Shown here in pieces: positions 1 to 64,000 of a stretch of DNA of 64,000 nucleotides (position 1 is the first letter of the stretch; every line of letters starts with the position of its first letter). Under the pieces are notes generated by a model. It saw only the letters and a list, made by a program, of their open reading frames with translations, had not been told where the DNA came from and ran no database searches. Source of the stretch: Sphaerolaimus hirsutus (lineage: Eukaryota; Nematoda; Chromadorea; Monhysterida; Sphaerolaimidae); NCBI GenBank assembly GCA_964036195.1, contig OZ038451.1, positions 20,100,318 through 20,164,317 of the forward strand. The letters run 5' to 3'. A program made the translations under genes and the position numbers.

Positions 1-165
1 CACGTAGCCAGCTGTGCCTTATATTAGAGGTATGCCTTATATTAGAGGGTACCTTATATTTATTTCGTCGCGTTCAAAATAGCCAAAAGTTATACCTTAT
101 ATTAGAGGGTACCTTATATTAGAGGGATGCCTTATATTGGAGGTAATAAGGTATTGGAGTATAGG
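1..165. repeat. CCTTATATTAGAGG repeat block (edge of a transposon-like element)
   Basis: The motif CCTTATATTAGAGG recurs several times with spacers, directly and near-directly. The layout resembles the other families here in which a short word is repeated inside an element. The left end is cut by the window edge. Confidence 0.5.
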
Positions 166-327
166 TATAATACCATATTTTATGTAAATGTATGTTGGCT
201 ACGTCTCTATTGGGAATGTCCTTCCATGGGAAAATTGGGCTTATAATATTTGGAATTTTCGGCCCTCTGTATGCATTTTTCACAAACAGTTGTCATTCAC
301 CATTTATCCAAGCTATAGTTCATCATG

Positions 328-525
328 TGGCAATCCCAAGCCCAAGCCCAATGGTAAAGTGTCAAATGTAAAGTCAAATGCAAAGTAAAGTGTCAATTGT
401 CATGCAAAGTTCAGTAATAAAATCTTTTCTTTTTTGTTTTGATTGACACTTAACTTTGCATTTGACTTAACATTTGACACTTTACTTTACACTTTACAGG
501 GCTTGGGACTGCCCCCAGGTGTCAT
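328..525. mobile_element. Splice-site-bearing inverted-repeat element, copy 1
   Basis: The left end reads GGCAATCCCAAGCCC, then GGTAAAGTGTCAAATG. The right end reads CATTTGACACTTTAC, then CTTTACAGGGCTTGGGACTG. The ends are inverted repeats, and TCATCAT flanks both sides as a possible target duplication. It is the same family as the intron-forming copies at 36.5 and 39.2 kb. Confidence 0.65.
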
Positions 526-1041
526 CATTGGAAACCCTACACAAAAAAATATAGGGCCAGTCCCAGAACTTCTGGAATCTCATATTTACAAATTTGTAAA
601 ATGTCATTAAAAAGTCACACAAATGTGTCAAATGTCATGTCTCTCTTATTTTACATCTTACATTACAATTGTGAGTACTTGTCAAACATTTTGCATGTGT
701 ATTTCACAGCTATGGTTTATACTGAGTTTGCACTGAACAAGAAGCCTTGTCCTGCTTCTTGTAAACATACATAAAACCCCCAAAACAGTCAAAAATAAAT
801 TACCTAGCTCACCATTGATTTGCAGGGTAACAAAGTGTGTGGTTTTATAATCATTGGCCTAATTGAATATTAGAGAAAATACGGTATTAGCACGAAAGTT
901 TGCGTACACTCCAAATGTAAATATTTATACGCTAAAAAATTTTCTTGGATGTTTACTCCAAAGACGTGGGTGAAATACCTAGAATGTTTTCTAGTAACTC
1001 GATGACAGAAAAATAAGAGAAAAAGCAATAAAGCAGAAAAT

Positions 1042-4000
1042 ATGACTCAATCGGTGTCCTTTTCATGTGTAGTTGATGGAAACCACACCTTGCTGCAAAC
1101 TATTGTTACAGTACACCTATCCTACGTTACATTTGCCAGTGTATTTGCCATTTTTGGCAGTGCTTTGTATGGAATCGCACTTGGAAGGATCATTGTGTTG
1201 AAATCTAGCCCAATTTACTGTTTTTTGTTGGCTTTAGCTGCCGGTTGGTTATTCTGATCACCATATTTCCTTGAATGAATCCTCCCCTTGAAAGGTTTCA
1301 GTCTAAGGCCAAAGGCTTGGGGGAAATTCCACAGGCACAGGCGCCAAATTCAAAGTGCCTACACCCCTGGTTTACTATACTCGGCGGACCGCAAAGTATA
1401 CGCAGAATCGTACCATTTAATGGATGGAACCTGCAATATATTTTGTAACTACCGTATATCCTTGAATAACGCCCCCCTCGAATAACCCATCCCCCCTGTT
1501 CGCCAGCCGAGGAAAAAATCACTCCTCCCCTTGAATAATGCCCACCCTTGGAAAACTCCCCTTCCATAACTGCTGATGAAATGATAACTCCCTGGGGTCT
1601 TGTTCAATGATATATGCATATGGTAAATGAAGGATGTGCTTCTAAAAGTACCGATCTACAAAAAATCGATTTTGAGATAATCGCGATTGAAAGTTTGGAG
1701 TATGCAATACCCGTACATGGGTATTGGGTATGGGAATTTTGGGTATGGGTATTTCGACCATATTTTTGGGTATCCACATGCATGGGTATAATCATTGTTT
1801 ATACATATAACACTAGCTATATAACATTTAGTAAATCGTATTTTTTGTAGTACAGTACATTTTAAAGGAACACATTGGTCGGTAGATCGGTACATTTTAA
1901 AGCACAAATTCAGATAGATGTAGATCGGTACTTTTACCCATAGTAAAAAAGCACAAATTGAGTTTTTGCTGCTGATGATGCCGAGCTGACATCCGTACAT
2001 TTAGAAGCACAAAAAATAAAGTGCAGATCGGTACATTTAGAAGTACAATTTTTAAAAATGTGTGTAGATCGGTACTTTTAAAAATACAAAAGCTGAAAAA
2101 GCTTGTAGATCGGTACTTTTAAAATTTCAAAAACTGTATTTTGCGATTTTTTTGCTTTTTTCGACCCCCCATATCTCAAAATAGAATTTCGCACCCCCCA
2201 CATATTTTATATTTTTTCGAAGCACATTTTTATGGGGACCCCAAAAATGGTCCTAACTCAAATTTGAAAAAATTTGTAGATCGGTACTTTGAGAAGCACA
2301 CACTTCAAATGTTCCATAGTAAAAACGAAATATTATGATGAAAAACTATGTAATTTTTGGTTCATTATTCAGATGGGTTATGGTAGGTTACCATACTAAG
2401 TGTGATGTCCGCAAGGTATACCAAAATTTCAAAAAGATCTACCTACATCAATTCTATGTTTATCTCCATCAATACTAGTTTACAGACACATTCTGGTAAA
2501 TTCAAATGTAGCCAAAGTAGATTCATGATAGTGATGGAAAAGTGCCAGGACTTTGACGCCAAGCGCCAAAAGCGCCATGGCGCTTTTCCGAACCGCAGCG
2601 TCAAGCGGCAATGGCGCCAGAGCAAAATGGCGCCAAGCGCCAGAAGTGCCATGGCGCTTTCTGCGTTGGACATACCGCAAAGCGCCAAGAGCCTACCGCC
2701 AAGCTCCAATTTGTCGCTGGCGCCCTGCAAAAAATAGTGCCAAGCCGCCCTGGCCAATGGCGCCACAGCAAAATAGCGCCAAAAGCGCCATGGCGTTGTT
2801 TTCCTTTGGCGCTAGCACTGTGACGCTTTTCCATGACAAATTCACGAGTTTTTAAAAACAAATTAAAATTTTAGTAGAAAACTAGAGTGTGTAGGGCCTG
2901 ATGGCAAAAAATTCTGATAACAAAAAGTGCCTTGAATAAGATCCCATTGAAAATAAATAGTTGTGAAAAAGGCACTGAGTGATTCATGTTATTCAAGGTA
3001 TGATGATACAGGGTTATCTTTTTGATCCTTTTTTTCAATAAGCATTTCATAGTTGCCAATTTTCTCTCAGGTGATCTTCTTATGTACGTGAGTTTTATCT
3101 ATGAAGTAAATGTGCGGTATGACCTTCTGGTGCTAATTCTACTAGTGGACCAGTGACAGTGAAAGTGGTAGGTGAAGAGTAAAGTAACAAGTAAATTCAC
3201 ATGTCACCAGGAAATATCTGAAGGTTCATGTCAAGGTTCATTAAAAATAAAACTGTGTTCAAATGAAATATGTGTGAAAAATTTGTGAAAAAAGAGAACG
3301 GCACCTCCAGTACAACGGCGGGTGAAAACGTTGATGAAAAAATAGCACGGCGGCCTACAAATAGAAGAAATACGATAAATTGTTAAATAGCTTTTCAAAC
3401 CACTTACAACTTTCACACGACTAATTCACTAGTGGCAATGGCCCCTGGTATACAACACGACGACAGATTCATATGCAAGCGCACTTTTGGCCGCCCATTA
3501 TTCCCCGGTTTGGATGATTTTATGGCGCTTTTTCAACATTTTCGCCACGACCGCAATGGTTATGGTGCAGTATATCATTGTCAGAAACACGCCCAGAATT
3601 GTGGTCATAAAAAAGTGGATCGTTGCTTTGATTTTGGGTGAGTGAGGGAGCAATCGATTTGGGGAAGCTTGAATTGAATCCGTTTACCGTATTTCTCGAA
3701 ATACCCCCGGGGGTTTTTTTCAGAGTGAGAATTTTGAGGGGGGTATTTCGAGGGGGGGGGGGGGTAATTCAAGGGGGGTTTATTATTTCGCCAGAAATTT
3801 TTTGAAATCTCAGTACTTATTCGTTGTTTGAAACTTGGCAGACAGAAAAATGCAGCAGTAATCGACAAAAATAAGTGTTTATAGACTTACCGTATTACCT
3901 CGAAATACCCCCAGGGGGTTTAATATTTCGCCAGCAAAATTTGAGGGGGGATAATTCGAGGGGGGGGTTATTCGAGGGGGGGTCTCTTGTTTCGCCAAAA

Positions 4001-7000
4001 ATTTCCGGAAATTCCCCATACGCAGACGTAGAAAAATCAAACAATTACATAGATGTATATGTGTTTATAGGCATATATAACTGTATATACACAAAAACCC
4101 TTCCCTAACGTGGACTTAATCATCAGTTTTAACGTGTGTTCTGCATTGAACAGATCACAAACTCCGGTATCTGTCATGTACGTTCACGTTACACTCAATT
4201 TTAGGGGGGGTATTTCGAGGGGGGTTTATTATTTCCTCAGCCGAAATTTAGAGGGGGGGGGGTTCGAGGGGGGGGGGGGGGGGTTAATTCAAGGGGGGTT
4301 AATTCGAGGTAATACGGTATATAAGTAGGTAGATGGTATAAACACGGTTCTAACGTAACACAGTCATTGTTTTAACATGTTTTCTGCATTGCCTGGATAA
4401 CAAACAGCAGCTATTGTCATGTACGTTCTGTTTACACTCAATTTGGGGGGTAATTCGAGGGGGGTCTATTAATTCATAGTGCCCATTTTGAGGGGGGGGG
4501 CGGTTTCGAGGGGGTATTTCGGGGAAATACGGTATTTACAATCATTTATTTAAAATCAAATGTATTAACAATCAGTTACAATCAATGAACCATGCTATAG
4601 AATTTATGCATATATGAACTACTGAATTTGAAGGTGAAAATGTGCAAAATGTATGAAAATTAGAGAATTGTGTTAAAATTGGGGCAAATGATGGAAACTA
4701 CCTACTCAGCTGCACAAAGTGCTCGAAGTTCACAAACCAATTTGGTAATCTAAACATCAATATATTTGACAGATAGCATGCCCACAAATCTTTCCAGCTG
4801 GGTGTTTAACACTGGCAGCTATTGTCAGTGTTCCAGCATGGTGGACCAGTGTGATTTTGACACATTTTGATCACAATTCTACAAATTACTATGTGAATGG
4901 AAATGTTGAATATGCTGAGGAAGGAATTTATGTTGTATTTTCGATGGCAAGAGAGTTAATTTTTGATGTGCTGTTGTCTTTAGTTGTGCTCACATGCAAC
5001 GTGCATATAGTCATTGTGAGTTGTTTTCAAAACCTGCATTTGTTTGTAACAAAAATATAACTTTTGTAAAAATATGTAATGCCTGAAATATGTCATTTAA
5101 GCAAAAACGGTTTTAATAACAGTACCTATCTACATACCCACATCTATATACCTCTACATACCTCCACCATCTACATACCCACATAAGTCTATAGACTCTT
5201 ACATATGGCAGTAATTGTTGCATTTTTCTACGTCTGCGCACGTTACACACAACAAATTACCTAGTACTGCGAGTTCAAAAAATTTCTGGCGCAATGATAC
5301 CCCCTCGAAATCCCCCCCCCCCCCTCGTTTAACCCCAGTCAAAAATTCCAGTCCGAAAAAATAACCCCCGGGTGTAATTCGAGAAAATACGGTATATTTC
5401 TCAAGAATACTCACTTTTAAATTTTCCGGGGGAAAACGTACATTTAGTCATGAGTAAAAGTAAAAAATTGCTTTACGTTTTCTGTACTCAGGGATGAGTA
5501 AAAAAGAAATAATTCAAGTTACATAGGTAGGTATATTTACTTTGGTTACTAAAGTTATATTTAGGTAGTAAAGTTTGTACTTTTAACAACTCTGCTTTAC
5601 GCAAAAGGAGTTCATTTCCATAAGACAATTCACCGTATAATTTGTGCAGATTTACCGCCGATACAACAGACTAGTCCCATCAAAACCACATGCTGATTCT
5701 GATTTGGTGAAAATCCACCAAATAAGACCAAAAGCTCACTCTGGTGTCAATTTCATAAATGTTCATGTGACAAGAAAAGTGGTTTGAGTAAGTCAGGTAG
5801 ATCTTTATATCAGAGGATAAAATTACGATACTGCGCGCACGCATGCTAGGCGTATATCGGAAGGAAAAACTCCCTATGAAGTCATCGTAAATAAAATAAA
5901 AATTGTTCCCAAAAAAATTATTTCAAGCGCAAAACATTAATACATTGGTTGTACTGGACTCCGCTTTTTTCCTCAAGTATTTCTTTTGAAAGTGCATGTG
6001 AATGAATCGACGCACATAAGTAGGTGTGTAGGTAATTTTGGGCGCATACTTTGCAGTTGCTCTATAAAAATAAAAATACCTCTCGCTTAGATGTTTACCA
6101 GACCCTGTGCCTGTTGGCATGTAACCCGTTTGGCATGTAGACAATGGATCAGGGGTTTCCAAGTTTTGACCCTCGCTGGGGCTTGATAGATAGCAAATCA
6201 CTCCTCCGGAGAGATAAATACCGTATTTCCTCGAAATACCCCCCGGGGGGTGATTGTTTCATAGTGGTCCCGAGAGGGGGGGTTAAACGAGGGGGGGGGG
6301 ATTTCGAGGGGGGGTTATTATTTCACACGAAATTTTATTAAATCCCTGTACGAAATTGTCGTCTGAAACGTACGCAGACGTCGAAAAATACAACAAAAAC
6401 CGCCTTTTATAAGGTTATGTAGACTAATATTAGTACGTAGATGGTATAAACACTGTTCTACCGTGATTCCGACATTGTTTTAACGTGTGTTCTGCACTAC
6501 GCAGAACACAAACTGCAGTATTTGTCATGTACGTTCTCTTTACACTCAATCTGGGGGGGGGGGTATTTCGAGGGGGGGGTGATTGTTTCATAGTGGTCTC
6601 GAGAGGGGGGGGGGGGTCAAACGAGGGAAGGTATTTCGAGGGGGGGGGGTATTTCGAGGAAATACGGTAGCTGAAAATTATTCTCGTGTCACTGGAGCAA
6701 AATATATTTTATATATGGCAAAATGGAGCAAAATTTAGCAATCTTGAGTAAAAATGGGGGCTTAAAATGCTCAAAGTTTGCTCCACATAGATAGTTGAGT
6801 GATTTGTGGAGAGCTCAGAGGAATGTAGCCTTGGGAAAGAAAGATAGCGGAGCAGCCCCCCCATGAGACCCCCGCAAGGGGTCTACATGCCAAGCGAGCC
6901 TGCGTCGTTTACCATGCCGCTTACCTTTGCCGTTGCTTACCTTACCACTTTCTTGTCAATTGCGCACTTGTGGAATTGCCCCCTGGCTGTCTACCATCGA

Positions 7001-7781
7001 CTGCAACGATCCAACCGAGTGTCATCACTCTGCTAATATCTACAAGCGCAATGTTTTGCTTGGGAACTCTACCCATGGTCATTGTATATGTCTGTATCGA
7101 AATGGTGGGCTATGAAAATTTCTTCTGCGATTGGAAAATGCAGGTAAAGTCTTTGCGGTGCGCGTTGAAGGCGGTGGGTTTCTGAGTTATACTCAGCGGA
7201 CAGCACACCTAGTATGGAAACCTACCATGATTTAATCAATAGAATCTTGTGAAAAATTTCATAATTAATTATTCCATCGTAAAATCATACTAAGTGTGAT
7301 GTCCGCCGAGTATACCTGTTTAATCATTGAGAACCTTCAATATTTGTATGAATCACTCCAACTACAAAACATTAGGCATTTTTGCTGACATTGTCAGAAA
7401 TTGAACCTTGTTCTTTTATCATTTCTCTTGTTTTGTTTGCTTGTTTGTTTTCTGATGTGCGGGAGACGCTCCAGACAACAGAAAGCATAATTTGTTTACT
7501 GTGGGCCCAAAACATGTGGACCCAAAACACTCGGACCCAAAGCATGTGGACCCAAATCGAATGTAAGCCATCCATAATGGCCCCCACCCATGCAGCTGCT
7601 ATATGCCATAGCCCATGCATTCATGGTTTCCCGCTTTGCATACACTTTCTACCTCAATTGCCTGTGCAGCAAACTGTTTAGAAAATTGTTTATGATGAGA
7701 TTCAAGCGGACAAAAAAGCCACAAAATTACCCAATTGCTCCTGATGGCACTGTGGATTTGAAAGCACTGGTTAGTCGATAA
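1042..7781 (+). CDS. Divergent rhodopsin-like GPCR (7TM receptor), multi-exon
   Basis: Predicted plasma-membrane G-protein-coupled receptor; ligand unknown. Exons: 1042 to about 1243-1257 (N-terminus, TM1, start of TM2); 3433-3637 (TM3 and start of TM4); 4798-5015 (TM4-TM5, with an N-glycosylation site NST in extracellular loop 2); 5650 to about 5781 (basic intracellular loop 3); about 6899-7143 (TM6 and loop 3); 7596-7781 (TM7, cytoplasmic tail, stop). The 3637/4798, 5015/5650 and 7143/7596 junctions agree in phase, with donors GTGAGT, GTGAGT and GTAAAG. The 3433 exon follows an AG and starts in phase 0. The join from exon 1 is unresolved: its best donor is phase 1, so a small TM2 exon may be missing. 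The TM3 cytoplasmic end reads VQY where family members have E/DRY, and TM7 lacks NPxxY. Introns are full of transposons. Class A peptide-receptor-like is my best guess; the exact subfamily is not recognised. Confidence 0.8.
1370..1570. repeat. Fragments of two MITE families
   Basis: TACTCGGCGGACCGCAAAGT at about 1380 is one end of a dispersed MITE. ACCGTATATCCTTGAATAAC at about 1452 is one end of a C-rich element of the ACCGTAT group. Neither is complete. Confidence 0.5.
1640..2300. repeat. GATCGGTACTTTTAAAA degenerate repeat, inverted ends
   Basis: About eight spaced copies of GTAGATCGGTACWTTTAAAA, with the reverse complement AAGTACCGATCTACAAAAAA at the left edge (about 1645), suggest a foldback element of about 650 bp. 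A GGGTATGGG-type microsatellite lies inside (about 1710-1790). Confidence 0.5.
2529..2838. mobile_element. GCGCC-cored MITE
   Basis: The ends are TAGTGATGGAAAA and CTTTTCCATGAC (inverted). The core is a dense run of GGCGCC/GCGCCATGGCGC palindromes. Related copies lie at about 11124-11362, 12905-13122, 26380-26445, 28109-28311, 35127-35177 and 38088-38372, and a remnant at about 60728-60770. Confidence 0.6.
3687..4532. mobile_element. ACCGTATTT-family TA element with a second copy nested inside
   Basis: The outer copy runs from CCGTATTTCTCGAAATACCC to TTTCGGGGAAATACGG, flanked by TA. A second copy (3890-4317), also between TA dinucleotides, interrupts its middle. The family core holds blocks of TTCGAGGGGGG and a unique middle with TTTCGCCAGAAATTT. 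It lies in an intron of the GPCR gene. Confidence 0.75.
5205..5600. repeat. Decayed ACCGTATTT element and hAT-like remnant
   Basis: Positions about 5205-5394 are the right half of an ACCGTATTT-family copy ending AAAATACGG then TA. Positions about 5440-5593 hold GAGTAAAAGTAA-type sequence ending AACAACTCTG, the right end of the CAGAGTTGTT hAT-like family; its left end is missing. Confidence 0.5.
6221..6667. mobile_element. ACCGTATTT-family TA element, complete
   Basis: CCGTATTTCCTCGAAATACC at the left and TTTCGAGGAAATACGG at the right form inverted ends with TA on both sides. Long G tracts border each end. It lies in a GPCR intron. Confidence 0.75.
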
Positions 7782-7884
7782 AAAAGAAGATATGTCAAAT
7801 GTCAACAACAGAATGTCAAATGTTAACAATAGAATGTCAATTCGAGAACGTTGCGCGGCGAAGGACAAAAGTACCATAAATTTT

Positions 7885-8235
7885 TGTATGGCACCCGGTC
7901 CGGGACCGTGTAAGGGACCAAAATTCTTTGTTTGCTGGAAAAAAATTTCTCTAAGGGGACATTCGGACTGTGTCGGAGACCTTACTGTTCATACCGGGGA
8001 CCTTTTCACACCGGGGACCTGTCCCCAGTGGGATTTTGTTCACTATACCTCCAAAAGAACAGAAAAGGGACCTCCAAAAGAATATGCGTCAGCGTGTGTA
8101 ACCATCTTGCAGAAACTTTGTGCATGCAAATTGGTGATAATTTACATAATTAATATGCAAACAACTCATACAGACTAAATATTGACTTTTGAAGAAAAAA
8201 CATTTTCACCCGGGACCCGTCCCTTATAAGGGCCG
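7885..8235. repeat. Inverted-repeat element with GGGACC words
   Basis: CACCCGGTCCGGGACCGTG at the left and CACCCGGGACCCGTCCC at the right look like a repeat pair, with GGGGACC words between. The open frame across it is not recognised as a protein. Confidence 0.4.
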
Positions 8236-8509
8236 TTGAAATTAGCCTCAGAAATGGCCAAGTTATTAAGCTTCAAAATCAATCATCAATATTGGCCATT
8301 TTTTATTGACCACCTTTCTTATACCCCCTTATCTAGCGACTGGGGGATTATTCAAGCAAAAAAATAGTCATAGCTTTGACCTGAAAACCCAACATACTCG
8401 AACAGCATCAAAATTGGGCCAGGGATAAGTAACTGGGAAGTAACAAAAGTGTGGTGGACCTCCAGCCTCCCATTTCCCTATGGTGAAAAGTCTCAACTGT
8501 TCTGAACGC

Positions 8510-9345
8510 TAGTGTATTAGTCTGTAGATACTCATACATTTCGGTTTTTTATCTGCGTACGTTACACACAACGAAAAAGTACTGGGAGTTCAAAAGAATT
8601 CTGGCGAAATAATAAGCGTCCCTCGAAATGTGCCCTCTCTCGATTACCCCCTCAAAATTTTCACTATGAAAAGTAAACCGCCTGGGGCTATTTCGAGTGA
8701 ATACGGTAATAGGTAATTATGCTCACAGTCTTCAGTTTTTCAGGTTGATTTGATGATGGAAAGCCCAGAAAAGGATGATATATCACATGCCAGTTGACTG
8801 CGGTTTGAAGTTTTGTGCTGGCCGGAGACGGAGAGTCCATCAATCATAAGCTTACCTACGAAATTTGATTTACAATTTTACAAAAAATGAATTTTATACA
8901 ATTTTTTACTCTATTTTCAAATTTACTACCGTATTTTCTCGAAATACCCCCAGGGGGTTTATTTTTTCAGAGTGGAAATTTTGAGGGGTATTTCGAGGGG
9001 GGCTTATTCGAGGGGAGATTTATTATTTCGTCAGAAATTTTCGGGAAAGTCATACTAAAGAATACGCATTTACATACCCCAAACCGGTAATAAACGTGAC
9101 CAAATAGGGTATAAATAGACATAACAGGGATGTAAACGTACATCGCTATACAAACTAGCGTATACGTATAACTGCGATGCAAATTGGTCGCAATAAATAC
9201 ATCATGTTCCTTGCATACATGATGTACCTTAATCCTGAGGGGGGTATTTCGAGGGGGGTATTTTTTCCTCAGCTCGAAAACACCTGGGCCTGGGGGTATT
9301 TCGAGGGGGGGTTAATTCAAGGGGGGATATTTCGAGGAAATACGG
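8510..9345. mobile_element. Two ACCGTATTT-family copies
   Basis: A partial copy at about 8510-8709 (right end GTGAATACGG) is followed by a complete copy at 8929-9345, from CCGTATTTTCTCGAAATACC to GAGGAAATACGG, with TA flanks. Confidence 0.6.
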
Positions 9346-9944
9346 TATTTTTTAGTCTTATCTTATATATTTTTTGTTTTATTTTTTATGTTTCTCAGAG
9401 ATTTTGCCAAACCTGATCAGGTCAGAACAAAGAAATCGATTTGTTTTGAAAATATGTTGATTTTTTTGAGATTTCGCTTTGTCACGATATTACCTAGGTA
9501 TTTACATTTTCATAACTTCCAATAAATAAATTATCCAACTTATAACAAATACTTATCGTATTCAGTTTGCAGCGCAATACATGATGATAGTATGGATTGA
9601 AAGTGATATTATACACGTGATTGAAAAACTACCTCAATTTCATTAAATAATAGAATACTCGATAAGTAAAAAAGGCTAGCCCAATTTCTTTACATATGCT
9701 ATTTTTTGACTGCACCTGGATAACATAAAAAAAGCAAATTGTACAAATAAATACGTGCATGCGTAAATGCACCTGCTAGATTGAAAAAATATATCGAAAT
9801 GCATGAACTCATGAATACATAAAATTTAATCAGTTCTGCCTCGAAATTGGACAATGTCATGGCGCCACTGGCACCAGTGCCAGCGCCATCGCAGTCTGAC
9901 AAGTTGCACTGGCATCCGCTGCCTTTCAACGCTGTGGCAGCCCA

Positions 9945-10115
9945 CATCTAAACCTATCACACATCTAGACCCGATACACATCTAATTCTACCCATCGCAC
10001 ATCTAAGCCCATCACACATCTAAGCCCATCACGCATCTAAGCCCATCACACATCTAACCCACCCATAGATGTGTGATGGGCTCAGATGTGTGATGGGTCT
10101 GGATGTGTGATAGGC
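9945..10115. repeat. Short foldback of CCCATCACACATCTAAG units
   Basis: Five or more direct copies of CACACATCTAAGCCCAT are followed by inverted copies (GATGTGTGATGGGCT), making a hairpin-forming tract. Related units occur at 34.2-34.6 kb and 41.2-41.8 kb. Confidence 0.6.
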
Positions 10116-10214
10116 GGGGGTTAGCAATGTCACAATTAATGATGTCAAGCAAAAATGAGACAATTCAAAAACGTTTATGAATTTTCAAATTTTCTTGGAC
10201 TTTTCAAATTTTTA

Positions 10215-10990
10215 TTTCACCCCAGGAAAACACTTAAAAATCGATTTTTCCTAGAGAAATTTGAAATTGTCATATTTTTTGAGTATTTTTGGCTCGAAAT
10301 TTGTATAAAAGTTGGAAATACAATCTTTAAAATCGATTTCATGTGAATATATTCATAGTGCTGGGACAAAAATTGTAAAAAGCGATTTTTTTCTAGAGAA
10401 ATTTGAAATTGTCAAATCTTTTGAGTATTTTTGGCTCGAAATTTGTACAAAATGTGGAAATACAACCTTTAAAATCGATTTGATGTGGATATACCGTATT
10501 TCTTCGAAATACCCCCCCCCCTCGAAATACCCCCCCCCCCTCGTTTGACCCCCCCCCCCCTCTCGGGACCACTATGAAACAATCACCCCCCCCCTCGAAA
10601 TACCCCCCCCCAAATTGAGTGTAAAGGGAACGTACATGACAAATACTGCAGTTTGTGTTCTGCGTAGTGCAGAACACAGGTAAAAACAATGTCGTAATCA
10701 CGTTAGAACAGTGTTTATACTGTCTACATACTAATATTAGTCTACATAACCTTATAAATGGCGGTTTTTGTTGTATTTTTTGCCGTCTGCGTACGTTTCA
10801 GACGACAATTTCGTACTGGGATTTGAAAATTTTTCTTGTGAAACAATAACCCCCCCCCCTCGAAATACCCCCCCCCCCCTCGTTTAACCCCCCCCCTCTC
10901 GGGACCACTATGAAACAATCACCCCCCGGGGGGTATTTCGAGGAAATACGGTAATCATAGTGCCAGAACAAAAATTGTTAAACGGTGTCT
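10215..10990. repeat. Direct repeat (~157 bp period) split by a TA element
   Basis: The unit with GAGAAATTTGAAATTGTC and GAGTATTTTTGGCTCGAAAT occurs twice (about 10237 and 10396). The copy's tail is interrupted by a complete ACCGTATTT element at 10494-10951. The sequence resumes after the element with ATCATAGTGCCAG, matching ATTCATAGTGCTG in the uninterrupted copy. Confidence 0.7.
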
Positions 10991-11517
10991 ATGGTAACAG
11001 CCAGAAAAATATGAAAATGCAACAAAAAATTTGAAATCTCAAACATCTTGTGCAAACAAAAACAGCCATTGGTTAGCCAAAATGACTTTATTTTTCCACT
11101 CAACCCAGGTGTATTGTGTAGTGATGGAAAAGCGCCAGAAAAAAGGGCGCTAGGCGCCAATGGCGCCATGGCGCCATTTGGAAACTGGGTGCCAAGCGCC
11201 AAGGGCGCCACAGAAAAAGGGCGCCAGGCGCCAAGGGCGCCATGGCTCTATTCGGAAAGTGGGCGCCAGGCGCCAATGGCGCCACGGAAAGAGGGCGCCA
11301 AGCGCCAAGGGCGCCATGGCGCCATTTGAGAAATAGGGCGCCAGGCGCCAATGGCGCCAGGATAAATTACAGCATACAATAGCTTGTGTGTGCAAAAATG
11401 TATCTCCAGCACTATAATGCACCAATACACTTAATTATTCAAGTTCTCCAGGATTTATTCAACAAAAACAGGACTAGGAACAAATTTATTTTGCATAAAA
11501 TCATACTTACACATGAC

Positions 11518-12583
11518 CAGGGTTGGCAAAATCTCAGAAAAAAATAAAAATAAAATAAAAATATAATGGAATATTCAAGAATAAAATAAAATAAAATAAA
11601 ATGGAAAATTTAAGAATAAAAATAAAAATTGGATAAAAATTCGAATTTTTGTAAAATTTTGTAAAATTGTATAAAAATTCGCATTTTTGTAAAATTGTAT
11701 AAAGATTCATATTTTTTGTAAACTTTTATCTCATTGCTTGAGTCTCTACCTGTTTATTCATGGATCTGGGGGCAGTCCCAATCATTGTAAGGTGTCAAAT
11801 GTCATGTAAAATGTCATGCAAAGTGTCAATTGTCATGACAAATGTAAAGTAAAGTGTAAATTGTTCTGACATGTAAAAATTAAAGTATCAATTGTCAAGC
11901 AAATTGTGTTCAAATTTCATGTTTTATTTCGAAATCTTATGTTTTGTATCCAAATTATGTTGTTGTTAACTCCAAATCTTATGTGAACATTTGGATACAA
12001 AAACATAAGATTTGGATATAAAACATACTATGGATACAAAAACACAAGATTTGGATACACAATTTACACTTTGCATGACATTTGTCATGACAATTGCTAC
12101 TTTGCTTGAAATTTTACATGACACTTGACATTTTGCATGATAATTGATACTTTACTTTACATTTGTCATGACAATTGACACTGCGTGACATTTTACAAAT
12201 GTGCCCAGCACACTCCAGTAGTCCTTCTACTGAAAATGCTAACCATTCTTATCAATAATTGTAACTTTACACTTGCAGCTAGCTAACAATACATACTGCA
12301 TGCAACTTTTGAAAAGTAAGGGAAAAATTTGTCACAGGTTTTACATGTATAGGTCTAATTATAACATTTTTCTGGCCTTGCATGCATGTTTCTGATTTTT
12401 TGTAAAATTTTTGTACAATTTTTGTAAAATTTTTGTAAAATGTGTCATTTTATTTTATTAATGACTTTTGGGAATAAAATAAAATAAAATAAAATGAAAC
12501 AAGAATAAAATAAAAATAAAATAAAATTTTTATACAATTTTAGTACAATTTTACTAAAATGAATTTTTATAAAACCAACCCGG
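11518..12583. mobile_element. hAT-like non-autonomous element, AAATAAAA core
   Basis: The 8-bp target duplication is CACATGAC (11510-11517 and 12584-12591). The left end is CAGGGTTGGCAAAAT; the right end reads AAAACCAACCCGG, a partial inverse. Inside are AAATAAAATAAAA tracts and a copy of the splice-site element (about 11768-12215). No transposase. Confidence 0.85.
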
Positions 12584-12839
12584 CACATGACATTAATTTC
12601 ATAAACAATGAGAATTGTCATTCTACAGAACTATGCATTCTCATTTCAAATGGATTTTTCCAATGGATGTTTTATTGAAGGGAAAAACGGGATTTCATTA
12701 TTTAACCTAATTTTAATCCGTTGACGTACGGGTTTGCAGGTTATACAGTCCACAATTCTCAGCTTTTTATCTGTCAGACGTTTCTGATAAAACTTTCAAC
12801 GAAAGATTTCTGTCCACTCGCACCACTACGTCCATTTTC

Positions 12840-14190
12840 AGGTGTTTTCGTCTCTATTTTTTCCCATTTTTTTCATTTTTACAGCAATCACCTTGAAAAA
12901 CTGCTGGCGCCATTTTGGCGCCCTTTTAGGTCAGGGCGCCAGGCGCCTAGGGCGCCACGGAAAAAGAGCGCCAAGCGCCAAGGGCGCCATGGCGCCTTTC
13001 AAAATGTGGGCGCCAGGCGCCAAGGGCGCCACGGAAAAAGGGCGCCAAGCGCCAATGGCGCCATGGCGCGGCGCCCTTTGGCGCCCCCAAATGGCGCCAG
13101 CGCCATGGCGCCATTCCATCACTAGTATTGTGAAACCTCTAATCCCCCACCCATCACATGGATATCCGCGTTATATTCACTATGATATTCACGAGTTACT
13201 ATGATATTCATGTTCATGTTTATCCCTACTGGAACTGGTCCCAGCATCTTTGCATTCACAAGTTCTGTGGTGATACTCATGATAAAAAGTTAATAAAAAG
13301 TACAATACTCATGATAAAAATACAACTTTCAATTCACAGCTGATGAGATGGCTGCCAGACCCCCCAGGCCAGAGAGGGATTTCTGCTCTGATGATGGACT
13401 ACCAACTTTGTCTGATGCAGTGATATCACATTTCAATTGGGTACATGAAGTGCTTTATATGGAAAAATGAAGTTAACCACAGGTAGAAAGAGTGATTTGA
13501 ATAAATCTGCACAGCGACGCGTCGCCACTGAGCTTCTAAATGAATTTTCAATGAGGAACCATGAAAACTAGCTTTTGTGGCCGGCCACATTGACTTCATT
13601 CCACTGTCAATACAAAGTAAATTGCAAGAAATGGAGCTGATTTATTGTCTATTCTACAGAATTTACAATTTCAACGCTTGTTAATGAACATGTTATCAAA
13701 TAAATGGTGAATAGCAAAATTAGACTTTTGCCATAGCACAAAGAATATATACATATCAATATCTGTAAATATGTTAGGCGTGAAAATCAAAAGAAGCAGA
13801 TGTGACACACCCATGAAAAAATTGAAAAACAGCCAAACAGTGAAACCTTGAAAATCAGGACAAAGGATAACAAAATTGAAATGCTGCAAGCAAATCCTCG
13901 AATAAATCCCCAGGGGCCAGATAAAATACTCCCTACAGATTTGTAGGGTAGGGCGTACGCCCGACAGATTTTTTAAAGTTTAGCCGCATCGACGCACATG
14001 CACCGAGAGCAAGGAGGTTCATAAAATATACGAAACCATCCCTTAAGGTTGCCGATATTGCAATATGACGTATATCACTTCGATTTTGGCCAGGAAATCA
14101 CGATTTCGTCATTTCTTGGCCGTCTGCAATTCGTTTTTTATTTTATTTTGTCGGGCGGGTTACTCGCATAAGTCGCGCTTTTGTCCTTTA
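12840..14190. other. No gene seen; GCGCC MITE and AT-rich DNA
   Basis: A GCGCC-cored MITE ends at 13122 (CCATTCCATCACTA). The rest is unremarkable AT-rich sequence with short ORFs that resemble nothing known. Confidence 0.5.
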
Positions 14191-14621
14191 CACACACGAT
14201 GTCCTTTACACACACGATCCCTTACAATCTTGACAAACAGTGTTCACATATGGCAGAGTAGCTTTCCAAGAATGCAATTGCACACTTATAGGGGGTTGAC
14301 TTGAGTTTTTAGGGGTTGAGTTGACAGGTGTTTATAAATTAGGGTTGAGTTGACTGAAGTTGAAAAATAAGGAGCTGTGTTGACACAAGTTTACAAATTA
14401 GAGGCTGAGTTTATGGGAGTTGAGTTGATGTGAGTTTGCCAAATTAGGGGCTGAGTTTATAGGAGTTGACAATAACATTACCATAACCCTTAAGTGAGGC
14501 CCCTGGGGCTAAAACATATAAATTGTGAAATGATGCATTTGTGGGTTTCTGATTACAATGATTTGGAATATGCACTCCATTCTGACAGTACATTACCATA
14601 ACCCTGAAATTGAACCCCTGG

Positions 14622-17600
14622 CCCCAGATTTAATTGGGCCGACAAATTTTTGCCCTCCCTGCCTGGCACCTGACACGCCCGTCACGCCTGCCAGGCGCCT
14701 GACACGACCAAGCGCCTGCCAGACGTGCCCTCACTCGTGCCAGATTTGCCCGAAAAATGGCAAGCGAGATTCAATTGTGAGGGCAACTCGGGCAAAATCA
14801 GGCAAATCAAAAAAGAAAAGGAATATTCTGCCCTGCACCCTCAGGGATGCAGGGCAGGTGGTTTTTTATGTTTTACGATATTTTTTATTGAAAATAAATG
14901 TTGAATATGAAATATCGTTCACTTCAAAGACCATGTAAAGTGTCGAATGTCATGTAAAAGCCCCTGTAAAGTGCCATGTGTCATGCAAAACTGTTAAAAA
15001 TCGTCATGCTCTCCGCTGCAAATGCATATTTTTATTATTTCTACTACCATATTATAAAGCCACTATTTATTCGTGTGGTAAGGATGCTCCAACGTAAAAG
15101 ATAGGATGTTTCTGCTTCTGCCCGATTTGTGTGTGTTTTTACACACAAAATGGACACTTTTTATCAGCACAAAATGCCCTTTACAATCACGATCCCTTTA
15201 CAATCTTGACAAACAGGGTTCACATATGGCAGAGTAGCTTTCCAAGAATGCAATTGCACATGTATAGGGGGTTGACTTGAGTTTTTAAGGGTTGAGTTTA
15301 CAATTCAGGGTTGAGTTGACAGGTGTTTATAAATTAGGGTTGAGTTGACTGAAGTTTAAAAATAAGGAGCTGTGTTGACAAAAGTTTACAAGTTAGAGGC
15401 TGAGTTTATGGGAGTTGAGTTGATGTGAGTTTACCAAATTAGGGGCTGAGTTTATGGGAGTTGACAATAGCATTACCATAACCCTTAAGTGAGGCCCCTG
15501 GGGCTAAAAAATATAAATTGTGAAATGATGCATTTGTGGGTTTCTGATTACAATGATTTGAAATATGCACTCCATTCTGACAGTACATTACCATAACCCT
15601 GAAAATGAACCCCCGGGGCCAAAAACGTTCAATTTGTCAAATAATGCATTTTTGGGTTTCTGATTGCTCCGATTTCAAATATGCACTCCATTTTGACACT
15701 ACATTACCATAACCCTAAAAATGAACCCCTGGGGCCAAAAACCTTTAATTTGTGAAATAATGCATTTTTGGGTTTCTACTTGCACTGATTTGATATATGC
15801 ACTCCATTTTGACACTACATTACCATAACCCTAAAAATGAACCCCTGGGGCCAAAAACTTTGAATTTGTGAAATAATGCATTTTTGGGTTTCTGATTGCA
15901 CTGATTTCAAATATGCACTCCATTTTGACTCTACATTACCATAACCTTTAAGTATAATGCCCAGAGCTTAAAAAATTAGAAATTGCACTGATTTGATATA
16001 TGCAATCCATTTTGACACTACATTACCATAACCCTGAAAATGAAACCCTGGGGCCAAAAAATTTCAAGTTGTGAAATAATGCATTTTTGGGTTTCTAATT
16101 GCACCGATTTCATATATGCACTCCATTTTGACACTACATTACCATCACCCTGAAAATGAACCCCTGGGCCAAACACTTTCAATTTGTGAAATAATGCATT
16201 TTTGGGTTTCTGATTACAATGATTTGAAATATGCACTCCATTCTGACAGTACATTACCATAACCCTGAAAATGAACCCCCGGGGCCAAAAACGTTCAATT
16301 TGTGAAATAATGCATTTTTGGGTTTCTGATTGCTCCGATTTCAAATATGCACTCCATTTTGACACTACATTACCATAACCCTAAAAATGAACCCCTGGGG
16401 CCAAAAACTTTCAATTTGTGAAATAATGCATTTTTGGGTTTCTACTTGCACTGATTTGATATATTCACTCCATTTTGACACTACATTACCATAAACCTGA
16501 AAATGAACCCCTGGGGCCAAAAACTTTCAATTTGTGAAATGATGCATTTGTGAGTATTTTCATGCACTGATTTCAAATATGCATTCCATTCTGACACTAC
16601 ATTACTGTAACCCTGATAATGAACCCCTAGGGCCAAAAATTTCAAATTGTGAAATGATGCATTTTGTAGGTTTCTAATTGCACTGATTTAAAATATACAC
16701 TCCATTTTGACTCTACATTACTGTAAGCCTTAGAATAGATCCCCTGGGGCTAATAAATTAGAAATTGTGAAATGTTGCATTTGTGGGTTTTTGATTGCCT
16801 TGATTTGAAATATGCACTCCGTTGAATATATGCATTACACCCTCCACCCTTAAATTAAACACCTGCATCTAACAAATTTGAAATAATTCTTTTTTGTAGG
16901 ATTAGAAAACTACAAAACCCGACCGAAGGTCGGAGAGAATCCTGCTAGTATAACTATAAAAGTGCTGTCTACGAATATGACGGTTGCTAAGATGTTTCAA
17001 ATAACATGTCCTGTAGTCTATGTGTGTGTGTCATCGGCTGCCGTTCCTATGCTCCTGTGTTCAAAGTCTCATGAGGTGCCAAACTTTTTTTGCACTTTTT
17101 TTAACAACCAGTAATTTAGCATGTTGAGTTACAATCAAATTTGTAACAAAAAGGATATAAATTTTTATTGGAAAATTATTTTTGCACTAACCATTCTGTA
17201 ATTTGGCTGTGATTTCAACTTAACCCTGCACACGACTTTAACATGCTAAACCATCATATTCTTGCACAGATTTTTTGAAATTTGGACAATTAAAATAAAC
17301 ATTTGTGGCGACAACTTTAAACGTTTTCCATTGCATCAGACATTTTACAGGATCTTTTTTCATGACACATGACATTTTACAGGGAATTTTACACATAAAG
17401 GGTTTTTTACAGGGTCTGGGACAGCCCCTGGATGCCGCTCAGCTATCTATGTATCCTGAGGCAGTATTTTTCGCTACTATCTCCTGCCCGCCCCCCAAAA
17501 AAAATCGCTCAGCAACAATCTATCCCCCATGTAGCAAATTATGAGCGATTTTGCCCTCATTTTTTTGCCTAAAATCACTCAAATTTGCTCCATTTTGAAA

Positions 17601-18183
17601 ACTTTGACCTACATAATCGCTATTTTTATCTTTTTACGTGGTTATGTACCTATTTTTGGCTTATTTTTTATATTTATGGCAATTTCGACATTTTTGGCTG
17701 GCTGCCATGTTTTTATAAGACGTATCTCCTATTTTTCTTTTTCTTTTCGGGAGTAAAATCCCTCCCGACACGCCCGTCGCGCCAGGCACCTGACAGCTGC
17801 CGCCCAACACGCAATTGAATCTCGATTTGTCTGGCAGTCGGGTGGCGGCTGTCAGGCGCCTGGCGCGACGGGCGGTCCGGCAGGATTTTACTCCCGAAAA
17901 TAAAAATAAAAATCGGACATACGTCTGTTGCAAACTTGGCAGCTGGCCAAAACTTACGAAATCGCCATAAAAATGAACATAGGTAGGTATATAACCGTGT
18001 ATAAATATAAAAATGGCGATTACGTAGGTAAAAGTTTTCAAAATGGAGCGAATCTGAGCCGTTGTGGGCAAAAAAGGTGCGGGCGGGCGGGCGAGGGCAT
18101 GCCTGTCCAATTAAATCTCGAATTGCCAGACACGCCCGTCATGTCCTCCCTCTCAGGGATAATCTGCCCAATTGAATCTGGGG
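14622..18183. mobile_element. 3.6-kb insertion in the satellite array (CCCCAGATTT ends)
   Basis: The left end CCCCAGATTTAATTGGGC and right end G(C)CCAATTGAATCTGGGG are inverted. The 5-bp target duplication CCTGG lies at 14617-14621 and 18184-18188; removing the insert restores a normal array unit (GAACCCCTGG-GGCCAAAAC). The insert itself contains a second Helitron-like array copy (about 15170-16948). Confidence 0.65.
17545..18090. repeat. Large foldback with GC-rich hairpin centre
   Basis: The arms at about 17545-17755 and 17885-18090 are inverted, imperfect copies (ACATAATCGC, GGGAGTAAAATCC, GCGCCAGGC). The central 17755-17885 forms a strong hairpin of CGCCCGTCGCGCCAGGC and its inverse. Confidence 0.6.
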
Positions 18184-19759
18184 CCTGGGGCCAAAACTTT
18201 CAAATTGTGAAATGATGCATTGTGGGTTTCTAATTGCACTGATTTGATATATGCACTCCATTTTGAGACTACATGTAACATTACCATAACCCTAAAAATG
18301 AACCCCTGGGTCCAAAAACTTTGAATTTGTGAAAAAATGCATTTTTGGGTTTCTGATTACAATGATTTGAAATATGCACTCCATTCTGACAGTACATTAC
18401 CATAACCTTAAAAATGAAACCCTTGGGCCAAAAAATTTCAATTTGTGAAATAATGCATTTTTGGGTTTCTAATTGCACTGATTTGATATATGCACTCAAT
18501 TTTGACACTACATTACCATAACCGTGAAAATGAACCCCTGGGGCCAAAAACTTTCAACTTGTTAAATAATTCATTTTAAAGTTTCTGATTGCACTGATTT
18601 CAAATATGCACTCCACTATGACACTACATTACTGTAACCCTGAAAATGAACCCCTGGGGCCAAAAACTTACAATTTGTGAAATGATGCATTTTTGGGTTT
18701 CTGATTGCACTGATTTCAAATATGCACTCCATTTTGACTCTACATTACCATAACATTTAGGTATAATGCCCAGAGCTTAAAACATTAGAAATTGCACTGA
18801 TTTGATATATGCACTCCAATTTGACACTACATTACCATAACTGTGAAAATGAACCCCTGGGGCCAAAAACTTTCAATTTGTTAAATCATTCATTTTAAAG
18901 TTTCTGATTGCACTGATTTCAAATATGCAGTCCACTCTGACACTACATTACCATAACCGTGAAAATGAACCCCTGGGGCCAAAAACTTTCAATTTGTTAA
19001 ATCGTTCATTTTAAAGTTTCTGATTGCACTGATTTCAAATATGCACTCCACTATGACACTACATTACTGTAACCCTGAAAATGAACCCCTGGGGCCAAAA
19101 ACTTTCAATTTGTGAAATGATGCATTTTTGGGTTTCTGATTGCACTGATTTCAAATATGCACTCCATTTTGACTCTACATTACCATAACATTTAGGTATA
19201 ATGCCCAGAGCTTAAAAAATTAGAAATTGCACTGATTTGATATATGCACTCCAATTTGACACTACATTACCATAACTGTGAAAATGAACCCCTGGGGCCA
19301 AAAACTTTCAATTTGTTAAATCATTCATTTTTAAGTTTCTGATTGCACTGATTTCAAATATGCAGTCCACTCTGACACTACATTACTGTAACCCTGAAAT
19401 TTAACCCCTGGGGCCAAAAATTTCAAATAGTGAAATAATGCATTTGTGGGTTTCTAATTGCACTGATTTGATGTATGCACTCCATTTTGACACTACATAT
19501 ACCATAACCCTGAAAATGAACCCCTGGGACCAAAATCTTTCAATTTGTGAAATAATGCATTTTTGGGTTTCTACTTGCACTGATTTGATATATGGACTCC
19601 ATTTTGACACCACATTACCATAACCCTGAAAATGAAACCCTGGGGCCAAAAAATTCCAATTTGTGAAATAGTTCATTTTTGGGTTTCTAATTGCACTGAT
19701 TTGATATATGCACTCCATTTGAACACTACATTACCATAACTGTTAAAATGAACCCCTGG

Positions 19760-20392
19760 CCCCAGATTTAATTGGGCAGATTATCCCTGAGAGGGAGGAC
19801 ATGACAGGTGTGTCTGGCATTTCAAGATTTGATTGGGCAGGCATGCCCGCACCGCCTGCCCAGCATGCCAGGCGCCTGACAGCCACCGCCCGACCGCCAG
19901 GCAGAGCAAGATTTAATTGCCAGCCAGGCGGCAGCTGTCAGGTGCCTGGCAGGACAGGCATGAACATAAGATTTGGATACACAAACATAAGTTTTGTATA
20001 CAAAACACAAGATTTGGATACCAAAAACATAAGATTTGTATACATGAAAAATAAGATTTGGATACAAAAAATTTTTTTGGATACACTATGGAAAAAGTCA
20101 AACTGAAAACATGAAAAGTTACCTGCCCTGTGCCTCTGAGGATGCAGGGCACATTTTTCATGTTCTGTTAAATTTTGCCAGGCATGCCCTCACAATTAAA
20201 TCTCATTTTGCAATTTTCAGGCAAGTCAGGCACTCATGAGGGTGTGCCTGGCAGGCGCTTGGGCGTGTCAGGCGCCTGGCATGCAGGGCGCAATTGAATC
20301 TTGTTTAACAACATTTTGTCTGGCATGCATGACGGGCGGATCAGGTGCCGGGCGCGGAGGGCAGAAATCTGTCTGCCCAATTAAATCTGGGG
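19760..20392. mobile_element. CCCCAGATTT TIR element, second copy in the array
   Basis: The ends CCCCAGATTTAATTGGGCAG and CTGCCCAATTAAATCTGGGG are almost perfect inverted repeats of 21 bp. The CCTGG duplication is at 19755-19759 and 20393-20397. The inside has CATAAGATTTGGATACA repeats and GGCGCCTGGC words. No ORF with known similarity. Confidence 0.75.
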
Positions 20393-22004
20393 CCTGGAGC
20401 CAAAAACTTGTCAAACTCAATTTGTCAAATCATTCATTTTTAAGTTTCTGATATCACTGATTTCAAATATGCACTCCACTCTGACACTACATTACTGTAA
20501 CCCTGAAATTTAACCCCTGGGGCCAAAAATTTCAAATAGTGAAATGATGCATTTTTGAGTTTCTACTTGCACTGATTTGTTATATGGACTCCATTTTGAC
20601 ACTACATATACCACAACCCTGAAAATGAACCCCTGGGACCAAAATCTTTCAATTTGTGAAATAATGCATTTTTGGGTTTCTACTTGCACTGATTTGATAT
20701 ATGGACTCCATTTTGACACCACATTACCATAACCCTGAAAATGAAACCCTGGGGCCAAAAAACTTCAATTTGTGAAATAATGCATTTTTGGGTTTCTAAT
20801 TGCACTGATTTGATATATGCACTCCATTTTGACACGACATAACCATAACCCTGAAAATGAACCCCAGGGGCCAAAAACTTTCAATTTGTGAAATGATGCA
20901 TTGTGGGTTTCTAATAGCACTGATTTGATATATGCGCTCCATTTTGACACTACATTACCATAACCCTAAAAATGAACCCCTGGGGCCAAAAACTTTCAAT
21001 TTGTGAAATGATGCATTTTTGGGTTTCTGATAGCACTGATTTCAAATATGCACTCCATTTTAACTCTACATTACCATAACCCTAAAAATGAACCCCTGGG
21101 GCCAAAAACTTTCAATTTGTGAAATGATGCATTGTGGGTTTCTAATTGCACTGATTTGATATATGCACTCCATTTTGACACTACATTACCATAACCCTAA
21201 AAATTAACCCCTGGGGCAAAAATTTCAAATAGTGACATGATGCATTTGTGGGTTTCTAATTGCACCGATTTGATATATGCACTCCATTTTGACACTACAT
21301 ATACCATAACCCTGAAAATGAACCACTGGGAACAAAATCTTTCAATTTGTGAAATGATGCATTTTTGGGTTTCTAATTGCACTGATTTGATATATGCACT
21401 CGATTTTGACACTACATATACCATAACCCTGAATATGAACCCCTGGGACCAAAATCTTTCAATTTGTGAAATGATGCATTTTTGGGTTTCTAATTGCACC
21501 GATTTGATATATGCACTCCATTTTGACACTACATTACCATCACCCTGAAAATGAACCCTGTGGAGCCAAATACTTTCAAATCATAAAATGATGCATTTGT
21601 GGGTTTCTGATTGCAACAATTTCAAATATGCACCCCATTTTGACACTTCATCACTAAAACCCTGATGATGAAGCCCAAAATCTTTCAATTTGTGAAATGA
21701 TGCATTTGTGGGGTTTCTAATTGCACTGATTTAAAATATGCACTCCATTTTGACTCTACATTACTGTAAGCCTTAAATTGATCCCCTGGGGCTAATAAAT
21801 TAGAAATTGTGAAATCATGCATTTGTGGGTTTTTGATTGCCTTGATTTGAAATATGCACACGGTTGAATATATGCATTACACCCTCCACCCTTAAATTAA
21901 ACACCTACATCTAACAAATTTGAAATAACGCTTTTTTGTAGGATTAGAACACTACAAAACCCGACCGAAGGTAACCGGAGATGATTCTGCTAGTATTTAC
22001 ATAA

Positions 22005-25000
22005 TTACATTGTATTTTTGGAGCTCGGCAACACAGCCACGTCTACAACAGGTACATGTTTCACAGTGTTGATCTTCGTGAGTGTATTCTGAACTGGCAT
22101 CTTGCCAAATGTTATAAAATTGATAAAATGACCGCGCACAGTAGGCGAAAGGCCCAGCAACAAATACGGGTTAGCTACGATGAAAATGCGGTTCAAATTT
22201 ATGTAGAAAACTACGGTGACTGGGTGCATGTCGGTCAGCAGAATTGCCGCGTAATCGATGCACATCAAAGTGTAAATTGTGCTCAAAGTGCCCCCAATCA
22301 ATGTGAGCTTTAATTGCACAGACAACTCCTTTTTGCCACTTGCATTTCCATTAGCGTTTGCCTTCGCAGATGCATTTGCAGGTGCGACCTTGCTGTTTTT
22401 TTGCTGCTTCATAGTCTTGTAAATGGTGATTCCGTGGAGTATAAGGAAAGTGGGCATGAGAATTCCCGGCTCGAGAATGACATCCGTTATGAAGTATGCG
22501 TCCATTGCCTTCGAGTTTTGAACGGGATTGTGTAAATTGAGCCAAAAGTTTTGTATACAGCTAGTGGTTAAGGCACGATAACAGAACAATATTTGCTCGA
22601 AATAGCCCCTAGAAATATCCTGCCCTCGAAACACCCCCTCAAAATAGCCACTATGAATTTATAAACAACCTTGAAATACCCCCACCCAAATTGAGTGTAA
22701 ATGACGATACCTAGTTTGATAGTTTGATAATTTCTAATGAAAAACCGTGCGTTTTATATCATTTCAGTGGCACGCTTCCAGCGTGAACCACGCGTGCAAG
22801 GTGTAAAGTCGCTGGAGTAAATATATGCACCATCTACATACTTATATAAGAAATGGTACCCCCCTCGAAATATCCCCTCGTTTAACTCCCCCTCATAATT
22901 CTCCCTCTAAAAAGCATAAACCACCTGGAGGTATTTCGAGGAATTACGGTATACCGTATTTATTCTAACAGAAGAGCGCCATTCTATTTTTTTCGTCAAC
23001 TTTTTTACCTGCCGTTCTATTGGAGGTGCCGTTCTATTGGAGGCTGCCGTTCTATTTTTTTCACCGATTTTTGCACACATTTCTCATGTGAACACGAGCC
23101 TTATTTTTAATGAAGCTTGAGCAATATTTTTATGTAAGAGCATCAATTTGACATTTAGCAGCTAATTGAATGCTTTGAACATTCTCACAATTCATTTTCT
23201 ACTTATATTTGTGTTTTGGCACACTCCCAACATAATGTATACCTGCCATTCTATTGGAGGTGCCGTTCAATTGGAGGCTGCCGTTCTATTGTTTTCGTGA
23301 GCGCAAAAATGTGCCAAAACATGCCGTTCTATTGGAGGTGCCGTTCTATTGGAGGTATGCCGTTCTATTAGAAGAAAAACGGTATACGGTACCTAGGTAC
23401 TCACCTCTTGATTGTCAAAAAATGGCAGAAATGTCTCGTTGTTATAGTGGCTTTGGCAACATGGATGCATCATTGGCAAGATGAAAATAAATGGCCACAG
23501 GAAAACAACCAGCAGCGCCCTGTTCAGTCTTTTTGGGTTCCACATCTGCGCATTTAAAATATTTTTAAGAAAATGGAAATTTTCAATTTGCACATGCAAA
23601 ATGTCTCCACACTGAGCTAGCGAATTTCACAGTAGCTACCGTATTTTCTCGATATACCCCCAGGTGTTTTCGAGCTGAGGAAAAAATAACCCCCCTCGAC
23701 CCCCCCCCCCCCTATACATAGAGTAGTTTGTATAGCTAGGTATCTACGTTTGTATGTTCTGAATACGCCCCGTTTGGTGACGTTTATTACCAGTTTTGGG
23801 TATGAAATAGCCAATACTTTACTACGATATTTACGAAAATTTCTGGCGAAATAATCAACCCCCCCCCCCCCCTCGAATAAGCCCCCCCCATCAAAATACC
23901 CCCTCCCCCTCAAAATACCCCCCCTCAAAATTTCCACTCTAAAAAATAAACCCCCTGCGGGTATTTCGAGGAAATACGGTATTTACCATTTTGTGCTTGA
24001 TCGGGTACATGACCGCCGTAAATCGATTAATTGTAAGCAGAAGAACACAGGAAACTTGTTGGAAGTAAACTGTCCAATTGATTCCTCTGAACAGTGTCGG
24101 CAGGAACTGAAAATTTTTTTGTAAAGGGTAAAGTGTGCATGGATATACTCGGCTGACAACAAAGTATGCGTCCAAGAACCAAGATTACTTATGTCTTAGT
24201 CGATAACGCGCGAGAAGGATACTTATGCGCGCACTTTCACAAAAAAAAACATTTACCGTATTTCTTCTAATAGAACGGCATACCTCTAATAGAACGGCAC
24301 CTCCAATAGAACAGCAGATTTTCGCACGTTTTTGCGCTCACGTAAACAATAGAACGGCAGCCTCCAATAGGACGGCACTTCCAATAGGACGGCAGGTGGA
24401 AATTACGTTGGAAGAGTGCCAGAACACACAAATATTAGAAAAATGGGTGGTGAGAACATCCAAGGTAAACTGATAGTAAACTCAAATCAAATAAAGTTTA
24501 CTCATCTCGGACTTCGACAGTCAAACACAAGTAACATAATGGTAACATTGAACATCCATCAACTACCCCTGAGTGCGATCCTAATAGGTGAGTCTAACAG
24601 TAATTCTAAAAGTTGTTTTTATATCACAGAAAATGAAAAATGAAAAATGTGTGAAAAAATATTGGTGAGAAAAATAGAACGGCAACCTCCAATAGAACGG
24701 CACCTCTAATAGAACGGCAGGTTAAGAAGTTGACAAAAAAAAGAACGGCGCTCTTCTATTAGAAGAAATACAGTAAAACAGAAAAAGGTCGAGTCGCGTA
24801 CGAGTAACGAATACTCTAAATGAAACGTTGTTTCTTTTCTTTTTTAAACAATTTTGATTTTATTAACAATCATGTCACGATGGGGTGTTCCATTCGGGAA
24901 AATGCGTAACTTTCGATCCGCAGAGTAGGTATAAGTGAAAAAAATATAAGTGAAGGTTTCATTGTATTTTCCGACCACACTGTCAACAGTCTCCTCATAG

Positions 25001-25682
25001 AACAGCAATTTCATTCCATCACCGAGTATGTAATTGCCCACCAACAAGATCATATCTGATGCGGAATAAAAAATACCGGACAAGTTTTTTCGGGCAGCCC
25101 GATTCGTTGACTCTGAAATCATTTCAGACGCGATACAACGAATTTAGCTGTCCGGAAAAAACGTCCGGTAAATTGAATTCCGTCCCTGGCACGCCGGTCC
25201 ACGTGATTATGGTGAAGAATGCACCTTGAAACTGCTTCCGCCTGCGACCGTACATAGCATTTTCGTGCTTGATTAATTATAAATCTTGAAGAAGAAATTT
25301 CATTTTATTTCCGGATAAGAAAATATTTAATGAAGCTATCCTCCTGAAATTTTATAGTTCTACTGTTAACATTGGCAGTGAGCCAACACTGATTAGCGCG
25401 ACTTTTGTAAATTGTTGGTTTTTCAAATGCTTTACCTTGGTATTTATGTTTACATTTTGACGACAATCATCCTTTCGTTAATATAAGATAGCCGCACGCC
25501 GGGGGGTATTTCGAGGAAATAGGTACGGTAAATACGTTTTAACAACTATGCCTACGCGGACTATAACCCAGGATAAACACGCACCTGATGACAAGAACCA
25601 CCAAGAGTGTGAAGTAAATCGGTGCGCTGGCAGCCATCAGAGTGGTCGTCAAAATGTCAACCCAATAAGCTATGTCAACCAT
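22005..25682 (-). CDS. Srg/Srv-like serpentine chemoreceptor (nematode-type 7TM)
   Basis: Predicted chemosensory 7TM receptor. Exons on the minus strand: 25682-25585 (start Met, TM1, donor GTGCGT); 25112 to about 24965 (TM2, with a D and NYT-type glycosylation site); 24106-23987 (TM3 ending in NRFTAVMYP, the hallmark of nematode Srg/Srv receptors); 23545-23405 (TM4 and loop 2, donor GTGAGT); about 22595-22005 (TM5, an Ala/Asn/Lys-rich loop 3, TM6, TM7 with NPYLLLGLS, tail, stop TAA). The 24106-23987 to 23545 junction is in phase 0 with donor GTAAAT. Two joins are imperfect: exon 1 ends in phase 2 but the best acceptor of exon 2 needs phase 1, and the end of exon 2 is unclear. The last exon can only be entered in phase from an AG in the decayed end of a neighbouring transposon (TTTCGAG at 22596). 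Either exons are missing or the gene is slightly damaged. Confidence 0.8.
22596..22950. mobile_element. Decayed ACCGTATTT element beside the chemoreceptor last exon
   Basis: The right end GGTATTTCGAGGAATTACGG is clear. The left end is degraded to TGCTCGAAATAGCCCC at the edge of the GPCR exon. C-rich blocks lie between. Confidence 0.55.
22954..23382. mobile_element. ACCGTATTT-ended element with CCGTTCTATTGGAGG words
   Basis: Inverted ends CCGTATTTATTCTAACAGAA and TTCTATTAGAAGAAAAACGG are flanked by TA. Its body repeats CCGTTCTATTGGAGGTGCCG at both ends. A sister copy lies at 24256-24773. Confidence 0.7.
23639..23979. mobile_element. ACCGTATTT-family TA element in a chemoreceptor intron
   Basis: CCGTATTTTCTCGATATACC to TTTCGAGGAAATACGG, with TA flanks. 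The donor of the preceding exon (GTAAAT) directly abuts the element. Confidence 0.7.
24144..24932. mobile_element. TACTCGGCGG MITE split by an ACCGTATTT-ended element
   Basis: The host MITE starts ATACTCGGCTGACAACAAAG and ends TTTCGATCCGCAGAGTA, with the family's internal TTAGTCGATAACGCGCGAG. It is interrupted at 24256-24773 by a CCGTTCTATTGGAGG-type element between TA dinucleotides. Confidence 0.65.
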
Positions 25683-25840
25683 TTTTCCTGTCAACTCTGA
25701 ACCGTTTTTGGAGTACTTAGTATTTTTATGATTGTTTCAAACTGCAATGAAAGTTACAGTTATTGTTAGACGATTATTTAACTGATTATTTATGCTCGCG
25801 TGCTTTCTTGGATAGTGTGAATGTGAATTGATGAAAATTC

Positions 25841-26327
25841 CAGAGTTGTTAACATGCACGTACATTTACTCGAAAAGTACGCGTACGCGAGTACACGGTA
25901 AATAAATTTACATATACTTTTTAAAAAAGTAATGTACTCACTTTTACGCGTACATTTTCAAAGTACACGCGTACAGAAAAAATGTATTTTTTGTTCCAAA
26001 TAAGTTTCTGTTGCTAAAATAACAAAATTTTGAAGAAATCATATCATTTTTCCAAAAAATACAAAATAATCACTATATAACGACATCGTATCTATTATGT
26101 CTTCCCGTGTAAAACTCACCCTAACATGCAAAAAGTAGTGGCTTTTTACATTTTCCAGGAGAAAAGTACTCACTTTCACATTTTTCTGGGAAAAAAAGTA
26201 TTTTACTTACATTTACGCATGAGTACGAGTAAAAAAAGTATTTTACATGTTCTATACTTTGTTGCGAGTAAAAAATAAATACATTTACATATCCTTTAAA
26301 AAAAGTTCAGTAATTCTAACAACTCTG
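25841..26327. mobile_element. hAT-like element, GTACGCG/GAGTAAAA core
   Basis: Ends CAGAGTTGTTA and TAACAACTCTG. The exact 8-bp duplication GAAAATTC lies at 25833-25840 and 26328-26335. The core is built of AAAGTACGCGTACGCG- and GAGTAAAAAAAGTA-like words. Confidence 0.85.
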
Positions 26328-26339
26328 GAAAATTCTAGC

Positions 26340-27590
26340 AGAATGGAACCCCTCCCCAATTGAAATACCTATCATAAAAAGCGCCATGGCCCTTTGGGTT
26401 GGGCGCTTAGTGCCGAAACTTCAGCGCTTTTTCCATCACCTAGTCACTGTCTTTATATTTATACCTACCTGAATTGTATGAATGAATGCTCAAATTTTTG
26501 GACAGATTAATCTATGTGGTTTCCTACCATTAGGAAAAGTGTAAAAACACTTTGCATTTCTAAAAATGCCTCGGTGATTTAAATACGTACACGCCGAAAT
26601 GTTACATTTCGTTTTGGCGCCATTGCTTATGGCGCCCGGCGCCATGGACTTTTCTGATCGGCGCCATTTTTCAGCGGACCACATAGTGAACTAGGTAATG
26701 CACATTCGCAAACCTGAATAGACGAATTTACCATAAATTGAGGTAAGAAAACCAATTAGTGTGACGTGCAACAGGTGAATTCATTGTGCCATTACAATTG
26801 AAATGATGTTACAGACATTTTTCTAGAACATTTTCTATGTTTTTTTTGTTTCTCTCGAGTCACATTCGTGTTTCTGTTGTGTTTGTTTTTAAATTTCTGC
26901 GGTTTCTGTGTCGTTTTTTGTTGGCGTAAAAACTTGAGTTTTCTTATGTTACACAGTTTAATTTACTGCAATGTTCGGAAAAAAATTTTTTCCAGAAAAT
27001 CACACCGTAAGGCTTACAATGATGCCATTTTGAGCTATTGTAGTAGTTGATTGAACTGACCTACTACAAGTTTCACTGTTACTGTTTCAAGTTTCACTTG
27101 TAGTAAGTTCAATCAAGTACTACACTAGGTAACTGCATCACATTCGATAAAAAAAAACTTATATGTTGAGTATTGCGTTTTTGTTTCTGTGTTTCGAACG
27201 TGTATTCTTGACATCCGTACGTTTCCGTACGTTTCCGTATCGAATGCGTGCTAAGATGAACTGAGGTGAAGACAGGTGAAAACATTCAATCATATGATAG
27301 GGAGTGACGTCTACATTTTGGAGAAAAATGCAATTAGGTAGCTAACCTACATGCCATTAGGTTATCTGTGTGATGGTGACATTTGTGACAACCACAGTTG
27401 TTAAAATGTATGTTGTTAAAACATTTACTCGAAAAATACTCGAGTACTTGACAAATATATTTACAAAGGCATTTTAAAGTACCTGTACTCACCTGTACAT
27501 GTACATTTGAAAAGTACACGTGTACAGAAAATGTATTTCGGAAATTTCAAATTGCTTTTTTTGTGACTAAAATAAAGACGTAAACAATTC
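26340..27590. other. No gene seen
   Basis: GCGCC MITE fragments (about 26380-26445 and 26612-26680) and a hAT-like remnant starting CACAGTTGTTAAAA (about 27395) lie in AT-rich DNA. The small ORFs have no recognisable similarity. Confidence 0.5.
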
Positions 27591-27592
27591 AT

Positions 27593-28041
27593 AATACGGT
27601 ATATCCTCGAATAATTCCCCTGGGGAGTTATTTTTTCGTCAGAAGTTTTTGAGGGGGGAGTTATTCGAGAGGGGGGAGTTATTCGAGGGGGGCGGGGTAT
27701 TTTTTCGTCAGTATTTCCAGTAAAATGTATGATAAATTTACTTCACAAATGGGGTAAATTTGGTAACATAAATGATTTGGAGGACTACAAAATTCACAAT
27801 TCGAGCAGTGAAAACAATGTTAGTGAACTCCAGCTGCAAGATATTACATTTATTTAGGTACATATTGAATACATAAAACGTTTTTTTTGTAAATGTGAAA
27901 TGTTATGAAATGTTTCTATCCATCAAAGTGGGGGGAGTTTTTCGAGGGGGGAGTTCTTTTTTCCTCACACTCACAAGAGGGGGGACTTAATCGAGAGGGG
28001 GGAGTTATTCGAGAGGGGGGACTTATTCAAGGATATACGGT
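27593..28041. mobile_element. ACGGTATATCC element (ACCGTAT group)
   Basis: The left end ACGGTATATCCTCGAATAAT and right end TTATTCAAGGATATACGG are similar. The body has GGGGGGAGTTATTCGAG blocks instead of the TTTCGAG blocks of the main family. Confidence 0.6.
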
Positions 28042-28049
28042 ATTTAGCT

Positions 28050-28505
28050 GTAGAAACTATGTCTTGGTCGATAATGCACGAGCAGGATACTTAGGTATGT
28101 ATTTATAGTGATGGAAAAAGCGGCATGGCGCTTTTCAGGACAACGGCGCCAAGCGCCAATAAGCGCCACAGCATAATGGCGCCAAGCGCCAATAGCGCCA
28201 CAGCATAATGGCGCCAAGCGCCAATAGCGCCACAGCATTATGGTGCCAAGCGCCAAAAGCGCCATGGCGCTTTTTGCTTTAGCGCTGCGCCATGGCGCTC
28301 TTCCATCACTACTTATGTATTCACTTTTACAAAAAAAAAGAATAACATTTGAGAAAGCAAAAGGCGGATTCACGTAAAAGTGTCTAATGTTTTTCCTGAA
28401 ATGTTTTTTTCGTTTTGGCAGGAACTATGTTTTTTATTAACAATGACGTCATGATGGAGTGTTTCCTTCAGAAAAATGCATAGCGTGCTTTCCGCGGAGT
28501 ATACA
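28050..28505. mobile_element. TACTCGGCGG MITE interrupted by a GCGCC MITE
   Basis: The family internal segment (CTTGGTCGATAATGCACGAG) and right end (GCTTTCCGCGGAGTATAC) flank a GCGCC element at about 28109-28311, which has TAGTGATGGAAAA and TTCCATCACTA ends. Confidence 0.55.
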
Positions 28506-28509
28506 TGCA

Positions 28510-29770
28510 AGGAAATACGAAATTCCAGCGGCTGGCGCCACGCACAATATCTAAACTGTTCAATTTGAGCTTGTTTTTTTTGCAACCTAGCATTGCATAG
28601 CACTCCCGGGTGCTATGTATAGAACTGTTTAACACTCCGGATGTTGTGCACGGGGGAGTGTTATAAATGGAGAAATAAGGTACAGTATAAAATGTCATGA
28701 AATTGTGGGTGGAAATACGGCTAGTAAACCATGCATGAAATGTAAAGACCACTATGCGCAGACAACCTGACGACTCGAATACGACTGTGTGTGACCAAAT
28801 GAAGACTTGTGGTGCACAGGGAAGTCACAGCAAAAGTGAAGTTTGCTGTGCACTGCAACGCAATCACCGAAGCCACAGCCCCCCATGACGGTACGCCCAA
28901 CTGGAACTTGCAGCAGCCATGAAACATGGTTTTATTTTTCCCGTTAATTATACGTTAATTACCCCCACGTTATAATTATTAGGCTTGCTTAGAGCATAAT
29001 TCTAATAAGATCTAACTAGTTGCCGGAATTTTTATTTTTCCAGTTACATAAGTTTTTGACCAAAGTTAAAAACGTAAAATATCTGACAAATCGTGAACAA
29101 TATCAAATGCCCAATAGTATTTTACTGGGAATTTTACACTGTACGTACTCTTTACATTAATGGGACTCGCCCCTGTGTTTTGACTTCTCTTGACGCGACT
29201 GAATCAGTCGTTAGGCGCGAACGAAACTGACAGGACAGGTGACAATTCAAATTGAATAGCCAATTTAGATGGTTGCGTTGATTAATACGTCAAACTACCT
29301 ATTTCTATTTGTGTATCTTTTATCGCTTAAAATAGTCATTGCTTGGACATCCGCACATACTTATGGTAGCAACCACTTCCCCCTCCAGTTAAATTTCCCC
29401 TATGAGAGGAATTTAGCCGGATGGTCAACTTACATTCATATGGTCAATTCAATTGGCGAACCAACTGAACGTTTGTCAATTCAATTGTCAACTGAATTAG
29501 CATACGTCTCGATGCTTTGCCAATTGAATTAGCAAACATTAGTATGGTTTGCCAATTGAAGTAGCACTTCTGAGGAAACTTTAGGGACAGGGAGAATTAC
29601 CGGTCAAGGGAACTTGACTATCACTAAAATTCCCATCGAGGGGAATCTAACCGGGAGGGGAATGTGTCCTGAATTCCATATTCATGCCTTACGCACGCAT
29701 TTGACAAAGGATAACAAAATTTTGAAAAGAAAAAGGCGGAGTCGAGTACATGCAATCAACATATGTTTCA
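28510..29770. other. No gene supported
   Basis: A hydrophobic minus-strand ORF (28927-28721) and a CAATTGAATTAGCAAAC-like short repeat (about 29400-29560) were seen. Neither has a recognisable family, flanking exons or signal. Confidence 0.4.
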
Positions 29771-30864
29771 TATACTCGGCACCGGCAGACATGATACTCT
29801 ACCAGCGCACTCATTTATGTCTCGTGTTGGAATCGTGCCAATGATGATAAAGCATGCGATTTTTGTATGAAAGATGAAAAATCATTGTTGTGAATAAGTT
29901 AACGTATAGCGTTATAACAGAGATGACGTTTTTCACCGTTTTATGAAAATCGCATACGTAAAAAAATTGTTGGCACGCTTCCAGCGGGAACCACGCGTGC
30001 AGGGTGTGAAGTGACTAACGATGGCAAACCTCCCAGAAAAAAGTATTTAAATTTTTAAGTGTTTTTTCTAAAATGAATTTTCGAATTTTCGAATTTTTTC
30101 CCAAATTAATTTTCGAATTTTGAATTTAATTTTCGAATTTTCGAATTTTCGAATCTTTTTTGGCAATTTTCGAATTTTTTTAGAAAAACATTGAATTTGA
30201 AGCTTAAAACACAATATTTGGACTGTTTTCATGTTTTGAGCCCCTTTTAACCTTAATTTCACTGTAAGTGAAGCATGACATGACAATTTCACTTCACTTT
30301 AACATGACAAATGGTAGAAACATTTATGTGGATCAGTTAGCACCATTTTCACTGGGGCAGAATGCCTTCCAAAAAACGTTTGTGCGACTGCCCCTCGGAA
30401 CACCCGCGAGCGATTTTTTTGATGGATCGAAGTCTCTATCCGCAGAAGTAGAGCGCCGCGGTTCTAATTGTTTGGGCGGCTCCCTGTATTTCTAAATAGA
30501 TGTCATAAATAGATGGAGTCCGCCGCTGCCGCCGCGGATGCCATTTCAATGTTTTTAATGTTTTTTTTCTCGTTACATTAGACTATTTCAGACCCACCGC
30601 ATATCAATTGTTGCTTTATTTAGTACGCTGAACTTAAGATAGCTTTTTGTCACCTTGAATTCCCTGAAAAATTCGAAAACTATTTTCGAATTTTTGAATT
30701 TTCGAATTTTCGAATTTTTTTAAAAATACATCGATTTTTAAGTGTTTTTTCCAGGGGTGGAATAAAAATTCGAAAATTATGAAAAAATTCAAAAATTCGA
30801 AAATATTTTTGAATTTTCGAATCTTTTTTTGCCATCGTTAGAAGTGACTGGAGACTGGAGTATA
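29771..30864. mobile_element. TACTCGGC MITE hosting a hAT-like element
   Basis: The host starts ATACTCGGCACCGGCAGAC and ends GGAGACTGGAGTATAC. A related uninterrupted copy (39523-39768) shares TTTATGTCTCGTGTTGGAA and CGGGAACCACGCGTGCA. The insert is 30016-30840. Confidence 0.75.
30016..30840. mobile_element. hAT-like element, TTCGAATTTT core
   Basis: Perfect inverted ends TAACGATGGCAAA and TTTGCCATCGTTA, with the exact 8-bp duplication GAAGTGAC at 30008-30015 and 30841-30848. The interior near both ends is made of AATTTTCGAATTTTTCGAA runs. A 75-aa ORF inside is not recognised. Confidence 0.92.
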
Positions 30865-31215
30865 CTTCGTACTGGAGTAAATTATCTTTTTTCGTTCTTG
30901 GAACATTTTTATTTTATTGATGAAAACATCATGATCACGTGTCTCGTTCAGCGTGCAAATACATAGCATGAAGCATCAATTAAATATCACATGGCGCCCA
31001 CAAATCCCGCACAATCCATTCCAACGCTGCTGCCGTGTGCCAAAAAAAACGTTGTCCGGGAATTCAAAGGCGGCTTCGCTCTAAACAGTGAAACAAGTAC
31101 ATGTGAACAAAAGACAAGTAAACAATTAAAGCGATCGTGTATCATGGAGCAAAAATAATGTAAACTAATATTGTGATCAGACCGGTTATGTTACATAATG
31201 TGGGTGCACACACTA

Positions 31216-32230
31216 CCGTATTTCCTCGAATTACCGGGGGGGGGGGGGGTTCAGAGTGGACATTTTGAGGGAAAACGAGGGGGGTATTTCGAGAGGGGGT
31301 ATTTCGAGGGGGGGGGGGTTATCATTTCGCCAGAAATTTTTTGAAGTCCCAGCAGAGTTGTTAAAATACCGGTATTTTTGGAAAGCGTAAGCGTAAGCGT
31401 AAATACACTTTCCAAATTTTGAGTATGGATACTGTAAGCGTAAGATATTTTTAAAATACCTAGGAAAGCGTAAAATAAAGCATAAGCGTATTTTTTTTTA
31501 GAAAGTGCTCTTGCATCAGAAAACACTCTTGCTTTCACTATTAGATGAATTTATACACCATATTCATATTTTCACATTAAATTAGTACACAGTTGCATAC
31601 TTATTATACATTAAGTTTCTGTATGCATTCACAATCAAGTAAATATGCATACCAGGTGGATATATACTCACAGAATCCGGGATGCATTTGCCGCCACTGT
31701 ATATCTGTTTTTGTTCAGTGAACTGTTTCAAAATAAAGCTCTCAGTGACAGTTTTCGCAATACATTTTCAGCCCCCAAATTCCTAATCTGAAGCTACGAT
31801 ATTGCTAGGCAAGACAATTTTAACGAGACATTTGTATTTCACAGTATTGTGTACATTTGCTGCTGTTTTTAGTGTGATACTGCACACACGCAGTCAGTTT
31901 TTTGTACGCGTTTTCGTTCATTTCTTTTTTTGTTGTTTTACACTTTTTTTAAAGCATGAAACCGGACCGTGTGAAACGTTTTTTTACGCTTTTAGTACCC
32001 GGGTAATTCGGCCGGGAAAGCGTAAAAAAGCGTATGGGTATTTTACGAAAGCGTAAGCGTAAGCGTAAGTATAAATACCCATTTACCCGGGTATTTCGGG
32101 TAAGCGTAAATACGCTTTCGCAACTCTGAGTCCCAGTACTAAATTGTCGCTTGCAACGTACGCATACGTCGAAAAATGCAAAAAGACTGCCATAAGACTC
32201 TATAGACTTGTTTAAGTATGTAGACTGTAT
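31216..32230. mobile_element. ACCGTATTT element hosting a hAT-like element
   Basis: The host left end is CCGTATTTCCTCGAATTACC; its right half is truncated. The hAT-like insert 31353-32128 has ends CAGAGTTG and CAACTCTG and the 8-bp duplication AGTCCCAG (31345-31352, 32129-32136). Its core is AAGCGTAAGCGTA-type sequence. Confidence 0.85.
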
Positions 32231-32239
32231 ACCTAGTTT

Positions 32240-32950
32240 ATTAAACTTTTTAAAATAAAAATTAAGTTAACTGATAAATCGGCCTTGAGGCTTGAAGCAA
32301 TTTAGTTTACTCGAAAGAGTTATTTTTATTCTCCTTCAATTTTTGTTGACGAACATCTAATCGCAGTAAACGCAAATGCCATTCAAAGTAGATTTATGAG
32401 TTTTCGAAGTTTTAGTTTACTGACAGTAAACTGGTGTGTGCAGCACCAATCTACCATATTTTAAGGAACAAAGCCAATCTGATTAATTACACACAGCAAT
32501 AGTGAACTGATGTGTGGGTGGGAAATAGAAAGTTTCGATGTAAATAAAGTGCGCAGTCGGTAGGGTATTTATTTACACAAACGTATTTTTTCAAATGTAA
32601 ATCACACGGAACAGTTTATTTTGAGGGTTAGCTATGTTTATCTAAAAATGCTGTGCAATGTTTTTAAATCTGATCAGTCATGACCGTACGACGCCGTGCC
32701 AGCCAAATTTCCATTGTGTTCGAATTTGTTGAATTTTCGGAGCATAAGTGAACTGACGTTGGTATTTTAAGACAATAAGGATTATTGGTTTGCTGCAGTG
32801 ATAAATTGCTGCCAGCATTAAGCTTTTTGTCAATTCCACCCATCGAGAACAACCCGTGAGGAGATTCATTGGGCCGACAAAATTTATGTGTCTTTCACTT
32901 CCTGTCATGGTTCAAGGATCGATTGAGGGTCGATTCTATGTACCGTATTT
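32240..32950. other. No gene supported
   Basis: The sequence is AT-rich with AGTTTACTGACAGTAAACT-like palindromes. Minus-strand ORFs at 32664-32908 overlap in two frames and are not recognised. Confidence 0.4.
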
Positions 32951-33500
32951 TCTCGAATACCGTATATCCTTGAATAGGACCTTCCCCTTGAATAACTCCC
33001 CCCCCCCGGTTGACCACGTGAGGAAAAAATAACTACACCCGTTGAATAAGTCACCACTATTGAATACCCTATTACCTCGAATTATCCCCCCTTGAATTAA
33101 CCCCCCCCTCGAATTAACCCCCCCTCAAAATGGGCGGGGAAATAATAACCCCCCCCCCCTCGAAATACCCCCCCAAATACAGTGTACACAGTATGTACAT
33201 AACAAATAACACAGTGTGTGAACTGTATTATGCTGAACACACGTTCAAACCGATGACTGAGGGATGTTAGGGAAGGGTTTATGTGTATTTAAATATATAC
33301 AGTAGTATATGCCTATAAACACTCATACGCCTCTGACAATGTTGTATTTTTCTACGTCTGAGTACGGGGAATTATGTAAAATTTCTGGCGAAATAATAGA
33401 CCCCCCCTCGAATAAACCCCCCCCTCGAATTACCCCCCCCCCCCTCAAAATTTGCTGGCGAAATAATAAACCCCCATGGGGGTATTTCGAGGTAATACGG
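32950..33500. mobile_element. C-rich ACCGTAT-group elements
   Basis: A short fragment (ACCGTATATCCTTGAATAGG) is followed by a fuller copy from about 33070 (ATTACCTCGAATTATCC) to 33500 (TTTCGAGGTAATACGG). Confidence 0.55.
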
Positions 33501-33768
33501 TAACTTCCCCCTCTCGTTATTTTAGATGTGTATCCAGAATGTGCATTTGAATGATTTGGATGCTGATGAGCATGAATTTTTTGGTGTTGTTGAGGTGTTA
33601 TATACCTGGAGTTCATGAGTTAATGGAATACATTTATACAATGAATAAAGCGCAAGTTCTTAGGAAAAACAACCCCCCTTGAATAACACAAATTTCACGC
33701 CAAAAACCGTCCATACAGCCCAAACTGAAGTATCCTACAAGCAACCAGACTCGAAAACCAGAAGAAAA

Positions 33769-35433
33769 ATGCAGACAATAATAATTTCATTAACTTTTGC
33801 GCTTTTCCTGGGCGTAATTTCTTGTCAAACCGCACAAGAATGCATGGATGCGATCAAAGCGAATCACAATTGCATGAAATCGGAGGTTATGAAGTCCATG
33901 GGAGCCACTGTGAACAAAGAGGAGGCGAGAAAGATCTGCAAACAGTGCATGATCGAGTTGGTTGGCATTTTGTTGACAGATGTCTTGTGGGTGTCGGTGT
34001 CAGGTATTATTGTCTAATGTCTACTGGCTGTAAATATACTTTTGCGGTGAAATTTACAGTAACCTAGTAAGCTAATAGACAATAATCCAAAATACATATT
34101 ACATCAAATCACTTGCTTCATCAAAATGTGGTAATATTCTCTGTAGAATGTGCAGTCTGATTAGATTAGTAAATTTGCTCAGTAGATTAACTGCACTGCT
34201 TGCACACTTTGTTACCGATTTTGATGCATGTATGGGTCTGGCCTATTACGCATGTAAACCCATTACGCATGTAGCCCTGTTATACCCACAGTGGTAAGAA
34301 AGGGGATGGGTAACCAACCCCAAACCGCCCAGCTATCTATCTATCTATACCAAAGGCAAACTTTTTGGGTTACTTTCCCCTGAACAGCCCCCCCCCCACA
34401 AATTGCCTGGCTATCAAGCCACCTGGAGCGATTTTGAGCAATTTTACCCAAATTTTCACCCAAGTCACTAATTTTCATACGTTTTATAGATTTTCACCTT
34501 TAAAATCACTGGGTCATGTGTTTTATTGCATATTTTCAGGGTGCTGGGTATAGTTAATGCGTGCGGGTTCTACATGTGTGATGGGTTTACATGTGTAATG
34601 GCACCGGGCCGCATGAATTTCTGTGATAAATTTTGTGCAAAAATAATTCCTAATTTAATTGGTGAAAGCAATTTATTGTGAGGTCAAAACACCTAATATC
34701 TTGACACATTATTCAGAATGTGCTAAAAAGTCTGCTAAAGTTTAGCACAAAATGTTCTGTCTGTAGTTCAAATCATTTAACCCAAATTTGAACACTTTCA
34801 GCAATGGCTGTGATTCTGATGACGATGATGACAATGATGATAAAAGTTGGAAAACTCGGCGCGAAGAAATGCAGCAGTGCCTCACTGAACAGCTGGGATT
34901 CAACCCACATGACGTGCGTTCGTTCGGAAACGAATTTCTAAGTATATGGGATGTTTGTACCGTATTTCCTCGAGTAACCCCCGCTTGAATTAAGCCCCCC
35001 TCGAAATACTCCCAGGTCTTTTCAAGTCGAGGAAAAAATAAAAAAACCCTTGAATTAACCCCCCCATTGGAAATACCCCCAGGTCGTTTCGAGATGAGAA
35101 AAAAACCCTCGAAATACCCCTCCATAGTGATGGAATGTGATAAAATGGCGGGAGCGCCATGGCGCCATTCCATCACTACTTGTCACACGCGACCAATTTA
35201 TCACATCGCATGAAAAGAACGCATCACGCGCCAACTCACCTAGTATACCTAGCAAAGAACGCAACCTCCACAAGACACACCCCAACCTACAGCGAGTGAA
35301 AACCTGCGTAGAGGAGGCTGGCTTCCCGGCACCGGAGGGTGATTGCCCCCGCGTGGGATACGGACACTATGGGCATCATGGGCACCATGGGCAAGGTCAC
35401 GGTCATGAGCAGGGCCACGGCCCGCAATTGTAA
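33769..35433 (+). CDS. Small secreted cysteine-rich protein with His/Gly-rich C-terminus
   Basis: Family not recognised. Exon A starts at ATG 33769 and encodes a clear signal peptide (hydrophobic core IIISLTFALFLGVIS) followed by a helical, cysteine-spaced stretch ending CKQC. Exon B (34802 to 34941 or 34961) starts after TTTCAG and encodes an acidic run of aspartates and a charged helix with one or two Cys. Exon C (35293-35433) starts after CTACAG in phase 0 and encodes TCVEEAG, then a GHGHHG-type His/Gly-rich tail and a stop TAA. A possible extracellular metal-binding role for the tail is inference only. The A to B join is unresolved: B needs phase 2 and A offers only phase 0 or 1 donors, so an exon is missing or A is a separate gene. 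B joins C in phase only if the donor is the ACC/GTATTT at the edge of a transposon (34961/34962). Confidence 0.5.
34225..34610. repeat. CCCATTACGCATGTA-ended repeat
   Basis: The left edge reads CATGTAAACCCATTACGCAT and the right edge GTGTGATGGGTTTACATGTG, which are inverted. The middle contains CTATCTATCTAT and TTTTCACCCAAGTCAC, also seen near 43.0, 44.3 and 62.8 kb. Confidence 0.55.
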
Positions 35434-35953
35434 GCTTTTTGGCAAGATGCCAGTCTTTTGAGATATCGTCATCGTAGGATTAAGATACATTTACCATTTT
35501 ATAAATACCAAGTTATAATTTATACCTTCGCAGATTTTTTTGTTGGTGAATTTTGAAAATGGGTTATCTCCGATGGGGGCTAATTTTTTATCAGAACGTT
35601 TGTTTCCATAAACCAACACTTATAAGTGGTGAGACGTGCAAACCAGGCAACTAACGTGAAAAATGTTTCGACAATAAAAATGTAAACAAATTTTGGCTGC
35701 CCTGCCAGAAAACAAGTGGGTAAAAAAATTTTGGCTGCAAGAAAACAGAAAACAAAACGTTACAAAACAAGGGAAAATTTTTCCTCTGGGAATTGAAAAG
35801 TTAACACGCTCGGTAAACCAAACTATAAAATCCAACACAAATGGTCGTGGCATCTTTTGATGTCTGCTATCTCATAAAGGTGGGGAGGACATTCTTTCGG
35901 GGGGGGGGGGGGGGGCTCACCAACACACACCCAAATGCACCCCCCCCCCCCAG

Positions 35954-37579
35954 CAAGCACCTATTCGGTGGCGGCAACAAATTGCGTCGTCTGCGACGCA
36001 AATGCGAGCGCAGCGGCGGCGACGCGCAGGCGGCGCTCCAGTGCATCAGCGAGCGCACCGGGGTCGACATGGAGGCGCTCACGCCGGACACGTTCAAGGG
36101 GCACATGTGCGACGCGCAGACTAAGTGTGGAGACAGGTTCGGGGGGGGGTGAATGGGGTGGGAGGGACAGGCCCTGCCCGAGATTAGGGGGGGGGTGCAA
36201 AAAAGGTACAGTTTATGTGGCTGATACATCAAAATTGAATTTGATGTCTAATCCTGTCTAATCCTGGCAGAATCCTGGCAGGAATTTCCTGCTACTTCTG
36301 AATGAATCTAGAATATTCAACACTTAAAAAGTGATTGTGACATTGCAAAATCGTTTAACACAAAATCAACTAAAATATCCCAGCGCGCCAGTTCCAGAAG
36401 AATGTCAATCGATTATCCGCCAACGCCATATTGACACTTCTCGCGCCCTGTGCACTTGCTTTCAAGCAATCAGCGCAGACGTGGGCCAGGGGCCACTCCC
36501 TGACTCTGTAAAGAGTCACGGAGAATGTCTGATGTCATGCATGTTAAAAGTCATGTAGAGTGTCATGAAAAATGTCTAATGTACAGTATAGTAAAAATAA
36601 AAAAATTCACCGTTACAGGGCATTTTACATAACCTTTGACACTTTTCATGACATTTGACATTTCCCAGGACATTTTACATGACTTTTAGACAATTTCCAT
36701 GACTTTGATAATTTCCAGGACATTTTACTCAATTTTTGACACTTTGCATGATATAAAACATTTTCTAGAGCATTTTACATGATATTGGACACTTTGCATG
36801 ACATTTGACATTTTCCAGGGCATTTTATATGGTCTGGGAGTGCCTCAGGACACCTTGACGAGTGCATTTGAAGGGTGCAAACCGGACTATGAAAGGCGGG
36901 GTCATGGAAGGGGTCAGAGACGCGGGGGTCCATTCGGCAGGGGAGTCCATGGCCCCCTGAGACAGAGGGGTCCAATGCGGTTTTTGGGCAAAGATTGCAA
37001 TACCATTGGTCGATTTACTTGTTGTTGTTGTTTTATTCGCTTATTGTTTTGCTAATTTTACATACCGTATTCCTCGAAATACCCCCAGGGGGGGGGGGTT
37101 GAGAGTGGAAATTTTGAGTGGGGTATTTCGAGGGGGTATTATTTCGCCAGAATTTTTCGGTAAGGGTCGTAGTAAAGAGTGGCGTTTTACATCCCCAAAA
37201 CTGATAATAAACGTGACCAAACAGGATTACCTAGGTTAAGGTAAGACATATCGACGTAGATAGCTACACATACTAGTCTATGTGTAGTTGCGATGCAAAT
37301 TGACATGAATTAACACATCATGTATTTTGCATACATGATGTACCTTATTCCAGGTGGGGGGTATTTCGAGGGATTTTTTCTTCAGCTCGAGAACACCTGG
37401 GGGTATTTCGAGGGGTGGGGAGGGGGGTTAATTGAAGGGGGTAGTTCGAGGAAATACGGTATTTACAACAAATTGATCAGAAAAATTTTCATCCAAAAAT
37501 CTCAGACGATGAAATGCCTGACACTCCGAAGCCAGACTTCTGCGCGGATACAGCGACGCAAGCGCCAGATTTGCTTTGA
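35954..37579 (+). CDS. Cysteine-rich secreted-type protein, 3' exons (paralogue of the upstream gene)
   Basis: Four exons with fully consistent phases: 35954-36136 (basic, Cys-containing helices), 36384-36507, 36819-37008 (Cys, then an Arg/Gly-rich stretch) and 37506-37579 (acidic tail DDEMPDTPKP, one Cys, stop TGA). Phases run 2 in, 2/2, 0/0, 1/1. Cys spacing resembles the gene just upstream and the saposin-like gene at 41 kb, suggesting a local family. No signal-peptide exon was found for this copy; it may lie upstream or be shared with the 33.8-kb exon. The first exon shown is much more GC-rich than its surroundings and is preceded by long G and C tracts. The intron 36508-36818 is a splice-site-bearing inverted-repeat element, and its ends remain in the coding sequence. 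Function unknown. Confidence 0.6.
36482..36850 (+). mobile_element. Splice-site element forming an intron
   Basis: The inverted ends CAGGGGCCACTCCCTGAC and GGTCTGGGAGTGCCTCAG lie in coding sequence. The spliced part 36508-36818 starts GTAAAG and ends TTTTCCAG, phase 0 on both sides. Confidence 0.75.
37065..37459. mobile_element. ACCGTATTT-family TA element in an intron
   Basis: CCGTATTCCTCGAAATACCC to TTCGAGGAAATACGG, with TA flanks. It lies in the last intron of the cysteine-rich gene. Confidence 0.7.
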
Positions 37580-38445
37580 CGTTTTTTTTCTGAATATGAT
37601 GGCGCGTGAAGGAAGAAACCAATGTGTTTATTGTGAATGTGATTGTAGAAATGTGGAAGGATTGTTTGTTTTAATCATGAATCAAGATGTTGTTTTCTCG
37701 CTGATTTCTGAAGTAAATTCTGTAGTAAGTTTCTGGTTTCTGATGTTCCAGTAAATTAAGGATAGGTAATTATTCATCATTTTTGAATGCATGATTTTTG
37801 TATAATATTTAAATGGAATATTTAACGAAACAACAGAAATAACGATAAACAACACGTTAAAAGCGACCTTACATTTCGAAAAAATACGGTACTACCGCCA
37901 GATTTTGGGACTTTTCGGTAGAATAATTCGGCAGCTTGCTAATGACACCATTTTTCAGCAAAAACATAAAACCAAAGTTATTAGAAGCGCACAGAAGCAG
38001 CTGATGATGTGAATTGCATAAACAAAAATAGGTATAAAATGTACCTTTTGAGCCTATTGTGTTTATTTATCGTTTTTGAAACCTTTTTTGAGTAATGATG
38101 TAAAAGCGCCATGGCGATGGTATCTGGCGCTAGCGCCAAGGCAAAAAGCACCACGGCTAGGGCTCGAACTCGACTCGACTCGACTCGTGACTTGAGGGTA
38201 AAATTGGGTGCCGACTCGACTCATAACTGACTCGACCGGAAAATTTTTTGGGTTGCAACTCGAACTGAAATTTGAAAAAATTATGGCACTACCTTGCCCT
38301 GGCGCCATTGGCGCTTGGCGATGGGGGTCGGAAAGCGCCATGGCGCTTTTGGCACTTTTCTCATCACTACTTTTCAGTCAAGTAAAAGAGACTTTTATGC
38401 GCCTACGTGCAGTTGTTATGCTATTTTGAAAGTGAAATCGTCAAA

Positions 38446-40466
38446 ATGCACATGAGTATGCGATCAAAAGTATTTGTATTACTCATCATAACCTACACTC
38501 TGGCACTATTCCAAGTTTCCCATTCTAAATCCTTGATCCGAATGGAGCGAGCGAGCAGAAAATCCTGTTAGTCTGTCAAGAACCAAACAACCAAAAATGT
38601 CAACTCAAAATCGATTTGATTTCACTTGACTTGACAGTGTGCTATGCATTTCAATGGGAATGTCTAGAAGTGAATCAGTGCATAGACTCAAAGGACAGAT
38701 GTGATGGACACAGGGATTGTTCAGATGGGTCTGATGAATATAACTGCACAGGTGTGTTTCTGTGTTGCCAGTGTTTGCAGCAATTAATGCATCATGTACA
38801 TTGCATACATGATGTATAATATTCCAGACGGGGGTATTTCGAGGGGGGGACTATTTTTTTGCTAAGCTCGCTCAAACCTGGGGGTATTTCGAGGGGGGTT
38901 ATTCAAGGAGGGAAAATTCGAGGTAATACGGTATATGCATTTTGGTAGAGACTTTTGGTTTGGGGTGCACTACAGAGGGATTGACGCTTCGCAAGAAGGC
39001 GGAGTCGATTACAAACCAACAGAACTTTCATGTCTGAAAGAATTTTTTTAAAGAATTTGTATTTTATAAATGATGACCTCACGATGGAGTGGAGTGTTTC
39101 GTGCGGAAAAATGCTTGGCATGTGGTCCGCGGAGTATACTAATTACGTTTTCCGACAAAACATTTAGCATGCCGCGGGGACAGACACACGTTCCACTGCA
39201 GCAACAGGCAGTGTATCCAAGCGGACCAGGGCCACTCGCAGATTCTGCACAATTCCCTGTAAAATGTCAAGCGAAGTGTCAAAGTCTTGTCAAATGTCGC
39301 GAACATTCTCAATTTTTTACTTGTCATTTGGCACTTTGCATGATATTTGACATTATTCAGGGCAGTGTACAGGGTCTGGGACTGGCGACAGGTGTGCACG
39401 GGCAAGCCAGCCCGGTGCGATGACGGCTCAGACCAGATGCACACACATTGCCCTTTTGGTGGGTTAGGGGGGAATGATGGTTGACATGTTTCAGTTAGAA
39501 TGATTTAGTTCGAGAATGACCTATACTCGGCGGACATGATACTCTGCCCTAGCACTGATTTATGTCTCGTGTTGGAAGCGTGCCAATGATTATTTAATCA
39601 TGCGATTTCCGTAAAAAGATGAAAAAATTCATCGATGTGAATATGTTAATGAATAACATTATAACAACAATCATTTCTGTAATCTTTTTATGAAACCCGC
39701 ACGCGTTAACCATCTTTGGCGCACTTTCGGCGGGAACCACGCGTGCAAGGTGTAGTAACCGGAGTATACATACCATTCGGTTACATATAACTTTACCCCG
39801 GTGACAGTCCTGCTTAAGTACCCGTGCGCACTTGTAGCCCGCACAACGGGAAGGTTAAACTACTTAAGCCACGCCCTCTCCCCCCCCCACCAGCATGCAG
39901 AGGTTTCCTGTGCAGAGACAAAAGCAAGTGCATTCCAGCACACGAGCGCTGCGTCGGCTCAATACCCACATTTGCTGGATCCAACTGTGCAGATGGGTCA
40001 GATCAGAAGGATTGCCTCAGTTTGTTTTATTTGGCTAGCTGCCAACTGGTTGAGAGGAATGAACTGTGCAAATGATATTTCAGTTTTCCTGTGGCCCTTA
40101 CATGAAGTGTAAGGAGTGTCAAGTGTCATACAAATTTTATCAAATGTCTTGCAAAATGTCAATACCTAGTTTGGTAATAAATTTTTTTACCTGTTTTAAT
40201 TGACATTTAGAATGACATTCGACTTTTTTTACTTTACAGAGTACGACCTTGCCAACTGAGAATAATCTCATCACCGTAGTCACGACTTTGCAAATTCATT
40301 TCTGCACATGCAAAACAAAAGAGCATCCATGCAAAAAAATTTGCAAACACTCGCAGCCTGCGCACCGGGTGGCTTTCGCTGCGGCAACGGCGATTGCAGA
40401 TGGGCGTATCACAGATGCAATCGATATCAAGACTGTCCAGATGGAAGTGATGAAAATGATTGTTGA
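38446..40466 (+). CDS. Secreted protein with four LDL-receptor class A domains
   Basis: Six exons: 38446-38566 (Met and hydrophobic signal peptide), 38638-38751, 39168-39258, 39361-39458, 39894-40019, 40357-40466 (stop TGA). All junction phases agree and the total is 660 nt, giving 219 aa. Exon 2 holds a textbook LDLa domain with six Cys and the calcium-binding end CSDGSDEYNC. Exons 3-4 hold the second, split by an intron and carrying about 21 extra residues between its second and third Cys. Exon 5 holds the third, ending CADGSDQKDC, with a short insert before its fourth Cys. Exon 6 holds the fourth, ending CPDGSDENDC directly before the stop. LDLa modules bind calcium and protein or lipid ligands outside the cell; there is no transmembrane helix, so secretion is inferred. 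Exons 3 and 5 both begin by completing Ala-Cys-Arg-Gly. Specific function unknown. Confidence 0.88.
38935..39140. mobile_element. TACTCGGCGG-type MITE, right part
   Basis: It ends GTGGTCCGCGGAGTATAC and has AAGGCGGAGTCGATTAC and CGATGGAGTGGAGTGTTTC inside, as in the copies at 24.9, 28.5 and 47.9 kb. It lies in an LDLa gene intron. Confidence 0.5.
39220..39398 (+). mobile_element. Splice-site element forming an intron inside an LDLa domain
   Basis: The inverted ends CCAGGGCCACTCGCAGATTC and GGGTCTGGGACTGGCGACAG are retained in exons. The intron 39259-39360 (102 bp) starts GTAAAA and ends TTATTCAG, phase 2 on both sides. It splits the second LDLa repeat between Cys 2 and Cys 3. Confidence 0.82.
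39523..39768. mobile_element. Short TACTCGGCGG MITE, complete
   Basis: A 246-bp element from TATACTCGGCGGACATGATA to GTAGTAACCGGAGTATA, with imperfect inverted ends. It lies in an LDLa gene intron and is the uninterrupted relative of 29771-30864. Confidence 0.6.
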
Positions 40467-40887
40467 TTCAGTTTGTTTTGATTGAGAAAAGCCCGTTCAT
40501 TGGAAATATTTACGTCACTTTTGTAGCCTTTTTCATCCAATTACCGATGCAAAAAAGACATCAAAATCAGGGTTCAATACCGTACGTGGAGAAGTGAAAA
40601 ACCAATTTTAAAGTGGTAAGTAAAAGGTTGAAATAAAATAAAACTGGTGCCAGTACCGCAAATTGAGAAGTAAAATCGCAAAAGCGAAGTAAAAGTGAAG
40701 TTAAATGGCAAGTAAAAGTTGGCAAAAGCAGTTTCTCTTCGCGTGTGCCATTTTACTTCTCACTTGCATAACTGGCACCTGTTCACTTAGAATTTAAGTT
40801 TCTTTTAACTTCTCACTTCAAAATTGTTCTTCACCCCCCAACTAGCCGCATTGACCCCAAAAATTCCCAACACCCTCAAATATGAAA

Positions 40888-41989
40888 TCACGCAAAAGTG
40901 CCCCTCCGCCCTGCCTCCTCGCAAGTCTCAGTCCAGGCTCGAAACAACCTCATATCATCAGCCTCATTTACGCACATTGGACAATTGTCCATGACCACGC
41001 CGACCCCCGCGTGCGCGCACGTGTCCACGTCGGTGCCCTTCTTGAGCAGGAGCGACAGGGGCAACAGCTTGATCGGCGAGATGTTGTTCGCGCACTCTTG
41101 GCACGGAGACTGCGATTTTTTTGGTGTGATGGATAGGTTCTGGAAACGTGGCGCCGGAGGGTAGTGTTGTCCCGCGCCCTGTACGTCAACTCAATGGCGC
41201 CCGTTAACTGTTTTATGATGGCCAGTGCGATCGACCCTGTGCCGGTACACATCTATACCTGTTACCCATCTAATTTTACGCATTACCCATCTAGACCTGT
41301 TACCCATCTAATTCTACGCATTACCCACCTAGACCCATTACACATTTAGACCTATTACCCATCTAATTCTATGCCCTAGACCCATTACCCATCTATAGGG
41401 GTTAGATTAGGGATGGCACTTGATTTTTTTAACTGATTTTTATTTTTGTAATCAAAAAGCAAAATTTCGGGTAGACAGACATGCACTAGGTATTTTGCAA
41501 TTTTTGCATGTGAGCACACTGCTTCACTTACAGATTGACAGTGAGGGTTGTTTTCATTGTTTTGTCTTTTTACTGGCATTACATTTCTACATGCTAAAAT
41601 ACCATGTAAAAATAAGCCATATTATGTTAGCGTACAATACAAAATCCATCAAATGTCCTTCCACACACTTATAGGTAAAAGTATTTAAGTATGAAACATC
41701 ATACTTAATATATTCACCTTCTCTTCTTAGCATATTTTGACATGATGCCATGTACAATACCCATTGCTGAAGTGAAAGACGGTTGAAGTCACGGTTAGAT
41801 GTGTAATGGGTTTAGATGTGTACTACCTAGGCCCCAGCAGCGCGATCGAGTTGACAAAGTTAGATATGACGGATTAAGTAGACGGCAAGACTTGGGCATG
41901 TGTGCCAGAAAAAAGTAACTCACAGCAGCGGCACTGTGGCTTGCAGCTGCGATAACAACACTCAAGCAGAGAAATGTCAGTGCATTCAT
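40888..41989 (-). CDS. Secreted saposin-like protein, 95 aa
   Basis: Two exons on the minus strand: 41989-41924 (Met and a 22-residue signal peptide ending SHSAAA, donor GTGAGT, phase 0) and 41109-40888 (acceptor TCGCAG, stop TGA). The mature part has six Cys in a saposin-like arrangement: CQEC near the start, one Cys in the middle, then CPMC, and a final Cys in TCEEAG. Saposin-like proteins interact with lipids or membranes, and nematodes have many secreted ones; assignment here rests on Cys spacing and helical composition only. The end motif TCEEAG resembles TCVEEAG of the plus-strand gene ending at 35433. The coding exon is much more GC-rich than its flanks. The intron holds a repeat built of CCCATTACCCATCTAGAC-like units. 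Confidence 0.7.
41235..41835. repeat. CATTACCCATCTAGACC-ended repeat
   Basis: The left part has at least five CCATCTAGACCCATTACC-like units; the right edge has inverted AGATGTGTAATGGGTTTAG. It occupies the intron of the saposin-like gene. Confidence 0.55.
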
Positions 41990-42472
41990 TTTTTGGGTTA
42001 ACTGGATTTTTGCTACTGGCAACAAGGTGTCTTAGGGAAGTTTGTTTTATTTTTTTTGTTGCAAAATGTCGGCTGTTTCGCATTGATTTGAACATTGGTG
42101 CACAACATACATAAGTAGGCTGCTTTTATGTGTGAAGTTGGTCGCACAAAAAAGTTGGCTATTGTATTTGTAACACACGAATTATGCACGCGATCAACAG
42201 ACAAATGCAAATCGTGTCAACTTTCCAGCGGCACAAAAACAAATTCGAATCAATGCTTTAATCTGAAAACGCAATTAGCTACCTGCTGCATGAATAGAAA
42301 TGATCTGTTTATTCATTTTCGTTTTGTGCTACAATCGAAAAAATATCTAAAATACACATTACGTATGGTACCACCTGATTTGTATCTGAAAAACATTTTA
42401 ACCACTTTCACCATTTTCAAAATATCTATAAATTTTTTATGAAAACAACAAAAGTAACAAAATAATCAATTA

Positions 42473-45400
42473 TCAAAAATCCAATGGCGATTTTCCCGAG
42501 CCGCAAGTCGAGTCGCCAGCTGCGCTATAACTCTGGTCAGAAAATGCGGGCGGCAGGCGTAATACCTGAAAATTGGGGTTGAAATATTCAAATTTTGATG
42601 CCATTGTGTAGCGAGTGGCATGTGTTTTTTATGATTTAGGGTTGGAATGATATCACTTTTCGATATTGATAAACGAAAAGTGCCAAACTTCGATATTCTG
42701 TTTACTCCACTCCACTTGTGAAGGAAACACTCTTTCATGACGTCATCGTCTACAAAAACAATAAAATAGTGCACGCGAATCTCGCCTTTTCTGTGAAAGT
42801 GCGTGCATAAGTATCCTGTGCGCGTGTTATCGATTAAGACATAGGTAAGTAATGGGCCTGTGCCTCTGTGCATGTTTACCCACTGTGCATGTCAAGGGTA
42901 TTCTAGATTTTGACCTTCCAGGGGGTCGGATAGATGGCTAATCGCTCCTCTGGAGGGATAGATAGCTGGGAAAAAACTTTTGGGTCGTTTGGGGGTTCGC
43001 TGGGGTTCAATATATAGGCTTTTTCAAGATGTAGAAAAAATGCAGAAAAATCACAAAAAGTGAAAAATTACTAAAAATAATCTAAAAATATCTGAAAAAC
43101 ATTTTAACCACTTTCACCATTTTCAATATATAGGCTTTTTAAGCACATACTACAAAAATAGCTAAAAATAGACAATTAAACACTTGAACTAGTGATTTTG
43201 AAGGTGAAAATATACAAAAAACGGTATGAAAATTAGTGATTTTGAGTGAAAATTAGGGTCTACATGCACACTGGGTAAACATGCACAGAAGGCCTCAGTC
43301 GTAAGTAATTTTGGGCGCATACCTACTTTGCGGTCCGCCGAGTATACATTGCATATTATACATTTTCTTAAAAAGAGATATCAAAAAAGATATGTGAAAA
43401 ATTAACATCCATATTATTCAACCCATCACTATTTCGCACCAAATAAAATAGCGAAATAAAATTAAATTATTATAAAAAAACGAACCTCAATGGCGAACTT
43501 TTTCGCTCTGCACCGGTACACCAAATCAGTGCAGTTGGCTGGCCGGTGTTGTGACAAAGTTCCCACAGCACACAATCGCTCGATTATAAAACGACCTGAA
43601 ATGGAAGGAATTGGTTTTTTGACGTCGATATGAGTATACTGACTAGCGGTACACTTTATAGAACGAAATCTACCTTATCAGATACAAATAAAAATTGAAG
43701 GCGTCACTAGCAGAGCCTTAAAATGTTAAATGTCGTGCAAAGTGTCAAAAGTCATGTAAAATGTCTAACAATCGGTAAAGTAAGAAAAATTTTAACATTT
43801 TACAGGGTCTCCGTGTGGCACAATGTTAACTGCGTTCTACGCCCACAAATTGAACTGACCGGAAAGTTAGGACACTTACCATGATTTTTACCATAAACAG
43901 TAGTATCGGCCGGGGCTTCACCAATTTGGAACGGTGCTAAGCGCAAAACAACGTCACTGTGGCGTCTAATTCTCCGCCAAACATCGATAGCCTTAGAATA
44001 GAATAGACTTTGAACAGAGACGAGGTTAAAGATGGGCAATTAAAGTGACACAGTAGTTGACAACGACACCAAAACCAGTTGACATTTGGTGCCGTTGTCA
44101 ACGAGGCTGTGCCTCTGTGCATATTTACCCGCTGTGCATGTCGGGAGTATTCTAGATTTTAATCCTTCAGTGGGTTGGATGAATAGCTGATCGCTCCTCT
44201 GGGGGGATAGATAGCTGGAAAAAAATTTTGGGGGGTTCGGGGGTTCGCGGGGGTTCAATGTACAGGCTTTTTTAAGATGCAGAAAAATGTAGAAAAATCG
44301 CTAAAGGTAGGTGGAAACTTACTAAAAATGAGTATATAAGCACAAAAAATAGCTGAAAATAGACAATACAACAAATGAACCAGTGATTTTGAAGGTGAAA
44401 ATCTATAAGAAGGTATGAAAATTAGCGATTTTGAGTGAAAATTAGGGTCCACATGCGCACCGGGTTTACATACACAGAAGGCCTCAGTCGTTGTCAACTA
44501 GTGTGTAGGGCCAAAATCACACCAAAGTGGAATCTGACACAGTGACGAAACAGGCGGCATTAGGAGTCGATCTGATCAGAACTTTCAACAAGCACATGAA
44601 GCGGACCAATTGCATCTCGTCAAAACCTGAAAAACAAAAATAATCTGATCAGTCTAAAAATGTGTGAGTACAATGATCGCATATCACAAGAACCAAATGA
44701 ATGAATTATTCAGACTGTTGTCAGTTGACATTTCGAATATTTGAAGGATTTGCTCAATTTTTCATTAAAGTCGACGGACTTCTCAAAATACAATTTTCTG
44801 CCACTTAGGAACGGTCACTTATGTCTCAAATTTTAACCAACCCCAGTGCGGCGAGCCGAACAAATGTACAGCCACTCTAAGAACTCTTTTGCTTGCATTT
44901 TCACTGTGTTTCATAACTGCCGCTCTCAATGTTTCGAAGCATTTTTCCACATCAAAATTATCCACTGTGATAATTTCCGGTTGGCAGTGAGCAATTATTT
45001 TGTCTTTGTCAATGTAACTGGTTGATTGTAAGTCATAGCGGCCAATTTGAGTTTTTTGTCGGGTCTCTTGAGAGTTTACCTGTGATAAAACGTAGATTAG
45101 AAAAAGTTGTATGACCAACGAAATACACATACTGCAGTTATTATTTTTTAAACGACACCATTTTATATCGCCAGGCAATTTTCAAATCATCCATTTGCTT
45201 TGCAGTATTTATCTCGTCAAAATCACCAGCATCAGATCGAGATCGTTCCTCCTCGATTGGCGGCGGCAATTCCTGAATTACAAAATAAATAAAACGAAGT
45301 AAAGATTAAAAAATATATTATTGAATAAGTAGTTCGAGAATTGAATTTTGGCGAAAAAAAGTTTGGAGAGGAACCAATCAAAGACTACAGTATATTCTAA

Positions 45401-46952
45401 TATTCGGGGGTATTCAGCGAGGGGGGCTGTAGGCTGAAGCCCCCCTCCGACCCCTGAATTACAGTATATCGTCGAAAAATGCCCCTTCGAAAAACTTCCC
45501 TGTTAGCTGATTGAGGAAACAATAACATTTCCTCTCGAATAAACCCCACCCCATCGGTAGAAAAACGTCACGCGTATGAAAAATGTTTATGCATGTGTGT
45601 AAAATCTAAGTAAATATTCCGCAATTGATGTTCAATTACTAAATTAACCACAAACTTACAAAATTCAAAATGAAAGAGAAACGAACGAAATAGGTATAAA
45701 CATTTCGAAACGGAATATAAACAAAGACCAACATCGAGCAAATGGGCGCCATGGTGGGGTGCCACCACGATCAACTTATCGGATCGAACATAACCTTCGG
45801 ATAGAAATGTGCGCACAAGGACATTGGTGTGTGCGCACGGCGGCGGCTCGCCTGTGATTGTGAGAATGACCAGAACAAAATTCACTTTAAAAATAGATCT
45901 GGTTTGAACGCCACCCCCGCCCCCCCCCAATCCAAGGTGCTAAAGGCTCTATTTAGCGCACAGTTTTTTCAAAGTATGCGTATGCGTAAAGTATTTTGTT
46001 TTTACTCACTCCGAGTACAGAAAGTGTAAAAATTATTTAATTTTACTAGCGAGTAAATGAGTAAAATACTTTTTTTCCAGAAAACGTAAATGCCAGCATT
46101 CTTTCTCAGGAAAGCGTAAAATCGAGTAAAATTACCTTTTCTTTCTGGAAAAAGCATTATGAATTTTTTTCTGGACTACAAAGATGTTTTCTTTCTACTA
46201 ATAAGTATTCTTCATGAAAAGCACGGGTCTAGAATGGCAAAAAATTACTCTACTATACTGGCGTACTCTGAAAAAGTAAGCTTACTTTTTTCAAAGTATA
46301 CGCATGCGTATACTCATGCGCATGCGTATTTACTCGACACTCGAGTATGCGTACTTTTTGAGTAAAAGTAAATCTGCATTAACAACTGTGCTAGTTAGTT
46401 AGCTATACCTCCAAAAGAGGACATTTTTGGTCGATTTTTGCGCTGTTTTTTGTTTTACAGATCTGTATTCGGCGACAATCTGTTCGGATTTGGTATGATT
46501 TCAAAATCTAATTTTGAGCTAAATATAAACGTATGTTTAGCTATGAATAAGGCGTAAAAACCAGTTTTTCAATGTGGCAGTAGCATTTTGATCAAAAAAG
46601 TCCTTAACAATCACCACCAGTATTTGCAAAAATGGACACACATGTATGTAATTTACGACTCCCTAGTTTTTAAAAACCGTTTTAAAAATCTGGCTACCGC
46701 TACCTAAACCACGGATACAACCAAACCCTCAACCACCACACGAATGCACAAACAAAACTCACCAATAAGGCACACAGTTCCAGCAGGCAAACCGCCTTTG
46801 GAAGACAAAATCGCATCTAAATCGTCACAGCCACTGCTCAAAACAGTGGAAACCCCCCGCTGGTTCAGTTTAGACCACCCGGGTTGTTTTGAAGTGCTAA
46901 TGCTGTTGGATGTACATGGTGGGTCATTTTGCACGCTTTTTATGAATGACAT
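42473..46952 (-). CDS. ELP4: Elongator complex protein 4 (ELP4/PAXNEB family)
   Basis: RecA-like subunit of the Elp4-5-6 ring of Elongator, which supports wobble-uridine modification of tRNA. Eight exons: 46952-46763, 45851-45733, 45272-45159, 45079-44842, 44626-44521, 44007-43880, 43595-43486, 42565-42473. Lengths sum to 1098 nt, giving 365 aa with every phase matched. Landmarks: an N-terminal CDDLDAIL then GGLPAGTVCLIG, the degenerate P-loop region; LKIAWRY in exon 3; RVLRVAVHLFGSPHWG in exon 4; a SDVVLRL stretch in exon 6; the C-terminal LRLPPAFSDQ matching the family's closing LHLPPDLSD. Shorter than human ELP4 (about 420 aa), mainly through compact loops. The intron between 44007 and 44521 holds a hAT-like element (44103-44490); the intron between 43595 and 43880 holds a splice-site element; the last intron holds a nested pair of elements. 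Confidence 0.93.
42700..43347. mobile_element. TACTCGGCGG MITE hosting a second element
   Basis: The host right end is CTTTGCGGTCCGCCGAGTATAC. The insert 42854-43301 has the exact 8-bp duplication TAAGTAAT (42846-42853, 43302-43309) and inverted GTGCATGTTTACCC/GGGTAAACATGCAC near its ends. Confidence 0.8.
44103..44490. mobile_element. Second copy of the GTGCATGTTTACCC element
   Basis: The 8-bp duplication TTGTCAAC is at 44095-44102 and 44491-44498. The ends and interior match 42854-43301. It lies in an ELP4 intron. Confidence 0.8.
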
Positions 46953-47246
46953 TTTGATTGTTTAGTTGTGGCTGAAATTAATAAATTGAAAACACGTGGT
47001 AATTAATTCTGTAATTTGCGAAAGCGATTTGAGCGAATTGTTATGACAAATAAGGTAGATATTTAAGTAAAATAGCCATTCAGAGCCGTTTCGAGGCATT
47101 TAAACTCCCCAGAGATCTAGAATAATCGCATTTGAGGTAACGCTGATTGGTGATCTTTATTTAAACATCGACATTAAAAATAGACATTTTTTATAAATAA
47201 ATCACATAAATATTCTATCAAACAAATTTTATCTCATAAATCAACA

Positions 47247-49058
47247 TTAATCCACCGGTGCGCCTTGAATAGTAGCTACAATCGTTCTGCCGGCTGCAAG
47301 AAACGTCAAACATTCCACAAAATACCTCCAAATAGGTGATAAAGTAAATGTCTGGAATAGTGTCCGATAATGAAAGTAATTATCAAATTTGAAAACTGCA
47401 AGTGTGTCCAGAAATGTCAACTAAAAAAGGGACACAAACATGAAACACCAAAAAAACAACCAAACCAACCCGCCCGATCCCTGTGTTCACACAGCCACAC
47501 GCCCTGCCAAGTGCCCAACACGAAGGCGCCCTTGTTGACGGGCACGCACAGGGACGCGCCGACCAGGGCCGACTTGACGTGGCCCGGCATGTCGTCGGGC
47601 CCTTCGCACGTGTGACGGTAGGGCACTCCTTGCTGGGAAGGGAGTTGAGTACTCAATAAAAAACGGTATACTCGACGGACCGCTGAGTATGCCTCCTAAA
47701 TTACTTATGTCTTTTTAGTCGATACCGCGCGAGCGGGATACTTATGCTGGCACTTTGACAAAAACAGAATAATATATCAAAAAGAAAAAGGCGGGGTCAA
47801 GTACAGGAAATGAATGTTTTTTTCCTGGAACGTTTTTTTTTTTGAACAATTTTGATTTCTGTATGATTATGGAGTGTTTCCTACAGAAAACTACATAGCG
47901 TGTGAACTGCGGAGTATACTTTTTTATCAATTGCCAATCTCTCAATCTCACGTGAATTTTTCGATTTTTTTTCAAATCCGCCATTGCAATTATCGAACTA
48001 TGGTACTGGTTCAAAAATTTAAGGAATGACAGCTAACCTGCGGCACCAATCGATTGAACATCATTTCCATGTCACGAGGCACATCAGAGTCCCAATTCTG
48101 AGCAGATTAGACTGTGACAAATTTTAAAAAAATGAACAGCGCAAGACACGCCTACGAAACCAACCTCGTTCAAGCAGATGCTCGCAGATGTGTGCTGCAC
48201 TGCGGATGTTAAATTTTGCATTAGTCGAAGGAAATTAAATTTTAAGCGCACAAATACAAGGGGTAGTCCCTACCCTGTAAAGTGTTAAATGTATCCAAAA
48301 TGGCAATTAAAATTAAAATAACAGATTTTATTACTGAAATTGACATTTTGAATAAGGATTGATAAACACGTATGATATTTGACACTTTACCAGGTGCGGG
48401 ACTGACGCCAGAACTCGGCGCATTTAAATACGCAAGGTCCCTTTCACACCTTTTTTTCTGTGACGACTCCGACAACATGAGAAAGTTCAATAATTCAAGC
48501 AAAAAGTTCCATATTCATTAGATAAAATGGCCAGGTATACATAAAATACCACCAAGGCGTATATGCATGTCAAATTGCAGATGAATCGTGCTTGTCGTTC
48601 AAGAGTTATAGACGTTTGAACATTTTTGACATTGTCGCCATCTGTTGGGCTCCGACAATGGCAAAAATTTTTTTTAAACGTCTGTAACTCTTGAACGACA
48701 AGCACGCTTCATCTGCAATTTGACAGACATGCACGCTTAGGTGGTATGTATACTTGGCCATTTTATCTGGTGAATATGGATCTTTTTACTTGAATTACTG
48801 AACTTTCTCATGTTGTCGGAGTCGTCACAGAAAAAAAGGTGTGAAAGGGATCTAAGCCACCACCAGTCATCACATTCGCAAAAAAAACAACAGAAAAAAC
48901 ACACAGCAAAGATGCACAACACCGACATCCACCTTCTGAAGCTCATTTTTCAGCTGAGCCAATATCTCATCCGTGACGATATAACATCCCCGCGATTTGG
49001 CACCCAATTTTACGGCTTTCTGCATCCAAATGCAACCGCTTTTGACGCCGGAAGACAT
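47247..49058 (-). CDS. YjbQ/UPF0047 family protein
   Basis: Five exons: 49058-48905, 48199-48165, 48097-48038, 47632-47470, 47293-47247 (stop TAA). They sum to 459 nt (152 aa) with consistent phases. The family signature is complete: SRGCYIVTDEI near the N-terminus, QHTSASICLNE, NWDSDVPRDME, YRHTCEGPDDMPGH with the conserved His and Cys, then LGTWQGVWLCEHRD and a closing TIVATIQG. Members form trimers. Bacterial ones have weak thiamine-phosphate synthase activity, and the eukaryotic role is unsettled. Start Met 49058 precedes SSGVKSGCIWMQKAV; Met further upstream would add non-family sequence. Intron 1 (48200-48904) carries a 416-bp near-perfect inverted repeat and a splice-site element. Confidence 0.93.
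47667..47919. mobile_element. TACTCGGCGG MITE, complete
   Basis: A 253-bp element from TATACTCGACGGACCGCTGA to GTGTGAACTGCGGAGTATA, with the internal TTAGTCGATACCGCGCGAG. It serves as the reference copy for the interrupted ones. It lies in a YjbQ gene intron. Confidence 0.7.
48437..48852. repeat. Near-perfect 416-bp inverted repeat
   Basis: The arms at about 48437-48625 and 48665-48852 are reverse complements with few differences, sharing CTGTGACGACTCCGACAACA and CTCTTGAACGACAAGCACG-like blocks. The loop is about 40 bp. It lies in intron 1 of the YjbQ gene. Confidence 0.85.
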
Positions 49059-49059
49059 T

Positions 49060-50825
49060 GTCAACGCTGTGAGAAAGTTTCGAATTGGTGTGAAAAAGTG
49101 TGTGATAAATTTATGTGGACATTTATTTCTTCCGTTTTCTTTTATTACCATTTTTATTTGCAAAATACCCCCCCCCATCTGTTAGACTAGTGAAAAAAAA
49201 ATAATTTCCACACTACAGTAACTCCTCTTCTTATAGCATATTTGTGGTCAATCACCGTATTTCCTCGAATTACCCCCCGGGGGGTTTATTTTTTCAGAGT
49301 GAAAATTTTGAGAGAAAAACGTGAAAAATGCAACAATAACCACCATTTATAAGTTTTTACAGCCTTATATAAGGATGTAGATGATATAAACGATGTTCTA
49401 ACGTAGTGTTTTGAACGTCTGTTATGCATTTCCCGGACCACAAATTCATCGTGCCCATTTTGAGGGGGGGTATTTTGAGGAAATACGGTAGTTGGGTCAA
49501 ATTTGAAGAAAAATGGCATGTTTAAGGCATATTTGGTGCAATGAGAAGATAGAAAGATAGGTATAGAATATTTTGACGAAATAATAATTCTCCCTTGAAC
49601 TTCCCCCTCTTCAAAAACGTCTGATAAAAACAATTCCACAGGAAAAATAATCGACAAATATTTACGGTATAACAGGTTTTAAAAAATGTAGACAAACACA
49701 GTGAAACGGTAACACATTTGCTGTTGGCTATTTGTTCTGTAAATTACATAATGAAACATCGAAAGTAGTCAGTTTTATCGAAATATCATGTAGATTCACC
49801 GTTCATTTTTGTTCAATTTACATAGGCAAATATTAACATAAAACATGACAGGTATGGTAATCTGACCCAGGAGCAACCCCGCACCACGTCAAGCAACAAA
49901 ATTCACAAAAACATCAATAATTCCTGAGTTGACATTTCTAGGTGAAATTTTTTAATTCCCCGTCAGTGTGAGGTAACACGCGCAGTAAGCAAACTACTGA
50001 TCGGTAAATCAACATTTCATTCGAAATTAGACTGACAATATTTGAGACCACCACGTGGCACTCCCGCAGTGTAAAGTGTGAAATGTAAAGTGTACAGTGT
50101 AAAGTGTGAAATTTCATGTAGTGTGAATTAAAAGAATAAATTGATTATTTACATGGTTTCGGCACTGCAATTTTCGACCGAAATTTGTCACTTGACAAGG
50201 TGAAATGGGATTGGCTCCTGATGGACGAAAAATATTGAATAACCAAATATGGAATAAAATTGGATAGTTTCTATTATGCATCATGAGAACACGGTTTGCT
50301 GTCAGAACTAACCCGGATTGTAAATCAGCGAAGGAAAAAATGGTAATTACAATTTAATGTGCTCTAAATTGGGCTGAAAAACGTTTTTTTAAAGAAATAA
50401 ATCACTTTAAAAAACACTTTTCTAAAATAAAAAATACACTATTCTACACAAAATGAACTTATATTAGTGCACAAAAAACATATTCAAACACAGAAACGAT
50501 ACGAAGTTATGCGTAAATAAAGTGCACGGTGATCACAGACAAATAAGTGGGCAAATGCGCTACACATGAATCTACCGTAACTGCTGTATTCAATGACGCA
50601 GTGGTTCAATGTTTTTTAAATTCCGCATCCGAACAGTTTTTGTGCGGAAATAATACGAAAATTTTATGTGCGGAATAAAAAGCAGGAAAAAACTCGCCTA
50701 CAATAATAGTAAACTATTATTTGTCAGACTAAATTACTTCAAACTTACTGCAAATAGCTAGGTATGTGTTTAAGAAATAGCATTGAAAAAATAATTTTTG
50801 CGTGGCGCAATCAAAGAAAACGAGG
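49060..50825. other. No gene seen; one TA element
   Basis: An ACCGTATTT element at 49254-49488 and a splice-site element copy at about 50066-50190 (GGCACTCCCGCAGTGTAAAG) lie in AT-rich intergenic DNA. Confidence 0.5.
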
Positions 50826-50833
50826 TACACAAC

Positions 50834-51694
50834 TAGGGTGTCAAATTTCCGTTTCCGCGGGAAAATTTTTTACCTTTCCATTTTCCAGCAGCTGAAAATT
50901 TTTTACCTTTCATTTTCTGTTTTCCGGCAGCCGAAAATTTTTACCTTTCCGTTTCCCGTTTTCCGGCAACTGAAATTTTTTCAGTTTTCCGTTTCCATTT
51001 TTCCGGCTGGAAATTTTTTTACCTTTATGTTTCCATTTTTCCAGGCCATTTTTCCATTTTCTCGCTTGATTTTCAGTTTTCTGCCATTTTTCATTATTTT
51101 TCCAATCTGTATTTATATTTTTCCACTATGATGTTTTTAACTACCAGGTTCTTGTGTCGTTCATAATTTTTATCTGTATCCAAATCTGTAAAAAACACAA
51201 AGTAATTTTGGACACATACTTTGCAGTCTGCTGAGTATACTTTTTACTGTTCAGTTACATCAAAGTTCACTTTTGCTAAATTCTTATTGTTGTTGTAGTG
51301 TACTTTTGCTACCTTTTGATGATTTTTTGTTGGTTCAGTTAAGCTTGAACTACAAGTGAAGTTACTGGCATGATCCATAGTTGCGGAATGTACAGCTACC
51401 ACAATCAAACCCAAACAGGCAAACCTGCATCCTTCTGCAAATTTGTCCATTTCCGTGCAAATTTCACTTTATTTTTTCCATTTCAGTGAAAATTTCGCTT
51501 TCCGTTTTCCGGCATTTTATTTTTCCGTTTTCCGGCTGATAATTATTGTTTACCTTTCCGTTTTCCGCTGAGTGAAATTTTTTTACCTTTCCATTTTCCG
51601 TTTTCCGGCAGAATTTTTTTTACCTTTCCGTTTTCTGTAAAGTGAAAAAATTTTACCTTTCCGTTTTCCGTAAAAAAATTTTTTTGACACCCTA
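50834..51694. mobile_element. hAT-like element, CCGTTTTCCGG core
   Basis: Inverted ends TAGGGTGTCAAA and TTTGACACCCTA. The 8-bp duplication TACACAAC is at 50826-50833 and 51695-51702. Both ends are filled with TTACCTTTCCGTTTTCCGG repeats. A TACTCGGCGG MITE end (ACTTTGCAGTCTGCTGAGTA) is embedded at about 51220. Confidence 0.92.
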
Positions 51695-52034
51695 TACACA
51701 ACCATTTTTCCCAGTGTGCGGGGCGAAAATTAGTGCCGTGGTGTAAATATAAAATAAAAAATATTTTAGGGTGTATTTACAATAGAATTTCTAAATAAGA
51801 ATACATATTATACTAATATATTCATACACTCTATTCTTTCTATTCTCTACGCATATTAATCAATTTACAGGTCTACGTACAAAAAATAAAAAGTAATTAC
51901 ATATATAGTTTCGCATTTGAAAAGAGAAGATTAGCATTGCATGAAAATCATTTGTTTGCAGTCGTTCACTGTCAAATGGCGAAAAAAAGACATGAAAAAT
52001 GTACAAGTGCCACAAGAAGACAAACAACTAAATA

Positions 52035-52425
52035 CCGTATTTCCTCGAATTACCCCACGGGGGGTTATTTTTTTCAGAGTGGAAATTTTGAGGGGGGTAT
52101 TTCGCGGGGGGTTTATTTCGCCAGAAATTTTTCGAAATCCCAGTACTAAATTGTTGTTTGAAAGGTACACAAACGTCGTAAAATGCAACAAAAACCGCGA
52201 TTTATAACACTCTATGGACTTCTATTTCGTTCTCCATACACTAAATTGGGGGGGGGGGTGTTTCGAGGGTTTTTTAGGTTCATAGTGCTCATTTTGAGGG
52301 GGGGGGGGTATTTCGAGGGGGTTTATAAGTTCATAGTGCCAATTTTTTGGGGGGGGGGTATTTCGAGACGGGGGGTATTTCGAGACGGGTGGCATTTCGA
52401 GACATGGTATTTCGAGAAAATACGG
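52035..52425. mobile_element. ACCGTATTT-family TA element
   Basis: CCGTATTTCCTCGAATTACC to TTCGAGAAAATACGG, with TA flanks, and several TTTCGAGACGGG blocks near the right end. Confidence 0.7.
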
Positions 52426-52662
52426 TAGTTGCAATGAACAAGTGTACGAAAAAGCACCGTTGACAAAAATGTCGAGTAAAATCAGAGGCCAATCCCAGAC
52501 CCTGTAAAATGTGAAACAGCCAGTAAAAGAGGAAATGTGACAAATTACAGGGAATTTTAAAGGGTCTGGGAGCGGCACCAAGAATAAAAATATGTCCAAA
52601 GCATCCTTCAATCCATAACAAACACCGGCCAAAGTGAAAAAGGTAATATTTGTACAGATCAT
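52400..52662 (-). CDS. Possible exon pair of a small membrane protein (unrecognised)
   Basis: On the minus strand an open stretch from Met at 52662 encodes a hydrophobic segment (ITFFTLAGVCYGL, then DIFLFLV), then runs into a splice-site element. Its CCCT/GTAATT donor and TTTACAG/GGT acceptor are both in phase 0, and the frame then continues to about 52430, where another transposon begins. No homologue is recognised, and there is no clear upstream or downstream exon. It could be chance. Confidence 0.25.
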
Positions 52663-52784
52663 GATTAATGAATATATATACGTCCTACATTAAATCTAAC
52701 TAATGTATGCCATTTTTTGTTGTACGTAAATAATCAAACGGTCACAAAAAATCTCAAACCAACCCCCCCCCCAAGAAAAAAAAT

Positions 52785-55700
52785 TCACTTAGAATCTACC
52801 AGTTGCCACAAAAACTGCCTCCCCCGGCGACAAGGCAATAATTGTACGAGATTATCTTCCACAGCTACACAGGAGCCACTCGCGTCGTTGTACAGCTGCA
52901 CCAGCAAGCTGTTGGGCTGCGTGTCGGGCAAAAAGTTGGACTTCAATTTTTTTGTTGAAATCAATGAAAGCGAAACAATGAAACTTTGAAAATAATGGAA
53001 AAATTGAGATTAATTGAAAAATATACAAAAACCTTGATATTTTGAAAGCTATTGTGAAATTTTTTTTTAAAATTAAGTCGATGGACTTCTTTATTTATTT
53101 ATTGTATATTTTTTGGTTCTACTTAGGTGCGATTTTTTATATCTTATATTTGAATTTGAACGGACGGATTGCGTTCGATTCACGGTCGATTTTTTGCAGT
53201 TTTGAAAAGTACAAATTCAATTAGCTTAAGCAACGGTATCAGACAGAAAAACCCGAAACAAAACCAATCCAAAAAACCTACCAAATTATTCACTTTCCAC
53301 TCCTGAAACCCAAAATTAAGGTGACACTTGACCAATCTAGGCATAGTATCAGCATTCAAACACAGATGATATCTCTGATTCAACAAAGTGTTCAATCTGA
53401 ATTCACCAAAATTGGTCTCTTGCCAAGTATTTGGAGATGTGCCCTCAGTGAGAGCAGTGTCACATTGACATAAAGTGACTAAAGAGCCTTTTTTAGGAAC
53501 TTCATCATTTGAGCATAGACATTGCTGGGTAAGTGGTGAAAATATCTGAAAGTGAATGGACTATTTTAAGGGAAACGGAAGTCAGTCTCGGAGGGCTCGC
53601 ACCCTGTTAAGTGTAAAGTTCAGTGTCAAATGTCATGTAAAATGCCGATTAAAATAAAAAGAACGATTTCTTTATAGAACTTTTGACATTTTGCATGACA
53701 TTTGACACGTTATGGGAGGACGGTTGCCACCAGTAGTGAGATATTTATAATTTGTCAAATTTCATGTAACGCTCGTTTAAAATTACATTCAATTTTATCG
53801 GCACTTAACATCTTACATGGCATTTTTCAAAGTCGTATTACATTCCACATTACACAGAGTGCGGGACTGGCTCCTGGGATAGTTGGAATAATAAAAAATC
53901 GCGTCGAAAATTCATATGGATCTGTTTTCAAAGCGAATTTCAAAGGGCGTATAAATACAGGTACAAAATAGCGCAGAACTTTCAGGATCTGCCCCCCCCC
54001 CGTGGATCGACACACAAAAAATTCTGGTAAAATATCGAGCATCGATATCAAAAACATCGATAAAAACATGCAAACCTTGACCACTCTCTTCACTTGCGCC
54101 ACTTTCTTATTGGATGCTATACCCTGCACTTCTGCACCCGGGTCCAGTATCTGTGGGTACACATTATCCAGGTACCATTGAAACGACTTGCACTGTAACT
54201 TATGTCTCAGTTCAACCCGGGAACTTATGTCTCCCACATCCATTGTGCGCAGGTGGGACCTTTCTGCGTAGAATCGTTCCTGGGAAAAGTCGGGGGGGGG
54301 GAATTCAACAGGGTAAACGAGAGCAGCTAATGGAAATGACGAAATTATAATAATGTGTTGCCACAATGTGAAAATATGCTCTGCTATCAATGATGACCTC
54401 AATTAAAAGTGCGCCCTAGCAATATACATATCGAAAACGACATCACCACTCAGCACGAATGACGGTAATACACCACAATGTCCATTTTAAGCAACTTTGT
54501 TGCGAGAGTGTAAAATCAACACCTTTTTTTCAACAAATCAACAAGTATTTTATTGACATTGAATGTCGACAAAAATCACGATTCTTCAGCAAAACAAAAA
54601 ATAGTAATTTATATAAATACGCCAACTGAACACCCCTCCTAACCAAATATTGATCCATCCAAACCCTTGCCGTTCTCACAGAATTCAATGCCATTGTGTC
54701 CGTTTTATTCGGGGAGCCATAGGGTCTAGTTTTGCGGAAAATGTGACCCACTCGGGAACAGGGCAAGATGTATAGGGAGCCGCCACACATCCAGATCTGA
54801 AATAGGTTGTGTTTAGGATTGAAAAATGGGTGATTATTATAATTAAATATGATCTAAGAAAATCTCACAGAAAGAAAATCTTTGAAAATCTTTGGAAAAT
54901 CCTACAAAAAATATTAATCAAAAATCTTATATTTATGGATACATCGTTAAATATATTTCCCAGACTTTTTTTGCTGAAAAGATAGCTAAAATTTTGTTGT
55001 TGTGGTTTTTTGGGGGGGGGGGCTGAGAACGGGCTCGTGCTGTGCTTTTTCAGGAGCCTGTAGCTGTACGCACAGAAACTCGGCACGCACAGAAGCCCGT
55101 TACGCACAGAAGTCAACTCGCTGCGCACAGAAACTCGGCCCGCACATAGCTGATGCCATGTGCGTGCCGAGTTTCTGTGCCTACAAAGTTTATGTGATTT
55201 TTCACATTCTCTTCTATTCTATTCCCTATGTATAGCAGTAGTTGACACCCAAAATTTTGCCAACCGTTACATCTGTTTTCTACATATTTGACTTTCGCGA
55301 TTGCGAATGTAAAATATGTAGAAAACAGCTGCAACGTTTGATGAAATTTCAGGTGTCAACTACTTCAACACACATGAAAATCCTGAACTCAGATAGCCGA
55401 CTTGTCCGACAGGGCCCAGTTGTGTGCGTAACGGGCGTCTGTGCGTGGCGGGTTTTGATTCTGTGCGTAACGGGCGCGTGTGCGTAACGGGTTTCTGTGC
55501 GTAATGAGCCTGGCCCCTTTTTCAGTGCTTTTTCAAGGTATAGAAAGCAGAAAAAGAAAAAACCGCTAAAAAAAGTTAAAAACAGTCAAAATAGACAAGG
55601 TAATTAGGACAAGGCCCTAGGGTTCAAACGGGATTGACTTTTCGGGATCGGGATCGGGATTCACTTTTTGAGATTTCGGGATCGGGATCGGGATTGGGGT

Positions 55701-58700
55701 TTCGGGATCGGGATCGGGATCGGGATTGGCCGGGATTGGGGTCACGGGATCGGGATTGGCATTTTTTCGGGATCGGGATTGGGGTCTAGGGATAGCGATT
55801 TTCGTCACTGTTCTGGCATTCACAGTTGTTCATAAAGGTCTCAAAACACTGTTGGAAGCCAGAAAAGTCACATAAAATGGACGCTTGGGGTCTGCGTTCA
55901 CATTTTTGCACGCAAAAATGTCATTTTTTCACTTTTCATAATTTCCACTATTTTTTCCGGGATCGGGATCCCGGACTTGGGAGATTCTCGGGATCGGGAT
56001 TTGAAAGTTTTCGGGATCGGGATCGGGATTGGTATTTTTGGATTTCGGGATCGGGATCGGGATTGGGGTTTCGGGATCGGGATCGGGACTGCCAAATCCC
56101 GGAATTTCACGGGATCCGGGATCGGGATCGGGATCCCGTTTGAACCCTACAAGGCCCTCGATTTTTTCGAATGTTCCTAATTTTCCAACATTACAAAGCG
56201 ATAAAAATGCACCCGGAGAGACCAAAACCGCACCCGAAAAGAGATTTCGACATTTTCCGCGCCCCAAATATCCATGCCGCTGTCGTACTCGCCGAGTTCA
56301 TGGAAATATGCCTTTTGTATTGCGAATAGACCCCCTGCCATTGTGGGGGACCTGCGATTGAAGGGAGCCCATTCAAAAATTAAATAAACATTGGAATTTG
56401 AATATAATGATAACGATTATAAAGACAACAATGGTGGCAGTCCCGCGCTTTGTAACGTGTAGAGTTAAGTGTCAAATAATATGTAAGAGAAAAAATTTTA
56501 TTACTGGACTTTTGACATTTTGCATGGCATTTTACAATTTTCTATGATATTTTACATGACATCTGACACTTCACAGGGAGCGGAAGTGTCACCAGGATCT
56601 AAAAACAGAAAAAAACAATCAAACAAACTTCAACGGTCTCACATAATTCATCTTATCCTTTACATAAGCGGCATCCGGATAATTCCATTTGAAAAACAAT
56701 GACCAATTAAAACCGCCGTAACAAAGCGGCGCTTTTACATATTTGAATGTGTCAGGGTCAATGATGTCGATCAATGGACAGACAACTCTGAAAAAGTGCA
56801 AAATATCCAATTAGTTCGATCGGATTCGAACACACGAAGATTAGAAACTTCGACAGACCTGTGAGGATCTTGTTTAATTTCGTTCAAAAGCGGCTCCAAC
56901 CAATGTATGTTCACTTCGCAATGGCTGTCCAAGAAAACTAGTACCTGTGATGGCATTGACTGTTTTTAAAAATACTAAGCGATTTTATAAACACTAGAAA
57001 TAACATACTATTTTCGATTTTTTACCGAAAAGCACACGCTCTGACAGAAATTATAATGAATGCAGCAATTTGAGCTAGATATTCGAGGCGCAAATATGAG
57101 ATCGACAATAAATATTTGTATCTAAACATATATTTGATACAATATGTCGATATTTTGATGTCGATTTGAAGTGCTTTTGAAATTAGACAGGATATTTACC
57201 ACCAAACTTGTATTCATAAAAAGAATATGAAAAAATCTACGCACTTCCCCCGTTGCCATTTGGGCGCCTGCAATTTTGGCCCTTATCAATCCATGTCTAC
57301 TTTCCATTCGACTCATTTTAACCAAATCAGTCGGCCAATGGTTATCAGCGTAAGTTCGCAAATCTGTTGGCAGCATGCCAGAATCACTGAAATCGTCAAT
57401 TAGCAGTATTTCGTGGATAAACTCCGCCGGCGTGCGATCCAAAATTGAATTGACCATTCTGATTAGAGCTGATTGTGCCTCATTGTAATAACAAATAATT
57501 ATGGATGCCTTCGGAAGGTCGATTGAGTAAGTTTGTTCGCGGCATCTGTGCAGAGAAAAGCGTGATTAACACGGATCCTTAAATAAGCCCCCCCCCCCCG
57601 CCTTGATACATCGGTTAGTGTAATAAGCCTTGCTAGTTTGGCGAGAAAAACCCCCCCAACCCTAGGCTGTTTATGATGAAGGTTGTATTCACGCCAGACC
57701 ATACTACCATGCACATATCACGACAGACACATGTAAAATATGCTCATGCGTCAAAATATGCAAATACCGTAATTGCTTGAAAACTACACATGAATTACCC
57801 GTGACAAGAGGCAGAAAAGAATAAGCACCCTTGAATAATTCCCCAATTTAGGCACATCATAAATTTGTCCCATGCTAACAAAAATGGCAAATTCCGCGAA
57901 CCCCTGAGAAAATTACTCCAAATTGATCCGCTGCCAAAAACTTACAATTCATGCCGATGGTCAGACAATTCTCTGCGATCTCCGATCCGATCAGAAACTA
58001 AAACATTGAAAGAATACCTCTCGTAACCAAATTTTCTTTTTTTAGCATCATCCTCGTTCCGAATTAGGCCCATCTCTTGAAATTTCATTGTGGTAGATAT
58101 CTGTAATTTTTAGTGCTGACAATTATTTTTTTACTGCTAATACAATGTAAGTGCTGATAATTATTTTCGAAAAATTTCACATTGAACATAAAATTTGATT
58201 TTTTTATTAACTTTGACAATTCAAATCAAACGGAAATTAAACACACCTCATCAATTAGTTGGAACGAGCTGCCATTTTCACCCGTACTTTGCGTGCTTAC
58301 AGTGTGTGGAGATTCTGGAAATAAATATAAGGTTAAATTAAAAGTATAATATTCCCATATTTTTGCCAATTCCCAGGGCACTTTCAATTCCCATTACATG
58401 ACTTTTGACACTTTGCATGAAATTTGACAAACTCCGAAAGTGGCACCAGGGGCACTTGAATAGTAAGTAGTAACACTAATGCCGGAGAAATGAGCAAAAA
58501 GTATATTTTAGGATTTTGTCGTTTCATATTTTGGAGGGACAAGAAGCGTATTTTTAAACGGCCCCGTTGTGAAAAAAGTTTTTTCCTCATTTTTTAAAGA
58601 CTTCAAATTTGCCAAAATTCCACTAAAACACTGTATTTCGCAGTACAGCCAGGCGAAAATTATTTGAAAACTTTTGGCCTATTTCAACCCTCAAAATCAC

Positions 58701-58934
58701 AATAGTTAACCTAACCCCGCTCACATAAAAACCTCATAACATAAAAACCAATTTTAAAAAGCCGAAAAAATTCGACGCCAACAAACCAGTTCTATGCAAA
58801 AGTTGAGGCTTTGCCGTACCCGAGCTGGACGAATTCCAATAAGAGATAGTCATCATCGAAGTGATAAAACAGCCGATTATGCAGTACACCAAAAATCTCG
58901 ACATTTTTGACATCATGACGGAAAATCTTGGCAC
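52785..58934 (-). CDS. GALNT: Polypeptide N-acetylgalactosaminyltransferase (mucin-type O-glycosylation)
   Basis: Golgi type II membrane enzyme that moves GalNAc from UDP-GalNAc to Ser/Thr. Eleven exons: 58934-58787, 58314-58247, 58100-57946, 57545-57245, 56944-56859, 56787-56629, 56351-56234, 54796-54644, 54279-54103, 53545-53282, 52940-52785. They sum to 1785 nt (594 aa), and all phases match. Residues about 14-31 form the signal anchor, followed by a Ser/Thr-rich stem. The GT-A domain has IIICYYNEA, the Mn-binding DxH (D230-S-H232 in FLDSHCEV), the Gal/GalNAc-T motif WGAEN (about 335-339) and H363 in VGHIFR. The C-terminal ricin B-like lectin domain (exons 9-11) has QCLCSND, LCLNAD and a final QFLWQL, but its CLD motifs are weak, so lectin binding may be reduced. 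Introns hold a GATCGG-cored hAT-like element and several splice-site elements. Orthology to a particular GALNT is not determined. Confidence 0.96.
53585..53880. mobile_element. Splice-site element(s) in a GALNT intron
   Basis: GCTCGCACCCTGTTAAGTG at the left, GACGGTTGCCACCAG in the middle and GTGCGGGACTGGCTCCTGGG at the right suggest two overlapping copies. Other intronic copies: about 56432-56595 and 58375-58455 (GALNT), 48252-48413 (YjbQ), 43708-43812 (ELP4), 40085-40244 (LDLa). Confidence 0.55.
55010..55515. repeat. GCGCACAGAAACTCGG inverted-end repeat in a GALNT intron
   Basis: The left edge holds CGCACAGAAACTCGG/CGCACAGAAGCCCGTTACG units; the right edge holds GTGCGTAACGGGTTTCTGTGC. The middle contains TTTTCTACATATTTGAC and its inverse. 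Confidence 0.55.
55618..56149. mobile_element. hAT-like element, GATCGG satellite core
   Basis: Inverted ends TAGGGTTCAAACGGGAT and ATCCCGTTTGAACCCTA. The 8-bp duplication CAAGGCCC is at 55610-55617 and 56150-56157. The body is mainly GGGATCGGGATCGGG in both halves. It lies in a GALNT intron. Confidence 0.93.
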
Positions 58935-60180
58935 GCGGCCAAAACAAACGGGGCAAATTTAATAGCCGAAATGCATAGTGAAATGGTTGAAATCCGCTTC
59001 GAAAAGTGACACGCCTACATGCTTTGAAAATTGGCGCCAGCTGCGCGAGCGATTAAAAATGCATGCAATGTGGAAATGGATTACATTCAGCGTAGATAAA
59101 ATAAAAGTGTGAGTAAGGACTTGCAATTGTCAAGGGAGCCCGGAAAATCGACCAAAATTTGAATTTAAATACAAGCAGCACAAGTAAATGTTTTTGGATT
59201 TTCTTCATTTTTCAAGTGTGGACGTAAAATTCAGCATAAAGTACGTAAATACATAGGTAAGCATTACACCAGAAATACAACCGATCACATGCTTGAAGCA
59301 TACAGTAAAAAGAGTTGACACGAACATATATTTTTACAGGTGCTTAACAGTTAAATGCAACTGAACGTAGCTCAAATTGCACGCGAAAAATAATTACAGG
59401 AAGTCTTTTGACCTATTTACCTCGCATTTTTAAACTCGTACATAGCATGATAACATCAATCTTTGTATCCACTGACATTGTAAATTCACAACTGAAAACA
59501 TAGATAATATTATTCACATAAATATGGTACATTTTGGAGCATTAGTTGAAATTTTGTTTCCATATCGAAACTTTTTGGATTTTGGAGAATAGGGAAAATT
59601 GAAGGAAATCTGGTAAACTTGATATTTCAAAAGCTGAAAATTGGCACCTGGGTGAAATACGCAAGTGGACAAGTGATAACAAGTGTCAACTTTCTTAAGA
59701 AAATTGGTCTCAACTTTCAAGCAACTGGTAAGTGCTTATGAGTTTATATGTGGCATTTAAAATTTACCCTGTCACTTTTGAGTTTACTTGCGACTTGACT
59801 TACTCATCACCTATCATTTTACTTATCAATTGTCTACTTGCGGAATTGGATAGCGGAAAAATATATAAGTACATTTATATGTACGCATGATACAGTGCCT
59901 TTACAATCTAGATGCCAAAACCACGAACGTTTAAATTTTACCGAGGAACATGTCGAACTTCCGGGAAACTCAACAATTGATAGAATGCGGGTACCTCGAA
60001 AAGGGAACAAAAATTTCGAACATAGCGATGCAAATGTCAACATTTATTTATTCTTAACATTTACCGTTTCATTTAACAGAGCGTAAATAATGAACGTCAA
60101 CTAAAAATTCAATGCAAAAAACCACAAACTCAAAAGCACCAGCGCATCTCGGTCAACTCAAAACTCTTATCGTCATAATT

Positions 60181-63100
60181 TCACATTTTTCCCTCCTTTC
60201 CAACAAGCGACACGGTAACAGCCCGCTCGGCTTTAGATGCTTTATTTCTACCTTGAAATTCCCGGTATTTCACGTCGTAACGACTTGACTTCCGCTTCGA
60301 ACTCTGCGGGGGGGGGTGTGAGTAGAACTCTAAGCTGTGACCAAGGACGTAGCCAGGGGGGCGGGGGGGGGGGTAGGGTTCAAACGATATAACTTTTCGA
60401 TATCGATATTCGATATTTTTTCAAAATTTTCGATATCGATACTCGATATTCGATATTTTTTTAAAATTTTCGATATCGATATTTGATATTCGATATTAAA
60501 AAATGGTCGATATCCGATATTCGATATTCGATACGATATATCGTTTGAACCCTAGGGGGGGGGGCGCCCCCCCCCCGTCCCGGGCCGGACTAAAAACACG
60601 CGCGCATTTATCCGTCACACCACATCAGGGGTAGGAAAGGGGGGTTTGGAGGGGGGGTAACCCCCCCCAAATCGCCTATCTATCTATCTATCCCGGCTCC
60701 CAGCTATCTATCTATCCCTCGCGCCTACGAATGGCGCCAGCGCCATGACGCCATTCCCTTACTACAGGGGCAAAGGTGCCATGTCCCCCCCCCCAGTTCA
60801 CCGGGCTCCGGGTATACAATCCGCTGTCATGTAAATATATTAAGTTTGCGTCTAGCGTCCCTAAAATGGTTAAATTCCAACTAGTGACAGTACTTTATCT
60901 TTTAAAGTCACAGGGGTTTGAGATTTGAAAAAAGCGAAATGGATTATTTCTGGTAGTGACTCCATCGGTATTTTGTTATTTTTACGCGCAATTTCCTATA
61001 CAATCAACCGTGGGGTTTGTGGCCACTGGCTGTCCTTAGTAGTAAACACCAAACTACGGGACTGAAAAACGGTTTTTCTCAACGACCTGGGTTTTTTTTT
61101 TTAAACTGGCTGTTTTTAAAAACAAAACAGAGGGTTTTAAAAACAATTGAAAAAAACCCGGCCATCCCCACACCAAACATCAAAACATAAAACACCAAAA
61201 AAACAAAACAAACCCCCACCAAAAACCGACCATTTTAAACTCCCCCTCAACGTTACTCTTTGGTCTGATAACATAATCCCTTTTGCTGGGCTGGGGCACC
61301 CGGGCGCGCACAATGAACCCCTTGTCTCCAGGGCGCAATCCCTCATTTTCTGTGGGTTCCGCATCGGTGCTGCGAAATGATTTTGATTGGGGAGAGGGGT
61401 AATCGTGCTGAAATTGCGTTTGGTTTGGGCTTAATCGGGATTCCGACTCTTAAAATATCGAAATATTTTAGTCCGGAATCCCGAATACCGAGTAGTTCTA
61501 GGGTTAAAACGAAATCGCGATCACGCATACCGATAATTTTCGTAATTCAGCAATCCCGATCGCGAAGCGCCAATGCCGATTCCGAAAATTTTAAATGTCT
61601 ATCACGAAAATTTAGAAATTCCGATCTCCAGCAAATTTTCCCAATCCGGATTCCGACCGCGGAATTTTTTTGCTAAATTTGCCAAATACCGTATTTCCTC
61701 GAAATACCCCATCAAAATCGACACTATGAATTTATAAACCCCCCTCGAAATATTTACATGGCGGTTTTTGTTGCATCTTTCGACGTCTGTGTACGTTACA
61801 ACTAGGGTTGGAAAAAAAACGTTTTTTTTTAACTCGATGTTTTTTTTATAAAAAAAAACGTTTTTTTTTAAAAAAACGTTGTTGTTTTTTTAAACGTTTT
61901 TTTTTTAAAAGCTCCCAGATATGACCTAGTGTCAACATATATAGGTATATCAGACACTGGCAATACTCTGTGATATTAAATATGACCATATAATGGCTGT
62001 GGAGCCATGGGATAGCATTATAAGTGGTGATTTGTGTCAAAAATATCCATTTTTCGTCGACATATTGTTCGTATATCGCCTTATAGTCGAATGTTTGTGA
62101 CTTCAGGTAAAGTTTGGCACGGAATGGTGAGCAAACAAGGTTATAAAAGGAGGTTGTTACTTTGGGAGTGAAGTTACACACTATGGAGGTACATGGAAGC
62201 ACATTACCTCAATATTATATATTACAGCAACATATGTCGGCTTATTCACCCATGGTAGCACATAGAAATGGATGTTTTGATACTAAAAATGCAACAAAAC
62301 CAATGAAAACAAACACCAATGTCAATTTGTGTGTGAAATTGCGCGCTTGCGCGCAAAAATTTTGCAAAATACCTAGTGCTTAGTACTAAAAATTTCAGCC
62401 GATGTTTTTAAAAAAAAAAAACATTTCAGACGTCATAAAAAACGTTGTTTTTTTAAAAAAAACGTTTTAAAAAAAACATCGGCCAACCCTAGTTACAACC
62501 AACAATTTGTACTGGGATTACCAAAAAATCTGGCGAAATAATAACCACCCTCGAAATTCTCACTCCGGAAAAATAAACCCCCCTGGGGGTATTTCGAGGT
62601 AATACGGTAACTTTTTGTATAAAGAGATGTGAATCAGGGGTCTCCTAGGGGGGGGCTGGGGGGCCAAATCCGCCAGCTATCATCTATCCCCGAGGCAAAA
62701 TGTTTGCCTATCTATCCCCAAAATGGGCCAGCAAACTACCTATCCAGGGCGATTTTTGAGAAATTTTGCCCTAATTTTCGCTCAAAATCATTAGTTCTCA
62801 TACATTTTATAGTTTTTCACCTTCAAAATCGCGGCTTTCGCCTATACACATGTTTATATACCTATTTTTAGCTACTTGTTTTTAGCGATTTTTTCCCGTT
62901 TCTGCCTTCTATGCACTGAAAAGCCTATATATTTTGCCCCCGCGAGCCCCCCCCCCAGAAAAATGTTCAGCTATCTATCCCTCCGGAGGAGCGATTTGCT
63001 TTCTATCCAGCCCCCCGCGAGGGCCAAAATCTTGGGACCACTGATGTGAATGGAAACGTCCAGCGTGCATTTTATGCCACCTCTATGACATGTGTTTTTA

Positions 63101-63886
63101 TCCAAGTATGTGCTGTTCTTTTAAAGTAGATTTTCTCTCACTACACTTTTCGAATCATCTTCACTACTTATCAATACATTTGCAGTCTATATAAAACGCA
63201 AAAAAATTATTCCACTAATTTAGACCTTTTTGTAGAAAATAGAGTAAACCCCTGAATCCTTAAGTCCTACGAAAACCATAAAAATCCTCCCCAGCTAAAA
63301 TACCCACCTAACTCTCTGCCGCTTGGCGGGCAAATATTTCTGGTCCCTTTCTTCCCTGTCCTCCCGGCTTAATTGCTCATCCAGATTGAATATTGGCCGC
63401 GCCCACTCGCCTTAGAATGGTGGGATTTATTTTATCATTTTCAATACTTGGGTTCAATAATTCAAGAATTTTAAAAACCGATAATTTTTAACTCGCTTAA
63501 AAAATACAGAGTACAAAGTACAAAGAATGAAAACTATTCCAATCAAACTATCATCACAATCGTCTACAAATTGGGTCGTAATAGCAGTAAATACCGTTCA
63601 AACCACACAGTCACTTCAATAATCACCCAAAACCCACCAATAATCCGCTTAGCCCTGAGTCTATTCTGACTGTCCTCCCTGGGATGTTTGCTCAACAGCA
63701 TCACCGCCTTGCCGATGCCGGAGTTCTTGATCATGCCAGACTCCACGCGCGGCATGGTTTCTAACAATTTGAGCAATTCTACCCGGATTTCCAAGGCGGG
63801 CAGACCCTTGTCGGGTAGGGGCGCAAGCCATTCCTGGGGTGTGGCGAATTTTTCTTTTTTTTGACATGTTTGAGATTGGTCGATAT
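60181..63886 (-). CDS. IWS1: IWS1/Spn1 transcription elongation factor, C-terminal exons
   Basis: Nuclear partner of Spt6 in RNA polymerase II elongation. Exons seen: about 63886-63638, 63410-63308, 61369-61231, 60303-60181 (stop TGA). Phases run 1, 2, 0 and agree. The first has the core TFIIS N-terminal-like (TND) domain with [37 protein letters not shown]. The next completes EWARPIF. The third has LRPGDKGF and [13 protein letters not shown]. The last is a basic tail. These match the C-terminal half of IWS1 in order. The N-terminal acidic region lies beyond the right edge of the window. The left edge of the first exon shown is uncertain: possible acceptors are the AAAG or CCCCAG just upstream of EWLAPL. 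The 1.9-kb intron between 61369 and 63308 contains a TA-type element with a hAT-like element inside it. Confidence 0.9.
60374..60554. mobile_element. hAT-like element, CGATAT core
   Basis: A 181-bp element with ends TAGGGTTCAAACGATAT and ATATCGTTTGAACCCTA, the same terminal 12 bp as 55618-56149, but a core of CGATATCGATATTCGATA. It sits in a G run, so the duplication (eight G) is consistent but not proof. Confidence 0.82.
61689..62607. mobile_element. ACCGTATTT element hosting a hAT-like element
   Basis: The host runs from CCGTATTTCCTCGAAATACC to TTTCGAGGTAATACGG with TA flanks. The insert 61803-62491 has ends TAGGGTTGG and CCAACCCTA and the 8-bp duplication GTTACAAC (61795-61802, 62492-62499). 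Its ends are long A/T runs with AACGTTTTTTTT words. It lies in an IWS1 intron. Confidence 0.9.
62625..63050. repeat. Repeat with CTATCTATCCC and TTTTCACCTTCAAAATC
   Basis: Edges GGGGTCTCCTAGGGGG and CCAAAATCTTGGGACC; the interior is shared with repeats at about 34.4, 43.0 and 44.3 kb. It lies in an IWS1 intron. Confidence 0.45.
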
Positions 63887-64000
63887 TTCACTATTTATCG
63901 AAGTGATTGCATTTATGATTTATCCGACTTTATAGAGACACTCGGCGGAACGCAAAGTACGCGTAGAATTTTACCATTTTTAATGAATAAACTCTTTGAT

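Follow-up and report, generated by a model that had tools for sequence, protein, structure and literature searches.

In the portions of the 2022 survey used here (Gozashti et al. 2022, PMC9860276), introners are reported from only two animal groups, and the elements treated are non-autonomous DNA transposons that make introns in exons, much like the repeat family presented below. Particular parallels are introner cases in Chrysochromulina, which bring their own donor and co-opt the acceptor, as is predicted for the present family, and a case in Aureococcus that adds codons, as would the intron proposed for the window, i.e., the whole stretch of 64,000 nucleotides that was analyzed. In contrast to the introners of these excerpts, however, our family duplicates CWG at its target, which would let the co-opted acceptor read either AG or TG, and it resides in an animal whose proteins are nematode-like. 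For Amoebophrya, the sections consulted (PMC7789003) describe introns that carry inverted repeats, are predicted to form hairpins, and in many cases have noncanonical splice sites. Counterparts of these traits are seen or predicted in our family, but the boundaries of the Amoebophrya introners vary widely, whereas here GT...(A/T)G is predicted, set by the element end and the target.

Among DNA transposons, the point of comparison is NuwaI of the PHIS (PIF-Harbinger) elements, which according to the consulted part of its description (PMC4482050) makes 5'-CWG-3' duplications, has terminal inverted repeats (TIRs) that usually begin with GGG and was found in that study in animals only. The CWG duplications and the GGG start of one end (the A end, see below) recur in our family; unlike NuwaI, its copies are mostly 160 to 200 bp long, and their other end reads GTGCC. 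No description of this family was recognized in the parts consulted of the literature on introners, be it in connection with transposons and Harbinger elements, with CAG duplications, or with nematodes. Introners as such are already known.

An LDLa domain interrupted by a dispersed element

The plus strand of the window carries a gene with at least four LDLa exons and phase-1 boundaries (Table 1). An earlier note, made from the letters of the sequence, had proposed a six-exon gene at this place, of which the four LDLa exons were verified. As the note had stated, the second LDLa repeat reads normally on either side of an inverted-repeat element. The left half runs as ACRGDRHTFHCSNRQCIQADQ to 39229, and the right half resumes at 39392 with VCTGKPARCDDGSDQMHTHC; the element between them proved to be 159 bp long and flanked by CAG. 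It does lie within the span 39220-39398 given for it, with true limits at 39230 and 39388. The interruption falls between Cys3 and Cys4, not between Cys2 and Cys3 as had been assumed. Minus the element, LDLa 2 reads ACRGDRHTFHCSNRQCIQADQVCTGKPARCDDGSDQMHTHC, has a Cys3-Cys4 gap of six residues, and is recognized as Pfam PF00057 LDLa (26.4 bits; cut-off, 24.1). The same spacing, with no added residues at the insertion place, is seen in an LDLa protein of Bursaphelenchus xylophilus (P0122; CIPATKRCDGKP versus CIQADQVCTGKP in the protein alignment), which was the sole hit when the four-domain protein was compared with the protein database at E 1e-10 (69 scored candidates). Since all six cysteines, the DGSD motif, and open frames in both halves survive on either side of an old element, it can be argued that both halves are still translated. 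The best protein relatives are from nematodes (Plectus sambesii, 52%; Bursaphelenchus xylophilus), an Srx receptor domain is encoded elsewhere in the genome (L053), and the host proteins point to nematodes or near relatives. Neither tRNA nor Rfam features were found in the window.

TABLE 1 Features of the LDLa locus in the window and domains that cross the junction at exonic copies elsewhere in the genome
Feature	Position or locus	Strand or orientation
Exon with LDLa 1 (CYAFQWECLEVNQCIDSKDRCDGHRDCSDGSDEYNC), phase-1 donor	38638..38751	+
LDLa 2 exon, whole, element included	39168-39458	+
LDLa 2 exon, 5' part (ACRGDRHTFHCSNRQCIQADQ), ending in the left target-site copy	39168..39229	+
Left target-site duplication CAG, within CCAGG	39227..39229	+
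Putative NuwaI-like MITE/introner copy of 159 bp; orientation AB or BB	39230..39388	+
Terminal GG; the family B end carries the predicted GT donor here	39230..39231	+
Internal GT, donor of the earlier note (CCCT/GTAAAATG)	39259..39260	+
Internal AG, acceptor of the earlier note (TTATTCAG/GGC), +60 nt in frame	39359..39360	+
Second internal AG, in frame with donor 39259, +48 nt	39371..39372	+
Right target-site duplication CAG; the family counterpart CWG is the predicted 3' splice site	39389..39391	+
LDLa 2 exon, 3' part (VCTGKPARCDDGSDQMHTHCPF), phase-1 donor	39392..39458	+
Exon with LDLa 3	39894..40019	+
Last exon, LDLa 4, stop TGA at 40464-40466	40357..40466	+
Pkinase	L092	BA
Urocanase	L094	BA
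E1_dh	L054	BA
Exo_endo_phos2	L022	BA
Zip (below curated cut-off)	L009	BA
PhoLip_ATPase_C	L043	BA
SSF	L097	BA
HNOBA	L027	BA
GPCR Srx	L053	BA
Oscp1	L104	BA

The element itself is near-palindromic, and its RNA fold (-62.4 kcal/mol) is more stable than that of shuffled sequences (-37.6 kcal/mol; sd, 3.6), with a z of -6.9, none of 200 shuffles being as good. Together with one CAG it amounts to 162 nt, which would bring in two in-frame stops if retained. It diverges by 17% from the family consensus (family median, 7%) and fits a synthetic BB consensus best (83.0, versus 79.5 each for AB and BA); its right end looks B-type, and at its left end GG replaces the GT of the B end. The window copy is accordingly an old, decayed member of the family, and because it lacks the terminal GT, the standard family donor is unusable.

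Several other repeats lie in the window. A longer inverted-repeat copy of the same kind occupies 36494-36842, upstream of the LDLa exons, and includes a tandem repeat of about 50 bp of the internal arm (36616-36831); a short family copy with two recognizable ends is found at 52486-52578. A second dispersed repeat with GGGGGTATTTCGAGG-like units is present at 37072-38946 and in other places, and several blocks at 15461-21859 consist of a satellite whose unit measures about 116 bp, with longer periods reaching 435 bp. A minus-strand open reading frame (ORF) at 57122-57565 matches Glycos_transf_2 and presumably represents a GalNAc-transferase.

A NuwaI-like family with two kinds of ends

The dispersal of the element claimed in the earlier note was confirmed on the scale of the genome. 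A DNA search (348 Mb, 762 contigs) returned 85 local matches from the 40 scored of 836 candidates, and a 31-base end pattern with at most three mismatches occurred 3371 + 3281 = 6,652 times (control, 0), a genome-wide number of end matches that is no count of introns. Copies were fetched from 39 places of the DNA search, from 30 + 20 matches of the 31-base pattern, and from 20 loci chosen for CTG at the B end, i.e., they were picked by similarity to the window copy or for an intact B end. The family copies are near-palindromic, and those fetched have ends of two kinds: A (GGGGCAGTCCCAGACC) begins with GGGGCAG, whose GGG fits a NuwaI TIR, and B (GTGCCAGTCCCAGACC) begins with GTGCCAG and lacks GGG. 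Their target-site duplication is a 3-bp CWG, the target often being CCWGG.

The flanking triplets of 102 BA copies were CTG/CTG in 43, CAG/CAG in 32, CTG/CAG in 8, and others in 19, five AA and five BB calls having been set aside; the excess of CTG stems in part from the 20 loci chosen for this triplet. For non-CWG triplets, a shift of at most two bases was allowed, and the CTA/CTG pair of L020 and L032 is thus printed as TAG/CTG. A few duplicate places are left in the set (L020/L032, L067/L068, and L107/L109). Judged from its CWG duplication and from the GGG at one of its termini, the family is provisionally classified as a non-autonomous, NuwaI-like DNA transposon of the PIF/Harbinger superfamily.

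A transposon with a DDE_Tnp_4 domain was considered as the autonomous partner and, as far as three fetched loci go, set aside. The genome contains 163 DDE_Tnp_4 matches; the three loci fetched from them (L118-L120 on G000:C47, C12, and C7), which are 97 to 98% identical, begin with GGCCCCACGCAC, unlike the family, and are devoid of family ends, so that a matching transposase was not found among these three. The long DDE_Tnp_4 matches listed mostly cross three to five in-frame TGA codons, perhaps an intron.

Insertions into conserved exons are biased in orientation in a chosen sample

Empty sites were reconstructed by joining the flanks of a copy at one CWG, and a Pfam domain was then sought across the join. 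Such a domain crosses the junction in 10 of 26 BA ORFs (Table 1), whose junction positions were verified, and in 0 of 21 ORFs with other orientations (20 AB and 1 BB). The Fisher p of 0.001 is only indicative, because coding score and visual inspection guided the choice of ORFs and only 20 of 54 AB rows went to Pfam; among the highest-ranking of the 34 rows left out, many are antisense to exons already assigned to BA. The domain ends at the junction in a Kelch (L073) and an LDLa (L070) ORF, and the remaining BA ORFs had no spanning match. Ungapped alignments with PDB chains extend over the junction in BCKDHA (L054), ALKBH7 (L116), IFT70 (L080), and urocanase (L094); for the P4-ATPase (L043), the best PDB alignment stops two residues past the junction, and the weaker 6k7g_A extends further. 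At the level of the family, the domain counts and the ungapped alignments speak for the central idea of the earlier note, namely, a mobile element that inserts into an exon and is removed by splicing.

Strand calls from coding scores gave 19 BA versus 4 AB among copies with a clear margin (p 0.003), and other settings gave 17:4 (p 0.007), 13:4 (p 0.05), 10:3 (p 0.09), and 7:3 (p 0.34); stricter calls thus weaken the orientation bias in this chosen sample. Overall, AB and BA copies have similar coding scores (means of 5.1 and 5.7; score of ≥8 in 18 and 18), since antisense frames of exons also score. The length of the joined ORFs was discarded as evidence, as it was near that of the control (median of 105 versus 88 amino acids; ≥150 amino acids in 17% versus 15%).

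The family is multi-copy, sequence-similar, and present in many genes, and its copies split coding exons and are missing from homologous proteins. For ALKBH7 and IFT70, nothing but the two halves of the split locus turned up in the genome search, and the BCKDHA-like gene (L054) has a second, uninterrupted relative in the genome (46% identity). Divergence of the listed exonic copies ranges from 2 to 11%, around the family median of 7%. At L015, an AB copy occupies a CAG target in an exon, as shown by 54% identity to L101 across the insertion site; these paralogues carry family copies at neighboring but different spots of the same exon, each thereby providing the empty site of the other. A GTAAAA 18 nt inside the L015 copy could pair in frame with the duplicated CAG.

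CAG and CTG targets differ in the predicted acceptor

The GT lies in the B end of the element, and copies at CAG targets have a potential acceptor CAG in the duplication, whereas copies at CTG targets have no AG there. CTG/CTG copies reside in conserved exons, as judged from Pfam (L043, L053, L054, and L104) or PDB alignment (L080 and L116). An in-frame AG within 30 nt downstream is available at 6 of 13 CTG loci, just 3 nt away at L116, and is absent within this distance at the other 7, IFT70 (L080) included, for which reason a downstream exonic AG was rejected as the general route of CTG copies. TG as a 3' end of U2 introns has been surveyed in humans (Szafranski 2007, PMC2374985), where, in the sections of the source used here, it occurs only as an alternative to AG and never as the sole site. 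A TG intron end would be common to both systems, but unlike the human sites with their ever-present AG alternative, the 7 CTG loci have no nearby in-frame AG.

An upstream CTG combined with a downstream CAG was observed in 8 of the 102 BA copies (7 independent; sign test, 0.016), and the reverse combination was observed in 0 of 102. Genome-wide, with segmental duplicates included, exact 20-base patterns at the B end matched 744 times with CAG and 646 times with CTG, and those at the A end matched 883 and 610 times, respectively; the two ratios differ with a p of 0.003. With the A end richer in CAG, it is the downstream copy, on the side of the predicted 3' splice site, that is richer in AG, and from these patterns CTG acceptors seem to mutate to CAG after insertion.

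Splice sites inside the element were also assessed. When donors 0, 18, and 30 of the BA consensus are paired with the two TTTTACAG acceptors, every combination misses the frame by one, and internal GTAAAA plus TTTTACAG was therefore set aside as the pair of splice sites of the family. The element's "own sites" of the earlier note, CCCT/GTAAAA and TTATTCAG/GGC, are probably not those of the family, whose predicted intron consists of the whole element and the duplicated CWG. In-frame internal GT-AG pairs do exist in the consensus (4 of 16; donors 44 and 56 with the same two acceptors), add 63 to 87 nt, and are open in two of the three phases. They are shared by the BA and AB consensus and consequently fail to explain the orientation bias; because of them, GT-TG is not the sole in-frame route at CTG targets.

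Splice options of the window copy

The junctions proposed before, with the donor GT at 39259 and an acceptor AG that ends at 39360, are indeed in phase and free of stops, and the 60 nt added correspond to 20 residues, not to about 21. The insertion contains 31 GT..AG pairs with a distance of 40 nt or more, and only two of them are in frame and stop-free, both from donor 39259 (AG ending at 39360 or 39372). The window counterpart of the first GTAAAA site reads GCACAA; the second, 29 nt inside, is out of frame with the duplicated CAG. It had been claimed that the gene is in frame with the noted intron only, but this did not hold: the frame is likewise preserved by the second internal pair, by exact removal of the element and one CAG (GG...AG), and by skipping exon 2. 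Since several in-frame routes exist, frame alone fails to single out the 39259/39360 intron. Neither product of internal splicing (+60 and +48 nt) has a Pfam match at E 0.01. The pair 39259/39360 appears to be the best GT-AG option and is treated here as a putative junction. The age of the copy, its missing terminal GT, and its nonstandard orientation make the junctions uncertain; AB and BB are the orientations in which none of the 21 tested ORFs had a spanning domain.

Proposed mechanism and alternative explanations

We consider it likely that the family is a DNA transposon turned introner and that the window copy is an old member spliced internally, although the in-frame internal pairs of the consensus temper this confidence. 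A standard copy combines an ancestral-looking A end (GGGGCAG) with a changed B end (GTGCCAG) and inserts at CWG, often CCWGG, whereby CWG is duplicated. In the exonic BA layout, CWG|GTGCC...CCCC-CWG|, the B end is upstream, and the intron would start with the GT of this end and include the downstream CWG up to its final base, leaving the message unchanged and no residue altered. The donor would thus come from the changed B end and the acceptor from the duplicated CWG, so that a CAG target may give a GT-AG intron and a CTG target a GT-TG intron, the TG acceptors then seemingly mutating to CAG. With its long hairpin, the element may draw the two splice sites close to each other. The window copy entered a CAG inside the LDLa 2 exon; without a terminal GT, it is now most likely spliced from 39259, probably with 39360 as the last base of the intron and with 20 residues added between Cys3 and Cys4.

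A reading in which the exonic copies are unspliced, being young insertions that are polymorphic or harmful or that create pseudogenes, would fit an assembly that represents one haplotype and the uninterrupted relative of one carrier gene (L054), but we regard this as rather unlikely in view of the orientation bias, the T-to-A asymmetry of the acceptor, the two lone halves of ALKBH7 and IFT70, and a divergence of the listed exonic copies that centers on the family median. Removal of the copies from DNA instead of RNA, by elimination as for IES or by frequent precise excision, would restore CAG and CTG targets alike without any need for splice signals; however, DNA excision should ignore the strand of the gene, whereas the exonic copies are biased to BA, and the T-to-A change affects only the downstream one of the two W bases, which makes this explanation very improbable. 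Within the introner reading, exact splicing of CTG-target copies as GT-TG introns with a TG acceptor is a tentative prediction, lowered in rank by the in-frame alternatives inside the consensus. These copies could equally make use of ordinary GT-AG sites with an internal or downstream exonic AG, gaining or losing residues and never using TG, a possibility that we likewise hold at less than even and that accords with the four internal pairs and the 6 of 13 loci with a nearby AG. It is at odds with the 7 loci, IFT70 among them, without such an AG, and it leaves unexplained why the domain-spanning CTG copies are BA, the internal pairs being equal in AB copies.

For the window copy, splicing at 39259/39360 has a chance that falls only a little short of even, and use of the other internal AG (ending at 39372) from the same donor is improbable. 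Alternatively, the element might disable exon 2, which would then be skipped to give a three-LDLa protein. Skipping is in frame owing to the phase-1 introns on both sides, the family donor has been lost, and the +60-nt product is not recognized as LDLa by Pfam, but the six cysteines, the DGSD motif, and the open frames that persist despite an element divergence of 17% are unexpected for an exon that has been untranslated since the insertion, and we deem this outcome unlikely. Exact excision as a GG-AG intron ending in the duplicated CAG would follow the family pattern and restore the ancestral LDLa with no extra residues; the CAG is intact, the product is a canonical LDLa, and L015 likewise starts with GG. 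To our knowledge, however, GG donors are essentially unknown, nothing here indicates that the host uses them, and a GTAAAA donor is available 29 bases inside the copy, all of which renders exact excision distinctly unlikely. The small remainder of the probability falls to a non-functional copy.

Implications

Introners explain bursts of intron gain, and a family of this size, in an animal whose genes resemble those of nematodes, would represent a natural experiment in which the same element has entered both CAG and CTG targets. This pair of targets offers a direct test of how strictly the spliceosome depends on AG; the T-to-A changes on one side would reveal the improvement of splice sites after an intron is born. 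The two kinds of ends suggest a route from transposon to introner, i.e., the change of one inverted-repeat end from GGGGC to GTGCC. A class of introns with TG as the only acceptor, which is a prediction here, would be remarkable if true when set against the consulted part of the human survey (PMC2374985). A splice signal that textbooks call unworkable is perhaps sometimes used at the CTG copies of this family.
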